Assembly: GCA_009391195.1 (NCBI GenBank)
Contig: VEXB01000005.1
Location: 1-64,000 of the forward strand
Origin: SAR202 cluster bacterium AC-647-P02_OGT_505m
Lineage (GTDB): Bacteria; Chloroflexota; Dehalococcoidia; Lucifugimonadales; UBA826
DNA length: 64,000 nt
Direction: 5' to 3'
Part shown: positions 1 to 64,000 of the stretch, piece by piece
Layout of the letters: each line of letters begins with the position of its first letter
How positions within the stretch are numbered: the stretch's first letter is position 1
Made by a program: the position numbers and the translations under genes
Notes under the pieces: generated by a model
The model's input: only the letters and a program-made list of their open reading frames with translations
What the model was told of the DNA's origin: nothing
Databases searched by the model: none

Positions 1-365
1 TTAAATTCGCCTCCTATGCCCCCATAGTTTTCACCTCAGCATTAAACTCCGACGGTATCAATGAATTATTAGACACCGCGCTTCGAGTCCAAGTGGAATG
101 GTCAAAGGGAATACCTAGACCCGACATAAGGCGAACGGTTTTATCTGCAGTTGCCGAAAACCCTCCGCCATCAGGTGGCCGCCGGGTACTGAAACTGTAT
201 AGTGCGATGCAAGATACCACTATGCCTCCTAGTTTTACATTTTTTGTGAACCATACAGATATGATCCATTTTTCGTATAGAAGATATCTCGAAAACAAAC
301 TCCGCGAAGAATATACGTTTGAAGGTGCTCCTATCAGATTCCGCTTTAGGGGATGGAAGCGTTGA
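1..365 (+). CDS. der: GTPase Der (EngA), C-terminal fragment, truncated by window start
   Basis: Frame 3 is open from base 3: KFASYAPIVFTSALNSDGINELLDTALRV...PSFTFFVNHTDMIHFSYRRYLENKLREEYTFEGAPIRFRFR, typical of the Der C-terminal KH-like domain. Confidence 0.9.
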   Translation, partial: KFASYAPIVFTSALNSDGINELLDTALRVQVEWSKGIPRPDIRRTVLSAVAENPPPSGGRRVLKLYSAMQDTTMPPSFTFFVNHTDMIHFSYRRYLENKLREEYTFEGAPIRFRFRGWKR

Positions 366-1003
366 TGGGTTTAATTACAGGAATTACTTTCATAGTTTTG
401 GGATATCTAATTGGGTCAATTTCGTTTGGCTTGCTCATCGGAAAACTAATAAAAGGTATCGATATCAGGAACTTTGGTAGCGGAAGCACTGGAGCCACTA
501 ATGTCGCGCGAGTTTGTGGAGCCCCCTGGGGAATAATCGCATTGATTCTAGACATGGGGAAGGCAGCAATTCCCTTAGCTATAACAGTCTATATATTAGA
601 AACACCGGACTGGTCCCACCCGTTGACAGGATTAGCAGCTATCGCTGGACACACTTGGCCATTGTTCACTAATTTCAAGGGAGGCAAAGGAATTGCTTCA
701 GGTTGGGCCGCACTAATCGTCCTATCACCTTGGTCAGGAATAGTAGCTACTTTGGCAGCCGCTCCAGTGATAGGAATAACCAAATACGTTTCACTAGGCT
801 CAATCATAGGGTCAACAGTCGGAGGATCATCTATAACTGTACTAGCGATACTTAGTAAATGCGGGATTGAAGAAGTTCCAAATATACCTTTGGTGTATAT
901 GACGTACGGCATAATCGGATCTTTAGTAACAGTTATCCTACACAAAGAAAATATTAAAAGGCTAATCAATGGTGATGAAAGCAAGCTGGGAGAAAAGACC
1001 TAG
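353..1003 (+). CDS. plsY: Glycerol-3-phosphate acyltransferase PlsY
   Basis: GYLIGSISFGLLIGKL..DIRNFGSGSTGATNVAR and GHTWPLFTNFKGGKGIASG motifs; overlaps der end. Confidence 0.93.
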   Translation: MEALMGLITGITFIVLGYLIGSISFGLLIGKLIKGIDIRNFGSGSTGATNVARVCGAPWGIIALILDMGKAAIPLAITVYILETPDWSHPLTGLAAIAGHTWPLFTNFKGGKGIASGWAALIVLSPWSGIVATLAAAPVIGITKYVSLGSIIGSTVGGSSITVLAILSKCGIEEVPNIPLVYMTYGIIGSLVTVILHKENIKRLINGDESKLGEKT

Positions 1004-1047
1004 AAAACTAACCACTCATTAGAATAAAGGGTTTCTTAGACAGAGGC

Positions 1048-2046
1048 ATGGCTAGAATTGCGATAATTGGAACCACCACCTGGGGGACAACCCTAGGCAT
1101 AATAAACGCCCGTGAAAATAGGGAAGTTGTACTGCTTGCGAGAACTTCAAGTGAGGCAAGTGAACTTCAGACAGAAAACGAAAACCGAAGATTCCTGCCT
1201 GGTGTTCCCTTTCCTAAAACAATGAATATTACTTCATCACCCAAAGATGCTATTGAAAACTCTGACCTAATTATATTTGCAGTCCCAGCAGCATCTATGA
1301 GGGAAAATTCCTCCCAGTTGTCGTCGGCTATCTCATGCGAAAAAATAGCTATCAGTGCAACAAAAGGTCTAGAGCCTAAAACAGGAAAACGAATGACTGC
1401 TGTGCTACTAGAAGAACTCGATTTAACTGGAAATAGAATTTGTGTAATGTCGGGTCCCAATCTTGCCAAAGAAATCCTCGCTGGAAAACCGTCGTCAACG
1501 GTCATCGCATCCACAGACAGAACTACCGCAACTTATGCTCAAACACATCTCAATTCGTCAAATTTAAGGGTTTATACAAATCGGGACGTGATAGGAGTCG
1601 AATTAGCAGGAGCTCTAAAGAATGTTGTCGCTATTGCAGCAGGAATATCTGATGGCTTAGGTTTCGGCGACAATGCCAAAGCTTCCATCATAACCAGAGG
1701 GTTGGCAGAAATTTCACGTCTAGGCGTTAGCCTAGGTGCAGATCCAGCCACATTTGCAGGTCTTGCTGGAATGGGAGACGTAATTGCAACCTGTTCCAGT
1801 AATTTAAGCCGCAATAACTCTCTAGGAAGAATGTTGGCATCAGGTATGTCTCTAAACGACATAACAAGTTCTATGGAAAACATAGCGGAAGGGATAGGTA
1901 CGACACAGGAAATAGTTCAGATGGCTAAACCTATGAACATAGATATTCCATTAACTAAATCAGTTTATAGTGTCCTATTTGATGGAGTTGCCCCACTAGA
2001 GGCGGTTGCCAATCTAATGGGCCGATCTCCCACCTCAGAAATCTAA
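1048..2046 (+). CDS. gpsA: NAD(P)-dependent glycerol-3-phosphate dehydrogenase
   Basis: IIGTTTWGTTLG N-terminus, MSGPNLAKEI, GVELAGALKNVVAIAAGI, GLAGMGDVIATCSS motifs; follows plsY. Confidence 0.95.
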   Translation: MARIAIIGTTTWGTTLGIINARENREVVLLARTSSEASELQTENENRRFLPGVPFPKTMNITSSPKDAIENSDLIIFAVPAASMRENSSQLSSAISCEKIAISATKGLEPKTGKRMTAVLLEELDLTGNRICVMSGPNLAKEILAGKPSSTVIASTDRTTATYAQTHLNSSNLRVYTNRDVIGVELAGALKNVVAIAAGISDGLGFGDNAKASIITRGLAEISRLGVSLGADPATFAGLAGMGDVIATCSSNLSRNNSLGRMLASGMSLNDITSSMENIAEGIGTTQEIVQMAKPMNIDIPLTKSVYSVLFDGVAPLEAVANLMGRSPTSEI

Positions 2047-2151
2047 CTTTGTATATTAAGAACTCAGCCATTAACCACAAAGGTTACCAAACCGGCCACA
2101 AAACTTATGTGGCAGCCACATCTTGTCGCTAATACTCATCCATAGCTCCAA

Positions 2152-2892
2152 CTAGCCCATATCCCCAGACTCGTATAACACCCCAACAGCTGTAGCTATC
2201 CCAGCGGTCTCCGATCTGAGAATTCTCTTGCCCAAAGATACTGGAATAACTCCATTGTTTTTAGCAGCTTGAATCTCCTCACAAGAAAACCCTCCAATCG
2301 GACCAATGAAAATAGATACCTCGGCATCTTCCTTCATTGCAGCAACATCCTGCTTTCTAAGTACCTCGCGAATTCCTACCTGAGTTTCATTTTCCCAAGG
2401 AATTAATTTCAAGCCACTGGAAGTCTTAAATGCCTTATCAAGAGAAACAGGCTCTGCTAAAGCGGGCAAAATGACTCTTCCCGATTGCTCTGCAGACTCC
2501 ACAATGATCTTTCGCCATCTAGTTATACGAGAAGAACTGAGTCGGAATGGTTGTGTCCTTGAAGATATGATCGGCGAGAATCCAGTAATGCCAATCTCTA
2601 CTCCTTTTTGAAGGGTGTACTCAAATCTATCGGCTTTTATTAGTGCTTGATAGAGAGTAACTTTGACTCGAGGCTCACTGGTACCTTTACGACGCTTAAT
2701 AATTGTTCCGGTACACGAATGCCTATCAACGAGGTCAAGCCTGACTGTTTTCTCGTAACTACTACCGTCGAAAACTACAACTAAATCTCCCGAACCAAGT
2801 CTTAGGACCCTTGAGATTTGAGTAGACTGTTCATTTGAAAATAATATTTTCTCCCCAGATTCGAATTCTTTCGGGACGAAAAATCTGTGCAA
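2152..2892 (-). CDS. rsmE: 16S rRNA (uracil-1498-N3)-methyltransferase RsmE
   Basis: MHRFFVP N-terminus, ESAEQSGR, FIGPIGGFSCEEI, LGKRILRSETA motifs. Confidence 0.92.
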   Translation of the reverse strand: MHRFFVPKEFESGEKILFSNEQSTQISRVLRLGSGDLVVVFDGSSYEKTVRLDLVDRHSCTGTIIKRRKGTSEPRVKVTLYQALIKADRFEYTLQKGVEIGITGFSPIISSRTQPFRLSSSRITRWRKIIVESAEQSGRVILPALAEPVSLDKAFKTSSGLKLIPWENETQVGIREVLRKQDVAAMKEDAEVSIFIGPIGGFSCEEIQAAKNNGVIPVSLGKRILRSETAGIATAVGVLYESGDMG

Positions 2893-2908
2893 TAATCAAC
2901 CTCCGACA

Positions 2909-3811
2909 TTACCTTTTAGTTGCTAACACAGCAGTCCAGTCGCCATCGGTCATCACCTCGTCGAAAACAACGCCAATAGGGTGGAAAACGTCTCGGACAT
3001 CTTCCAAAGAGCTCTCAAGAATCCCAGACAAAATCAGCTTGCCACCAATTCTTAGTCCTTGTGTCAAATGCTCAGCAAGTTCAATAATAACTTTTGAGGA
3101 TATGTTAGCCAACGCTAAATCAAAATCTTCTTCAGAATACCGATAGTTCGGAAGCGTCCCATTAAGAATGGTTATGGCTTCATCAACCCCATTCAACACA
3201 CAATTTTCCTCTGCTACCTTGGCGGCATTAAGTTCTATTTCAAGACCTAGTGAAGACACTCCACCCAGCTTAATTGCCGTTACTGATAATATTCCAGAGC
3301 CGCATCCAAGATCTATGATTTTCTCTCCACCAACTATAGTTTCCTCCAGCAATTCCATGCACATTCGAGTTGTGGGATGATGTCCAGTACCAAATGCCAT
3401 ACCAGGATCCAAAAGAATAGTGACATCATCTACTGCAGAGTCATAGTTCTGCCAAGTTGGACATATCACTAGCTTCTTGCCAATCCTAATCGGATTAAAA
3501 TATTGCTTCCAATTAGTTTCCCAATCCTCATCCTTGATCTCTCGTTCCCTAAGCGGCTCAATTGGATGAATATGATTAATTAATTTCACCCCAATCTCAA
3601 TACGGGCTCTACGTTCATCAGCTGAATCATCCTTAGGGATGTATGTCCGAACGTTCAGTGTTTCAGGTACTGGAGCTTTTTCTCCTTCATCAGGATTGAA
3701 GTCAGCAGGACTCTCGATCGCAACCCCACCATATCCGTACTTGTAAAAAATGTGAGAAATTGGTTCTACAAATTCTGGCGGGACATCGACACTAAGCTCC
3801 AACCACTTCAC
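2909..3811 (-). CDS. prmA: Ribosomal protein L11 methyltransferase
   Basis: DPGMAFGTGHHPTTRMCMELLE and DLGCGSGILSVTAIKLG motifs; GTG start overlaps the dnaJ stop by one base. Confidence 0.95.
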   Translation of the reverse strand: MKWLELSVDVPPEFVEPISHIFYKYGYGGVAIESPADFNPDEGEKAPVPETLNVRTYIPKDDSADERRARIEIGVKLINHIHPIEPLREREIKDEDWETNWKQYFNPIRIGKKLVICPTWQNYDSAVDDVTILLDPGMAFGTGHHPTTRMCMELLEETIVGGEKIIDLGCGSGILSVTAIKLGGVSSLGLEIELNAAKVAEENCVLNGVDEAITILNGTLPNYRYSEEDFDLALANISSKVIIELAEHLTQGLRIGGKLILSGILESSLEDVRDVFHPIGVVFDEVMTDGDWTAVLATKR

Positions 3812-4965
3812 TAGCTACTTTCCCGACCACCAAAAACATTTTTAAATTTACTGAAAATACCTGTATCTTCTTCATCACCCATTTGGGGCAATGTAGTCCC
3901 AAGTTTCTCCAGTAGTTCTTTCTGTATATTATCCAGTTTGGTAGGAACCCTTAAATTCACTTTCACTAGTTGATCGCCACGCCGTGTCCCCTGAATTTGA
4001 GCAATTCCCTTTCCTTTAAGTCTAAAAATTCTCCCATTTTGAGTCCCAGCCGGGATAGTCAACTCGACATCACCTTCTATAGTAGGAACAATAATAGTGC
4101 CCCCTAGAGAAGCCTGCACTATATTCACTGGCACATCCAACCTGATGTTAATACCATCTCTAGCAAAAAAAGGATGCTCCTCTATGCGAAAAACGACAAA
4201 CAAATCACCCGGGGGGCCTCCACTAGACCCATGTTCGCCTTCCCCTGTAAGGCGAATTTGTGTGTCCTCTCTCACCCCAGCAGGGATAGTTGTTGCTATC
4301 GTTCGCTTTCTCCGTTGCTTTCCTTGTCCCCTACATTGGGTACATGGATTGGTAATGGTCTTTCCTTCTCCTCGACAGGCGTTGCAGTCGGTAACCTGTA
4401 CAAACTGACCAAAAGCACTTTGCTGAGCTCTGCGAACTTGACCTTGACCGTTGCAGGATCTACATGTAGAAGAGTCGCTTCCTGGTTCCGCTTTAGATCC
4501 TCGGCACTTACTACAAGACTCTATTCTATTAATATCAAATTCTTTCTCTGTGCCAAATATTGCTTCTTCAAAATCTAAATCCATCGAGTACTTCAGATCA
4601 GATCCTCTTGTAGGTCTATTTCTGTTGGTTGAAGATCTCGACCCAAAGCCAGACCCACCAAAGAAAGAATCAAATATATCTCCAAATCCACCCAAATCCT
4701 CAACACCACCAAATCCTGAACCTGCACCTCCATTGCCACTCAGGCCTGCATGCCCAAATTGATCATATCGTGCTCTTTTTTCCTGATCTGAAAGAACCTG
4801 ATAAGCTTCATTAATTTCCTTGAACTTTTTTTCGGCGTCTTTGTCTTTATTTCTATCCGGATGAAATTCAAACGCCAGCTTCCTGAACGCCTTTTTCAGG
4901 TCATCCTCACTGGCGTTTCTAGAAACCCCAAGTATCTCGTAATAGTCTCTTTTCTGTGTCGTCAT
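3811..4965 (-). CDS. dnaJ: Chaperone DnaJ (type I)
   Basis: J domain with HPD, G/F region, four CxxCxGxG-like zinc motifs. Confidence 0.97.
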
Positions 4966-5039
4966 AATTTAGGTTCTTAATTCTCTATAAATTATATCCT
5001 AGGAAACATAACAACTAAGTTAATACACCCATGAGTTAT

Positions 5040-5918
5040 TCAATGAAGCCTAGCAGCAAGTAATGTATTCGATAATAACATCGCAATCGTCATTGGACCC
5101 ACTCCGCCAGGAACCGGTGTTATCGCTGAGGCCTTCTGCGAAACACTCAAAAAATCTATATCCCCGACCAATTTATAACCCCTCTTTCTGTCCGGTGCGC
5201 TAACTCGGTTGATACCCACATCGATGGCAACAACACCGTCTGACACCATGTCAGAGGTAACATATTCTGGAATCCCAATAGCGGCAATAAGTATTTCTGC
5301 CGATCGGCATAATTCTTCAATATTTTTTGTCTGACTGTGGCAAACGGTGACGGTGGCGTTCCCACCCTTACCTTTCAAAGAGAGAAGATTTGAAAGAGGC
5401 CTACCAACGATATTACTCCGCCCCAGAACAACAACGTGCCTTCCCATTGGGTCGTTCCCAGTCCTGACAAGCATCTGTACTATACCCCCAGGAGTTGCAG
5501 GAACGAACCGGGGCTTGCCCGCAGCCAGCAGTCCTGAATTAAAAGGATGTAACCCATCTACATCTTTCAAAGGATCTATTGATAGGGTCACCCGTCCTTC
5601 ATCGATATGCTCGGGCAATGGTAACTGCACTAAAATTCCGTCACAGTTAGGATCACTATTTAATTCATTAACTACCCGTATAACTTCATTTTCTGTGGCA
5701 GTCTTCGGCATCGAAATAGTTTCACCAAGAATTCCTACCTCATCCGCTCCCCGCTGTTTGTTACGTACATATATAGCCGAGGCAGGATCATCTCCTACCA
5801 AGACGACTGATAGGCCAGGAGATCTACCTGTCTCCATTTTTAGTCTCTTTACAGAGTCTGATACCTCTGATTTAACTTGTCTTGATAACCCAATACCATC
5901 AATAATTTTAGAATCCAT
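5040..5918 (-). CDS. folD: Bifunctional methylenetetrahydrofolate dehydrogenase/cyclohydrolase
   Basis: GDDPASAIYVRNKQRGADEVGI, QLPLPEHID, VVLGRSNIVGRP, PVPGGVGPMTIAMLL motifs. Confidence 0.96.
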   Translation of the reverse strand: MDSKIIDGIGLSRQVKSEVSDSVKRLKMETGRSPGLSVVLVGDDPASAIYVRNKQRGADEVGILGETISMPKTATENEVIRVVNELNSDPNCDGILVQLPLPEHIDEGRVTLSIDPLKDVDGLHPFNSGLLAAGKPRFVPATPGGIVQMLVRTGNDPMGRHVVVLGRSNIVGRPLSNLLSLKGKGGNATVTVCHSQTKNIEELCRSAEILIAAIGIPEYVTSDMVSDGVVAIDVGINRVSAPDRKRGYKLVGDIDFLSVSQKASAITPVPGGVGPMTIAMLLSNTLLAARLH

Positions 5919-6061
5919 CTATATCACTACCACATTCAGTCATGATCCGTACCAGTGAGGAATTTAACAGCAGCTAATTATAACTTCCCACCATTTTATT
6001 TACACAACAGAATCTATGCGCTAATCCAGTATAATTTCAATCTGAATTGTGAGGATATAAA

Positions 6062-6460
6062 TTGTTAATTACCGGTATCGACATTGTTGAAATCGAACGC
6101 GTAGGTCGTGTTACAGCTGAATATGGGAAAAGATTCCTGGAAAGAATCTATACAGAGCAGGAAATACTATATTGCAGAGGAAGAGCTCCACAACTTGCTA
6201 GTCGTTTTGCGGCAAAAGAAGCCGTTATGAAATTGCTAGGGACAGGGACAAGAGGAGTTGGGTGGAAGGACATCGAAATCCGAAGAAGACGGGGAAGCGC
6301 CCCTTTCATTGAGCTAAGCGGAAGAGCAAAGATGCGCGCTATGCAGATCGGGCTTCATGATATTGCCCTTTCTCTGTCACATTCTGAACAGTACGCCGTG
6401 GCCTCTGTTATAGGTGAAAGTGAGAGGGGCAACCTAATTCCAAGAGTCTCCGAAAATTAG
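6062..6460 (+). CDS. acpS: Holo-[acyl-carrier-protein] synthase
   Basis: GIDIVEIERV, RFAAKEAVMKLLGTG, ALSLSHSEQYAVASVI motifs; TTG start. Confidence 0.93.
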   Translation: MLITGIDIVEIERVGRVTAEYGKRFLERIYTEQEILYCRGRAPQLASRFAAKEAVMKLLGTGTRGVGWKDIEIRRRRGSAPFIELSGRAKMRAMQIGLHDIALSLSHSEQYAVASVIGESERGNLIPRVSEN

Positions 6461-6496
6461 TTAATCAAACCTTTTTAAATAAAAGTACAATCAAAA

Positions 6497-7180
6497 CTAC
6501 TTCGTCCCAATCCTTTGTCTGAGGTACTGAACTAGATGCCACCGTTCCTGTTCAGTAAGCATCTTTCCAAACTCAGGCATTATAGCTGAAGATGATTTGC
6601 CTCTCACAGCCGCTGCCAGTCCAGGCCTTCCTCCCCAAGTTATATATCCAAATATCTCTCCGTCTGACAACTCCCTAACTCTATCGGAGTTAAGATTTAC
6701 AGGCTCGGCACCATCATATGCCAATGAACCATCGTTCCTCGCGCTAAGTAAAGTAGTGATTGGACCAGCTCCATCTAATTTAATGCCGTGGCACACCTGA
6801 CAGTTAACCGAATACACCCTTTGAGCATTGTTATCATCATATGATGTCTCAAATTTACGGGGTATATCGAGTACCTTTAGCTCATCAAGATCTAGGATCT
6901 TAACTTCACCACCCGTAACAGGCACTGAGCCCTCAGGCGGAAGAAGTCTGGGAACTTCCTGGGCCCTATAGGAATCTGAATAGTGCATCTCGGAGAACAC
7001 AACCACTGCATGCGACCCAGTCTCTGGGAAGGCCGGTAGTTCGAAGTTTATTGCACCACCAAATTCCACTTTGCCGGTTTTGCTGTCATAGCAACCGGAA
7101 GTTACAGCTACAAACAACAGTGCCACCATAAAAGTTAACAAAGGCCCACTAATTCTTATTTTAAATTGACTTAAAAACAT
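6497..7180 (-). CDS. actE: Monoheme c-type cytochrome lipoprotein, ACIII subunit ActE-like
   Basis: Signal peptide with lipobox-like VTSGC; single CQVCH heme motif; C-terminal IMPEFGKMLT; last gene of the act cluster. Confidence 0.75.
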   Translation of the reverse strand: MFLSQFKIRISGPLLTFMVALLFVAVTSGCYDSKTGKVEFGGAINFELPAFPETGSHAVVVFSEMHYSDSYRAQEVPRLLPPEGSVPVTGGEVKILDLDELKVLDIPRKFETSYDDNNAQRVYSVNCQVCHGIKLDGAGPITTLLSARNDGSLAYDGAEPVNLNSDRVRELSDGEIFGYITWGGRPGLAAAVRGKSSSAIMPEFGKMLTEQERWHLVQYLRQRIGTK

Positions 7181-7197
7181 TACTAACGCTCTTTAAT

Positions 7198-7713
7198 TTA
7201 TTCCCATCCCCTGATAATGTCGCCCTCGGCCCCCGCTTTCTTTAATGCCTCTTCAGCAACTCCTGTCCTACCTTCCTCTGTAGTAACAGTCACGCCAATA
7301 TGCCCTTCGGTTATCTTCTCACTGTATGCTCCCATAAAAAGTCGAGGCAATCTGGACTCAAATATGATCCCAATAATGGTAAAAATAATGGCCCCGAGCA
7401 TCGTACCTTCATACATTATTATTGCCATTGGCGGTATAGACAGAATAGGTTTTCCTCCAGTTATGAGGGGATAAGCCATTTGCGTTCCGGCTGTGATAAT
7501 AAGACCCCCTGTGAAGCCACAAGCTGCCCCAATAAGAGGCCACCGAAAAAGGTGATGCTCAGGCTCGGCCTCACCAAATGTACCCTCTGGGTACGGTGTG
7601 CCCGTCAGTAATTCATATTCCCCTTCCTCAAAGCCTGCATCTCTCAAATTGTCGAGAGCGTCAGCGGCGGAGTCCTCTTCAGTGTAGAGACCTAATACAC
7701 TCTTCTTAGCCAT
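7198..7713 (-). CDS. actD: ACIII subunit ActD-like (DUF3341-type, two TM segments)
   Basis: Small protein, N-terminal alpha/beta region (LGLYTEEDSAADALDNLRDAGF) plus two hydrophobic segments; position after NrfD-like genes. Confidence 0.8.
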   Translation of the reverse strand: MAKKSVLGLYTEEDSAADALDNLRDAGFEEGEYELLTGTPYPEGTFGEAEPEHHLFRWPLIGAACGFTGGLIITAGTQMAYPLITGGKPILSIPPMAIIMYEGTMLGAIIFTIIGIIFESRLPRLFMGAYSEKITEGHIGVTVTTEEGRTGVAEEALKKAGAEGDIIRGWE

Positions 7714-7744
7714 AACTGATCCTTATAGTCCTAGTCTATTGATA

Positions 7745-9154
7745 TTAATGTTTTTTCTCATAGTAGTGGTGTGGAAGCCCTTCCCGTATAGAAGCAGGTA
7801 CCGTTTTGCGACCAACCTTGATCAGGTGCCGGAAAACCATACCCTCCTTCACGTCAAACAGTGGAATTAGTGGAAGCACTTTAGCAAATAACAGCATACC
7901 TAAAGCAACGAAGGCAAAAGTCTCAACAACTATCAGTATTTCCACCAAAGATGGATGGTAGGTACCCCAGTCAAACGTCATATGAGTCCGCCTGACTAGG
8001 CCAGGTATTATAATTAAGAATCTTTCAAGCCACATTCCTATATTGACCAGAATGGTTGTCCAAAACATTATTTTCGCGCTTCTTCTAAATCTCTTAAAGA
8101 GCCAAATCGGGACAGGTATAACGAACGAAAGAATCACGAATATAGCGAATAAAGGTCCGTATGGCCATTGGAATGCCTGCAATTCTCTTAAAGCAATTTC
8201 AGGGCTATCCAAAGTATAAAGTGCGTAAACCCATTCTAGGAAGAAAAAGAAAAACCAGGTCGTGGCAACCACTATTAGCAATCTAGCAATAGCATCAAAA
8301 TGATCTGGCTTAATATAATTATCAAGTTTGTAAAGCCAAACAGCCAGAGCCATGAGCATGGCGACAGCTGAAACACCAGAGTGTATTGCTCCGATGATAA
8401 AATATGGAGCAAATATCGTGGAGTGCCAGCCCTCTACCCCTATCAAAACTGCAAAGTCCCATGACACTATCGAGTGCACCGAAACGAAAACTGGCAGTAC
8501 CAATGCCGACAGTAGTATTCCCGCGACGGTTTGCAGCCTCCATTGGCGGGGAGTACCCCTGAAACCCAAACACAAGAATGCATAGATTCTTTTTACAAAT
8601 AGTCCTTTCGCTCTATCTCGAAGGATCGCTATATCAGGTAACAGGCACACAAAAACAAACAAAGAACTCGCAATAAGATATGTCCCCACCGCACTCGGAT
8701 CCCAGACGAACGGGGATCTTATGTTAGGCCATATGCCTCTATCGAAGTCGTAAGGGAAGATCCAGTACAACACTCTCCAGGGTCTACCCACGTGAAAAAG
8801 AGGGGTATGAAGGGCGGCAATCAGAGAGAAAACGGTCATCACTTCTGCCGCTCGAGTCACTGGTCTCCGCCACTCTGCTTGTGTAAGACGAAGAATGGCG
8901 GAGATCATAATTCCGGCATGGCTTATGCCAATCCAGAAAACAAAGTTTGCGATGAAAAATCCCCAAAAAACAGGCCTATTAAGACCTGTCACACCGACCC
9001 CGTGGTAAACCATATAACTAAATGCGCCCAACCCCGTTGCCACTAAAATGCCAAGTCCAACTACAGCTGGCAGCCACCATTTCGGGACAGTAAGAATGTC
9101 CCTCAACAGTTCGTCATTGATCTGTTTTTGGCTTAGCTGTGTATGTTCCTGCAT
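7745..9154 (-). CDS. actC: NrfD/PsrC-like integral membrane subunit, ACIII ActC-like
   Basis: Polytopic; GLNRPVFWGFFIANFVFWIGISHAG and EWRRPVTRAAE motifs. Confidence 0.82.
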   Translation of the reverse strand: MQEHTQLSQKQINDELLRDILTVPKWWLPAVVGLGILVATGLGAFSYMVYHGVGVTGLNRPVFWGFFIANFVFWIGISHAGIMISAILRLTQAEWRRPVTRAAEVMTVFSLIAALHTPLFHVGRPWRVLYWIFPYDFDRGIWPNIRSPFVWDPSAVGTYLIASSLFVFVCLLPDIAILRDRAKGLFVKRIYAFLCLGFRGTPRQWRLQTVAGILLSALVLPVFVSVHSIVSWDFAVLIGVEGWHSTIFAPYFIIGAIHSGVSAVAMLMALAVWLYKLDNYIKPDHFDAIARLLIVVATTWFFFFFLEWVYALYTLDSPEIALRELQAFQWPYGPLFAIFVILSFVIPVPIWLFKRFRRSAKIMFWTTILVNIGMWLERFLIIIPGLVRRTHMTFDWGTYHPSLVEILIVVETFAFVALGMLLFAKVLPLIPLFDVKEGMVFRHLIKVGRKTVPASIREGLPHHYYEKKH

Positions 9155-9176
9155 TTATTATATTTCCGTTTTATAA

Positions 9177-10646
9177 CTATCTTGGCTTACCAAGCACTAA
9201 AACCTTAGCCCTATGATACTGAGCCTCTGCTTTGTAGAGTAAAAATTCTTTCTGTTCCCAAATATTCATCACTGGTATCAACCTACTAGCCAACATAAAA
9301 ATGAAGATCGATCCGCCAATAAATCCAACTATGAGAAATATGTCTGCAATCGCAGGTGTAACAATTTTCTCTGGTACCTCATGCATCTCCATCTCAAGCA
9401 TGCTCACAAAATCACGGCTAGCTGCATCCCATGAAGCAACATACAATCTGATCCTATCTAGCAAGGTACCCAGAAGTACTGAAACGGCTATGACCGCAGG
9501 CCCCCAAACACTTCTCCTAACAGGGTTCCAAATCATTGAAAACCAGGGAATGATGAATACTAATAAAAATTCAGCAATAAACATTATCTTGTAAGGGCCT
9601 GATATCAAAAGTTCAAGAAGGGAAAGTTCAGAAGGTTTTTTAGCGTACCAAAACAAGTTAAAACTTGAGAACCAGAACCAGAACCAGAGCAAGGACAGTG
9701 CAAGAAGGAGCTTACCAAGGCCCCAGAATTGATCTAGACCAATATAGTCCTTGTACCCACCAAACTGTCGGAGGCAGAAGATGGTCAGCATCATTGTTGC
9801 CACTCCAGCCTGAAGAGCATTATGGGCGTGAGTGATCGGGTACAGAGAGTCGATCCAACCCGGTACATGAACCATCAAAAATTCGACACTTATGAAAAAG
9901 TGCACAAATATCAACATCATGAAATAAAACGCGCTTACTATACCCATCCGATGATATTGCCAGTTCCACTGCCTAGTTGTACCTATCCAACCAAGGGATA
10001 ACCTTCTGCCCCATTTCTGTCTCCACCCAGTACCTTGATCTCTCAATACCGCAAAATCCGGTAAGCAGGACAACCAAACCAATGCAAGCCCAAGAACAAC
10101 TAACGACACAATTGCGAGGGTCGCCCATATATGAGGCGAGTATGCAGGAACAGATTCAAACCCAGTCCAAAATTGATCTTTGCTGGCCTGTTGACCGTAA
10201 AACCAAAGGCTCCTTCTCCCATTTTCCAAGCTTGGAAGAAGCCAGATTAAGGGAATATAAAGAACCAGATTCAAACATCCTGCTACCGTCCATAGCTCAG
10301 CAGCACGTGAAATGGGTCTTCTCCAGTGGGCGTTGGCGATCCTAGGTGCTATAGCAACCATAGGGGCCGCGGCGGTTGTGGTCATCAAAAATGCGAAGAC
10401 AGCTACGTAGTAGCCCCATACATCTTTATCGTCAAACCCAGATGCTACTTTCAGTATAAATCCAATAATTCCAAGTGCAAACATTAGACCGGTCAAAGCT
10501 GCAAATTGCCAGAACCTATTGGAAGTTACGTTATGTATCTTGAGCAATCTGTCCGAAACGTCTTTCCGATTATCAACAGAATTTTCTGTCTCCACGTAGG
10601 GTTCGGAAACCGCTTCGTATTCAACTCCGGCCGAATTAGTGGCCAT
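9177..10646 (-). CDS. Second NrfD/PsrC-like integral membrane subunit of the ACIII operon
   Basis: Polytopic; shares HWRRPISRAAE, LPDFAVLRD, GTTRQWN with the downstream NrfD paralogue; start overlaps the upstream Fe-S gene by 11 nt. Confidence 0.8.
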   Translation of the reverse strand: MATNSAGVEYEAVSEPYVETENSVDNRKDVSDRLLKIHNVTSNRFWQFAALTGLMFALGIIGFILKVASGFDDKDVWGYYVAVFAFLMTTTAAAPMVAIAPRIANAHWRRPISRAAELWTVAGCLNLVLYIPLIWLLPSLENGRRSLWFYGQQASKDQFWTGFESVPAYSPHIWATLAIVSLVVLGLALVWLSCLPDFAVLRDQGTGWRQKWGRRLSLGWIGTTRQWNWQYHRMGIVSAFYFMMLIFVHFFISVEFLMVHVPGWIDSLYPITHAHNALQAGVATMMLTIFCLRQFGGYKDYIGLDQFWGLGKLLLALSLLWFWFWFSSFNLFWYAKKPSELSLLELLISGPYKIMFIAEFLLVFIIPWFSMIWNPVRRSVWGPAVIAVSVLLGTLLDRIRLYVASWDAASRDFVSMLEMEMHEVPEKIVTPAIADIFLIVGFIGGSIFIFMLASRLIPVMNIWEQKEFLLYKAEAQYHRAKVLVLGKPR

Positions 10647-11394
10647 GCACAGCTCCTGCTGAGTTATCCACTTTCTTGAGATAAATCACATTGGCTTCAG
10701 TACCCAAGTTGTCCAAAAGGCGATAACCTCTGCCTTCCTTTTTACCCCGGTTAGCCATTGCCTCTTCCTTCATCATAGAAACTTGACTTGAGTCGTTATT
10801 AAAATCGCCAAACGTTAAAGCAGTCGTTGGGCAGGCATTTACGCATGCAGGACTAAGAGCTCTGTCCCCATCCTCTACCTGAACTTCATCCCTTTCGCCT
10901 TCCCTAGTTGATCTTCTAATACGCTGGACACAAAAACTGCACTTCTCCATGATCCCACGACTGCGCACAGTTACATCGGGATTAAGTTGGTTTTTCAGAC
11001 TTTCTGGCCACTCTGGTTCCCAAAAATTAAAAAACCTTACATGGTAAGGGCATCCATTCGCACAAAACCTGGTACCAATGCAACGGTTATATACCTGCAC
11101 ATTAAGACCTTCTTCATTGTGATAAGTAGCGTAGACAGGACAAACTGGCTCACAAGGCGCATTGCCACACTGCTGACACATAACAGGAATAAAGCGAGCC
11201 TTTACGTTTGGGTATTCACCTTCCCAGTACCTCTCGATTCGAATCCACTGAATCGCACGACGTTGATTGAAATGTTCTTCCAAATTGTTTGGAATATTAT
11301 TCTCAGACTGGCATGCAACAACGCAACCGTTGCACCCAGTGCACCTGTCGATGTCAACCACCATCCCCCATTTTCTATCTTGGCTATCAGCCAT
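10636..11394 (-). CDS. 4Fe-4S ferredoxin-type iron-sulfur subunit (ActB C-terminal-domain equivalent)
   Basis: CTGCNGCVVACQ, CQQCGNAPCEPVCP, CIGTRFCANGCPYHVRFFNF, CSFCVQRIRR, CVNACPTTAL cysteine motifs. Confidence 0.88.
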   Translation of the reverse strand: MADSQDRKWGMVVDIDRCTGCNGCVVACQSENNIPNNLEEHFNQRRAIQWIRIERYWEGEYPNVKARFIPVMCQQCGNAPCEPVCPVYATYHNEEGLNVQVYNRCIGTRFCANGCPYHVRFFNFWEPEWPESLKNQLNPDVTVRSRGIMEKCSFCVQRIRRSTREGERDEVQVEDGDRALSPACVNACPTTALTFGDFNNDSSQVSMMKEEAMANRGKKEGRGYRLLDNLGTEANVIYLKKVDNSAGAVHGH

Positions 11395-11437
11395 TTATTT
11401 GCTCCTGCACTTAAATCTTCTTCTGTACGGATATCAG

Positions 11438-13693
11438 CTAGTGAGTGTCCTCACTAGTAAGTTCTATCACATGATTATGTTCATCCCTTGGGAAGTCTGG
11501 CACGGTGTTTTCAAATTTGGGGACTCTTACCCACTCACCTGTAGGAGTTACACTCACCTTGTTTGCAGCCCATGCGAGGGCACCGGTCGTCTCATCATGA
11601 ACAGCATCAAGGATTGCCATTAGATTTCCCCCTCTTCCAGCTGAATACCTTCCCCCGTCCCTGTGTCCTTGACCAAATGGAATCGATACAGCATCCGGGG
11701 GAGTGGCTGGATTAGGCATTGCAAGCGCCGTAATGCTACGACCAGATGCACTAACTGTAACCACATCGCCTTCCTTGATTCCTCTCTCCTCAGCCACCTT
11801 ATGATTCATCTCAACCCAAGTTTGCCATGTGGCAGTCGATATCGGGTCAGGCATTGCTTGCATCCAAGGTAGAGAGGCATTCCTCCCATCTAGGAGGGAT
11901 GCTGAGGCAAAAGGCATAAGATTAAACTCTCCACTGCCAGTAATGACTGGTGATGATATTCCATCAAGCCTGTCCGGTTCTGCAGAACTAGGCCCCTTTG
12001 CATTTACATCCCACCAACCCCCGCGTTGCAATACCCCATTCCAAAATGCCTCAAATGTGGGGGCATTTATAGAACCTCTCCCAAGGGCGTATAACTCTCT
12101 GGCACTTTCTCTAATAACCTCTTTAAACGTATCCGCATTCAAACCAAGATCCATCTGCATGACTTGTGCTAAGGCCAAGAGGACGTCTCCGAACCCTTTG
12201 GTTCCCAGATTATCTCCCCGATCCTCAAAAAATGGCCTAACAACAGGCTGCTGAAAGCCTACGAGTTCATACCCAACGCCAGCCAAGGGAATATCTGTTC
12301 CCCAATCTTCTAGATAGTGATGCTCTGGCAGAATGAGATCGGCCATACTTGTCGTATCATCCATCATTCCACCGAAGCTAACTATCATCGGTACATTGGC
12401 AGATCTTCCCTTGAAGCCAGAGGTGTCCGGAAGACCATAAAATAAATCAGCACCTCTAACCATAAGAACCTTCACAGTGCCCGACTGCATGTCTTCAGTG
12501 AGTCTTTGAAATTCCGCAAATGAGTTGCCAGAAGGTGCAGCTTCCAATCCTCCGATTGGAGAATCCGGATTCAAGATTACTCCACCTTTTTTGCCAACGT
12601 TATCCGCCACATGATTAAGGGAAAATATAGCTTTAACAGAAGCATAACCATTCGAATGAGCCGCCGCGGAGCCACCACCAATCGCCAAGGCATGATTACT
12701 ATGGGAGAAATCCTCACCAACGTGAAGGATCGTCTCAGGAGTGACTCCTATCTCCTCTGAAACATTCTCCGGACTATATGTTGAAAGCCAACCAGAATCT
12801 CCCCCAGTCAAAGCATTTACAACAGAATCACTTATATGCCCTTTGGATACTATGGACTGGATAACAGCCAAAGCGAACAGCCCCTCTGTTCCAGGGTTCA
12901 CTCTAATCCATTCATCAGCATTCGCAGCAGTAGTAGAAAACCTCGAATCTATATGAACTAGTTTTCCGCGGTGATCATGGCCCTGCCTAAATTCTCCATA
13001 TCCCCTGGAATAGCGGGTCGGTGAGGCCCATGTGCTAAGGAAATCAGCTCCAAATGATAACAAATAGTCAGAGTTATCTATGTCGAAGTCTGGCATAGAA
13101 TTCTGACCAAAAACGTCAGAAAGTGCTTTTCTCACAACGCTGGTTTCAAGAGGTTCATATGTGAACCTGCGGGCGCCAAATACATCAGCAAACTTATCGG
13201 CAACCAGCCCAAGATGGCCCCCTATTGGATTCGTGACCAAAACGGCCTGGCTTTGGTCTCCTGAAGCCTCTAAATTTTGCAACTCATTAGTGAGTCGTCC
13301 AATCGCATCTTCCCAGCTTATTTCCCTGTATTCACCTGATCCCCGGGGTCCGGTTCTTACCAAGGGACTACTTATCCTATCTGGGTGATAAAGACCTTGA
13401 ACCCCAGCTTCGCAACGAGGACTGTGCTTCCCCACGTTAATGGGATAATCAACATTACCCTCTATTTTTTTCGCCCGGCCTTCCATAACTCGTACAACAA
13501 TGCCTTCCGCTGTATCACATTGCCTGCAAGAAGTTGCGTACCAGTTATCGATTCCTGTGACCAAGTCCTCCGGCATTTCAATAGGGGAATCTATAAGAAG
13601 TTCTTTTTCAGGAATACCACAAGCCTGAAAGAAAACCGCCGCACCAGCGGATCCTCCCATAAGTGTTAAAAATTGTCTTCTATTAAGAGCCAT
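11438..13693 (-). CDS. actB: Molybdopterin oxidoreductase-like subunit with Tat signal (ActB N-terminal-domain equivalent)
   Basis: NRRQFLTLMGGSAGAAVFFQAC Tat signal; CxxC..EGRAKKIEGNVDYPINVGK; MopB-like fold sequence. Confidence 0.85.
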   Translation of the reverse strand: MALNRRQFLTLMGGSAGAAVFFQACGIPEKELLIDSPIEMPEDLVTGIDNWYATSCRQCDTAEGIVVRVMEGRAKKIEGNVDYPINVGKHSPRCEAGVQGLYHPDRISSPLVRTGPRGSGEYREISWEDAIGRLTNELQNLEASGDQSQAVLVTNPIGGHLGLVADKFADVFGARRFTYEPLETSVVRKALSDVFGQNSMPDFDIDNSDYLLSFGADFLSTWASPTRYSRGYGEFRQGHDHRGKLVHIDSRFSTTAANADEWIRVNPGTEGLFALAVIQSIVSKGHISDSVVNALTGGDSGWLSTYSPENVSEEIGVTPETILHVGEDFSHSNHALAIGGGSAAAHSNGYASVKAIFSLNHVADNVGKKGGVILNPDSPIGGLEAAPSGNSFAEFQRLTEDMQSGTVKVLMVRGADLFYGLPDTSGFKGRSANVPMIVSFGGMMDDTTSMADLILPEHHYLEDWGTDIPLAGVGYELVGFQQPVVRPFFEDRGDNLGTKGFGDVLLALAQVMQMDLGLNADTFKEVIRESARELYALGRGSINAPTFEAFWNGVLQRGGWWDVNAKGPSSAEPDRLDGISSPVITGSGEFNLMPFASASLLDGRNASLPWMQAMPDPISTATWQTWVEMNHKVAEERGIKEGDVVTVSASGRSITALAMPNPATPPDAVSIPFGQGHRDGGRYSAGRGGNLMAILDAVHDETTGALAWAANKVSVTPTGEWVRVPKFENTVPDFPRDEHNHVIELTSEDTH

Positions 13694-13703
13694 CCATTAG
13701 CCT

Positions 13704-14309
13704 TTAGTAATGACAGGTAGCACAATCGGTGGGAGCCGAGTTTTCCTTATGGCAACTCACGCAATCTCCCATCTTTAGTGTTTCAACCTGTTTAACTTTC
13801 TCCATTTCCTTAACATCGCCGTGACAGGTCTGACATACCTGGCTAGGTTCTATCCCATCTTTTTCAGAGAAATACCTAATATGCGCCTCGTGAACAAAGT
13901 GAACATGATCAGGTACTCTGTGGACCCGAACCCAGTGGATACTTCTTCCATCCTCATACAAGGAACGCATTTTTTCGATCTCATCCAAGTCATCCCCAAC
14001 GGCACTGTGGCACGTCATACACAAACCTGTCGCTGGCACAGAAGCAGCAGCTTCTTTCTCGACGTTCCTGTGGCAAAAAGTGCAGTCCATTCCAAGTTCC
14101 TGCACATGAGTTGTATGAGGAAATGCGATCGGTTGATCCGGACCCTCGCTGCGTGCAAACACAACGGGCTGTCCCAACCAAGCAGAAATATGGAAAGTAA
14201 GGCCTAAAACAATAGCTACAAATACGCCAAGCGCAACAACGCCTAAAACACCAAGCTTGACCATTTGTCGGCTTGTAGGTCTCTGAGGCTGAAAATCACC
14301 CGGAATCAA
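13704..14309 (-). CDS. actA: Pentaheme c-type cytochrome, ACIII ActA-like
   Basis: N-terminal TM anchor and five CXXCH motifs (CTFCH, CMTCH, CQTCH, CVSCH, CATCH). Confidence 0.87.
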   Translation of the reverse strand: MIPGDFQPQRPTSRQMVKLGVLGVVALGVFVAIVLGLTFHISAWLGQPVVFARSEGPDQPIAFPHTTHVQELGMDCTFCHRNVEKEAAASVPATGLCMTCHSAVGDDLDEIEKMRSLYEDGRSIHWVRVHRVPDHVHFVHEAHIRYFSEKDGIEPSQVCQTCHGDVKEMEKVKQVETLKMGDCVSCHKENSAPTDCATCHY

Positions 14310-14373
14310 TCTTGCTACTTACCTTTTTATTTCTTTCCAGAACCAGCGCCTAATCGCATCTGGTACCGACTTA

Positions 14374-14676
14374 TTAAATCCAAAACTCTGGATAGATGAG
14401 CTTGATGGCGGCCCTTGCCCCTTGAAAGGCGAGTAACACAAAAATAACTGCAGCCACAAAAGCGACAATTGAAACACCATAAAACGGAACTCGCGCCTTA
14501 TTTAGTGAACTGGGGATGTGTTGGGACTTTATTAGCGAAGGAATCGCGTTATGCCCAATCAGCATATTGGCAGCAAATATCACCATTGATAGCACAAAAA
14601 GCCAAATGTATGTCACAAACGTGCTTACATGTTGCCAGGCTTCCAAGCTTATGTAATTTGGATCCATCTCAAACAA
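14374..14676 (-). CDS. Small two-TM membrane protein at the head of the ACIII operon, function unknown
   Basis: 100 aa ORF with two strong hydrophobic segments (YIWLFVLSMVIFAANMLI; VSIVAFVAAVIFVLLAFQGA); same strand, 64 nt upstream of the pentaheme gene. Confidence 0.7.
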   Translation of the reverse strand: MFEMDPNYISLEAWQHVSTFVTYIWLFVLSMVIFAANMLIGHNAIPSLIKSQHIPSSLNKARVPFYGVSIVAFVAAVIFVLLAFQGARAAIKLIYPEFWI

Positions 14677-14747
14677 TTTGTGGATTCCCCATACAAAAAA
14701 TTACGGCCAAGGCAACTCATCAAAATGGACTCCTCAACCGAGTGAAA

Positions 14748-14776
14748 ATTATCACATTCACATTTTGGGGTGTCAA
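14748..14776 (-). promoter_or_regulatory. Sigma70-type promoter for the ACIII operon
   Basis: Minus strand TTGACA-N17-GATAAT with extended -10 (TGTGATAAT), about 70 nt upstream of the small membrane-protein start. Confidence 0.65.
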
Positions 14777-14948
14777 GCATGAATAAAGTCTTTAATTGGA
14801 GGGGAATGATCGTCATCTGTCATACGGCGTTAAAAATTAAACTCTACATTTCCGTAGCAATGGGTTTGTAAGGATAAGATCAGTGCCATAGAATCGCCCC
14901 TGTATTACTACAGTAGGACCGGAACAAATGCAGGGAGTGAAGGCCATT

Positions 14949-15677
14949 ATGGACATAAGAAGGGTGAACAATGTCGTGGAGAAAATGAATAAAGGCGAAA
15001 AAGCCTATGGCATGAACATGATATTTCCTTCAACAACAATTGTAGAACTAGCCGGAAGAGCAGGATTTGACTTTGTGACTTTTGACAGTGAACACGGACC
15101 CTTCACGATCGACATTCTCGATGACTTATGCCGGGTAGCAGACATGGCTGGGCTAACACCTTTTGCTCGCGTTCCCAATATTGAGGATTCGACAATATTG
15201 AGATTCTTAGACAGAGGAATCATGGGAATAACAGGCCCTCACATAGTAGATGGTGCTAGAGCAAAACAACTTGCTAATGCTGCAAGATATGTTCCACGTG
15301 GGCAACGTAGTTTCGGTTCCGGCCGAGGAGCGTATTTCGGTGGGCCGCCAAGCGGTGAGAGTTATATGAGTCATATGAATGACCACCTACTAGTAACTGC
15401 ACAACTAGAAGACTTACAGGTGTTGGACAACTTGGACGACATACTTTCAGTAGACGGTATAGACCTTTACGCTTCAGGTGCTCAAGATATTGCCCAGTCT
15501 ATGGGTATTCCCGGACAACCCACGCATCCTGATGTTCTAGCATTTGAAAAAGAAGTGAGGAAGCGAGTACATACCGCGGGGAAAAAAATGGCCGACGAAG
15601 TAATGCCATCTGCCAGAGCCGTATCCATATTCATGGAAGGATCAAAAGCATATCTAGAGGCTCAAAAAGGTTCCTAA
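14949..15677 (+). CDS. HpcH/HpaI-family aldolase
   Basis: DSEHGP, FARVP, AQLEDL and SGAQDIAQSMG carry the family's His, Arg, Glu and Asp positions; the 14928 start is also possible. Confidence 0.88.
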   Translation: MDIRRVNNVVEKMNKGEKAYGMNMIFPSTTIVELAGRAGFDFVTFDSEHGPFTIDILDDLCRVADMAGLTPFARVPNIEDSTILRFLDRGIMGITGPHIVDGARAKQLANAARYVPRGQRSFGSGRGAYFGGPPSGESYMSHMNDHLLVTAQLEDLQVLDNLDDILSVDGIDLYASGAQDIAQSMGIPGQPTHPDVLAFEKEVRKRVHTAGKKMADEVMPSARAVSIFMEGSKAYLEAQKGS

Positions 15678-15720
15678 CTATGCAAATTCAATTATTTGTC
15701 ACAAGAGTAAGAGGATAAAT

Positions 15721-16482
15721 ATGGGAAGACTTGAAGGTAAAGTAGCACTGATTAGTGGAGGGGCAAAGGGAATGGGTGAGATAGAGGCAAGGATGTTTGC
15801 TGAAGAGGGAGCCTCCTTAGTAATCGCAGACATACTAGATGACAGGGGCAAAGACCTTGCTTCAGAGATCTCGGAAATTTCAAGTAGTGGAGGGGGGGTG
15901 TATGTACACCTAGACGTAAGAAACATGTCTGAATGGAACACAGCTGTCGAGACCGCTATAAGGACATTTGGAAAGCTAGATATCTTAGTTAACAATGCCG
16001 GAGTCACTTCAAGAATGATGCTGCTCGACACACCGGAAGAAGATTGGGATCGTGTCCTTGATATAAATTCGAAAGGTACTTTTCTTGGAATAAAAGCAAC
16101 GGTGCCTGCTATGAGAGAGTCAGGGGGAGGTTCCATTGTGAACATATCGTCCCAAATGGGTCTTGTCGGGGGTGACTTCAGCAGCCCCCAGTACCAGGCC
16201 TCCAAAGGCGCTGTTCGGCTGTTAACAAAATCAGTAGCAGTCCAATACGCTGCAGAAAATATCAGATGCAACTCAGTTCATCCTGCGCCAATTGAGACGG
16301 ATATGACTGCTGGAATGCGTGCAGACAAAGAAAAGTTCGCAGACATGATCCGGAGAATACCTATGGGACGTTATGGCAAACCGGAAGAGGTAGCCTATGC
16401 TGTCATTTACCTTGCTTCTGACGAATCTTCCTTTGTAACAGGAAGCGAAGTAGTAGTGGATGGAGGATGGACAGCTCAGTAG
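15721..16482 (+). CDS. Short-chain dehydrogenase/reductase (SDR)
   Basis: GGAKGMGE nucleotide-binding motif, NNAGV, YQASKGAV (YxxxK), C-terminal VTGSEVVVDGGWTAQ. Confidence 0.94.
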   Translation: MGRLEGKVALISGGAKGMGEIEARMFAEEGASLVIADILDDRGKDLASEISEISSSGGGVYVHLDVRNMSEWNTAVETAIRTFGKLDILVNNAGVTSRMMLLDTPEEDWDRVLDINSKGTFLGIKATVPAMRESGGGSIVNISSQMGLVGGDFSSPQYQASKGAVRLLTKSVAVQYAAENIRCNSVHPAPIETDMTAGMRADKEKFADMIRRIPMGRYGKPEEVAYAVIYLASDESSFVTGSEVVVDGGWTAQ

Positions 16483-16538
16483 ATGATAATCGTCAACATC
16501 TCAAAGTAGGCAAAGGCACATCTAATTAGGAGTACACC

Positions 16539-17690
16539 GTGAAAATCATCGACATTCGCCATCACTTAATACACCCAGGTGCAGGCAAAAACCTATGCTT
16601 CGTAAGAATCGACACTGATGAAGGTATTCATGGCTGGGGAGAATGCTATACCCAGGCAGACAGAGACGTGCAAATCACCGCCCATATTGACATGTTGAAA
16701 AGGTATTTGATCGGAAGAGATCCCACAAACATAAAACATTTTATGCAAATGGTGTATGACGATTTTGCGGGTCGCAGAGGAGCTATGGACCTTTGGTGTG
16801 CAGTGAGCGGACTGGAACACGCTATGTGGGATATTTTGGGAAAGGTATCTGGACAGCCGGTATACAAGCTTCTTGGTGGACCAGTAAGGAGCAAAATACG
16901 CGTCTACGCAAACGGCTGGGGAGGAGGCGGTTGGGACTCCGCAGACCTTGCTGATAGGGCCTCTCAAATCGTGGAAAGTGGTTTCACAGCTTTGAAATTC
17001 GATCCCATACCGGGCCCCTGGAGGACTTTTGTAAGTAAAGACGTAGAAAGGCAAGCGGTTGAAAATGTCCGTGCAGTCAGACAAGCGGTTGGAACCGATG
17101 TCGATATTCTCGTTGAAATGCACAGACGATTGGCTCCTATGCATGCTGTGAAAATCGCGCGAGGTATAGAAGAATATGAACCCTTCTGGTATGAAGAACC
17201 AGTACTTGCGGAAAATATAGACGCTCTTGCTTCCGCAAAACAAAATATCAACATCCCTGTAGTTACCGGAGAAGAGTTATACACAAAATTTGAGTTCAGG
17301 GAGGTTTTTGAAAAGCAAGCAGCCGATATCATAAACCCGGATGTTTGCAATGTAGGAGGCATACTGGAGTTAAAAGAAATTGCTGCGATGGCTGAGCCAT
17401 ATTTTGTAGTGGTATCTCCTCACAACTACAACAGCACGACACTCGGGCTCGCCGCTACAGTGAACGCGTCTGCTACTATGCCCAATTTCCTTATCACCGA
17501 ATACTTTGTGAATTTTGAAGAACTTGGTAAGGATATAGCCACTACTCCATTCGAGGTTGAAAACGGATACATCAACCTTCCAGAAAGCCCAGGTCTGGGT
17601 ATAGACCTAGATGAAGAATCACTTGCCAAATATCCATATCAAGAATTTCCAAAGAGGGCCATCCGTGAGTATGCAGAAGAAGGACCATGA
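16539..17690 (+). CDS. Mandelate racemase/enolase-superfamily protein, probable sugar-acid dehydratase
   Basis: MR_MLE fold; FDP (KxD-like), VEMHRR, WYEEP, TGEELY, SPHN motifs resemble galactonate/mannonate dehydratase-type members. Confidence 0.88.
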   Translation: MKIIDIRHHLIHPGAGKNLCFVRIDTDEGIHGWGECYTQADRDVQITAHIDMLKRYLIGRDPTNIKHFMQMVYDDFAGRRGAMDLWCAVSGLEHAMWDILGKVSGQPVYKLLGGPVRSKIRVYANGWGGGGWDSADLADRASQIVESGFTALKFDPIPGPWRTFVSKDVERQAVENVRAVRQAVGTDVDILVEMHRRLAPMHAVKIARGIEEYEPFWYEEPVLAENIDALASAKQNINIPVVTGEELYTKFEFREVFEKQAADIINPDVCNVGGILELKEIAAMAEPYFVVVSPHNYNSTTLGLAATVNASATMPNFLITEYFVNFEELGKDIATTPFEVENGYINLPESPGLGIDLDEESLAKYPYQEFPKRAIREYAEEGP

Positions 17691-18925
17691 CTTTGAGTCA
17701 AGATATATTGCAGAAAAATAAATCAATGGATCCGCGATCGATTCCGCCACGCAGAGTACTTCTGTTCGGTTCCACTACACACATTTTAAGTGATTTGTTT
17801 TTCGCCCTTTTAATCCCTCTGTTGCCGACCATAAAAAATGACCTCCAACTTAGCTATACGGAAATAGGAATGTTGCGATCTGCATTCAGTGGAGCCTCAG
17901 CAGTTCTTCAGATTCCTGCAGGATTTTTGGCAGAACATATTGGCGAATTCTGGATGTTGCTAGGGGGAAATGCTTGGGTCTCAATAGGTTTAATCGGAAT
18001 GGCCGTAATGCCAGGTTTCTGGTCACTTATTTCTATGACTATTATCGGAGGATTAGGAGGTGGAACACAGCACCCTCTCGCCTCAAGCATGGTGTCCCGA
18101 GCATACGAATCTTCCGGAAGGTCATCAGCAGTTGGGACAGTTAATTTTGCTGGAGATTTAGGCAAAATGCTGGCACCCGCTTCTGCCGCAGGGCTTTTAC
18201 TATTCGGCACATGGCGTACTGCCCTCTGGGTAGTAGGAGCCCTTGGACTTTTCTTTATGGCCGCGGGAATCCCTTTGAAAAGCAAGTTAGATCTGGGAAA
18301 ACCCCTACAACAGGTTTCATCATCGATTACTGAACAGAGTGGGTCCGAGTCAAAGTTGTCTGGGTTTATCGTATTAACCGTTATAGGAATACTGGACAAC
18401 GCCGTTAGAAATGGGGCATTAATATTATTTCCTTTCATACTGATTGAAAGAGGTATGACGGAAGGCCAAATTACATTAATGTTATTTTTGCTCTTTGCTG
18501 GGGGAGCAGCGGGAAAGTACGTATGTGGATGGTTGGACGAAAGAGTAGGAACTGTTCCATTAATATGGCTAACAAAGGGTATGACTGCTGCTCTTCTAAT
18601 ATCGACATTGGTAGCCCCGGCTATTTCACTATGGCCTCTAGCCTTAATTCTCGGCGTTGGATTAAACGGCACATCGAGTGTTCTTTATGCAACCGTTGCT
18701 AAATTTATACCGGCACAACGACGGGCACGTTATTACGGCTATTTCTACACTACAAACGAGATAGGTACAGTGGGGGCTCCTCTAGCCTATGGCCTGATTG
18801 CCGACCAGATGGGATTAAGAACATCAATCTTAATAATGGGAGTTGTGACATCATTAATCCTGCCAGCAAGTTTGGCCCTTTCCAAACATTTGAAGGAGGA
18901 ACCAAAAACTTTACATGGTTTTTGA
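17687..18925 (+). CDS. MFS transporter
   Basis: About 12 hydrophobic segments; ATGA overlap with the enolase-superfamily gene. Confidence 0.88.
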   Translation: MTLSQDILQKNKSMDPRSIPPRRVLLFGSTTHILSDLFFALLIPLLPTIKNDLQLSYTEIGMLRSAFSGASAVLQIPAGFLAEHIGEFWMLLGGNAWVSIGLIGMAVMPGFWSLISMTIIGGLGGGTQHPLASSMVSRAYESSGRSSAVGTVNFAGDLGKMLAPASAAGLLLFGTWRTALWVVGALGLFFMAAGIPLKSKLDLGKPLQQVSSSITEQSGSESKLSGFIVLTVIGILDNAVRNGALILFPFILIERGMTEGQITLMLFLLFAGGAAGKYVCGWLDERVGTVPLIWLTKGMTAALLISTLVAPAISLWPLALILGVGLNGTSSVLYATVAKFIPAQRRARYYGYFYTTNEIGTVGAPLAYGLIADQMGLRTSILIMGVVTSLILPASLALSKHLKEEPKTLHGF

Positions 18926-18936
18926 TTCCTTGACCG

Positions 18937-18963
18937 ACTAGCGGGCAGCATGCTAGTTTTTCT
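18937..18963 (+). terminator. Intrinsic terminator downstream of the aldolase-SDR-dehydratase-MFS cluster
   Basis: ACTAGC-N9-GCTAGT stem followed by TTTTTCTT. Confidence 0.55.
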
Positions 18964-19068
18964 TGCGGAAGATACAGTGCTGTGTCATCTAAACTAGTCC
19001 AAGCCTAATTCTTGACAACATTCATCAAAACGGGTGCTGAGCTAAGACCAATGATCGGTCGATAAGTC

Positions 19069-20010
19069 ATGACTATAATTAAAGAGCTCAAACCTGACTC
19101 CACTAGCGAGGAAACCATTCTTACGATTGGCGTCTTTGATGGGGTTCATTTAGGTCACCGACACTTGATGTCCGAGCTTACAAAACAAGCAAACACAACA
19201 AATAGACGAGCCGGCGTAATCACATTTCAAAACCATCCCGCCAGTGTGATAAACCCAGAATTTAAACCCAACTTTATTACAAGCGTGAAAGACAGAGTGG
19301 ATCTCCTCCTTGAAACCGGAGTGGACTTCGTATCTCCAATTTCATTTGATCTCGAAGTTTCCAAGTTGTCTGCTGAACAATTTACAGGCATTTTAGTAGA
19401 AGTATTAAATATGTCAGGTTTGATCGTAGGTCCAGACTTCCGTATGGGTAAAAACAGGGATGCAGATGTCTCTAAACTTGCAGATATAGGAGTTGATCAG
19501 GGTTTTGAAGTCCAAGTTGTTGAACAACAAAAATCTAACGAATTACCGATTCGTAGCACGGCCATACGAAATCTACTTTCTGTAGGTGATGTTCATTCCG
19601 CATCCGGTATGTTGGGACGATACTACTCCACGGTGGGAGAAGTGATGCATGGTTTAAAGCGTGGACGCGACCTCGGCTTCCCCACCTGCAATTTAATTCC
19701 AACCGTAGGAATGGCAATTCCTAAAGACGGCATATATGCCACTTTCGCAAACATCGGCAACAAGAAATATATGGCGGCCACTAGTATTGGGACTCGTCCT
19801 ACATTTGATGAAGGTGGACGTACGATCGAATCGTATATTCTGGACTTCGACAAGGAAATATATGGCCAAACCATCAAACTCGAGTTCATTAAATATCTCA
19901 GGGATGAAAAAGCCTTTGATACGGTCGAAAACTTGATCGTCCAAATGAACAAAGATGTCAAAGACACTCGAAAAATTCTTAATGAATTAATTTCAGCACA
20001 GAGTTCGTAA
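19069..20010 (+). CDS. ribF: Bifunctional riboflavin kinase/FAD synthetase
   Basis: TIGVFDGVHLGHRHL, STAIRNLLSVGDV, GRDLGFPTCNL, GTRPTFDEGGRTIESYILDFD motifs. Confidence 0.95.
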   Translation: MTIIKELKPDSTSEETILTIGVFDGVHLGHRHLMSELTKQANTTNRRAGVITFQNHPASVINPEFKPNFITSVKDRVDLLLETGVDFVSPISFDLEVSKLSAEQFTGILVEVLNMSGLIVGPDFRMGKNRDADVSKLADIGVDQGFEVQVVEQQKSNELPIRSTAIRNLLSVGDVHSASGMLGRYYSTVGEVMHGLKRGRDLGFPTCNLIPTVGMAIPKDGIYATFANIGNKKYMAATSIGTRPTFDEGGRTIESYILDFDKEIYGQTIKLEFIKYLRDEKAFDTVENLIVQMNKDVKDTRKILNELISAQSS

Positions 20011-20096
20011 AGTTATTGTCACGTCTCATTACTATTTTCTGGTACATTACTATACGCAAAATAATATAGATTAAATGTTTCTGGAGGGAGCATCAC

Positions 20097-21293
20097 GTGA
20101 CTCTATTAGGTAGAAACGACGTATTAAGAAGGGGCGTCGAGGAAATAATAGTGGAAAAGGAGTTCATCGAAAGATTGGACTCAGGGAAACCCATGCGTCT
20201 TAAAATGGGCTTCGATCCAAGTGCCCCAGATATCCATATGGGCCACGCCGTAGGACTCAGAAAATTGAGGCAACTACAGGAATTGGGGCATAAGGTCGTT
20301 CTTATAGTAGGTGACTGGACTGCTCAAATTGGTGATCCCAGCGGGAGATCTCAGACTAGAACCATGCTATCGGCCGACGAGGTAAATGCTAACGCCCAGA
20401 CGTATCTGGACCAGTTTTTTAAAATTGTCGACAGAGACCGAACAGAAATTCGACTTCAAAGTGAGTGGTTTGGTCCCTTCACCTTGGCCAACGTCATAGA
20501 ACTAACTAGCAAATTTACCGTCGCCCAAATTTTAGCAAGAGACGACTTTTCGAAAAGATACAGTGACAACCATCCTATTGCGATAACAGAATTGCTTTAC
20601 CCGCTATTACAGGCCTACGACTCAGTTGCAATAGAATCTGACGTTGAATTCGGAGGATCGGACCAACGCTTTAACTTACTGGTGGGAAGAGAACTACAGC
20701 AAAGCGAGGGTCTAACCCCTCAACAATGCTTCATAATGCCTCTGCTCCCCGGTACAGACGGTGTACAGAAAATGAGCAAAAGCCTCGACAATTATATCGG
20801 TATTGAAGAACCCCCAAACGATATATATGGAAAGGTTATGTCCATTCCTGATACCTTGATCGTTCCATATTATGAGTGGCTTACAGACGTTCCTACATCG
20901 GAGCTAACGGAAATTAAATCTGACCTGGACAGTGGGTCCGGTAGTGCAATGGATTTGAAAAAGCGAGTGGCAGGAATAATAGTGGAGGAATACCACGACC
21001 TCGACTCAGCCTCTTCCGCACGTGAATTCTTTGAAAGAACTGTGCAGGGTGGAGAAGTTCCAGATGAAATTCCAATATATGCACTCCCGCCCCAAGTACT
21101 CACTACTACACTTAGACTCAGTAATATATTGCAAGAAAACGGCATGACTTCTAGTGCAGGAGAGGCCAGAAGACTTATCGATCAGGGGGCGGTCAGACTT
21201 GACGATGAAACAGTTACACATAATATTTCAGTTTCCGAACTAAAACCCGGAGTGCTAAGGGTCGGGAGACGGAGATATTTAAGACTGGTGTAG
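20097..21293 (+). CDS. tyrS: Tyrosyl-tRNA synthetase
   Basis: GFDPSAPDIHMGHAVGLRKL (HxGH), GDWTAQIGDPSGRS, KMSKSLDNYI (KMSKS), C-terminal S4 domain; GTG start after GGAGGG. Confidence 0.95.
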   Translation: MTLLGRNDVLRRGVEEIIVEKEFIERLDSGKPMRLKMGFDPSAPDIHMGHAVGLRKLRQLQELGHKVVLIVGDWTAQIGDPSGRSQTRTMLSADEVNANAQTYLDQFFKIVDRDRTEIRLQSEWFGPFTLANVIELTSKFTVAQILARDDFSKRYSDNHPIAITELLYPLLQAYDSVAIESDVEFGGSDQRFNLLVGRELQQSEGLTPQQCFIMPLLPGTDGVQKMSKSLDNYIGIEEPPNDIYGKVMSIPDTLIVPYYEWLTDVPTSELTEIKSDLDSGSGSAMDLKKRVAGIIVEEYHDLDSASSAREFFERTVQGGEVPDEIPIYALPPQVLTTTLRLSNILQENGMTSSAGEARRLIDQGAVRLDDETVTHNISVSELKPGVLRVGRRRYLRLV

Positions 21294-21481
21294 GTTTAAC
21301 GTCGGCACGAGTTTCATTAAATTATTGGTTACTTCTTGGACCTACCATATGCTAAAATTTAGGGTGGTTAGGTAGAGAACTATCATTCCCAAAATACATA
21401 CATACCTGCTTATGCAAGGCCGTAAAAATATTCTCTTTCAACCGAATCATGCTTTTGCTTGAATATACAGGAGATAACAAG

Positions 21482-22582
21482 TTGGCAAATCTCAGAACTC
21501 CCGGACCAATTCCTCTGGATGACGAAATATTGGAATCTCTGGGTACCCAGATGATAAATCACCGCGGACCAGAATATAAAGATCTTCTTTTCAAAACAAC
21601 TGAAGGCCTAAAGAAAGTATTTGCTACAAAAAATGACGTTTACATTATCACTGGCTCCGGCACAGCGGCAATGGAAGCGGCAGTAGTTAATACATTATCC
21701 CCAGGTGATAAAGTCATAAACGCTACAGTTGGTGTATTTGGAAATAGGTTCGGAGTTATATGTGAACGCTATGGAGTTGACATAACTACCTTGGAATTCC
21801 CTTTCGGCACTGACGTCGATATAACCAAATTGAGAACCTGCATCGAGGCGAATCCTGACGTAAAAGCCGTCATGATCACACATAACGAGACCTCTACAGG
21901 GGTCACAAATAACATAAAAATCGCCGCTGAGATAATAAAAGGAGAATATGACAAGCTGGTATTGGTAGATGGTATCAGCAGTGTCTGTTCTATACCTATT
22001 GAAACTGACGCATGGGGTCTAGATGTAGTAGCTACTGCATCACAAAAGGGATGGATGCTACCTCCAGGTTTGGCCTTCATAAGCTTCAGCGACCGCGCAT
22101 GGCAGGCTCACGCAGAGTCAACCATGCCCCGTTTCTATTTAGACATGGCTGAATACAAAAGATATTTTGAAATTGGTCAACCACCTTTCACCCCTTCGAT
22201 CTCATGTATGTTTGCCCTAGGTACAGCATTGGACCGCATCGAACAGGAAGGCCTGGGACCGCTCTACGAGCGCCACGCAACCATAGGCCAATTCACCCGT
22301 GACTCAATTAGAGAATTGGGACTGGACATTTTTCCAGAGAGAGAGGAGATAGCCTCAAACACTTGCACTGCCGTTTCAATCCCAGATGGTGTTGACGGTG
22401 GAGCATTAGTAACGAAAATGAGGACGGAACACAACGTAATACTAGCTGGTGGACAAGCAGCACTCTCCGGGAAAATCTTTCGAATCGGACACATGGGTCT
22501 GACATCTCATTCTGATATACAAGAAACCGTTGACGCCTTAAAAGTGGTTCTTCCTCAAGTCGGATTCACTAAATCCCTGTAG
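21482..22582 (+). CDS. Class V aminotransferase (alanine/serine-glyoxylate aminotransferase-like)
   Basis: ITGSGTAAMEAAVVN, VDGISSVCSIPIETDAWGLDVVATASQKGWMLPPGLAF (PLP lysine). Start refined from 21449 to TTG 21482, preceded by an AGGAGA-like SD. Confidence 0.88.
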   Translation: MANLRTPGPIPLDDEILESLGTQMINHRGPEYKDLLFKTTEGLKKVFATKNDVYIITGSGTAAMEAAVVNTLSPGDKVINATVGVFGNRFGVICERYGVDITTLEFPFGTDVDITKLRTCIEANPDVKAVMITHNETSTGVTNNIKIAAEIIKGEYDKLVLVDGISSVCSIPIETDAWGLDVVATASQKGWMLPPGLAFISFSDRAWQAHAESTMPRFYLDMAEYKRYFEIGQPPFTPSISCMFALGTALDRIEQEGLGPLYERHATIGQFTRDSIRELGLDIFPEREEIASNTCTAVSIPDGVDGGALVTKMRTEHNVILAGGQAALSGKIFRIGHMGLTSHSDIQETVDALKVVLPQVGFTKSL

Positions 22583-22607
22583 CTATAAATCACTTTCCCA
22601 AAACAAA

Positions 22608-24449
22608 CTAGGCAGCTGCAGGGGAACTATCAAGAAGGTTTTTGAGCTCTTCACCCTGAATAGTTTCATGCTCAAGTAAATGTCTGGCAAGAGCACTCAG
22701 CTTTCCCATATTGTCCCTTATCAAACTTGTAGCCGTTGAATACGCATTGTCCACAAGTCCATGCACCTCTTCATCGATGGTGCCCCCGGTACTATCACTA
22801 AAATCCGCCCCATCCCCAGTTTCGCCTCCTCTAAATACGAGTTCCTCCCTTTTGCGAAAAGTCCTAGGACCTAGCTTTTTACTCATTCCAAGCCTAGTGA
22901 TCATAGACCTAGCAATACTGGTAGCCTGTTCAATATCGTTACCCGCCCCTGTCGTTACTTCATAGAACTTCAGCTCTTCAGCAGCTCTACCGCCCATAGC
23001 GGCGGCCATACGAGCCTCAAGCTGATTCTGGGTGACGAGAGAAGTCTCTTCCTCCGGAAGGAAACGTGTGTGTCCACCAGTATGACCTCTCGCAACAATT
23101 GTTACTTTGTAGGGAGGGTCAGCATTGGGCAACAGATGTGCCACCAGTGCATGTCCAGCTTCGTGATAGGCAACCATCTCTCTTTCACGATCAGATATGA
23201 CTTTGCTCTTTTTTGCAGGACCAGCAATTACCCTATCGATCGACTCAGCTAATTCATCTCCACCAATTGCCTTTTTATATCGCCTTGCAGCCAAAATCGC
23301 AGCTTCGTTGACCAAATTCATTAAGTCAGCACCACTGAAATAGGTCGTCTGTTTAGCTATTGCCTCCATATCGACATCATCACTCAAAGGTTTTCCTTTG
23401 GCATGAATATTGAGTATCGCCTCTCTGCCTTTAACATCAGGACTGTCTAACTGAACTTTTCTATCAAAACGACCGGGTCTCAAAAGAGCAGTGTCCAATA
23501 TGTCTGGCCTGTTTGTTGAGGCTAAAACTATCACATTTGTACTCGTATCAAATCCATCCATCTCAACAAGGATTTGATTCAACGTTTGTTCTCTCTCATC
23601 ATGCCCTCCCCCCATTCCATGGCCTCTATGTCTTCCTACAGCGTCAATTTCATCAACAAAGACAATGCACGGCGCGTTACGCTTGGCCTGGTCAAAGAGG
23701 TCACGAACACGCGACGCTCCGACACCCACAAACATCTCCACAAATTCAGAACCGCTGATAGAGAAAAACGGAACACCCGCTTCCCCTGCCACCGCCCTGG
23801 CTAATAAAGTTTTGCCCACGCCAGGAGGGCCTGTTAGCAAAACCCCTCTTGGAATTTTCGCACCAAGCGCCAAAAATCTCTCTGGAGTTTTCAAGAACTC
23901 CACGACTTCTTGTAATTCTTCCTTAGCCTCATCAACACCCTGGACGTCTGAAAAGCTCACCTCAGGATTGTCACTGTCAAACATACGAGCTTTAGACTTT
24001 CCAAAGCTAAAAGTCTGGCTTGTATTCCCTTGAGCCTGCCTCATCATAAAAAGCAAAATTGCTCCAAAAAATATGATGGGTAGCAAATTTAGCAAAATTC
24101 CAATGAGGCTCCCAAATCCCCCCGTTCCCTCTACAACAATGTCTACCTTATCTCTCCCGTTGTTGACTCCCGCTGACTCCAGCTGTTCGACTATCGAGGA
24201 ACCTAACTCTTTCCTTGAGGTAAGATTTTCATCATTAATCGTTATTGCCTCTAATGAATCTCCATTGACAACAATAGACTTAAGTTGCCCAGACTGTGCT
24301 CTTCCTATTATTTCCGTGATAGGAACTTCTTCAGATCCACCAAAGGGTTCACTAAACATCGTAAAAAATATGGCTATAACAGCAACAGATATTAGGAGAT
24401 ATATGAAAATGCTCCGCATGGAGCGAGGATTCATCCTGTTTCCCTCCAA
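22608..24449 (-). CDS. ftsH: ATP-dependent zinc metalloprotease FtsH
   Basis: [52 protein letters not shown] zinc motif, two N-terminal TM segments. Confidence 0.97.
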
Positions 24450-24663
24450 TTTCCCAAACTTCTTTACATCGAGTCACAATAAGTATATCTAAGCACGAAG
24501 GCTCAGACTATTAATATTACAGTAACCACCAATGTACGGGCAAAATCCCAGACATGTTGGAGAGGCAATAACCCCATTATTCCGAAATATTCCCTGTTTG
24601 CTATACTGATCAGCACTTTCCCAAGGATGTCTGATTAGACTTCTTTTAAATAGTCTCTCCACT

Positions 24664-25365
24664 GTGAACATGATTAACCAAAAATACTCGGTTTCTCGAA
24701 ACATGTTAGGCAACGATACATCAGCCCTTTTAAACCGTGAGGGAATTGGGTCTATATTTCTATCATCTCCTGAAGAGGCAAGCGCCTTAATGAAAAATGT
24801 CGATAAAGGTAACACCAGGCATATCGACCTCGTGATTTTGGATCTTCCCAACATCTATAAAGAACAATTAGAAGATGTCGTTGATAAATGCCTACTAGCA
24901 AAAATCCCCACTCTGGCTATAGTCCCGTTAGACAATTTGGGAGACATAGAAGTCAATCTCAAAATTACCGAATTTATAACATCACCAGTATACGAGGACG
25001 AACTGATATTACGAGCAAGAAGAGCAGTATCAGGACACGAGCCATCAATAGCTGATGATGTAATAGTGAGAGATGATCTAATAATTAACCCTGCAAATTA
25101 TGAGGTTACAGTCAAAGGTAAACGAGTCGACCTTCGTTTCAAAGAGTATGAACTACTCCTGGTTCTTTCCTCAAACCCTGGCAGGGTATACGACAGAGCC
25201 ACTCTGCTAAACCAAATATGGGGTTATGACTATTTCGGGGGTACACGGACTGTAGACGTTCATATAAGAAGACTAAGAAGCAAGATAGAGAATAATCCAG
25301 ATGCTCCATACATCGAAACCATTTGGAACGTGGGATATCGTTTCAGATCTTTAGATTCTGTTTAG
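24664..25365 (+). CDS. OmpR/PhoB-type transcriptional regulator with degenerate receiver domain
   Basis: Canonical C-terminal winged helix (RFKEYELLLVLSSNPGRVYDRATLLNQIWGYDYFGGTRTVDVHIRRLRSKIE); receiver lacks the DD pair and the conserved Lys. Confidence 0.85.
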   Translation: MNMINQKYSVSRNMLGNDTSALLNREGIGSIFLSSPEEASALMKNVDKGNTRHIDLVILDLPNIYKEQLEDVVDKCLLAKIPTLAIVPLDNLGDIEVNLKITEFITSPVYEDELILRARRAVSGHEPSIADDVIVRDDLIINPANYEVTVKGKRVDLRFKEYELLLVLSSNPGRVYDRATLLNQIWGYDYFGGTRTVDVHIRRLRSKIENNPDAPYIETIWNVGYRFRSLDSV

Positions 25366-25395
25366 ACGGATAGATTTAGCTTTGGGGAGGAAATC

Positions 25396-26295
25396 ATGCA
25401 ATCAGAAAGAGTTGCCTATGTAAACGGAGATATAGTTCCTGAAAGTCGTGCAACCATTTCCATACACGACCGGGGATTTCTTCAAGGGTATTCAGTATTC
25501 GATACCACACGGACTTTCAACCACACCATATTCAAGCTTGATGAACACCTAGAACGCTTCTACAGGTCTCTTAAATATGCTCGTCTGGAGCCCAATATGG
25601 ATATCGCAGAAATGGCCCATACTACGATGGAGATACTCCGGCTTAATCTTCCGCTGATTGAAAATACAGATGATTACTGGGTAACTCAAAGAGTATCCAG
25701 GGGTATTTCTGGCCCCGATGGTGAAGAACCAACGATCATAATAGAAACTGTACCCTTACCATTTAAAGCAAGAGCAAAATATTATCGTGACGGAATGCCC
25801 GTTGTAATCCCATCGGTGCGAAGAACACCACCTGAGGTCCTCAGCCCGAGGGCGAAAATACAAAATTATGCCAACCTAGTACAAGCAGAATTCGAAGTAA
25901 GAGAGCGAAATTCAGACGCCTGGCCAATTTTATTGGATATGAATGGGAATCTTTCCGAAGGACCAGGAAGTAATTTTTTCATCGTCCGAGACGGAGCTGT
26001 GATAACTCCTAGAGAACAGTTCATATTGGCAGGCATAAGTCGGTCAACAACCATAGAACTTGCCCAAGAATTGGGAATAGAAACCCGACAAGAAGATATA
26101 GATCTTTACGACGCCTATACCGCTGATGAGTCGTTTGTCACCTCCACCAGCTTTTGTATCTGTCCAGTGAACTCAATAAATGGTTCGCAAATAGGTGGCG
26201 GTGAAATACCTGGACCAGTCACATCCCGACTACTAAACGCATACAGTGGTTTGGTAGGCATGGATATTTCAGGACAGTACCTAGCGCACCTATAA
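25396..26295 (+). CDS. Class IV aminotransferase (branched-chain aminotransferase / aminodeoxychorismate lyase-like)
   Basis: YVNGDIVPESRATISIHDRGFLQGYSVFDT, AKIQNYANLVQAEFEVR, GNLSEGPGSNFFIVRDG motifs. Confidence 0.88.
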   Translation: MQSERVAYVNGDIVPESRATISIHDRGFLQGYSVFDTTRTFNHTIFKLDEHLERFYRSLKYARLEPNMDIAEMAHTTMEILRLNLPLIENTDDYWVTQRVSRGISGPDGEEPTIIIETVPLPFKARAKYYRDGMPVVIPSVRRTPPEVLSPRAKIQNYANLVQAEFEVRERNSDAWPILLDMNGNLSEGPGSNFFIVRDGAVITPREQFILAGISRSTTIELAQELGIETRQEDIDLYDAYTADESFVTSTSFCICPVNSINGSQIGGGEIPGPVTSRLLNAYSGLVGMDISGQYLAHL

Positions 26296-26368
26296 TTTTT
26301 ACATGCACTATATCGGTAGCTTCACCTGAAACATATTCTATCTAGGTAATCCTTATCCAAGAACAACT

Positions 26369-26398
26369 TTGACCTTGTTAATGATCGGTAAGTAAAAT
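26369..26398 (+). promoter_or_regulatory. Candidate sigma70-type promoter upstream of 2-oxoacid dehydrogenase E1 alpha
   Basis: TTGACC-N18-TAAAAT, about 90 nt before the E1 alpha start. Confidence 0.4.
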
Positions 26399-26490
26399 GC
26401 ACGAACTATGCTTCACGATCATATTTAAATCATTCAGTCTGATAGCGATTAATATACGAAACATGTATTGAAACCAGACTCTGGGAAGGG

Positions 26491-27624
26491 GTGATAGTCC
26501 ACTTGGCTGAGCAAACAAGCGATCATGAAAATGGAGCTTTCGAAAGAGCAGTTCGCGCTGCAGCCGATAGTGGGATAACGAAGCCCACGATATCTGAAAG
26601 TAGCTCAACCAACCAAGAGAGTAGTAAGACCCGGTTATCTAATAAAAAAGCCCCTGACAGCCCTGACCTACTTTCGATGTATCGTCGCATGGTACTTTGC
26701 CGTACTCTGGACGAGCGCATTTGGATGCTTAACAGACAAGGTAAAGCAGCAATAATGGCCTCGTCCCAAGGTCATGAAGCAGGCCAAATTGGATCCGTGG
26801 AAGCGCTCCAAAAGGGATACGATCAATTTTATATTTACTATAGGGACCTAGCAGTACTTTTAGAGCTTGGACTTACACCAACCGAAATAATTAAAGGGTT
26901 TGTCGCAAAAGAAGGTGAACCCCTAAGTGGTGCGAGACAATTTCCAACACACGGTGCCCATCCTGAATACGGAATAATAAATTTGTCTAACGTAGTTGCT
27001 ACTCACATTCCACAAGGTGTAGGAGCAGCTCTATCCGCAAAGATGAAAGGCGAAAACAGGGTAGTAATAATTTATTTCGGTGATGGCGCCTCAAGTGCGG
27101 GAGATTGCCACGAAGCAATGAATTTCGCCGCTATTCATAAACTCCCGGTCATTTTCTTCTGTGAGAACAACAAATACGCAATATCAGTTCCCTTAAAGAA
27201 TCAGATGGCTGTGGGCAGTGTCGCATCGAGAGCAGAGGGTTACGGAATGCCAGGTATAGAGGTGGATGGGTGCGACATCATCGCTGTATATGAGGCCACT
27301 TTTGAAGCGGCACAAAGAGCTCGCTCAGGCCAAGGTCCATCTCTTATAGAGGCCCAAGTTGAGAGGTACTTGCCACATACAAGTGATGATGATGACTCCA
27401 TCTACAGATCGCAAGAAGAAATTGAAGAAGCCAAAAAAAGAGACCCACTAAAAATGCTGAAAGACCTCTTATACTCTTCCGAAGTCCTTGATGAGGAACA
27501 GGAAGAATTGATCAACAAAGACGCTCGCCAGATAGTTAATGAAGCTACAGAAGAGGCTGAAGACGCACCTTACCCTGAAACGGATGACTTTTTTAAACAT
27601 GTAGTCGGGGATAGTTCAGTATGA
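26491..27624 (+). CDS. 2-oxoacid (branched-chain-type) dehydrogenase E1 component, alpha subunit
   Basis: ThDP motif GDGASSAGDCHEAMNFAAIHKLPVIFFCENNKYAIS; RQFPTHGAHPEYG; N-terminal extension. Confidence 0.92.
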   Translation: MIVHLAEQTSDHENGAFERAVRAAADSGITKPTISESSSTNQESSKTRLSNKKAPDSPDLLSMYRRMVLCRTLDERIWMLNRQGKAAIMASSQGHEAGQIGSVEALQKGYDQFYIYYRDLAVLLELGLTPTEIIKGFVAKEGEPLSGARQFPTHGAHPEYGIINLSNVVATHIPQGVGAALSAKMKGENRVVIIYFGDGASSAGDCHEAMNFAAIHKLPVIFFCENNKYAISVPLKNQMAVGSVASRAEGYGMPGIEVDGCDIIAVYEATFEAAQRARSGQGPSLIEAQVERYLPHTSDDDDSIYRSQEEIEEAKKRDPLKMLKDLLYSSEVLDEEQEELINKDARQIVNEATEEAEDAPYPETDDFFKHVVGDSSV

Positions 27625-28604
27625 CCATCAAAACCGTTCTCGAGGCTGTCCATGACGCCATGCAGGAGGAGATGAGAAGAGACGAAACAGTATTCGTCAT
27701 GGGAGAAGATATTGGAGCTAGGGGAGGAGTTTTCCTTGCTACAGAAGGATTTCTTCAAGAGTTCGGGGAAAATAGGGTCATCGATACCCCCTTGGCCGAG
27801 TCCTCAATTGCAGGTGTAGCGCTAGGAGCTGCGATGCATGGCATGAGGCCAATCGCCGAGATTGAATTCGGAGATTTTATCTGGCCCACGATCAACCAAA
27901 TAGTTGGGGAAGCAGCAAAAGTAAGATACGGGACAAAAGGAAAACTCAACGCGCCGATGGTGCTCCGAGCCCCTCATGGCGGAGGGGTAAGAGGTGCACT
28001 TTATCACTCCCAAAGCGTAGAAGCTTTTTTCGCTCATACCCCAGGACTAAAAGTTGTTACACCCTCGACTCCATATGACGCTAAGGGTCTCCTAAAATCA
28101 GCAATTAGAGATGACGACCCTGTAATATTTCTAGAACATAAAAGAACGTACAGACTCGTCAGAGGTGAAGTGCCGGATGATGAATACACTCTGCCGATCG
28201 GGAAAGCTGATCTAAAGCGGGAAGGCAGTGACGTAACGATAATAACTTATGGATTAATGCTGCATCATTGCCTCGAAGCGGCTGAAACTGTAGAAATGGA
28301 TGACATAGATGTTGAAGTGTTAGATCTCAGAACTGTAAGACCTCTGGACACAGATGCAATCCTAGCGACGACCAGAAAAACGGGCAAAGTGCTTATAGTT
28401 CATGAAGACAACAAAGCCTTGGGAATCGGAGCCGAGGTCTCTGCGATAATATCTGAAAACGCTTTTGAATATCTTGATGGTCCAGTGGCACGATTGGCTG
28501 GTCCTGAAATTCCAGCAATGCCATTTGCTCCTCCACTTGAGGACATGTACATGATTGACTCGGAAAAAATCGCAAATTCTATCCGACAACTAGCGGAGTA
28601 TTAA
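27621..28604 (+). CDS. 2-oxoacid dehydrogenase E1 component, beta subunit
   Basis: GEDIGARGGVFLATEGF, DTPLAESSIAGVALGAAMHGMRPIAEIEFGDF; ATGA overlap with E1 alpha. Confidence 0.94.
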   Translation: MTIKTVLEAVHDAMQEEMRRDETVFVMGEDIGARGGVFLATEGFLQEFGENRVIDTPLAESSIAGVALGAAMHGMRPIAEIEFGDFIWPTINQIVGEAAKVRYGTKGKLNAPMVLRAPHGGGVRGALYHSQSVEAFFAHTPGLKVVTPSTPYDAKGLLKSAIRDDDPVIFLEHKRTYRLVRGEVPDDEYTLPIGKADLKREGSDVTIITYGLMLHHCLEAAETVEMDDIDVEVLDLRTVRPLDTDAILATTRKTGKVLIVHEDNKALGIGAEVSAIISENAFEYLDGPVARLAGPEIPAMPFAPPLEDMYMIDSEKIANSIRQLAEY

Positions 28605-28606
28605 AG

Positions 28607-29947
28607 TTGAAAATAGAACTTCCCCAAGTTGGAGAATCCGTGACCGAGGGCATCATAGGAAAATGGCTAGTAGCGGTCGGAGACAAGGTTGAAAAATACG
28701 ATCCCATCGTAGAGGTGGTGACTGATAAGGTAGCTATGGAGCTCCCATCACCAGTGTCTGGAACGCTACGGGAGATAATAGCCTTAGAAGGCGAAACGAT
28801 CCCAATGGGAGGCATAATAGCAGATATAGAATCAGAAAATGAGGAAGCCACCCCGACCAACGCAAAAGAAAATCAACCTGACCTAGAGGCACATTCGAAG
28901 CCGGGGAAAGAGATAGGGACTACCGGTATTTTGCTCAAGGATGTAGCCCCCGTTGGCCCAACTGGATCTGGAGGCATAATAGATTCAACCTCATCGCAGG
29001 GAGATAGAGACAGAAAAACCAGGATTATCTATTCTCCAGCTGTCATGCGCCTTGCAGAGATACACGATGTCAACTTAGAAATGGTCACCGGTAGTGGCAG
29101 AAATGGGAGAGTCACAAAAAAGGATCTCCAAAACTTTATAGACTCAGAAAAAACCCCCGTCGATAGCAAAAACGTCGACCGGGACGATAAAAAGAGCGCC
29201 AACACTGATTCAGTACCAACAGAAAATACATACCCTAACGTCCTTGGAAACAATGAAGAGAAAATCACCCTATCGCCAGTTCGAAAAATAATCGCATCAA
29301 ACATGGTAAAAAGTGCAACACTGATACCGCAGGCCTGGAGCCTGGTAGAAGTAGACGTTAATGGCCTTGTGGAATTGCGAAATAAGGTAAAAGACGATTT
29401 CCAAAAAAGAGAAAAAGTTAACCTTACCTATCTCCCTTTTGTTTTAAAAGCAGTCTCAGAATCACTTAAGGAAATCCCGCTGCTCAACTCCTCATGGAAC
29501 GAGGACTCCATTATCCTCAAACACCAGATCAACTTGGGAATTGCAGTTGCAGCACCAGACGGGCTAGTAGTACCAGTCATTGAAAACGCCGATGCCCTAA
29601 GTATATCGGGTTTAGCACATAAATTAGATGACCTAACCACAAGAGCCCGGGAAGGAAAATTAACTGTGTCCGACGTCCAATCCGGCACATTCACCGTTAA
29701 TAACACCGGAGCACTAGGCTCAATAGCTTCACAGCCTTTAGTCAATTATCCTCAGGCCGGAATAATAACAACTGAAGCAATAGTAAAACGTCCAGTGGTA
29801 GTCAATGACGCAATAGCCATTCGTTCAATAATGAATATATGTCTTTCCTTTGATCATAGAATTATTGATGGCGAGCAGGCTAGTGGATTCAACAGGTCCG
29901 TTAAGGACCGACTAGAGTCTATAAATTTAAACACCCAAATTTATTAA
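28607..29947 (+). CDS. 2-oxoacid dehydrogenase E2, dihydrolipoamide acyltransferase
   Basis: Single lipoyl domain (VTDKVAMELPSPVSG), E3/E1-binding domain (SPAVMRLAEIHDVNLEMVTGSGRNGRVTKKDL), catalytic SFDHRIIDG. Confidence 0.94.
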   Translation: MKIELPQVGESVTEGIIGKWLVAVGDKVEKYDPIVEVVTDKVAMELPSPVSGTLREIIALEGETIPMGGIIADIESENEEATPTNAKENQPDLEAHSKPGKEIGTTGILLKDVAPVGPTGSGGIIDSTSSQGDRDRKTRIIYSPAVMRLAEIHDVNLEMVTGSGRNGRVTKKDLQNFIDSEKTPVDSKNVDRDDKKSANTDSVPTENTYPNVLGNNEEKITLSPVRKIIASNMVKSATLIPQAWSLVEVDVNGLVELRNKVKDDFQKREKVNLTYLPFVLKAVSESLKEIPLLNSSWNEDSIILKHQINLGIAVAAPDGLVVPVIENADALSISGLAHKLDDLTTRAREGKLTVSDVQSGTFTVNNTGALGSIASQPLVNYPQAGIITTEAIVKRPVVVNDAIAIRSIMNICLSFDHRIIDGEQASGFNRSVKDRLESINLNTQIY

Positions 29948-29959
29948 TCAGCATGTCTT

Positions 29960-30610
29960 ATGACCGAATTACTGACAAAATATCACGGGTTAGTTAGTTA
30001 CCAAGAAGGATTGCAACTTCAGCGTGAGGCTCACAAATCCGTATCAGAAAAGGGCATTGACCAGCTTATATTGCTACAGCACCCTCACGTCTATACGCTA
30101 GGGCGACGTGGAAAAAATGAGGATATACTCACTGACAGCACCAAGCTTGCCGAAATTGGTGCCGAAGTTCACCACACGGATAGGGGCGGTGAGGTCACCT
30201 ATCATGGTCCAGGTCAACTTGTGGGATACCCAATAATAAATCTAAGAAGAGCCAATAACCTGGGTCCTCTAGCCTATGTAAATAACTTAGAAAAATCTAT
30301 ATCTAATCTACTTGTTGAATTCGGGATCTCGACGGATATTGCAAATCATCCAACCGGCGTATGGGTAAATGGAGCAAAAATAGCCTCTATAGGAATACGG
30401 ATAAGTACAGGTACCTCTACCCATGGGTTCGCTCTAAACTCCAACATAAATCTTTCATATTTTGAACATATCGTAGCTTGTGGAATGCCCGACGTTAAAG
30501 CAACTTCAATCACTCACGAGACAGGACAAGCTACTGAAGTGATAGATATATTTGAACCAATGGCTGAATCACTCGCTTCTTTTTTAGAGATGAAAGTGAT
30601 TTGGCAATAA
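29960..30610 (+). CDS. lipB: Octanoyltransferase LipB
   Basis: HPHVYTLGRRGKNEDIL, DRGGEVTYHGPGQLVGYPI, GAKIASIGIRIS..THGFALN motifs. Confidence 0.95.
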   Translation: MTELLTKYHGLVSYQEGLQLQREAHKSVSEKGIDQLILLQHPHVYTLGRRGKNEDILTDSTKLAEIGAEVHHTDRGGEVTYHGPGQLVGYPIINLRRANNLGPLAYVNNLEKSISNLLVEFGISTDIANHPTGVWVNGAKIASIGIRISTGTSTHGFALNSNINLSYFEHIVACGMPDVKATSITHETGQATEVIDIFEPMAESLASFLEMKVIWQ

Positions 30611-30633
30611 CACTTCCGAAGATACCCCAATAA

Positions 30634-31293
30634 TTACCTAGGATACTCTATTTTCGTCTCACCAGTGACAAGATATATGACTCTTTCAGCGATGTTGGTC
30701 GTTCTGTCAGCGACTCTTTCCAAATCATGTGCAACCCATAAAAGGTAGGTCGCCCTTTGAATCGTGGAGGGATCAGCCATCATGTAGGTCAAAAGTTCTC
30801 TATAGACCTGCTCATAAATATCATCCACTTCGTCATCAGCTAGAAGCACCGCCGTCGCAGATTCAACATCCCGATTTACAAATGCCTGTGTACTGCGACG
30901 TAGCATATCAACAGACTTGTCAGCCATTCTGGGAATATCAATCAAAGGCTTCAAAGGAGGAAGATTACCCATAGAAACACTGATCTTTGCTATGCCCTCT
31001 GCATAATCGCCCATACGCTCCAGTTCATTGGCTACCATCATAGCCGCAATTAATACCCTGAGGTCTCCTGCCATGGGCGCCTCTAGGGCTATCAAATCTA
31101 TACAGCGATCTTCAATCGCTTGCTGTTTTTCATCTATAACGTCATCGTCGTCAACTACCTTCTGTGAAGCATTTATATCGCGTTCCTTTAATGCTTTTAT
31201 AGACTTGAAGATAGCCTTTTCTACCATGCTAGAGAGCTGAACGACATCATCTTCTACATCTTTAAGGTTTCTTTCAAAATCTTCTCTCGGCAT
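30634..31293 (-). CDS. phoU: Phosphate-specific transport system accessory protein PhoU
   Basis: Two PhoU repeats (ERMGDYAEGIAKI; DLERVADRTTNIAERVIYLVTGE); last gene of the pst operon. Confidence 0.94.
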   Translation of the reverse strand: MPREDFERNLKDVEDDVVQLSSMVEKAIFKSIKALKERDINASQKVVDDDDVIDEKQQAIEDRCIDLIALEAPMAGDLRVLIAAMMVANELERMGDYAEGIAKISVSMGNLPPLKPLIDIPRMADKSVDMLRRSTQAFVNRDVESATAVLLADDEVDDIYEQVYRELLTYMMADPSTIQRATYLLWVAHDLERVADRTTNIAERVIYLVTGETKIEYPR

Positions 31294-31307
31294 TATGCAC
31301 CTCCCCT

Positions 31308-32120
31308 TTAGCTAAACCGACCTGTTATGTATTCCTCCGTCCGCGGGTTTGTAGGATTGGTAAAAATCTTCTGAGTATCATCATGCTCTACTAAATATCC
31401 GGATCGATTTTCTCCCACCATAAAGAATGCGGTCTCGTCAGATACCCTCGCAGCCTGCTGCATATTGTGAGTAACAATCACAATCGTATATCTCGTTTTT
31501 AAATCTCTAACCAAGTCCTCAATTGCTAAAGTAGCGATTGGATCCAAAGCAGATGCAGGTTCATCCATAAGTAAAATCTCAGGCTCAACTGCAAGAGCTC
31601 TGGCTATACATAATCTTTGTTGCTGCCCGCCGGAAAGAGCAAAAGCACTATCACCTAGTCTATCCTTCACCTCTTCCCATAAAGCCGACTGACGCAACGA
31701 GCGTTCCACTGCCTCATCCATATCCCCATCAAATCCATTTACTTTCAACCCAAATGCGATGTTTTGGTATATAGATTTCGGAAAGGGATTAGGTTTTTGG
31801 AAAACCATCCCAATACGGGATCGAATTTCAGTGGCATCCACGTCATCATCGTAAAGATTACGATTCTCAAATATCACTTCGCCTTTAACTGAGGCTCCCA
31901 CGATAAGATCATTCATTCGATTTAAGCACCTCAGAAAAGTGCTTTTACCACATCCAGAAGGCCCTATAAGAGCTGTAACTGAATTCCTTCTAACATCCAT
32001 AGATACATTTTTTACTGCTAGAAATTCCCCATAATACACATTGAGATCCCTGACTTCTAACACAAGGTCTTTGAATCCTGTGGATCTATCCTCTGAAAGG
32101 TGTTCATTTGGTATCGTCAT
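31308..32120 (-). CDS. pstB: Phosphate ABC transporter ATP-binding protein PstB
   Basis: Walker [43 protein letters not shown]. Confidence 0.97.
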
Positions 32121-32125
32121 ACAAA

Positions 32126-33016
32126 TTATTCCTCGGAACGTATCTGGTATTTGTTACGCAAAAATACAGCTATTGCATTCATTGATAAGAGAATGACCAA
32201 AAGAACTATTATTCCAGCCGCAGCCAAACCTCTAAATTCATCTTGAGGTCGGGCAACCCAGTTATAAATCTGGATGGGTAGTACGGTAAACCTTTCCATT
32301 GGATGGGATGGAATAAAGGTAAGATACACAAGTGCACTAATCGCTATAACCGGTGCTGCTTCACCGATTGCCCGAGACATCGCAAGAATAGTTCCTGTCA
32401 ATATTCCTGGAAGAGCCGACGGTAGCACAACGCCTTTAATAACTTGCCATTGATCCGCACCCATGGCGTAAGCGGCCTGTCTATATGAATCTGGTACCGC
32501 CCTTATAGCTTCTCTGGAGGCAAGAATAACAATTGGCAACACTAGTAATGACAACGTCATTGATCCAGCAAGAATACTCCTTCCTAGTTCAAACCATGTT
32601 ACAAATAGAGCGAGACCAAGTAATCCATACACTATCGATGGAACTCCTGCTAAGTTGGCGACATTTATCTCGATAATCCTGGTAAATAGATTACGAGGAG
32701 CATATTCTTCCAGATATATCGCCGCTCCTACGCCGACAGGTACCGTAAAAATAGCAGTCATAGCCATTAGCCATACTGTCCCCATTAAAGCCGAAAAAAG
32801 ACCAGCTTCCTCGGGGTGACGAGATGGATAATCAGTTATGAATTGCCAGTTCAGCCAAGGTAATCCCGTTGTAAGAACCTCATACAATAATGCCAGCAGC
32901 CCAACGATCCCCACACATACCGATAAAAGAAACAAACCATAAACAAATCCACCAATCGTGCGTCTTAAAACACGCCTTGGTTTCAACTGACCAGAGGTAA
33001 TGTTATTACTCTCCAC
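32126..33016 (-). CDS. pstA: Phosphate ABC transporter permease PstA
   Basis: PstA-type permease with [40 protein letters not shown]. Confidence 0.95.
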
Positions 33017-33017
33017 T

Positions 33018-33950
33018 TCAGTACACCTCCCTAAAGCGACGTACCACCCAAAAACCCAGCAAATTCATTACGAATGTCATAAAGAAGAGTAGCAACCCAA
33101 CAGCGAATATGGTGTTGTATTCCAAAGAGCCTACTGGTGCTTCTCCCAAGGAAAGCTGCACTATGTAAGCTGTCATTGTCTGTATGCTTTCCATAGGGTC
33201 AAAGCTCATTCTCGGAGTTGCTCCGGCAGCTATAGTGACAAGCATCGTCTCCCCAATAGCCCGTGACAATGCCAAAATGAAAGCTGCGATTATGCCCGAC
33301 AGTGCGGCTGGAACAATTACACGTAAACTGACCTCATATCGAGTGGCTCCAAGAGCATAAGCGGCTTCGCGCAAACTACGAGGCACAGACATCATAGCGT
33401 CCTCACTAAGAGAAGAAACCATGGGGATGATCATCACACCCATTACCAACCCCGCACTGAGAGCATTGAAAATTATGAGGTTGTCAAAAATACCTTGTAG
33501 AAGTGGGGTGACAAAAGTGAGAGCAAAATAGCCGTATACAACAGTAGGAATCCCCGCAAGAATTTCAAGAATAGGTTTTATGATCCTTCTAATCTTATCT
33601 GGAGCATATTCAGACAGGAATATAGCTGTCATTAATCCTATCGGTAAGGCTACCGCGGCTGCTATGAGTGTGACCAGTAATGTCCCTGATACAAGAGGCA
33701 GAACTCCATAGGCACGGGGTTTCAAAATAGGCGTCCAGCGAGTACCTGTCAAGAATTCCCACAAACTTACTTCAAAAAAGAAACTGGAGGCCTGGTATAT
33801 CAAGGTAACCAGGATCGCCACAGTCGTTAAAATAGATAAGGTTGCACAGCCAAAAAATATCCATTTAACTATGGCTCCTTCGAAGTGAGCAGACTTCCTG
33901 CGCCTTGGACTAGTTCTTCCTGTCATGACGTTGTTAGAATTCACTCCCAA
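33018..33950 (-). CDS. pstC: Phosphate ABC transporter permease PstC
   Basis: PstC-type permease with [38 protein letters not shown]. Confidence 0.95.
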
Positions 33951-34207
33951 TTTAGCAGGGCTAAACGCATTTCAAATAACTTAGTCCATTATTCACCCTC
34001 TAAAGAGAAGGATCAATACGCTGATTCAAGCATCACAGACAGGTTCAAGAAAAATGACGTTCCAAAAATGCCACATTAGTTAAACTAATCACAACGCCCC
34101 AAACAGTTATATAAGTGAAATACTATTCGCTCAAACTGGGTAAAAGACCATGTCCATTTAGAAAACAACCTAGTTTAAGCACTACCCTCTAAAACCATAA
34201 AATAAGC

Positions 34208-35215
34208 CTATTTAAGCAGATCTTTATTGGCGCTATATACAGTTTCATCCGAAGAAATATAGCCAACCTCTTCAGTCAAAGCGGGTCCATGTTCCATATA
34301 AAAGTCTACAAATGCCTTAACTTCAGTCCTTGCCATACTTCCAAGATTCACATAAATAAAAAGTGGCCTAGATAGAGGGCTATATTCTCCCGAAGGTATG
34401 GTAGTCTCGCTTGGAGCAACGCACCCCGCACCGCTATCAACTGCTACCAAATTTAGCTTATCTTTGCTCTCCCTGTAGTAGGCGTACCCAAAATACCCAA
34501 GCGAGCCTTTGTCCCCTGATACGCCCTGAATGAGTACGTTATCGTCCGCAGAGGCAGTATAGTCAGGACGCGACAGCTGCGCCTCCCCCATTACCTCCTC
34601 AGTGAAGTAGTCAAATGTGCCTGAGTCAGTATCAGGACCATATAACCTCATCTTCTGATCTGGAAATCCAACGCGAACCTGGCTCCAATTATTGATAGAA
34701 GATCCTGGTTCCCATATTTTCTTCAACTCATCTATGGTCAAACACTCTACAAAATCATTATCCGGGCTGACCACCACAGATAATCCGTCCGTGCCGATCC
34801 TAAGTTCAACATACTCGATACCGTTCGCTTCTGCTGCACTTGTCTCCTTAGGATTTTTAATGTGTCGAGACGCATCTGATATATCAGTCTCTCCGGCAGT
34901 AAATCTCTTGAATCCTCCACCAGTCCCGGAAACACCTACATTTACTCGAACCTTTGGGTATAACTCGTTGAATTCTTCTGCTACTGCCTCAGAGACCGGA
35001 TATACAGTACTAGAGCCATCGATCTCAACAGATCCGGACATGTTAATGTCCCCAAAGGACGGGTCGACAAGGGATAAATTAGAAGAAGAACTAGAATCAT
35101 CATTTGCACAACCAACAAGAAATATTACCAATAACAGTATTGAACCCATCAAGAAAGGTAGGGGGTTTTTATTACGAATTAGCCAAATCATTATTTTTTC
35201 TACCTTATTGGCCAC
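34208..35215 (-). CDS. pstS: Phosphate-binding lipoprotein PstS
   Basis: Lipobox-like LVGC, GSVEIDGSSTVYPVSEAVAEEFNELYPKVRVNVGVSGTGGGFKRFTAGETDISDASR. Confidence 0.95.
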   Translation of the reverse strand: MANKVEKIMIWLIRNKNPLPFLMGSILLLVIFLVGCANDDSSSSSNLSLVDPSFGDINMSGSVEIDGSSTVYPVSEAVAEEFNELYPKVRVNVGVSGTGGGFKRFTAGETDISDASRHIKNPKETSAAEANGIEYVELRIGTDGLSVVVSPDNDFVECLTIDELKKIWEPGSSINNWSQVRVGFPDQKMRLYGPDTDSGTFDYFTEEVMGEAQLSRPDYTASADDNVLIQGVSGDKGSLGYFGYAYYRESKDKLNLVAVDSGAGCVAPSETTIPSGEYSPLSRPLFIYVNLGSMARTEVKAFVDFYMEHGPALTEEVGYISSDETVYSANKDLLK

Positions 35216-35386
35216 TACTTGATCTATTTAGAAAAAATTCTTCTTGTTAAATATGAAAGAATCCTTAAACGTCTATTAAATTAGATCATTTACCCGTGAA
35301 ATCAAAAAGCATCTCCTTGGAATACTTAATATCATATCCGTTAATAATCACAAGGAATCAACGACGGTAACTGTTGAATGAAGATA

Positions 35387-35419
35387 TGAATGCCTATACC
35401 AATCAAGCACAGGCATTCA
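35387..35419. repeat. Perfect 9-bp inverted repeat (hairpin) between pstS and the Ldh_2-family gene
   Basis: TGAATGCCT-N15-AGGCATTCA. Confidence 0.6.
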
Positions 35420-35442
35420 GAAAAAGACTTTAAATCTATCAG

Positions 35443-36534
35443 TTAAATGATCTTCACCATTGGAATAGACAATTCACTCGTTATATCGGTGAACCATTCC
35501 ACAACTTCAGTGTGAAGGGGAATACCATTGCTTCTTCTTTCCTGTTCCTCCTCGTACTCGGAGAGTCCTGGATACATAACTCTTTCATGACCTGGAGCAG
35601 GAGGAGTGTCTTTCAAGGTCTGCAACATGTTATCCATATTGTCTTTAAACTCGTCCACATCTGTGAATGAAGCAACATCGTAAGCACAGAAATAGTGGTG
35701 CCCAGAGCCTCCGCTTCCAAGTACCATTGGGGAAATCGCCCCGCTAAGTAACGTGGCTAACACCTCAGCCATCATGGAAAACCCATAACCTTTATGAGAA
35801 CCCTGCTCTCTCGTACCTCCAAGGGGCAGTTGATAGAACTCCCCCCTTTCCCTCATAGGAATTTCATCTGAGATGGGGCTTCCATCCAACTCTGATATCC
35901 AATTTGGCAGAAGATCGGCATTAACTCTGGTGGCCAGTGACAATTTATTACCAGCTATTGCGGAAGTGGCCGCATCAAATAAAAAGGGTGGGTTATTCCT
36001 AGCCGGTGCTGCTATAGCAATAGGATTTGTTCCCAACCTTGGCTCTGCACCGAAAGTAGGAAGTACCGACATACCCCCGGCCGTTGCGGTCATTCCGACC
36101 ATATCCTGTTTTGCGGCCATCATCGCATGATGCCCAATAGCTCCCGAATGACCAGCATTTTTCATAGTAACAACCCCAACACCCACCTTGGATGCCTTGT
36201 CGATGGCTATCCTCATTGCCTTCGGGCCTAAGATAACCGCCAGACCCTTATCTGCATCTATAGTTGCCGTGCCAGGAGATTCTCGTTCTATTGTCCAGTT
36301 GGGTCTTGGATTAAGACTTCCCTCGTTATAGCTCGAAACATAACTTCTCAACATATTAGATACACCATGAGTTTCAACGCCTCTCAGGTCTGTTGACACC
36401 AGAACGTGAGCTCCTTCCTCAGCATCACCTTCGACAACACCCATTTTCATGAAAACGTTTTTCACCGTTTCCTCTAGAGACTCATGATCAACTCTCACGA
36501 TTTCTTCTTTTGGAACTTTAAACCTATCTAACAT
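35443..36534 (-). CDS. Malate/L-lactate dehydrogenase family (Ldh_2) oxidoreductase
   Basis: DLRGVETHGVSNMLRSYV, NAGHSGAIGHHAMMAAK, GTNPIAIAAPA, GSHKGYGFSMMAEVLATLLSGA motifs. Confidence 0.93.
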   Translation of the reverse strand: MLDRFKVPKEEIVRVDHESLEETVKNVFMKMGVVEGDAEEGAHVLVSTDLRGVETHGVSNMLRSYVSSYNEGSLNPRPNWTIERESPGTATIDADKGLAVILGPKAMRIAIDKASKVGVGVVTMKNAGHSGAIGHHAMMAAKQDMVGMTATAGGMSVLPTFGAEPRLGTNPIAIAAPARNNPPFLFDAATSAIAGNKLSLATRVNADLLPNWISELDGSPISDEIPMRERGEFYQLPLGGTREQGSHKGYGFSMMAEVLATLLSGAISPMVLGSGGSGHHYFCAYDVASFTDVDEFKDNMDNMLQTLKDTPPAPGHERVMYPGLSEYEEEQERRSNGIPLHTEVVEWFTDITSELSIPMVKII

Positions 36535-36568
36535 ATCTAAAATACCTACCCTTTTAATTCTCTTTAAA

Positions 36569-37714
36569 CTAACCGACTAATTTATTATGCAAACGTTCAA
36601 TTACCACCTCTAACTCGGAGTCTGTCAGGTTAAAAGGGTCCACCAAGAGTTCATCAGGACCCCCGATATTACCCAAGTAAATAACTGGGTCACTATTAGC
36701 AAGTTCTTCCCAAATAGTATCTCTTGATACTCCATTCCATTCATCTGTGAAACCAATCTGAGCCATAGGTATAAGGTAATCATATCTGTCATGAACAACT
36801 TTTACCGACAGTCCGGGAATTTCAACCAATGCATCCACCACTTTAGAGCACATACGTTTGTATCTCTCGTTTTCGGCATCTTCATCTTCGTTAACAAATA
36901 TCTCCAGCGCCTTTACAAGCCCTATGATTTCTTCCTTAGAAACTTTTAATCCCCGACCTATAAATTGATGTGGGCTCGCGTTAGCGTAAGCAGCTTCAAT
37001 TAAATCTGCCTTGCCACAAAGTATTCCCGTACCTTGGGGCCCTCTCACACCTTTGCCTCCGCTATAAATAACTAGATCTGCTCCTTGAGCAATATATTGT
37101 TTAAGATTTGACCTAGGTGGAATGTATGAAGCAGCATCAACTATCACAGGAATTCCATTAGCATGGGATATCTCACAAAAACGGGGGAATGGGATAGATC
37201 TCCTAGTTATAAATGGTGAAAAAAGATATGCTGCTGCTGCAGTATTTTCAGTGAACGCTCCCTCAAGTTCCCATTCATTACATCGCCTACCGTCTCCAAT
37301 CTCAACAAACTTTGCTCCCACTGAAAGATAACACTGATCATAAGGAAACCTGTGACTGCGATGAATGATAATTTCATTCTTCATCCCATCGGTGTCGGGA
37401 AGTTTATTCATCTTGATTGGATCTGTACCAGCAATAACCGCCGCGGCCTGTAAAACAAGTCCTCCAGCAGCACCACTGGTCACAAGACCAGCTTCAGCGC
37501 CACTGTATTGTGCCAAAACTTTTCCTGCCGCTGCATTTAGTGCATCGATATTAACCATGGTATTGGATGCCCGGTTCATCGCATCCATAACCTCTGGACG
37601 CAGCCTACTGCCCCCATAGGCAGTTGTTGTCCCGGCCGCAGAAATTACCGGATTTAAACCTAGCTCATTAAGAATATCCTCTGCAGGCGCTGGTAGTTCC
37701 ATATCAAACTCCAT
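36569..37714 (-). CDS. SelA/DgaE-like PLP-dependent enzyme
   Basis: LNPVISAAGTTTAYGGSRL, VTSGAAGGLVLQAAAVI, DLVIYSGGKGVRGPQGTGILCG (PLP lysine). Confidence 0.88.
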   Translation of the reverse strand: MEFDMELPAPAEDILNELGLNPVISAAGTTTAYGGSRLRPEVMDAMNRASNTMVNIDALNAAAGKVLAQYSGAEAGLVTSGAAGGLVLQAAAVIAGTDPIKMNKLPDTDGMKNEIIIHRSHRFPYDQCYLSVGAKFVEIGDGRRCNEWELEGAFTENTAAAAYLFSPFITRRSIPFPRFCEISHANGIPVIVDAASYIPPRSNLKQYIAQGADLVIYSGGKGVRGPQGTGILCGKADLIEAAYANASPHQFIGRGLKVSKEEIIGLVKALEIFVNEDEDAENERYKRMCSKVVDALVEIPGLSVKVVHDRYDYLIPMAQIGFTDEWNGVSRDTIWEELANSDPVIYLGNIGGPDELLVDPFNLTDSELEVVIERLHNKLVG

Positions 37715-37782
37715 TTTAAAAATCAGGCAACCCTAAAAAAACAAGATTGGGCGGATTATACATGTGAGCAATGTCCTGATAT

Positions 37783-38817
37783 TCAGGATATCAACATTGC
37801 ATCACCAAAACTATAAAATCTATATTCACAATCCACAGCCTCCCTATATGCCTTTAGCATAAGATCTCTTCCTGCAAGAGCACTTGTTAACATGAGCAGC
37901 GTAGACTTAGGCAGGTGGAAATTAGTTATTAATCCATCTATAACTTTAAACTCATACCCAGGAGTTATAAAGATGTCTGCCCAGCCGGACCCTTCCCTTA
38001 TTGGATAGCCATTCTGTTTTTCAAAAACATTTTCCAATAGCCGAGCAGCGGTAGTACCAACAGAAATGATTCTTCTTCCTTCCTGTTTCGCCTCATTGAT
38101 GTTAATGGCGGTCTCATTAGACAAGTGCCAATATTCTGAATGCATTTTATGATCAAAGATATTTTCACTTTTCAAAGGACGAAATGAATCCCAACCGACA
38201 TGAAGGGTTACAAACTCTGTCAAAAGACCTTTATCCCGAATATTAGACATCAGCTCTTCTGTGAAATGCAGTCCCGCGGTTGGAGCTGCTACGCTACCTT
38301 CAGATTTTGCATAAATGGTCTGATATCGCTCAGGATCTGACACTTTTTCATGTATGTAAGGTGGCAGGGGTACGTTACCAATATCTTCAATAAGAAATTC
38401 ATTAGTTATTTCTACAATCCTACTTCCTGATTCTTCTACTTCTAATACTTGGCCCATCATTTCACTCTTATTACCATCCCCGTCGTGGATAATGAAGGAA
38501 TCATTTTCTCGCATTCTCCTTCCCGGCCTGACAAGAGCCCTCCAAAAACCTTCTCTTAACCTAGACAAAAGTAACAACTCAATTTTATTTCCAGTATCGT
38601 CCCGAGATCCATAAAGGCGTGCGGGAATAACTCTGCTATCGTTAAAAACTAATAGGTCGCCTTCTCGTAAATAATTGGGAAGATTAAAAAATTGGTCATG
38701 CGATATCGCACCCTGATCCCGTTCAACCAGCATAAGTTTTGAATGATCCCTCGGCTCTATAGGTATCTGAGCGATTAGTTCCTCAGGAAGATAGTAATCA
38801 AAGTCGCTAGTCCTCAA
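37783..38817 (-). CDS. queA: S-adenosylmethionine:tRNA ribosyltransferase-isomerase
   Basis: FDYYLPEELIAQIPIEPRDHSKLMLV, FNDSRVIPARLYG, PTAGLHFTEELM, ITNFHLPKSTLLMLTSALAG. Confidence 0.97.
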   Translation of the reverse strand: MRTSDFDYYLPEELIAQIPIEPRDHSKLMLVERDQGAISHDQFFNLPNYLREGDLLVFNDSRVIPARLYGSRDDTGNKIELLLLSRLREGFWRALVRPGRRMRENDSFIIHDGDGNKSEMMGQVLEVEESGSRIVEITNEFLIEDIGNVPLPPYIHEKVSDPERYQTIYAKSEGSVAAPTAGLHFTEELMSNIRDKGLLTEFVTLHVGWDSFRPLKSENIFDHKMHSEYWHLSNETAININEAKQEGRRIISVGTTAARLLENVFEKQNGYPIREGSGWADIFITPGYEFKVIDGLITNFHLPKSTLLMLTSALAGRDLMLKAYREAVDCEYRFYSFGDAMLIS

Positions 38818-38952
38818 AATTTAAATCCTCCAATACCCTAATCATCAAATTTTATATGTTCTCATTTTTGCGCGGCACTTTTCGTATAAGAGGCTTGGTA
38901 AACTATAAATAGCTCAAATCTTATTAACAAACAAATGAACAAGGAATAATTT

Positions 38953-39873
38953 TTGGTTCCAATTAGACTAGTCCTTTTTATGAATGAAGCCATTAGGGAG
39001 TTCTTGCACAAGAACTGTCAATACCTAGCTGCCGCCATATCATTCTATGCACTTTTTTCCATGTTCCCGCTTGGTTTAGCAGTTATAACGGCTTTGGGTT
39101 TCCTAATTGGACCTGAATCAAAAGAGTCAGACATATCCCAGCAAATAGCAGGGGTACTACCCATATCAAGTGAATTAATTGGTTCCACTATGGAAGGTAT
39201 AGTGAGTGCACGGACTATCACGGGAATCGCGAGTTTTTTGGGATTAGTTTGGGCGTCCTCGGCGGTGTTTGGTGCTGTTCGTAAAGGTATAAACACTGCT
39301 TGGGGGGTGACAACTCCCCGTCCGTTTTTACGAGAACGCCTAATCGATATAGCACTTGTATTAGGGGCTGGTATGTTGGTGCTGATAGTACTATTTACAG
39401 CTCCAATTATTGAAGTCATCAGAGGAATGATTGAATTCTTCGCCGCCGAAGGAAAATTGCCGGGTGACTTGGTGTGGGAAATAATAGCTCAATTAGTTTC
39501 CCCTGTGCTTATATTCTTGTCCTTTATGACTTTATATAGATGGATACCAAATACGAACATACGCATAATCTATATACTCCCCGGAGCACTTCTCGCCTCC
39601 TTAATATTCATAGCAGCTCAGATGGGATTCATTTGGTATATCGGAAAATTTTCCATGTATAACGTAGTTTATGGTTCCATAGGAGCCTTGATGGCATTAC
39701 TGGCCTGGATTTACATATCGGCAATAATATTACTTTTCGGAGCTCAGCTAACCTCCATGTTCCATGCCTACGGTATAAGATCAGGCAGACCCCAGGGGGC
39801 ATTAGGTTTATGGTCGGGATTTAGGAGGGTTAGAGTTAGGGTAATACCTGCAACCTCTCATAATGAACCGTGA
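38953..39873 (+). CDS. YihY/virulence factor BrkB (RNase BN-like) family membrane protein
   Basis: AAAISFYALFSMFPLGLAVI, WASSAVFGAVRKGINTAWGV, YRWIPNTNIRIIYILPGALLAS; TTG start. Confidence 0.92.
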   Translation: MVPIRLVLFMNEAIREFLHKNCQYLAAAISFYALFSMFPLGLAVITALGFLIGPESKESDISQQIAGVLPISSELIGSTMEGIVSARTITGIASFLGLVWASSAVFGAVRKGINTAWGVTTPRPFLRERLIDIALVLGAGMLVLIVLFTAPIIEVIRGMIEFFAAEGKLPGDLVWEIIAQLVSPVLIFLSFMTLYRWIPNTNIRIIYILPGALLASLIFIAAQMGFIWYIGKFSMYNVVYGSIGALMALLAWIYISAIILLFGAQLTSMFHAYGIRSGRPQGALGLWSGFRRVRVRVIPATSHNEP

Positions 39874-40969
39874 CATGCCGTATAGCAAATTCTCATTAAA
39901 TACTACGATTTGCATCGTAATCATTTTAAGTTTCCTGGGTTGTACAAAAATGGGCCAACCTGAAAACGCTGGTACCCGCGAAATCATCGAAATGGGAACC
40001 ACAAGTACCCAAATCGCGACAGAAGTTCCTCGTCAACTCACTATTCTTCCAACGATAGCGGATGTTGTTAGGGCCGTAGAACCTGCGGTAGTTTCAATAT
40101 CAGTAGACATACTGTCTAGGGGCATATTTTATGACTTCACGGATGAGGGGTCAGGTACGGGAATGATAGTACGATCTGACGGTTACATAGTGACCAATTA
40201 TCATGTTATACAAGGAGCAAGAGACATTGAAGTAGGTCTTTTTAATGGGAATCATTATTCAGCTGAAATAGTCGGACTTGACCTATTGTCTGACTTGGCA
40301 GTGATTAAGATAGGTGCCAACCAACTTCCCACAGTTGCCTTCACGGAAACAGATGATATTCGCACCGGAGACTGGGTGGCAACCATCGGGAACGCTTTAG
40401 GATTAAAAGGTGGGCCAACGGTCACGTTAGGCATAATAAGTGGCTTAGGTAGAACAATAAGAACGGAAAGGGGCGATTTATACGACATGATACAAACGGA
40501 TGCTGCCATAAACAAAGGAAATAGTGGCGGCCCGCTCATTGATATGGATGGAGAGGTTATCGGAATTAACACCGCGGTGTATGGTGGAGCACAAGGGGTT
40601 GGGTTTGCGGTTTCCTCAGGTGTCGCAAAGCCAATTATTAATAGCCTAATCGAAAACGGTAAAGTCATTAGACCTCTTATAGGTTTAAGTGGAATGACCA
40701 ACACCCCTGAACTATCTGACAGATTTGACCTAGGAACTTCTAAAGGAATACTAATTACACAGATAGCTCCTGAGAAACCTGCATACAATGCAGGCCTCAT
40801 TGCGGGAGATGTGATAACAGCTCTTAATGATCAACAGACCGACGATATGGCAGAGTTTCTCACCATACTGTGGAGCTACACGGTGGGAGAAACAGTGAAG
40901 GTAGACTACATTTCAGACCAAAGACCTCAAAGTACCAGTGTTACTTTGATGGAACGACCAAGTCCTTAA
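39863..40969 (+). CDS. HtrA/DegP-type serine protease, putative lipoprotein, with PDZ domain
   Basis: Lipobox-like SFLGC; TNYHVI (His), DLLSDLAVI (Asp), GNSGGPL (Ser) triad; C-terminal PDZ; overlaps yihY by 11 nt. Confidence 0.93.
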   Translation: MNRDMPYSKFSLNTTICIVIILSFLGCTKMGQPENAGTREIIEMGTTSTQIATEVPRQLTILPTIADVVRAVEPAVVSISVDILSRGIFYDFTDEGSGTGMIVRSDGYIVTNYHVIQGARDIEVGLFNGNHYSAEIVGLDLLSDLAVIKIGANQLPTVAFTETDDIRTGDWVATIGNALGLKGGPTVTLGIISGLGRTIRTERGDLYDMIQTDAAINKGNSGGPLIDMDGEVIGINTAVYGGAQGVGFAVSSGVAKPIINSLIENGKVIRPLIGLSGMTNTPELSDRFDLGTSKGILITQIAPEKPAYNAGLIAGDVITALNDQQTDDMAEFLTILWSYTVGETVKVDYISDQRPQSTSVTLMERPSP

Positions 40970-41685
40970 TTAGGTTTTGTACCAGAAATAATAGCTACTG
41001 TACCCAAAGCAACCTTGTTAACAGAAATTTCCCCAAGTCCTGTCTCTTTCATCACATCAGCCAAATCAGAAGCGGTCATAAAACTCTGTACCGACTCAGG
41101 CAAATAGGTATAGGCCTCTTTGTCTCCAGCAAGTAAGCTGCCTATATAGGGGGTTATCCTGCGGAAATAAAATAAGAATATCTTTGACATTAGGAACCCA
41201 GTCGGCCTGACGATTTCCAGCACAACAACCCTAGATCCCGGCTTTATGACTCTAACCATCTCAGAGATAGCTTTTGGAAGATCAATAAAGTTCCGAGCTC
41301 CAAACCCAACTGTGGCACATATAAAGGAATCATCCTTATAGGGTAGCTTGTGCGCGTCGCCGATATTGGGTATGAATCTCGATCCTAATCCTCTGGCAAC
41401 GGCCTTTCTGACACCGGTATTTAACATTTCGGCCGCAAAGTCGACTCCAACTACGTTTGTAACAAATGACTTATTAAGTAGGTCAAAGGCAAAGTCCCCC
41501 GTTCCAGTAGCTACATCTAGAGCCAAACCCCTTTGCTCTCCCTCCAGCAACTCAACAGACTTAGTCCTCCATGAGTAATGCCTTCCACCTGTCATGACAG
41601 TATTTAAAAAATCGTAGCGCCCGGCTATACGATCAAACATCCTTCCAACGAATTCAGCCCTGTCTTTACCACAAAGTTGAGCCAT
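40966..41685 (-). CDS. Demethylmenaquinone/ubiquinone methyltransferase (UbiE/MenG)
   Basis: FDRIAGRYDFLNTVMTGGRHYSWR, LDVATGTGDFAF, ATVGFGARNF motifs. Confidence 0.94.
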   Translation of the reverse strand: MAQLCGKDRAEFVGRMFDRIAGRYDFLNTVMTGGRHYSWRTKSVELLEGEQRGLALDVATGTGDFAFDLLNKSFVTNVVGVDFAAEMLNTGVRKAVARGLGSRFIPNIGDAHKLPYKDDSFICATVGFGARNFIDLPKAISEMVRVIKPGSRVVVLEIVRPTGFLMSKIFLFYFRRITPYIGSLLAGDKEAYTYLPESVQSFMTASDLADVMKETGLGEISVNKVALGTVAIISGTKPN

Positions 41686-41696
41686 TTAGGAACCCT

Positions 41697-43250
41697 TCAC
41701 GAATTACGAATCTCGCTCATTACCAAAGGAATTTCTGACAACAGGTCAGAAGCCAAGGTTCCAGAATCGCCTATCTTCTTTCCCATAATCTCACCAGCCA
41801 CTCCATGTATATAAACTCCCGATATCGCTGCATCTTTTGTATCTAACCCCTGAGCAATAAGGCCTGATATCAAGCCAGCCAAAACATCCCCCGTACCAGC
41901 CGATGAAAGGGAAGGAGTAGCGATATCGCTTACCCACGATTCACCATTTGGCAAGGCCACCACAGTATTAGCCCCCTTTAATACGAGAATTTGATCCCAT
42001 TTGACCGAAAATTCTTTAGCAATTTCTAAGCGATTATTTTGAATTTTTTCCACAGATATTCGAGTCATACGAGACATCTCCCCTGGATGAGGAGTTAAGA
42101 CACAATCTTTAGGTAATCTGTCCCACCACCGATAATGCGTGGAAAGCATATTCAAGCCATCAGCATCAATTACCGTGGGAACAGGAATATCAATTGGTGA
42201 GAGTAAAAGGTTGGAAAATAACAAACGAGCCTCATTGGACATGCCCATGCCACAGCCAATTAAAAGAGCAGAGTAACCGGCCAATTGTTGATAAATTTCT
42301 CTAGCAGAGCACCAACCGTCAATTTCTCCCGATTTTTTCAAAGGAAGATTCAGTGACGTAGCCTCAGGAATAATGTTCACAATGGCCGATGTTACGTCAG
42401 GTGATGCCGCCACTGTAGCAAGACCAACTCCACTTTTAAGGGAAGAGGATGCCGCAAGAGCAGCCGCGCCGACGAAGTTTTCAGACCCCCCCACGATCAT
42501 AACCTTTCCAAACGTACCTTTGTTGGAATCCAATCGCCTTATTGGCAACATACTGCCCACGGAATCAGAATCCAGCAAATATGTTTTGATGGCACAATCT
42601 TGACCGGCAGGTATACCCATATCGACGATGGTAAGTTCACCACATGCCACACTTCCAGGATAGTGGATATTCCCAATCTTGGGATATCCAAACGCAACAG
42701 TTCGATCTGCAAAGAGTGTTAATGGATCAACTTGACCCGAATCGGCATCAACTCCCGAAGGAACATCGGCTGCAATGATTTTTCTTTCAGGCGGAGCAAA
42801 GTCTGTAACCAGCTTCAGGTATTCTGCCAGGCTACCCTCTATCCTACGATTAACACCCGTTCCAAGAATTGCATCAATTATCAAATAAGTATTTCGAACA
42901 ACCTCCAACAGATCGGGGGATCTTTCTACCTTAACAACAATAACGCCAGCATTGAGCGCGTTAAGTAACCGAGTATCAGGAACAGGTCGACTACCTAAAA
43001 TAGCCGCGTAAACCTTGGCGCCGGCTTTTACAAGATGAGCTGCGGCAACGAGCCCATCGGAACCATTGTTACCTGGACCTATCAAGGCAAGACATTTAAG
43101 TCCAGTAACCACGCCAACACTTGATATAGCTGCCTTTGCCAACTCATATCCAGCATTGTCCATTAAAGCGTGACTATCAACCCCATTCTCACTGGAAAGA
43201 GTCTCTATCTGTCTCATTTGAGACGCTGTGACTAGTTTGATTTTCGGCAT
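41697..43250 (-). CDS. nnr: Bifunctional NAD(P)H-hydrate epimerase / ADP-dependent NAD(P)H-hydrate dehydratase
   Basis: IGPGNNGSDGLVAARHL-like motif (GPGNNGSDGLVAAAHL), DVPSGVDADSG, TPHPGEMSR, LSSAGTGDVLAGLISGL. Confidence 0.95.
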   Translation of the reverse strand: MPKIKLVTASQMRQIETLSSENGVDSHALMDNAGYELAKAAISSVGVVTGLKCLALIGPGNNGSDGLVAAAHLVKAGAKVYAAILGSRPVPDTRLLNALNAGVIVVKVERSPDLLEVVRNTYLIIDAILGTGVNRRIEGSLAEYLKLVTDFAPPERKIIAADVPSGVDADSGQVDPLTLFADRTVAFGYPKIGNIHYPGSVACGELTIVDMGIPAGQDCAIKTYLLDSDSVGSMLPIRRLDSNKGTFGKVMIVGGSENFVGAAALAASSSLKSGVGLATVAASPDVTSAIVNIIPEATSLNLPLKKSGEIDGWCSAREIYQQLAGYSALLIGCGMGMSNEARLLFSNLLLSPIDIPVPTVIDADGLNMLSTHYRWWDRLPKDCVLTPHPGEMSRMTRISVEKIQNNRLEIAKEFSVKWDQILVLKGANTVVALPNGESWVSDIATPSLSSAGTGDVLAGLISGLIAQGLDTKDAAISGVYIHGVAGEIMGKKIGDSGTLASDLLSEIPLVMSEIRNS

Positions 43251-43268
43251 GCTTGTCTTATGCCTGAA

Positions 43269-43967
43269 CTAGGCCGGAGTCACACGAATAAGATTAGAAA
43301 TGCCCATGCTGAATACTAATTCTTTATTACCCAATTTTAAGGTTATTACCCCACGAGCATTAGACAAATCAGTAATTTGTATACGTGCACCCGGCAGAAA
43401 ATCATTATCCACAAAATATCCTAGTAACTCCATATCATCTTCTGGAAGCATGTCTACTAGATAATCGTGGCTCACCTTTGCCTTATTTAAAGAAACTGAG
43501 AACCTATTGGGAACATAGTTACTACCAGGTATAGGATGACCAAAAGGGCAGGTCGTCGGATGATCCAAAATATCTACAACACGTGACTCCAGATAAGGGG
43601 AAAAAGCGTGTTCGAGCCTATGGGCCTCTTCATGTGCACGCTTAAGATCAACTTTCAACACATCTACGGCAAGTCTCTCAGCTAATCTATGCCTACGTAA
43701 TATGCTTTCTGCTTCCGTGAGACCAGACTTAGTAAGAGATATTTCTTTCTCAGAACTGGTAGTTACCAGTTTTTCTCGGGTCATTCTTCTGATCATTGCA
43801 GAAACAGACGGCAATGAGGTTCCCAATCCTTCTCCCATGGGCAAACTTTTAAAATGCTCAGACAATTGAACAGCAGTTACTCTAGTGTCCTGTTCCTGGA
43901 GACGAATTATGGAGAGCAAATAGTTCTCCATTGCCATTGATAACCTATTTTCACGAGTTGTGCTCAT
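43269..43967 (-). CDS. DtxR/MntR-family metal-dependent transcriptional regulator
   Basis: SVSAMIRRMTREKLVTTSSEKEISLTKSG, RHRLAERLAVDVL, EEAHRLEHAFS, DHPTTCPFGHPIPG; C-terminal FeoA-like domain. Confidence 0.93.
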   Translation of the reverse strand: MSTTRENRLSMAMENYLLSIIRLQEQDTRVTAVQLSEHFKSLPMGEGLGTSLPSVSAMIRRMTREKLVTTSSEKEISLTKSGLTEAESILRRHRLAERLAVDVLKVDLKRAHEEAHRLEHAFSPYLESRVVDILDHPTTCPFGHPIPGSNYVPNRFSVSLNKAKVSHDYLVDMLPEDDMELLGYFVDNDFLPGARIQITDLSNARGVITLKLGNKELVFSMGISNLIRVTPA

Positions 43968-44111
43968 AACTATATTTCCAATGGATCTAGTCTAGAATGC
44001 TCAACCACCCATCTAACATAAACTTTATGTGGCCTGGGACCCGAATATCGGTAATAGGATCGAGTAAAGCATTATCACCAAAGTCACCCTTTGCTCCGCA
44101 TTTAGAGCTCC

Positions 44112-44510
44112 CTATCGTTTTGTATACTGCTTCGCCTTACGAGCTCTTTTGAGCCCCGGTTTCTTACGTTCCTTAACCCGAGAATCACGTGTCAGTAAAC
44201 CAGCTTTCTTGAGCTCTCCCCTGTATCTCCCATCTTCGACCTGCGATAGTGCTCGCGAGATACCATGGCGCAGAGCTCCTGCTCTGCCATTAACTCCCCC
44301 GCCAGAGACTTTCGCAACAACGCGAAATCTCCCTTGAGTGTTTGTAACTGTAAATGGCTCATTAATTATTTGCTGCCAGATACTATATGGAAACGCATCT
44401 TCCATAAGCTTTTCGTCAACCACAATGGGACCAGCATCAGGATAAAGTCTAACCTGCGCAACTGCAGTTTTCCGCTTCCCCACCGCATATGTATATGCCT
44501 GTTCAACCAC
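44112..44510 (-). CDS. rpsI: 30S ribosomal protein S9
   Basis: YAVGKRKTAVAQVRL, GGGVNGRAGALRHGISRAL, C-terminal RKKPGLKRARKAKQYTKR. Confidence 0.98.
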   Translation of the reverse strand: MVEQAYTYAVGKRKTAVAQVRLYPDAGPIVVDEKLMEDAFPYSIWQQIINEPFTVTNTQGRFRVVAKVSGGGVNGRAGALRHGISRALSQVEDGRYRGELKKAGLLTRDSRVKERKKPGLKRARKAKQYTKR

Positions 44511-44538
44511 TGATTATTCCTCCTGAATACTTTAAATA

Positions 44539-44991
44539 CTATTCGGCCGTATCTTGGTTCTGACTTACCTGTGCACTGTGCGGGTGACTTTCCCCAGCAT
44601 AAACCTTCAATCGTGAAAGCATCCTTTTCCCAGGTGTATTTTTTGGAAGCATACCTTTAACAGACTGCTGAATAACTCTTTCAGGATAGGTAGCCAAGAG
44701 TTCTTGCAGAGTAGTTTCTTTGAGTCCCCCGTGATATCCACTATGCCTGTAATACTTCTTCTGTTCCAACTTACTTCCTGTGACTCTTATTTTTTCAGCG
44801 TTTATAACAACCACATAATCCCCGGTGTTAAGGTAAGGCACATATCCAGCACGATGTTTACCCTGCAAGAGAGTGGCTATTTCAGAACTGAGTCTTCCAA
44901 GGGTCTTACCATCAGCGTTCACAACTCTCCACTCAGGTTTTAACTCTGCATTTTTTGGTTGATACATTTTTTGTCTGATTGCCATTACCAA
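44539..44991 (-). CDS. rplM: 50S ribosomal protein L13
   Basis: [60 protein letters not shown]. Confidence 0.98.
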
Positions 44992-45000
44992 ATCCTATCC

Positions 45001-45786
45001 TTAACAGCTATATTTCCCTTTTGAAGGAGGAAATCCATCATATCGTACTTCCTCCAAACTCAATCCTTGCGGGGGTAGGGAGTGAGCTATTTTATCACTA
45101 TTACGCCCAACCATACGATCTAAGTCATCCATTGAGATTATTTTCCTCCCCACATCAACAAGAGCACCCATCATACGCCTCACTTGATGCGGCAGGAATG
45201 CATTTCCCTCTACTGTGTAATCTATAACAGGACCTTCTTGACATATCTCAGACCTAATAATCCTCCTGACGGTAGTCGCGCCATCTATGTTCAATGGACC
45301 TGAGAATTTTCTAAAATCATGGGTCCCTAAATAAATATCCGCCCCTTCACACATAGCTGTGAAATCTAATTTTCCACTAATCTGGGTCGTTATTCTTCTC
45401 ATTAAAGGTGTTCGAATAGGGGAATTCCAAATCTTGTATTTATAGACTCGAGAAACAGCATCTCTACGTGGATCAAACAATTCTCCAACTTCATAAACAC
45501 TTTTTAGCGCAATATCGTCAGGCAAATAGTGATTGATTCCACTGGCTACAGATTTAAAATCCGTTGAAGGTGTCAACTCGAATGAAATTACCTGGCCAGC
45601 TGCATGGACCCCAGCATCCGTCCTCCCAGCGCCACTCACTCGAACTTTTTCACCAGTTAATTTTTGAATGGACTTTTCAAGTTCTCCTTGTACAGTTGAT
45701 ACCTCCACCTGATATTGGAAGCCGTGATATTTCGTTCCCTCATATTCAATAATAGATGCAACTTTCACCACGGGTCTCCCTGGCAC
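45001..45786 (-). CDS. truA: tRNA pseudouridine synthase A
   Basis: EYEGTKYHGFQYQ, SGAGRTDAGVHAAGQV, GNAFLPHQVRRMMGALVDVG. Confidence 0.96.
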   Translation of the reverse strand: MPGRPVVKVASIIEYEGTKYHGFQYQVEVSTVQGELEKSIQKLTGEKVRVSGAGRTDAGVHAAGQVISFELTPSTDFKSVASGINHYLPDDIALKSVYEVGELFDPRRDAVSRVYKYKIWNSPIRTPLMRRITTQISGKLDFTAMCEGADIYLGTHDFRKFSGPLNIDGATTVRRIIRSEICQEGPVIDYTVEGNAFLPHQVRRMMGALVDVGRKIISMDDLDRMVGRNSDKIAHSLPPQGLSLEEVRYDGFPPSKGKYSC

Positions 45787-45822
45787 AAATGTCTAAGAGA
45801 AAACTCTCTCTAAACATCAACC

Positions 45823-46197
45823 CTACTCCACAAACTCAAGAACAGCCATTTCAGCAGCGTCACCTTTCCTTGGTCCAAGCTTAGTCAGCCTGGTGTATCC
45901 GCCCTTTTCTCTCGCCTCAAATCTCGGAGCAAGAACCTCAAATACCTTTTTAACTATATATTCATCTGTTAAAAGAGCCGACGCTTGCCTCCTATGGTGA
46001 AGGGTACCTTTTTTACCAAGGGTAATGATCTTTTCCGCCATCCTCCTGACTTCCTTAGCCTTGCTGTCAGTTGTCTTAATCGACTCATGGCGTATAAAGT
46101 CTGTCACCATTGTCCGCAGCATCAACATCCTATGTGCAGTAGGTCTATTAAGTTTTCTACCAGAAATGTGATGTCTCAAATTATTCCTCTCCCTCAT
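45823..46197 (-). CDS. rplQ: 50S ribosomal protein L17
   Basis: RHHISGRKLNRPTAHRMLMLRTM; start refined to internal ATG (MRERNNLRH), overlapping the rpoA end. Confidence 0.95.
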   Translation of the reverse strand: MRERNNLRHHISGRKLNRPTAHRMLMLRTMVTDFIRHESIKTTDSKAKEVRRMAEKIITLGKKGTLHHRRQASALLTDEYIVKKVFEVLAPRFEAREKGGYTRLTKLGPRKGDAAEMAVLEFVE

Positions 46198-47224
46198 CCG
46201 TAGCTTCATCATCTTCTGACTGAACCTTGTTAGGATCCATGTGGTCCGGAAGAATATCCATATCTCTAAACTTGTCATAAAGTTCTGAGAAGGACTTTTC
46301 CCCAAAATTTCTGATGTCTAATAATTCGTCCTTTGTTTTTTCCATCACTTCACCGACTTTATTAAGTCCAGCTCTTTTTAAACAGTTGAGAGTTCGCGAA
46401 GAAAGGTCTAACTCCTCTACCGTCATATTGTAATGCTCTGCCGGAATGGCAAGTGATACTCCGCCCGAACCTTCTTCAGCAGCCTTCGACGCATTGGTAA
46501 ACAAGAAAAATTGATTCACCAAAATATTGGCAGCTTGCTCAACCGCTTCTACAGGATGAGTAGAACCATCAGTCCAAACTTCAAGTAGCAGATTTTCGTA
46601 GTCCGTCCGATGTCCCACACTAACCTGTTGAATAGTGTAGTTGACCTTACGAACAGGAGTGAATACAGCGTCAATAGGAATAGTACCGATAGAGAGCCCC
46701 TCGCTACTATCCGCAACCTTATATCCAGTACCGTACCCAATGTTCAATTCTAGTACGAGTTCGGCATTATCTGAATCCAGTGTTGCGATAGGCTGCTCAG
46801 GGTTCACCACCGTAAAGTCGGCAGATGCCATTATGTCAGCCGCTGTAACCAAACCTGGACCCCTTGCCTCAAGCCTAAGTTTGCCAGGCGTGTCTGACGC
46901 CGATTCAGATCTTATCCTGACAGCTTTAATATTTAGTAGAATTTCTTGTACTTCTTCCTTAACATTTTCGATTGTTGAGTATTCATGTTGAACTGTCTCA
47001 ACTTTTACCCAAGTCACAGCTGTTCCAGGGAGGGAATTGTATAGAACCCTTCTAAGAGGATTTCCAAGAGTTACCCCATATCCAGGATCAAGAGGACCGA
47101 CCACAAATTTTCCATATGTGTCAGTGGTTTCCTCAACCGAAATCTTTGTGTCAATAACTATCTCTTCTTCAAGTTCTGGCCCGTCAAGAATCGATATGTC
47201 TGAATAGTCCATTGCCATTGTCAT
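46181..47224 (-). CDS. rpoA: DNA-directed RNA polymerase subunit alpha
   Basis: GKFVVGPLDPGYGVTLGNPLRRVLYNSLPGTAVTWVKVE; C-terminal domain LDLSSRTLNCLKRAGLNKVGEVMEKTKDELLDIRNFGEKSFSEL; start refined downstream of the rpsD stop. Confidence 0.97.
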   Translation of the reverse strand: MTMAMDYSDISILDGPELEEEIVIDTKISVEETTDTYGKFVVGPLDPGYGVTLGNPLRRVLYNSLPGTAVTWVKVETVQHEYSTIENVKEEVQEILLNIKAVRIRSESASDTPGKLRLEARGPGLVTAADIMASADFTVVNPEQPIATLDSDNAELVLELNIGYGTGYKVADSSEGLSIGTIPIDAVFTPVRKVNYTIQQVSVGHRTDYENLLLEVWTDGSTHPVEAVEQAANILVNQFFLFTNASKAAEEGSGGVSLAIPAEHYNMTVEELDLSSRTLNCLKRAGLNKVGEVMEKTKDELLDIRNFGEKSFSELYDKFRDMDILPDHMDPNKVQSEDDEATDEGEE

Positions 47225-47244
47225 TAGTTCTGTCTCCTGTGCCC

Positions 47245-47844
47245 CTATTTGGAATAGAGCTCTACAATCTGAGTGGTATCGATTTCTGGCTCTCCATCCT
47301 CCGCCGTAGGAATTGTAATAACTGTCGTTTCCATATCCGCTTGACTCAATACGACCCAATGAGGAGTCGGTATTGTCTTGCAGTTTTCTTGCGCTATTTC
47401 AAACAAAGACGTTTTTTTTCCCTTCTCCGTCCACTGAATCACATCACCTTGATCAATTTGATAGGAGGGAATATTCACCTTCCTGCCATTTACATTAAAG
47501 TGCCCATGATTAACTGCCTGGCGAGATTGTTTTCTCGACAAAAACATTCCTGATCTGTAGAGCACGTTGTCCAATCTGCGTTCCAATAAAATTATTAGAT
47601 TGTCTCCAGTGACACCCTCTTGAAAAAGAGCCTTATCGAAGTAGTTTTTGAATTGTTTTTCCAGCACGCCATAAAGAAACTTAGCTTTCTGTTTCTCTTT
47701 AAGCTGCAGACCATAGGCAGAGACTCTTCTTCTTCTTGTAAATCCCTGATTGACTCTCTTGTCTTTTCTGGTCCCGTAAACGCCGTATGATTCCAGTCCT
47801 AGCGCTCTAAGTTTTTTCTGTATTGGTCCTGTGTATCTTGCCAT
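47245..47844 (-). CDS. rpsD: 30S ribosomal protein S4
   Basis: MARYTGPIQKKLRALG, ERRLDNVLYRSGMFLSRKQSRQAVNHGHFNVNGRKVNIPSYQ. Confidence 0.97.
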   Translation of the reverse strand: MARYTGPIQKKLRALGLESYGVYGTRKDKRVNQGFTRRRRVSAYGLQLKEKQKAKFLYGVLEKQFKNYFDKALFQEGVTGDNLIILLERRLDNVLYRSGMFLSRKQSRQAVNHGHFNVNGRKVNIPSYQIDQGDVIQWTEKGKKTSLFEIAQENCKTIPTPHWVVLSQADMETTVITIPTAEDGEPEIDTTQIVELYSK

Positions 47845-47845
47845 A

Positions 47846-48673
47846 TCATCCTACTAAACTTTTCGTATTGTTTTGCCCAGGTGCCCTAACTCCTAACTCG
47901 GAGATTAATTTATCAACGGTGAATCCCTCACTACGAATCCTTACATCGAAGTAAAGAAGTGTTACAGCAATCGCGGCCACCGTAACGGCTGCAGCATTAG
48001 AAATAAGACCTACAATGTATTGGATGGCGGTGGGAACAATCTGAAGCCCGTCAGACTCGCTTGGAACCAAAATTAAAGATGGAATTGAAAGTACGAGGGC
48101 GAGTCCCAACATCAACATAGTGATGAGGCAAATACCCCCTAGGACTCTTTTCCAATTGCTTTTCACCAGATCAAAACTCCGTGACAAAGCTTTTAGATAC
48201 TTGCTTCCTTCGTATATGGATACCGGTAGTGCCATAGAGGCAAACAAGAGAAACGCAAAAGATGCAATCGCAGGAATCAACAAAACAGCTCCGCCTATAC
48301 CAACCACCAACGCGGTAGTAAGTATAAAAGAAACGAATAACAGCGAATAAATCCTCCAAGATACTCTTAAAAAACAGGCACCGATATCTATACGACCGAA
48401 TGCGACTAGTTGTCCCACGCCCGCCGAGGCGGCAGAAAATACTGTGGTAGTGGCCACTACAGTTACAATCGCCGCTATGACATAGAACGCAACAGCTGAA
48501 CCGGAAATACTCCCCGTAGCTAAATACTCTTGCAAGCTCGCCTTAGGTCCGATAAACGTTAGGACGTTTACGGGTCCAAAAACGATAAATGCTATGACCA
48601 AAAAACCTCTTAGCCCTTTGCCATAAATAACAAAAGTTTCGTTGAGTATGTCTCCAAGACTTCTTTCTCTCAT
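47846..48673 (-). CDS. Multi-TM membrane protein of unknown function embedded in the alpha operon
   Basis: MRERSLGDILNETFVIYGKGLRGFLVIAF...; roughly six hydrophobic segments; C-terminal LLYFDVRIRSEGFTVDKL. Start refined from 48817 to 48673, after the rpsK stop. Confidence 0.85.
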   Translation of the reverse strand: MRERSLGDILNETFVIYGKGLRGFLVIAFIVFGPVNVLTFIGPKASLQEYLATGSISGSAVAFYVIAAIVTVVATTTVFSAASAGVGQLVAFGRIDIGACFLRVSWRIYSLLFVSFILTTALVVGIGGAVLLIPAIASFAFLLFASMALPVSIYEGSKYLKALSRSFDLVKSNWKRVLGGICLITMLMLGLALVLSIPSLILVPSESDGLQIVPTAIQYIVGLISNAAAVTVAAIAVTLLYFDVRIRSEGFTVDKLISELGVRAPGQNNTKSLVG

Positions 48674-48695
48674 AACAGATTTTCCAAAATAACCG

Positions 48696-49082
48696 TTATA
48701 CTCTTCTACGCTTTGGAGGTCTACATCCGTTATGTGGAATTGGAGTAACATCTCTGATACTGCTAACAGAGATTCCCGTGCTCTGTATGGCTCTAATAGC
48801 CGCCTCTCGACCTGCACCAGGACCCCTTACATATACGTCGACTTGTCTCATTCCCTGATCCATAGCTTTTTTTGCGGCGTCTTCCCCAGCCCTTTGGGCT
48901 GCAAACGCGGTTGACTTCCTAGATCCCCTGAAGCCAGCTGTCCCTGAACTGCCCCAAGCCACAGCGTTTCCAGTTGGATCGGTTAACGTCACTATAGTGT
49001 TATTAAACGTGGACTGTATGTAGGCTTTTCCAATTGGAACGGGCCCTCTGTCACGCCTTCGTGTCCTTGGTCGTCTTGCCAT
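48696..49082 (-). CDS. rpsK: 30S ribosomal protein S11
   Basis: [45 protein letters not shown]-terminal [13 protein letters not shown]. Confidence 0.98.
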
Positions 49083-49111
49083 AGTCTGTATATACCTCTA
49101 ATACTCTTTAT

Positions 49112-49486
49112 CTACTCTGTCGTGTTTCTACGAGCAACTGCAATTCTTCGACCTCTTTTGGACCGGGCATTTGTCTTAGTCCTCTGGCCCCTTGCAGGCA
49201 ACGCCCTTCTGTGCCGGGTACCTCGATAGCTTCCAATATCGATAAGTCTTCGTATATTTTGGTTTACCTCTCGTCTAAGATCACCTTCAACAACATTCTC
49301 TCGATCTATAATCTCTCTTACACGATTCAAATCAGAGTCTTCCATGTCCCTAACCCGTGGGTTGTCAAACACTCCTGCTTTTTCCAATATAGATTTGGCT
49401 TGAAATGATCCAATACCGTAAACGCTCGTCAATGCAGTTTCGACTCTCTTGTTATCGGGTATATTAACTCCTGAAACTATCGCCAT
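49112..49486 (-). CDS. rpsM: 30S ribosomal protein S13
   Basis: SGVNIPDNKRVETALTSVYGIG, IDIGSYRGTRHRRALPARGQRTKTNARSKRG. Confidence 0.98.
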   Translation of the reverse strand: MAIVSGVNIPDNKRVETALTSVYGIGSFQAKSILEKAGVFDNPRVRDMEDSDLNRVREIIDRENVVEGDLRREVNQNIRRLIDIGSYRGTRHRRALPARGQRTKTNARSKRGRRIAVARRNTTE

Positions 49487-49509
49487 TTAGAAACTCCCTC
49501 GTCGCCTAA

Positions 49510-49623
49510 CTAACCCTGTCTCTGTTTGTGTTTCGGATTCTCGCAGATAATCATTGCCCTACCTTTTCGACGAATGACTCTACATTTAGCACACCTAACC
49601 TTTATAGAAGCACTAACCTTCAT
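49510..49623 (-). CDS. rpmJ: 50S ribosomal protein L36
   Basis: My own minus-strand translation [37 protein letters not shown], too short for the ORF track. Confidence 0.96.
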
Positions 49624-49677
49624 GTCGCTTCTCCATATGTCACAATCAAATTAAAAATCATAAAACTCACTATCAGT

Positions 49678-49899
49678 TTATCGAAATCGATAGGTTATCC
49701 TTCCTCTGGTCAGATCATAGGGTGACAAGTCAACCAAAACCCTGTCACCAGGCAAAACACGAATATAATTAACTCTCAATCTTCCTGAAATATATGCAAG
49801 CACCTCATGACCATTAGCCAACTCCACTTTAAAAGAGGCATTTGGAAGTGCCTCTTTTACGGTACCTTCCACCTCTATTGATTCGTCTTCCTTCGGCAT
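49678..49899 (-). CDS. infA: Translation initiation factor IF-1
   Basis: [61 protein letters not shown]; start refined to MPKEDESIE. Confidence 0.97.
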
Positions 49900-49923
49900 A
49901 AGTCTCCTAGATCTCACTTCGAT

Positions 49924-50706
49924 TCATGTCAGAATCTCTGGACCTTCTTCAGTGATAGCTATAGTGTGTTCAAAATGAGCGCACAACTTCCCATCCGACG
50001 TCACCACTGTCCAACCATCTTTGAGAACCTTTGTCTCTTTTCTTCCTACGTTTAACATAGGTTCTATCGCTAGCGCCATGCCAGATTTCAGAAGTGGCCC
50101 CCGTCCAGGACTACCGTAATTAGGCACCTGGGGTTCCTCATGAAGAGATCTCCCGATACCATGACCTACATATTCCCGCACAACACTAAAACTACAATCT
50201 TCAGCGTATTCCTGAACCGCATGAGATATATCTGTCAGCCTTCCCCCCACAACCGCTTTTTTTATACCTTCATAAAGTGATTGACTTGTCACATCTATAA
50301 GCCTCTGAGCCTCTTCACTTATCTCACCTACACCAACCGTGAATGCACTGTCTCCGTGGAACCCCTCAACAATTGCTCCGAAATCCACACTGACTATATC
50401 CCCTTCCTCAATTTTCCTGTTCCCAGGAATCCCATGAACAAGTTCCTCATTGAAGGAAAAACATATAGTCGCAGGGAAGGGCATACTAGGCGTGGGCTTG
50501 TACCCCTTAAAGGAGGGAATAGCTCCATTGCTCCGTATTACCTCTTCCGCCAAAGCGTCCATTTCAGCGCTTGTAGCACCGGGCTTAATCGCTTCCTTAA
50601 CGGCAGCTTTAGCCTCAGCAACAACCCTGCCAGCCTCTCTCATGAGATCCAACTCACGCGGCGACTTTATGGTAATTCCGTTAGCACTTCCCATAACATC
50701 ATTCAT
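49924..50706 (-). CDS. map: Methionine aminopeptidase, type I
   Basis: [70 protein letters not shown]. Confidence 0.97.
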
Positions 50707-50777
50707 AAACTACTCGCAAAAAGAAGCGCTATACTCATAAACAGAACATACATTATACAATGAATGCCACCTTCCTA

Positions 50778-51416
50778 TCATCTCACTACTTCTTCTAAAG
50801 ATTCTCTAACCTTATTGATTGCCAAAGAGGCGTCGATGCGACGCAAATTACCCACCTTTTCAAAATAATCGACAACAGGTTCTGTTTCCCTTGTGTAAAC
50901 ATGAAGGCGGTTTCTCACCACATCAGGCCTATCATCTTCCCTCTGGTACAAAACATCTCCACAGTTATCACAACAATTTTCTTCTTTAGGGGGAGAAAAC
51001 ATCTTGTGAAATGGTGTCTGACAGGAACTACATATTAGCCTTCCCGATAGCCGCCGAACCAGATCCTCCTCTGGAACATCAAAAAAAACGACTCTATCTA
51101 CGCCTCCACTCTCCAATAGTTTCTCGTCTAGGGCTTTGGCCTGCTTCAATGTACGGGGGAATCCATCAATTACAAACCCTGCGGAGTGCTTAGGCTCTTC
51201 TATCCAATTCATAACCATGTCAATGGTTACATCATCAGGAACATATTCACCCTTTTCCATAAAAGACTTTGCCAATAAACCAAGTTCCGTATTTTTAGAA
51301 AGGTTATCTCGGAACAAATCTCCTGATGAAACGCTATCGACTCCCACAATGCCCGCGATATGGGAGGCTTGAGTACCTTTACCAGAACCCGGAGGACCCA
51401 TAAGTATGATTTTCAA
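50778..51416 (-). CDS. adk: Adenylate kinase
   Basis: MGPPGSGKGTQA, VIDGFPRTLKQA, zinc-type LID CSSCQTPF..CCDNCGD, DDRPDVVRNRL. Confidence 0.97.
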   Translation of the reverse strand: MKIILMGPPGSGKGTQASHIAGIVGVDSVSSGDLFRDNLSKNTELGLLAKSFMEKGEYVPDDVTIDMVMNWIEEPKHSAGFVIDGFPRTLKQAKALDEKLLESGGVDRVVFFDVPEEDLVRRLSGRLICSSCQTPFHKMFSPPKEENCCDNCGDVLYQREDDRPDVVRNRLHVYTRETEPVVDYFEKVGNLRRIDASLAINKVRESLEEVVR

Positions 51417-51453
51417 ACGTCTTCATCTCCTCGCCATAGGAAGTAGTCCATCT

Positions 51454-52794
51454 CTAATCAATGAATCCTTCATAATTTCTCATGAGCAATTGAGATTCCA
51501 ACTGCCTCATAGTATCGAGAGCAACACCTACCATAATAAGAAGGCTAGTACTACTAAGCGTTAAGGCTCGAATACCAGTCAACTCTGTGACGAAATAAGG
51601 AATTATCGCTATACCACCCAAAAATAGCGCTCCACCCCATGTGATTCTGATAATCACCCTGTTTAAATAATCTTGGGTCGGCTGACCGGGTCTAATACCA
51701 GGAATAAATCCCCCATTTTTCTGAAGATTATCAGCTAAATTTTGCTGCTGGAATATGACAATGGTGTAGAAAAATGTAAACATCACAACCAAAATGAACA
51801 CTGCGATCCAATAGGGTAGATTTGATGGATCCAAGGTGTTCGTAAAAAAAGTTGCAACAGTATTAACAAATCCTCCATCGAGAGGATTACGGAAATAACT
51901 AGCAATAGTACCAGGCAATATTATGATAGAAAAAGCAAAAATTAATGGAATCATACCCGCAGTATTCACTCTTATTGGGAGAAAGCTAGACCCACTTTGC
52001 CTCTCCATCCTTCCGCCCCTGAACACACTGCGCCCGTACTGCACCGGTATACGTCTTTGAGCTTCATTAAAGAACACTATTATGAATATGATAGCGAAGC
52101 CAATAATACCTAATAACATAAGTCCAGAAACATCTTGGCTTTGCAAAAAACTTCTACCAATCATCTGTGGAAAACTCGCGACTATGCCTCCAAATATGAT
52201 GAGTGAAATGCCGTTACCTAAACCTCGCTCAGTAATAAGTTCTCCCAACCATACAAGAAACATAGTGCCCGCGACTAAAGACCCCATCATGGCGAAAGTG
52301 TGAAGATTTAGTCCAAATTCCACATTAGGCAAAACTCCAGAGGACATAAGCAAAGTCAGCTGACCCCAACCTTGAAGGAAAGCTATTGGTACGGTCAGAT
52401 AATGAGTATATTGATTGATCTTTTGTCTACCGTAATCACCTTCCTGAGATAACTCTTTAAGAGATGGAATTACCGGCGTTAAAATCTGCATCACTATTGA
52501 GGAAGTTATATATGGATAGACCCCTAGAGCTGCAACGCTGAGATTTGCTAGCGCTCCTCCACTAAAAAGGTCCAGGAACCCAAGGAGAGCCTGCTGTTGA
52601 AATGCTTGCGAAAGGGCTTGGGTATCTACCCCCGGCACAGGAACATGTGCGACGAATCGGAAAATCAACAGCATCGCGAATGTGAAAAGTATTTTGTCAC
52701 GAAGATCAGGAACGCGCATGGCGTCGATCATCGACTGGATTAACTGCGGTCGCGAAACCGGCTCACCTCGTGCCGGCGAGTTCTGTCGCACCAT
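51454..52794 (-). CDS. secY: Preprotein translocase subunit SecY
   Basis: Ten-TM SecY signatures GVYPYITSSIVMQILTPVIPSL, ERGLGNGISLIIFGGIV, RIPVQYGR, KNGGFIPGIRPG. Confidence 0.97.
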   Translation of the reverse strand: MVRQNSPARGEPVSRPQLIQSMIDAMRVPDLRDKILFTFAMLLIFRFVAHVPVPGVDTQALSQAFQQQALLGFLDLFSGGALANLSVAALGVYPYITSSIVMQILTPVIPSLKELSQEGDYGRQKINQYTHYLTVPIAFLQGWGQLTLLMSSGVLPNVEFGLNLHTFAMMGSLVAGTMFLVWLGELITERGLGNGISLIIFGGIVASFPQMIGRSFLQSQDVSGLMLLGIIGFAIIFIIVFFNEAQRRIPVQYGRSVFRGGRMERQSGSSFLPIRVNTAGMIPLIFAFSIIILPGTIASYFRNPLDGGFVNTVATFFTNTLDPSNLPYWIAVFILVVMFTFFYTIVIFQQQNLADNLQKNGGFIPGIRPGQPTQDYLNRVIIRITWGGALFLGGIAIIPYFVTELTGIRALTLSSTSLLIMVGVALDTMRQLESQLLMRNYEGFID

Positions 52795-53244
52795 CTAGCT
52801 AATAACCTGAACAGTACCGCCGCCAGCCTCAATCTTAGACCTAGCAGAAGCAGAACATTTGTGAGTCTTTACAGTAAATTGAGCTGCCACCTCCCCCCTG
52901 CCTAACACCTTGAGAGGCTTATTTGCGTTTTTGAGAGCACCCACCTCAACGAGGGTCTCAAGACTTACTTCTCCCCCATTTGGGAAAAGTTCATTCAGTG
53001 AGTCAATGTTGACAATGCTGTAATGCACTTTGAAGATATTGTTGAAGCCTCTCATGGATGGAAGTCTCTTTATAAGCGAAATCTGACCTCCTTCGAACCC
53101 TAAACGAACGCCACCACCTGAACGAGAGTTTTGTCCTTTCATCCCTCTTCCAGAAAAACTTCCCGAGCCACTCGAGTCCCCTCTGCCTATTCGTTTCCTC
53201 TTTTTAGAGTTGTTTGGATTAAATGTATGTTGATTAAGAGCCAT
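52795..53244 (-). CDS. rplO: 50S ribosomal protein L15
   Basis: KKRKRIGRGDSSGSGSFSGRGMKGQNSRSGGGVRLGFEGGQ; spc operon position. Confidence 0.96.
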   Translation of the reverse strand: MALNQHTFNPNNSKKRKRIGRGDSSGSGSFSGRGMKGQNSRSGGGVRLGFEGGQISLIKRLPSMRGFNNIFKVHYSIVNIDSLNELFPNGGEVSLETLVEVGALKNANKPLKVLGRGEVAAQFTVKTHKCSASARSKIEAGGGTVQVIS

Positions 53245-53286
53245 GCTAAAAATATTTCCTTGACCAAAATTTATGGCTATTGCGGA

Positions 53287-53469
53287 TCAGTCCAGTTCTC
53301 TCACTTCTACGAGGTGTGAGACTTTATTGACCATCCCAACAATAGAAGGGGTAGCATCATGTTCCACAGTATGATTAAGGCGTCTCAACCCGAGACTTTC
53401 GATGATTCTTTTTTGTCTCTGTGAGTACCCAATAGTACTTTTTTTCCAAGTAACCGATATTCTTGCCAT
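53287..53469 (-). CDS. rpmD: 50S ribosomal protein L30
   Basis: ISVTWKKSTIGYSQRQKRIIESLGLRRLNHTVEHDATPSIVGMVNKVSHLVEV. Confidence 0.95.
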   Translation of the reverse strand: MARISVTWKKSTIGYSQRQKRIIESLGLRRLNHTVEHDATPSIVGMVNKVSHLVEVRELD

Positions 53470-53486
53470 ACAATACTTCCCAGTAC

Positions 53487-54038
53487 CTATATTTCCAGAG
53501 AACCTTGAGATTCACTCAGTTCTGTACGCTGAGCGAATTCACGCCTCCGTTGAAGTTCTATTTCAGGATCCTTCATGGATTGAAGTCCTTCCATTGTCGC
53601 CTTGACCACGTTTGTCGGGTTTGTACTCCTCCGAACCTTTGTGACAATATCTTTTATCCCTGCAAGCTCTATCACAGCTCGAACAGAGTCTCCAGCAATT
53701 ACCCCAGTGCCGGGCGGTGCTGGTTTTAGCATTACGACACTTCCTCCATATTTAACTGTCACCTCATGCGGAACAGTATCCCCCTTGGTAGGAACTTCAA
53801 TCATGTTCTTTTGCGCAACAGTTGACCCTTTACGAATGGCATCAGGAACAGCATCGGCCTTGCCCATACCTATCCCAACCCTCCCATCTCCATCCCCCAC
53901 AACAACCATTGCACTAAAACTGAGATGTCTTCCGCCCTTCACAACCTTAGAAACTCTGTTGATACGAACCGTGCGCTCCGTCAGTCCAGAGTCGTCGTCC
54001 TCACCTCTGTTCCTTCTTCTTCCTTGCTGTTCAACCAT
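53487..54038 (-). CDS. rpsE: 30S ribosomal protein S5
   Basis: [58 protein letters not shown]. Confidence 0.97.
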
Positions 54039-54096
54039 ATTGTAATTATCACCTAAACCACTGAGATTTTACGTACGTCCCGCCACGAAAAATTGA

Positions 54097-54462
54097 TTAG
54101 AATTCCAAGCCCGCTTCTCTTGCAGCATCAGCAACTGCCTTCACCCTTCCATGAAATTTATAACCCCCTCGATCGAACACCACTGTCTGAACACCCTTCT
54201 GTTTGGTCCTTGTGGCTGCCAGTTCTCCAACCACTGATGAAACATTTTTCTTACCAGTTCCTTGTACTCTACTTCTAATTTCCTCTTCCAAACTTGATGC
54301 GGAAGCTATTGTATTTCCCAATTCATCATCAATAACTTGGACATATATATTGTTAAGGCTCCTATAAACGGAAAACCGTGGCCTTCCAGAAGTCCCACTA
54401 ATTTTTTGCCGAACCCTCTGATGCCTTATAACGCGTTTCGATTTACCACGGCTAGCTGCCAT
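54097..54462 (-). CDS. rplR: 50S ribosomal protein L18
   Basis: [58 protein letters not shown]. Confidence 0.97.
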
Positions 54463-54465
54463 TTG

Positions 54466-55008
54466 CTAAGCCCTCCTAGCGCTTTTACCAGGTTTGATAC
54501 GTACATATTCACCAGCGTACCGAATTCCTTTGCCTGTATAAACGTTGGGTGGTCTGACTTTCCTTATCTCAGCGGCTAGTTGTCCCACCGCCTGTTTATC
54601 TATTCCAGACACCTTAATCTTATTGTTATCTTCTACCTCTAGAGTCACTCCTTCTGGAGGCTGCATTACAACCGAATGGCTGAGCATAACACTAAGGGTT
54701 ATTCCTTTACCTGTCTGCTGTACTCTGTAGCCTACGCCGACGAGTTCAAGGTTTTTCTCAAAACCTTCACTCACACCTGTGACCATATTCGCCAAAAGAC
54801 TTCGAGTTAACCCATGAAATGCCTTATGCTCAGATTCATCACTTGGTCGAGAAACCTTGATAATCCCACCAGATTCTTCAATAGCTATATCGCTATTAAA
54901 TGAATCTGACAGCTGACCTCTGGGCCCTTTGACAGTTACCCCAGAACTCTCAATCTGAATATCTACACCTTTTGGAAGTTCTATTGGTTGATTCCCTATT
55001 CTGGACAT
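54466..55008 (-). CDS. rplF: 50S ribosomal protein L6
   Basis: MSRIGNQPIELPKGV, VTVKGPRGQLS, RPPNVYTGKGIRYAGEYVRIKPGKS. Confidence 0.97.
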   Translation of the reverse strand: MSRIGNQPIELPKGVDIQIESSGVTVKGPRGQLSDSFNSDIAIEESGGIIKVSRPSDESEHKAFHGLTRSLLANMVTGVSEGFEKNLELVGVGYRVQQTGKGITLSVMLSHSVVMQPPEGVTLEVEDNNKIKVSGIDKQAVGQLAAEIRKVRPPNVYTGKGIRYAGEYVRIKPGKSARRA

Positions 55009-55055
55009 TTACTCGCCTCAAATATTTCTAGCTGACTTAAAACTTTGGTCGATAC

Positions 55056-55457
55056 CTACCAAACATAAAACAGAACTTCCCCACCTACGCCCGAAGCACG
55101 AGCCTGAGATCCTGACATAACACCTTGGTTAGTGGACATGACAGCTATCCCACTTCCTCCATAAACATGAGGAATATCATCCTTACCTACGTAAACTCTG
55201 AGTCCCGGTTTACTAACTCGTTTTAAACCAGTAATGGCCGAATCATTTTTTTGCCAATAATGCAACTTAATATCAACCGTAGATCTTTCTTCATCTTCGT
55301 CATGGACATCAAAGCCTGTTATGAAACCTTCTTCCCTTAAAATGCGAGCAATCTCAAGCTTCACTGTTGATGAAGGAACACTAACAATTTGGTGTCCTAC
55401 CATGATCGCGTTACGTATTCTTGTAAGCATATCTGCTATAGGGTCGGATACTGCCAT
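55056..55457 (-). CDS. rpsH: 30S ribosomal protein S8
   Basis: DPIADMLTRIRNAIMVGHQIVSVPSS, GGSGIAVMSTNQGVMSGSQARASGVGGEVLFYVW. Confidence 0.97.
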   Translation of the reverse strand: MAVSDPIADMLTRIRNAIMVGHQIVSVPSSTVKLEIARILREEGFITGFDVHDEDEERSTVDIKLHYWQKNDSAITGLKRVSKPGLRVYVGKDDIPHVYGGSGIAVMSTNQGVMSGSQARASGVGGEVLFYVW

Positions 55458-55492
55458 TTTCGAATTCCTTTTAACGTAGTTACTGGTTAAAA

Positions 55493-55678
55493 TTACCAGC
55501 TAGCCTTTTTTACACCGGGAAGTTGTCCTAGATGGGCCAGTTGCCTAAAACAAATCCTACACACACCTACATACCTAATATATCCTCGTGGCCTGCCACA
55601 ACGATTACATCTATTACGCGTCCTGACGGGAAACTTAGGACCCCTTTTCCAACTCTCTATCTTTGATTTTTTGGGCAA
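55493..55678 (-). CDS. rpsZ: 30S ribosomal protein S14, zinc-binding type
   Basis: [43 protein letters not shown]. Confidence 0.97.
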
Positions 55679-55693
55679 TTTTTCACCTATACT

Positions 55694-56275
55694 TCAATCT
55701 TCTAGTTTGACGAACGGCATGCCCATAAGCTCCAAGAATCGCATACCTTCTTGGTCATTCTTAGCTGTCGTTACAAGAACAATCTGCAATCCTCTAATGC
55801 GGTCTATGCTGTTGTAGTCAATTTCAGGGAATATTGTGTGCTCTCTTATACCTAGTGAGCAATTTCCTCTACCATCAAAGCAATTCCTGGGAATACCTTG
55901 AAAGTCTCTAATACGAGGTAAAGCAGCATTTAACAGCCTATCGGCGAATTCATACATCCTTCTTCCCCGCAGGGTAACTTTCGCCCCGATCGGCATACCT
56001 TCCCGGATCTTGAAGCCTGCAATTGATTTCTTTGCTCTGGTAGTTATCGGTCTCTGACCTGTGATAAGAGTTAGATCTTCCGTGGCACTATCGATCGCTC
56101 TATTATTCTGAAGAGCTTCGCCTAAACCCATATTGAGAACTATTTTGTCCAATTTGGGGATCTCCATGACACTGGTATACCCGAACTCTTTAACTAGCTC
56201 GGGGCCCACCTCCTCACGGAGCATTTCCAACATACGGGGTGCACTATACGTAGGATGTTTTTCTTCTGTCGTCAT
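55694..56275 (-). CDS. rplE: 50S ribosomal protein L5
   Basis: [61 protein letters not shown]. Confidence 0.97.
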
Positions 56276-56580
56276 TCAATCACTTCCTGACATTTCTTAC
56301 ACACTCTCGCCCGACTTCCATCACCCAATGTCTCCACCCGTACCCTGGTTGCAGCCTGACAATGAGTGCATATAAGCCTGACATTTTCAATCGGCATCGA
56401 CATTTCTTTTTCTATGATCTCCGCCGCTCGCATGCCTTGCGCTTTCATGTGCCGCTTGACCATCCCCACCCCTTCGACAACAACTTTTCTTTTCGAATTA
56501 ATAGTCTGTTGAACCGTACCTTGCTTTCCTCTATCTTTGCCTTTAGTGATCAAAACCAAGTCGTTCTTTTTTATCCTCAT
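56272..56580 (-). CDS. rplX: 50S ribosomal protein L24
   Basis: [34 protein letters not shown]-terminal CxxC pairs. Confidence 0.97.
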
Positions 56581-56948
56581 TAGAGAACCTCTGGAGCCAA
56601 AGATACAATCCGCATAAAGTCTTTATCCCTTAGCTCTCTTGCTACTGGACCAAAAACTCTCGTTCCCCTTGGCATGCGATCATCGTTTACAATAACCGCC
56701 GCATTTTCATCAAATTTAATATGTGATCCGTCCTTCCGTCTGTGCCCCTTTGCAGTCCTAACGACAACAGCCTTCACAACTTCACCTTTTTTCACTGTTC
56801 CTGATGGTGATGCCTCCTTAACGGATGCAACTATAATGTCCCCAAGCCACGCATATTTCCTACCTGAACCCCCTGGAACACCTATACAACTGATAACCCG
56901 AGCACCGGAGTTGTCTGCTACCTTAAGCCTTGTGTATTGTTGAATCAT
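56580..56948 (-). CDS. rplN: 50S ribosomal protein L14
   Basis: [49 protein letters not shown]. Confidence 0.98.
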
Positions 56949-56997
56949 AACTCTTACGATTTCTCTCTAATTAACGGAATAATAAATTTCCGTTATG

Positions 56998-57345
56998 CTA
57001 GTCATTAACCTCAGAGGCATCAGCTTCAGCCCGTTCATGGCCAGATGAATCAAAATCATCTACATTTATGTCAGACGGTTGCAATTCAGCTACATCACCT
57101 TTCTGCAAAATTTCTTCTACTTTCCACCTCTTGGTTTTCGATGTAGGCCTCGTTTCAATGATGCGAACTGTGTCACCAAGTCGACATTCATTACTACCGT
57201 CGTGGACTTTGAAACGACTCCACTTCCTCACGTTCTTTTTATAAACGCGGTGAGGTTGCAGCCATTCCACTGTTACCACAACAGTTTTGTCCATTTTATC
57301 GCTGATAACTTTACCTATTTTAATTTTTCTTCTTTCGTAACTCAT
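56998..57345 (-). CDS. rpsQ: 30S ribosomal protein S17 with acidic C-terminal extension
   Basis: GKVISDKMDKTVVVTVEWLQPHRVYKKNVRKWSRFKVHD, GDTVRIIETRPTSKTKRWKV. Confidence 0.96.
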   Translation of the reverse strand: MSYERRKIKIGKVISDKMDKTVVVTVEWLQPHRVYKKNVRKWSRFKVHDGSNECRLGDTVRIIETRPTSKTKRWKVEEILQKGDVAELQPSDINVDDFDSSGHERAEADASEVND

Positions 57346-57548
57346 TAGGAACTCTCTACAATTTCTCTTTCACGAATCACCGTCATTATTCTGGCAATCC
57401 TCTTTCTGGCCATTCTAATCTCATTCACATTCGTCAACTGCATCGTTGCAACCCGAAATCTAAGATTCATCATGCCCTTCTGGGTCGATTCCAATTCTTC
57501 AGCCAAATCTTCATCGTTTAGGGCTCTTATGTCGTCTATTTCTGCCAT
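57345..57548 (-). CDS. rpmC: 50S ribosomal protein L29
   Basis: DDIRALNDEDLAEELESTQKGMMNLRFRVATMQLTNVNEIRMARKRIARIMTVIRER. Confidence 0.96.
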   Translation of the reverse strand: MAEIDDIRALNDEDLAEELESTQKGMMNLRFRVATMQLTNVNEIRMARKRIARIMTVIREREIVESS

Positions 57549-57564
57549 CTTAAATATGCCTTAA

Positions 57565-57993
57565 TTAACTAGCAGCGGACCCAATGCCAGGCCTCGAGAC
57601 TATCCGTGTGCCCATAGGCATCTTGGAAGCCGCAAGAGTCAGTGCATGTTTCGCTATATCCTCTGGTATTCCTGCCATCTCAAAAAGAACCCGTCCAGGT
57701 TTTATTACTGCAACCCAATGGTCAGGCGCACCTTTCCCTTTACCCATCCTAGTTTCAGCTGCACGAGCCGTCACACTCTTATCAGGAAACACCCGTATCC
57801 ACATACGCCCACCTCTCCTAGCATACCGGGTCATAGCACGCCTAGCCGCCTCAATCTGTCTGGAAGTAATCCAAGCATTCTCCGTTGCTTTCAAGCCGTA
57901 TTCACCGAAATTAAGACTACTACCAGCATTGGCGATACCCTTTCTTCTTCCCCTATGATGGTTTCTGTATTTAACTCTTTTTGGCTGCAGCAT
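57565..57993 (-). CDS. rplP: 50S ribosomal protein L16
   Basis: [48 protein letters not shown]. Confidence 0.98.
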
Positions 57994-58063
57994 ATTGCCG
58001 TTCCTATACCTACTTAATTATCCTATTTGTTTTGCCGTAACGTACATGAATTTCTGATCCAAC

Positions 58064-58816
58064 TTATCCCTGGTCAGACTCTTCATCTGCAGTTACCAAA
58101 ACTTCTATAGCCGGAACATCCTCATCTTCAGCTGATCCCGCAATCGGTAGCTCAGGCCTATCCACAGATTCTCCTATTATTGTAGGGTTCATAATCTCAC
58201 CCCTACATATCCAAACTTTCACTCCAATAACACCAAACTCAGTAGCAGCTTCTGCTAACCCATAGTCAATGTCAGCTCTCAGTGTATGGAGAGGAACTCT
58301 CCCTTCGTGGGCCTTCTCCTGCCTCGCGATATCAGCGCCGGCCAATCTGCCAGAGGCTATAATTTTGATGCCTTCCGCTCCAGCCTGCATGGTTCTAGTG
58401 AGTGACTGCCTAATAGCCCGCCTAAACGCAATCCGCCTCTCAAGCTGGTCAGCAATATTCCTTGCTACCAAATAAGCATCTAATTCAGGTTGTCTAACCT
58501 CTTTAACATTCAGACGCGTTCTACGATTACCAGTCATTAAGTCAAGCTCTTTCCTAAGCTCGTCAACACGTGTACCACCCCTACCGATCACGATACCTGG
58601 TCTCGCGGTATGAATAGTGACGGCGACTTCATTGGAATCGCGCTGAATATCCACCTTGGTTATCCCGGCATCCTCATACATAGCATTTATCTTGCTTCGA
58701 ATGGATATGTCTTGGTTTACTAGACTGGCGTATTCAGACCCACGGGCAAACCAAGTGGCATTCCAATCCTTCGTTATTCCAACCCTGAATCCATTCGGAT
58801 GAATCTTCTGTCCCAA
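58064..58816 (-). CDS. rpsC: 30S ribosomal protein S3 with acidic C-terminal extension
   Basis: (M)GQKIHPNGFRVGITKDWNATWFA, KH domain VIGRGGTRVDELRKEL. TTG start at 58816 fits the canonical MGQKIHP N-terminus better than the track start 58840. Confidence 0.96.
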   Translation of the reverse strand: MGQKIHPNGFRVGITKDWNATWFARGSEYASLVNQDISIRSKINAMYEDAGITKVDIQRDSNEVAVTIHTARPGIVIGRGGTRVDELRKELDLMTGNRRTRLNVKEVRQPELDAYLVARNIADQLERRIAFRRAIRQSLTRTMQAGAEGIKIIASGRLAGADIARQEKAHEGRVPLHTLRADIDYGLAEAATEFGVIGVKVWICRGEIMNPTIIGESVDRPELPIAGSAEDEDVPAIEVLVTADEESDQG

Positions 58817-58817
58817 A

Positions 58818-59156
58818 CTACAGTCCCTCCTCGTCAACAACGACCGTTATATGACTACTTCTCCTGCTGATCCTCCCAACCCGGCCTCGTGCTCTAGCCC
58901 TAAAGCGTTTAAGTCTAGGAGCCTCGTTTGCATAAATCTCGGAAATTTTTAAGTCTTCTGTCCTAGCCATCAATTCGTTCTCTGCATTGGAAGCAGCAGA
59001 TTTAACTGTCTTCGCCACTCGAGCAGCAGCGGGAGAGGGCATGAACCTCAAAGTCGTGAGAGCTTCTTCCACTTTCATGCCTCTCACAAGATTAACTATC
59101 GGCTTAAGCTTTTTTACCGATATTCCTGTGTTACTGGATTTTGCCCTTATTCCCAC
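58818..59156 (-). CDS. rplV: 50S ribosomal protein L22
   Basis: NTGISVKKLKPIVNLVRGMKVEEALTTLRFMPSPAAARVAKTVKSAASNAENE, RFRARARGRVGRISRRSSHITVVV. Confidence 0.96.
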   Translation of the reverse strand: MGIRAKSSNTGISVKKLKPIVNLVRGMKVEEALTTLRFMPSPAAARVAKTVKSAASNAENELMARTEDLKISEIYANEAPRLKRFRARARGRVGRISRRSSHITVVVDEEGL

Positions 59157-59193
59157 TTTATTTACCTAATTTAATCCTATTAAACTCTAACTA

Positions 59194-59472
59194 TTAACCA
59201 GAAATCCGCTCAACCCTAGAAGAATGTCCTCGAAATGTCCTCGTAGGAGCAAACTCGCCTAGCTTATGCCCAACCATGTTTTCTGTAACAAAGACCGGCA
59301 CATGTCGACGGCCATCATGAACAGCCAGTGTTAATCCAAGCATATCCGGCATGATGACTGAGGCTCGAGACCAAGTTCTAATTACCTCACGGCTGTTAGA
59401 ACGGACTGCATTCTCCACTTTCTTCGCCAGCTTCGGATGTACATACGGACCCTTTTTTATTGACCTAGACAT
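59194..59472 (-). CDS. rpsS: 30S ribosomal protein S19
   Basis: [69 protein letters not shown]. Confidence 0.98.
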
Positions 59473-59492
59473 TTTTAAAAATTCTTAACCTC

Positions 59493-60326
59493 TTACTTTT
59501 GGTATCGCCTTCTAACAATAAATTTACTAGAAGGTTTCTTCTTTTTTCTGGTCCTATAACCCAACGCTGGCTTACCCCAAGGAGTCTTAGGTCCAGGCAT
59601 CCCGATGGGGGATCTACCTTCACCACCACCATGGGGATGGGCATTGGGAGCCATTGCAACGCCACGAACTGTGGGTCTCTTGCCTAGATGGCGCTTCCTA
59701 CCCGCTTTACCAAGTTTCACATTCTTGTTATCGACAGCACTGAGCTGACCGACAGTAGCCATGCAAGCGCTCAGAACGTTTCTCATTTCCCCTGAAGGTA
59801 ATCTCAAAAGGGTGTACTTGCCTTCTGTAGCTAGAACCTGGGCAGAACTGCCTGCGCTTCTAACTATCTGTCCTCCCCTCCCAACTTTAAGTTCCACATT
59901 GTGAACCACTGTACCTGACGGTATATTCGCCAAAGCAAGAGCGTTACCAGGAGTTATATCTGCACTTTCACCAGACATTACTTTATGTCCAACTCTTAAA
60001 TCGTTTGGGGCAAGAATGTATCTCCAATCGCCATTTTCATATTTGATCAGTGCAATCCTCGAGGACCTATTTGGGTCGTATTCAATAGTCTCAACCGTGC
60101 CCAGAATACCAAAATTATCCCTCTTAAAATCGATAACCCTGTAACGTTTTTTGTGACCTCCACCTCTATGCCTTACAGTAATTCGACCAGAGGAATTTCT
60201 CCCCCCCGTTTTTTTAACCGGCTTAACAAGGCTTTTTTTAGGTTTTCTCTGCGTTATATCATCGGTAGTCTGAAGAACAAGTCCTCTCTGACCCGGCGTT
60301 AACGGCTTTCTTACTTTAAGAGGCAT
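59493..60326 (-). CDS. rplB: 50S ribosomal protein L2
   Basis: [72 protein letters not shown]. Confidence 0.98.
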
Positions 60327-60619
60327 TAAACACCCTCGAATAGTGTTATGGAGTCACCAGGTGAAACCGTAACGATGGCTTTTTTCCAGGACCTCAGTTG
60401 CGAATACCTTGGACCAAATCTTTTCTTTTTCCCTTTAACGTTCATAGTACGAACTTTTTCTACAGACACCCCAAAAGCTAATTGCACGGCATCTTTTATC
60501 TCGTGTTTGGTGGCGGACGGCGCGACTTCAAACACGTATCTATTTTCTTCCTGCAATAGAGTAGATTTTTCTGTAACGATTGGTTTACGAAGAATCGAAA
60601 ACTTGTGAAGCTTGCTCAT
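60326..60619 (-). CDS. rplW: 50S ribosomal protein L23
   Basis: [61 protein letters not shown]. Confidence 0.97.
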
Positions 60620-61443
60620 TACTTAACCTCAGATCCGTCTTCTTCAATATCAATCTCTTCTACCAACGCATTGAAAAGCTCCTTATCCGACAAAACCTTA
60701 ATAGGTTGCTCAGCTTCCTCGACGTTGTCATCGGATAAGTCCATCTCGGCATCATCTGGCATTTCATCCCCAGCGACAAAAATATTTTCCTTCGGGTCTG
60801 AAATTTTTTCACCTTTGTAGACACCACCCCACGTTTCTTCAACTTTTCTAACTGCATCCACTGTCATAACAACGGAGGAGTTATTGATGAGATCCAAAGT
60901 GTTTAAAACATTGGCAGGAAGAGTTTTCACTCTCTGCAAATTACCTGATGCTCGGACTACATTGTCGTTTCTCCCGTTAGTAACCACCAATGCGGACCCA
61001 GTAGCATGAAGAGCTTCTAACACAGATTTCATAGACTTAGTTTTGGAGTCTTGTATATCCAAATTATCGACTACTACCAATGTTCCCTGCCGAACCTTAT
61101 CGGACAATACTGAGATAATGGCCAGCCGCCTCATTTTCTTAGGAGTACGCTTGCGATAACTTCTAGGACTAGGTCCAAAGGCACGCCCACCACCGACCCA
61201 TATAGGAGACCTTATAGATCCCTGACGAGAACTCCCTGAATGCTTCTGTGGTCTTGGCTTGGCTCCACCACCAGAAACTTCAGCCCGGGTCTTAGTCTTA
61301 ACTGTTCCTTGCCTTTTATTAGCCAAATGGCCTACAACAACTTGATGAACCAAAGCAGCTTTCTCGGGAACATCAAAAACGTCGTCCCTGACGTCAATTT
61401 CTCCAGACGCTCCGCCTCTTATGTCTTTAACTTGTAATTTCAC
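60619..61443 (-). CDS. rplD: 50S ribosomal protein L4 with long acidic C-terminal extension
   Basis: QGTVKTKTRAEVSGGGAKPRPQKHSGSSRQGSIRSPIWVGGGRAFGPSPRSYRKRTPKKMRRLA; 274 codons. Confidence 0.96.
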   Translation of the reverse strand: MKLQVKDIRGGASGEIDVRDDVFDVPEKAALVHQVVVGHLANKRQGTVKTKTRAEVSGGGAKPRPQKHSGSSRQGSIRSPIWVGGGRAFGPSPRSYRKRTPKKMRRLAIISVLSDKVRQGTLVVVDNLDIQDSKTKSMKSVLEALHATGSALVVTNGRNDNVVRASGNLQRVKTLPANVLNTLDLINNSSVVMTVDAVRKVEETWGGVYKGEKISDPKENIFVAGDEMPDDAEMDLSDDNVEEAEQPIKVLSDKELFNALVEEIDIEEDGSEVK

Positions 61444-61448
61444 TACGA

Positions 61449-62081
61449 TTAACTCTTTAGCTCAGATTTTCTAATAACTACCAGGGCATCCTTGTGACCG
61501 GGAACTCCTCCCTTTACAAGAAGCAAATTCCTATCGGAATCGATCATAACAACTTCCAGGTGCTTAACAGTAACTTTGTCCCCACCCATGCGACCCGCCA
61601 TCCTCATCCCTTTGATGACACGACCAGGTGTCGTTCCCGCTCCGATAGAACCTGGCGCCCGGTGCCTATCCGACTGTCCATGGGTCTTAGGGCCCCCACG
61701 AAAGTTATACCTTTTGACACCACCTTGAAATCCCTTACCTTTTGAGGTACCAGTTACGTTAACCTTTTCACCGACCTCAAATATGCCAACACTAACTTCT
61801 TCACCGACATCTACAGTAGATACATCGTCAGCCGAAACCTCTCTCAAGTGCCTAAAGTTTCGACCACCAGATTTAGCCACATGACCTCTTCTTGGGGAAT
61901 TTACCTTCCTAACGGGGTCAAACCCCAACTGAACACTATCGTACCCATCAATTTCATCTGTTTTAATCTGTGTGATAGTGCAAGGACCAGCCTGAATCGC
62001 CGTGACACTATCAGCAGTGCCATCCTCGTGAAAGAACTGAGTTCCTCCAATTACTTTCCCTAATATTCCATGTAGAGTCAT
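61449..62081 (-). CDS. rplC: 50S ribosomal protein L3
   Basis: GILGKVIGGTQFFHEDG, KGKGFQGGVKRYNFRGGPKTHGQSDRHRAPGSIGAGTTPGRVIKGMRMAGRMG. Confidence 0.97.
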   Translation of the reverse strand: MTLHGILGKVIGGTQFFHEDGTADSVTAIQAGPCTITQIKTDEIDGYDSVQLGFDPVRKVNSPRRGHVAKSGGRNFRHLREVSADDVSTVDVGEEVSVGIFEVGEKVNVTGTSKGKGFQGGVKRYNFRGGPKTHGQSDRHRAPGSIGAGTTPGRVIKGMRMAGRMGGDKVTVKHLEVVMIDSDRNLLLVKGGVPGHKDALVVIRKSELKS

Positions 62082-62130
62082 TTGAACTTCTAGCCTATTC
62101 TCAATTTAGTATCTTTTCTTCTGATCTTGT

Positions 62131-62445
62131 CTATAGCTTAAGAGAGATATCCACACCAGCTGGCATATCAAGATTTGTTAATGAATCGATAGTTTTAGAT
62201 GTGGGACTGTGGATATCTATTAGTCGGTTATGTGTTCTTATCTCAAAGTGTTCCCTAGAGTCCTTATCAATATGAGGTGCTCGAAGAACACAGAACCGCT
62301 TTATAGCTGTTGGGAGAGGGACAGGTCCGGACACACGGGCCCCAGTTCTCTCTGCTGTCTCCACTATCTGGCCAGCAGATTGATCCAAAATTCTGTGATC
62401 AAAAGCCTTCAGGATAACCCTAATCTTTTGCGCAGCCTGTACCAT
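62131..62445 (-). CDS. rpsJ: 30S ribosomal protein S10
   Basis: [61 protein letters not shown]. Confidence 0.98.
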
Positions 62446-62511
62446 AATGATTTCCTATAAATTTATTCTTGCCGATTGTCTTAGTATTGCCTATGTTAGT
62501 TAGTTCTCTAA

Positions 62512-64000
62512 TTAAGTGGCCTGAGCCTCTACGACCGACTCAGGAGCCTCTAGATATCTATCAAACTCCATTGAGTAACCAGCTCTACCTTGTGTAATTG
62601 ACCGTAGATCATTGGCATACCCAAAACTTTCCGCCAAAGGCAAAGAAGCTTTCACTATCTGAGTGTCATTCTGAGCATCTATGCTTTCGACTGAAGCGCG
62701 ACGCCTACCAAGGTCACCTATAACCTCACCCAGATAATCCTCTGGTGTCACAACCTCCAAACTCATTACCGGCTCTAGCACAACAGGATTACACCGATTT
62801 ACGGCTGTCCTAGCCGCCATCGAACCCGCTATTTCAAAAGACACTTTAGATGAGTCCACATCATGATAAGTGCCGTCAATTAGCCTTACCATAAGATCAA
62901 TCACCGGGAACCCAGATTTCGGCCCATTATTAAGGGCTCCCCTCACTCCATCCTCAACGGAAGATATATACTCTGTAGGTATTGCTCCTCCTCTAATCTT
63001 GTTTTCAAACTGCACTCCCTCTCCTCTGTCGAGAGGTTCCATCTCAATGATTACGTGCCCATACTGACCATGTCCGCCAGATTGGCGTACAAACTTCCCT
63101 TCCGCAGTAGTGTTTTTACGGATAGTTTCCCGAAAGGCCACTCTGGGGCGACCCACGTTAGCCTCAACTTTGAACTCTCTTACCATTCGATCAGTCAGAA
63201 TCTCCAGGTGTAGTTCACCCATACCCGACATAACGGTTTGACCGGTTTCCTCATCATACTGAACCCTGAAAGTAGGATCCTCGTCAGAAAGTTTTACTAG
63301 AGCATCGGATAATTTATCCTGGTCTGCCCTAGCCTTTGGCTCAATCGCAACTGAAACAACTGGGTCAGGAAATTCTATCTTTTCCAAAAGTATTGGATTC
63401 TCCAGGTCACAAAACGTTTCCCCTGTAGAGGTATCTTTCAAACCAACAGCTGCCGCTATTTCTCCAGCAAAGACCTCTTCCACTTCCTCTCTCTGATCAG
63501 CATGCATTTTGACTATTCGACCCAGCCTCTCTCGATCTCCGGTCACGGTATTCAGAACAGTCGAACCTGACTTAGCAGTGCCAGAGTAGACTCTGAAATA
63601 CACCAATCTACCAATAAACGGGTCCGTCACTGTTTTGAACGCCAAAGCGGCAAACGGTTCATCAAAACTTGCCTTACGCTCAAGTTCTTCGCCATCCTTG
63701 CCAGGTACTGTCCCATGAACTGAAGGAACGTCTAGGGGAGAAGGCAAGTAGGCCCCAACAGCCTCTAAGAGCGGTTGAACACACTTATTTTTCAATGCGG
63801 TCCCGCTCAACACCGGAACCATCTTATATTCGATAGTAGACCGACGAATCGCGCCTTTAAGCTCTTCCACGGAAATATCTTCTTCCATCAGGAATTTCTC
63901 AAGCAATCCGTCATCCGTCTCCGCCACTTTCTCGATCATCTCTTGTCGTCTAGATTCAAATTCTTCCTGGTATTCGTCTGGGACACCACCTTCTTCAAAC
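62512..64000 (-). CDS. fusA: Elongation factor G, C-terminal part, truncated by window end
   Basis: EF-G domains II-V (GEIAAAVGLKDTSTGETFCDLENPILLEKIEFPDPVVSVAIEPKARADQDKL, VRQSGGHGQYGHVIIEMEP); frame stays open from 63939 to 64000 (FEEGGVPDEYQEEFESRRQE). Confidence 0.96.
   Translation of the reverse strand, partial: FEEGGVPDEYQEEFESRRQEMIEKVAETDDGLLEKFLMEEDISVEELKGAIRRSTIEYKMVPVLSGTALKNKCVQPLLEAVGAYLPSPLDVPSVHGTVPGKDGEELERKASFDEPFAALAFKTVTDPFIGRLVYFRVYSGTAKSGSTVLNTVTGDRERLGRIVKMHADQREEVEEVFAGEIAAAVGLKDTSTGETFCDLENPILLEKIEFPDPVVSVAIEPKARADQDKLSDALVKLSDEDPTFRVQYDEETGQTVMSGMGELHLEILTDRMVREFKVEANVGRPRVAFRETIRKNTTAEGKFVRQSGGHGQYGHVIIEMEPLDRGEGVQFENKIRGGAIPTEYISSVEDGVRGALNNGPKSGFPVIDLMVRLIDGTYHDVDSSKVSFEIAGSMAARTAVNRCNPVVLEPVMSLEVVTPEDYLGEVIGDLGRRRASVESIDAQNDTQIVKASLPLAESFGYANDLRSITQGRAGYSMEFDRYLEAPESVVEAQAT

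Follow-up and report, generated by a model that had tools for sequence, protein, structure and literature searches.

A membrane-protein cistron between rpsK and rpsD in the alpha operon of a lineage of SAR202 Chloroflexota

Few gene orders are as strongly conserved across bacteria as those of the ribosomal protein operons, and unrelated genes are seldom stably inserted into them. The canonical alpha operon runs rpsM-rpsK-rpsD-rpoA-rplQ, and in E. coli its usual autoregulator is ribosomal protein S4, the product of rpsD. The window analysed here, a 64,000-nucleotide stretch from SAR202 cluster bacterium AC-647-P02_OGT_505m (class Dehalococcoidia, phylum Chloroflexota), holds all five genes in this order on one strand, with one membrane-protein cistron added between rpsK and rpsD. 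Along the minus strand, rpsM (S13; 49112..49486) and rpsK (S11; 48696..49082) are followed by the inserted cistron (47846..48673), modelled as a 275-residue membrane protein with six transmembrane helices, and then by rpsD (S4; 47245..47844), rpoA (46181..47224) and rplQ (L17; 45823..46197, with an approximate start). The start of rpoA was set at 47224, the listed start at 47359 overlapping rpsD. The surrounding cluster is collinear, passing from a fusA-like ORF and rpsJ to rplO through secY, adk, map, infA, rpmJ, rpsM, rpsK, the inserted ORF, rpsD, rpoA, rplQ, truA and rplM to rpsI; most of these genes were named by inspecting translations, and Pfam models confirmed rpsK and rpsD. Among the nameable genes, the inserted ORF is the sole addition to an otherwise canonical S10-spc-alpha cluster. 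A literature search of incomplete coverage found no paper describing a membrane-gene insertion in the alpha operon, and nothing directly relevant on DUF4129/MoxR contexts or on insertions in ribosomal protein operons.

The first-pass annotation had described a membrane-protein ORF separated from rpsK by 22 nt and from rpsD by 1 nt, and these coordinates were confirmed. The rpsK stop codon (48698-48696) lies 22 nt before the ORF, whose own stop (47848-47846) is followed after 1 nt by the rpsD ATG at 47844. The ORF list begins the inserted gene at a GTG at 48817, within rpsK; the likely start is the ATG at 48673, hence the length of 275 residues. Spacing and strand suggest that the ORF is co-transcribed with rpsK and rpsD. 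Promoter-like and terminator-like sites in the stretch showed no excess over shuffled sequence, and an Rfam search returned no known ribosomal or alpha operon leader RNA.

The proposed translational coupling to S4 is not supported as a general feature, since the 1-nt gap is confined to this genus and the distance to rpsD is mostly 11-130 nt in other readable genomes. A Shine-Dalgarno-like stretch for rpsD, AGGA in the window and AGGA- or AGGG-like in the genus, lies inside the last codons of the ORF, again in this genus only. The cistron might act in cis as a spacer, changing how much S4, RpoA and L17 is made relative to S13 and S11 or separating S4 autoregulation from rpsK, and its position directly before the gene of the E. 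coli autoregulator, with the tight spacing and the embedded Shine-Dalgarno-like stretch, agrees with such a role. We nevertheless consider a cis effect quite improbable, as the protein itself is under strong purifying selection (see below), its spacing to rpsD varies among genomes and the Rfam search found no known alpha operon leader. As a separate observation, the S4 encoded in the window (47245-47844) lacks an N-terminal cysteine motif that most of the other order genomes sampled have in their S4; the order contains S4 proteins with and without the motif, and their distribution does not follow that of the insertion.

The inserted protein is 85% identical to the copy in another genome of the same genus (G001), with dN 0.088, dS 1.2 and dN/dS 0.074, while rpsD, rpsK and rpsM give dN/dS values of 0.012-0.021 in the same comparison. 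Its dN is about four to six times that of its ribosomal protein neighbours (0.088 against 0.014-0.021), and it is under strong purifying selection. Because this identity is retained at a dS of 1.2, with dN/dS near 0.07, the ORF is a real, constrained gene, and the low dN/dS within the genus together with homologues at the same junction in many families shows that it is not a chance reading frame. With the window genome being a draft of 57 contigs and 56% completeness, a misassembly or annotation artefact might be suspected, and the first-pass annotation had named a misassembly or one-off insertion as what would undo its proposal. The arrangement is, however, repeated in dozens of independent assemblies, including the single-contig genomes G020 and G048, which contradicts this concern and leaves an artefact with a negligible probability.

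A homologue search of 60 relatives gave matches in 24, many of them located between rpsK and rpsD. The order was then surveyed by searching 108 genomes for rpsK (103 matched) and inspecting the DNA downstream of it. A same-strand homologue sits at the rpsK-rpsD junction in 28 of the 103 genomes with an rpsK match, spanning 13 families (f1, f2, f3, f6, f11, f16, f17, f24, f31, f32, f34, f36 and f39), so the insertion is conserved and not peculiar to this genome. Within the family of the window genome, it is present in genera g1, g3 and g5 and absent from g2 and g4. Where readable, order genomes without it have an rpsK-rpsD gap of at most ~160 nt; apparent gaps of ~600 nt in L153 and L236 were rejected as insertions, both being rpsD itself, missed by the search. 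Two details of individual drafts were also recorded: the operon copy at L026 (G046) is reported to have one in-frame TAA inside the match, and G188 has two rpsK loci (L188 and L196) in one draft, possibly through contamination (8% reported) or duplication.

A tree of other proteins of the operon (infA, rpsM, rpsK, rpoA and map), built by a quick method and with some long branches, places all 28 insertion-bearing order rows inside one 44-row clade with an SH-aLRT support of 100. Because these genomes share a single supported clade, one ancient gain followed by roughly nine clean losses fits best within the order. The whole tree implies 12 changes, two or three of which concern two further families of the class, f53 and f67. 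When the gaps of clade genomes without the insertion were read by eye, no remnants of a lost gene stood out. The gene is dispensable, given about nine losses and its absence from the close relatives g2 and g4.

The class survey compared rpsK and rpsD positions in 118 genomes, with gaps judged by eye from coordinate lists. Four gaps exceed 300 nt (G000, G072, G086 and G113), each holding a family member, and a profile search added a further class member with a junction copy (G308). Related genes are thus located at this junction in two more families of the class, f53 and f67, and every gene-sized junction insertion in the sampled order and class genomes belongs to this one family. In an 81-genome draw from the phylum, no adjacent rpsK-rpsD gap outside the class reached the size of the inserted gene, the largest being 474 nt (G472:C1:3862653-3863127); the best homologues outside the class lie without ribosomal neighbours.

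A single origin of all operon copies was supported by a first protein tree, in which all of them, f53 included, fell on one side of a 98/94 branch. It was overturned by a larger tree that took in more class and phylum copies, where the f53 operon copies are nested among non-operon class copies with support of 99/93, and by an AU test, run after the tree had been seen, which rejected one clade of all operon copies (p 0.0006). Because the f53 operon copies are placed with non-operon copies, the junction has probably been occupied two or three times in the class. With phylum copies as outgroup, the tree points to separate insertions, with relocation out of an ancestral operon position as a possible alternative. 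The f67 copy sits on a long branch, and its placement is less certain than that of f53.

Outside the alpha operon, the neighbours of family copies differ from genome to genome in nearly all cases, and some copies lie inside operons. At L272 (3538-6345) two electron-transfer flavoprotein genes on one strand flank a homologue at distances of ~20 and ~40 nt, and at L283 (4825-8474) a spacing of 8 nt separates a nuoG-like gene from the zinc-ribbon homologue that follows it; the family copy of L265, a more distant genome, adjoins a DUF4129 gene. An N-terminal zinc ribbon is present in most non-operon copies of the order and absent from the operon copies. These zinc-ribbon proteins, encoded in the same Chloroflexota genomes, have a membrane domain and a C-terminal Y-D-x-R-x-R-K-E motif in common with the operon protein, and they form a group apart from the operon copies in the protein tree. 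When the 108 order genomes were searched with the family profile, full-length operon copies scored at least 202 bits and the remaining hits at most 168 bits, the one exception being an operon copy cut by a contig end; this split is partly expected, because most of the sequences behind the profile were operon copies. Given the split, the operon subtype was not found elsewhere in the order genomes.

Since family copies also sit in unrelated operons, the ribosomal location need not be functional. The inserted gene may be a passenger, from a family that would spread by landing promoterless in the gaps of co-transcribed genes, with the alpha operon offering steady transcription and the membrane role unrelated to the ribosome. 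We regard this as a serious possibility. Its main support lies in the varied neighbours and operon settings of the non-operon copies, such as those beside the flavoprotein and nuoG-like genes, and it accords with the short, ordinary gap that repeated loss leaves behind. It accounts less readily for one subtype held at one junction across 13 families, for a second and perhaps a third lineage at the same junction, and for the lack of the subtype at other sites in the order.

The inserted ORF is strongly hydrophobic, and an AlphaFold2 model from a 29-row alignment (mean pLDDT 87, pTM 0.85) is all helical with six membrane-length helices, which short amphipathic helices are predicted to precede. 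A conserved C-terminal signature, Y-D-x-R...E, is positioned by the model at the end of the last transmembrane helix, where alignment and model also locate the alignment-invariant residues Y241, R245 and E249. The basic tail suggests the sidedness of an inner-membrane protein. An internal threefold repeat could not be demonstrated by sequence alignment.

Resemblance to the membrane domain of glycerophosphoryl diester phosphodiesterases, raised in the first-pass annotation, is real but partial. Pfam PF10110 (GPDPase_memb) matches residues 118-227 with E 0.0023, but its score of 17.2 bits is below the curated cut-off of 29.6 bits, and the protein is therefore not a member by Pfam's rule. The profile match extends to 15 of 29 family members at E<=0.01; in contrast to a glycerophosphoryl diester phosphodiesterase, the inserted ORF lacks a phosphodiesterase domain. 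Pfam PF25231 (DUF7847) is matched by 8 of 29 operon-type members at E<=0.01 and by one non-operon zinc-ribbon copy, whereas the window protein has no match to it and individually scored relatives fall below the cut-off. No other Pfam or NCBIfam domain was found in the 275 residues, NCBIfam giving no match at all.

Foldseek matched no PDB structure at E<=0.001, and the nearest folds are 11-16% identical. The best fold matches are to human CTL1 of the CTL/SLC44 family, with TM-scores by query length of 0.56 (E 0.05) and 0.54, followed by yeast PNS1 of the same family at 0.49; the six-helix bacterial sulfate permease CysZ is a weaker match (TM-score 0.34-0.41 by query length, E about 0.9-1.3). 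PNS1 has been reported to be similar to CysZ, with three helix pairs plus three short helices, and a non-transport role has been suggested for CTLs (PMC13160678). The CTL/CysZ fold match consequently gives no substrate. Sequence and profile searches of the PDB produced no hit better than chance level (EMC4 fragment, E 0.5; PsbZ, E 0.07).

These comparisons bear on a link to SecY/YidC-type insertion, which the first-pass annotation had put forward and for which neither sequence nor fold provided evidence. A membrane-side partner of the ribosome or of SecY/YidC, anchoring ribosomes or aiding insertion, would suit a gene in the same cluster as secY and the ribosomal protein genes, and the conserved charged residues that close the last transmembrane helix are in its favour. 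We judge it very unlikely, as insertase matches are absent by fold and sequence, the nearest folds being CTL1/PNS1 and CysZ, and the EMC4 hit is not meaningful.

The ORF is a genuine extra cistron of the alpha operon. Within the limits of the trees, the ancestor of a large clade of the order gained it in a single event between rpsK and rpsD, and it was passed on by vertical descent with several clean losses. Its product is modelled as an inner-membrane protein with six transmembrane helices. Our tentative preference is for a growth-coupled function of this protein in the membrane, linked to the expression of the ribosomal genes, with the passenger gene close behind. In its favour are the spread over 13 families within one supported clade, the purifying selection, the restriction of the subtype to the junction and the use of that junction by relatives in f53 and f67. 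The losses, the family copies in unrelated operons and the faster change of the protein relative to its ribosomal protein neighbours count against it. From its position in line with the ribosomal protein genes, within the cluster that also holds secY, the amount of protein should rise and fall with ribosome production. Its role may be growth-coupled membrane housekeeping, for example support of membrane or envelope biogenesis at high ribosome output; a stress-induced or substrate-specific role seems somewhat less likely. A bolder reading, which we consider unlikely, is that this lineage has in its alpha operon a membrane protein dedicated to coupling ribosome output to membrane capacity, and that other lineages of the class independently came by such an arrangement at this junction.

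A membrane-protein family that entered one junction long ago, has been kept there under selection and was apparently inserted more than once provides a natural test of whether operon position carries function. The inserted gene is a candidate for coupling membrane and ribosome production in these bacteria.
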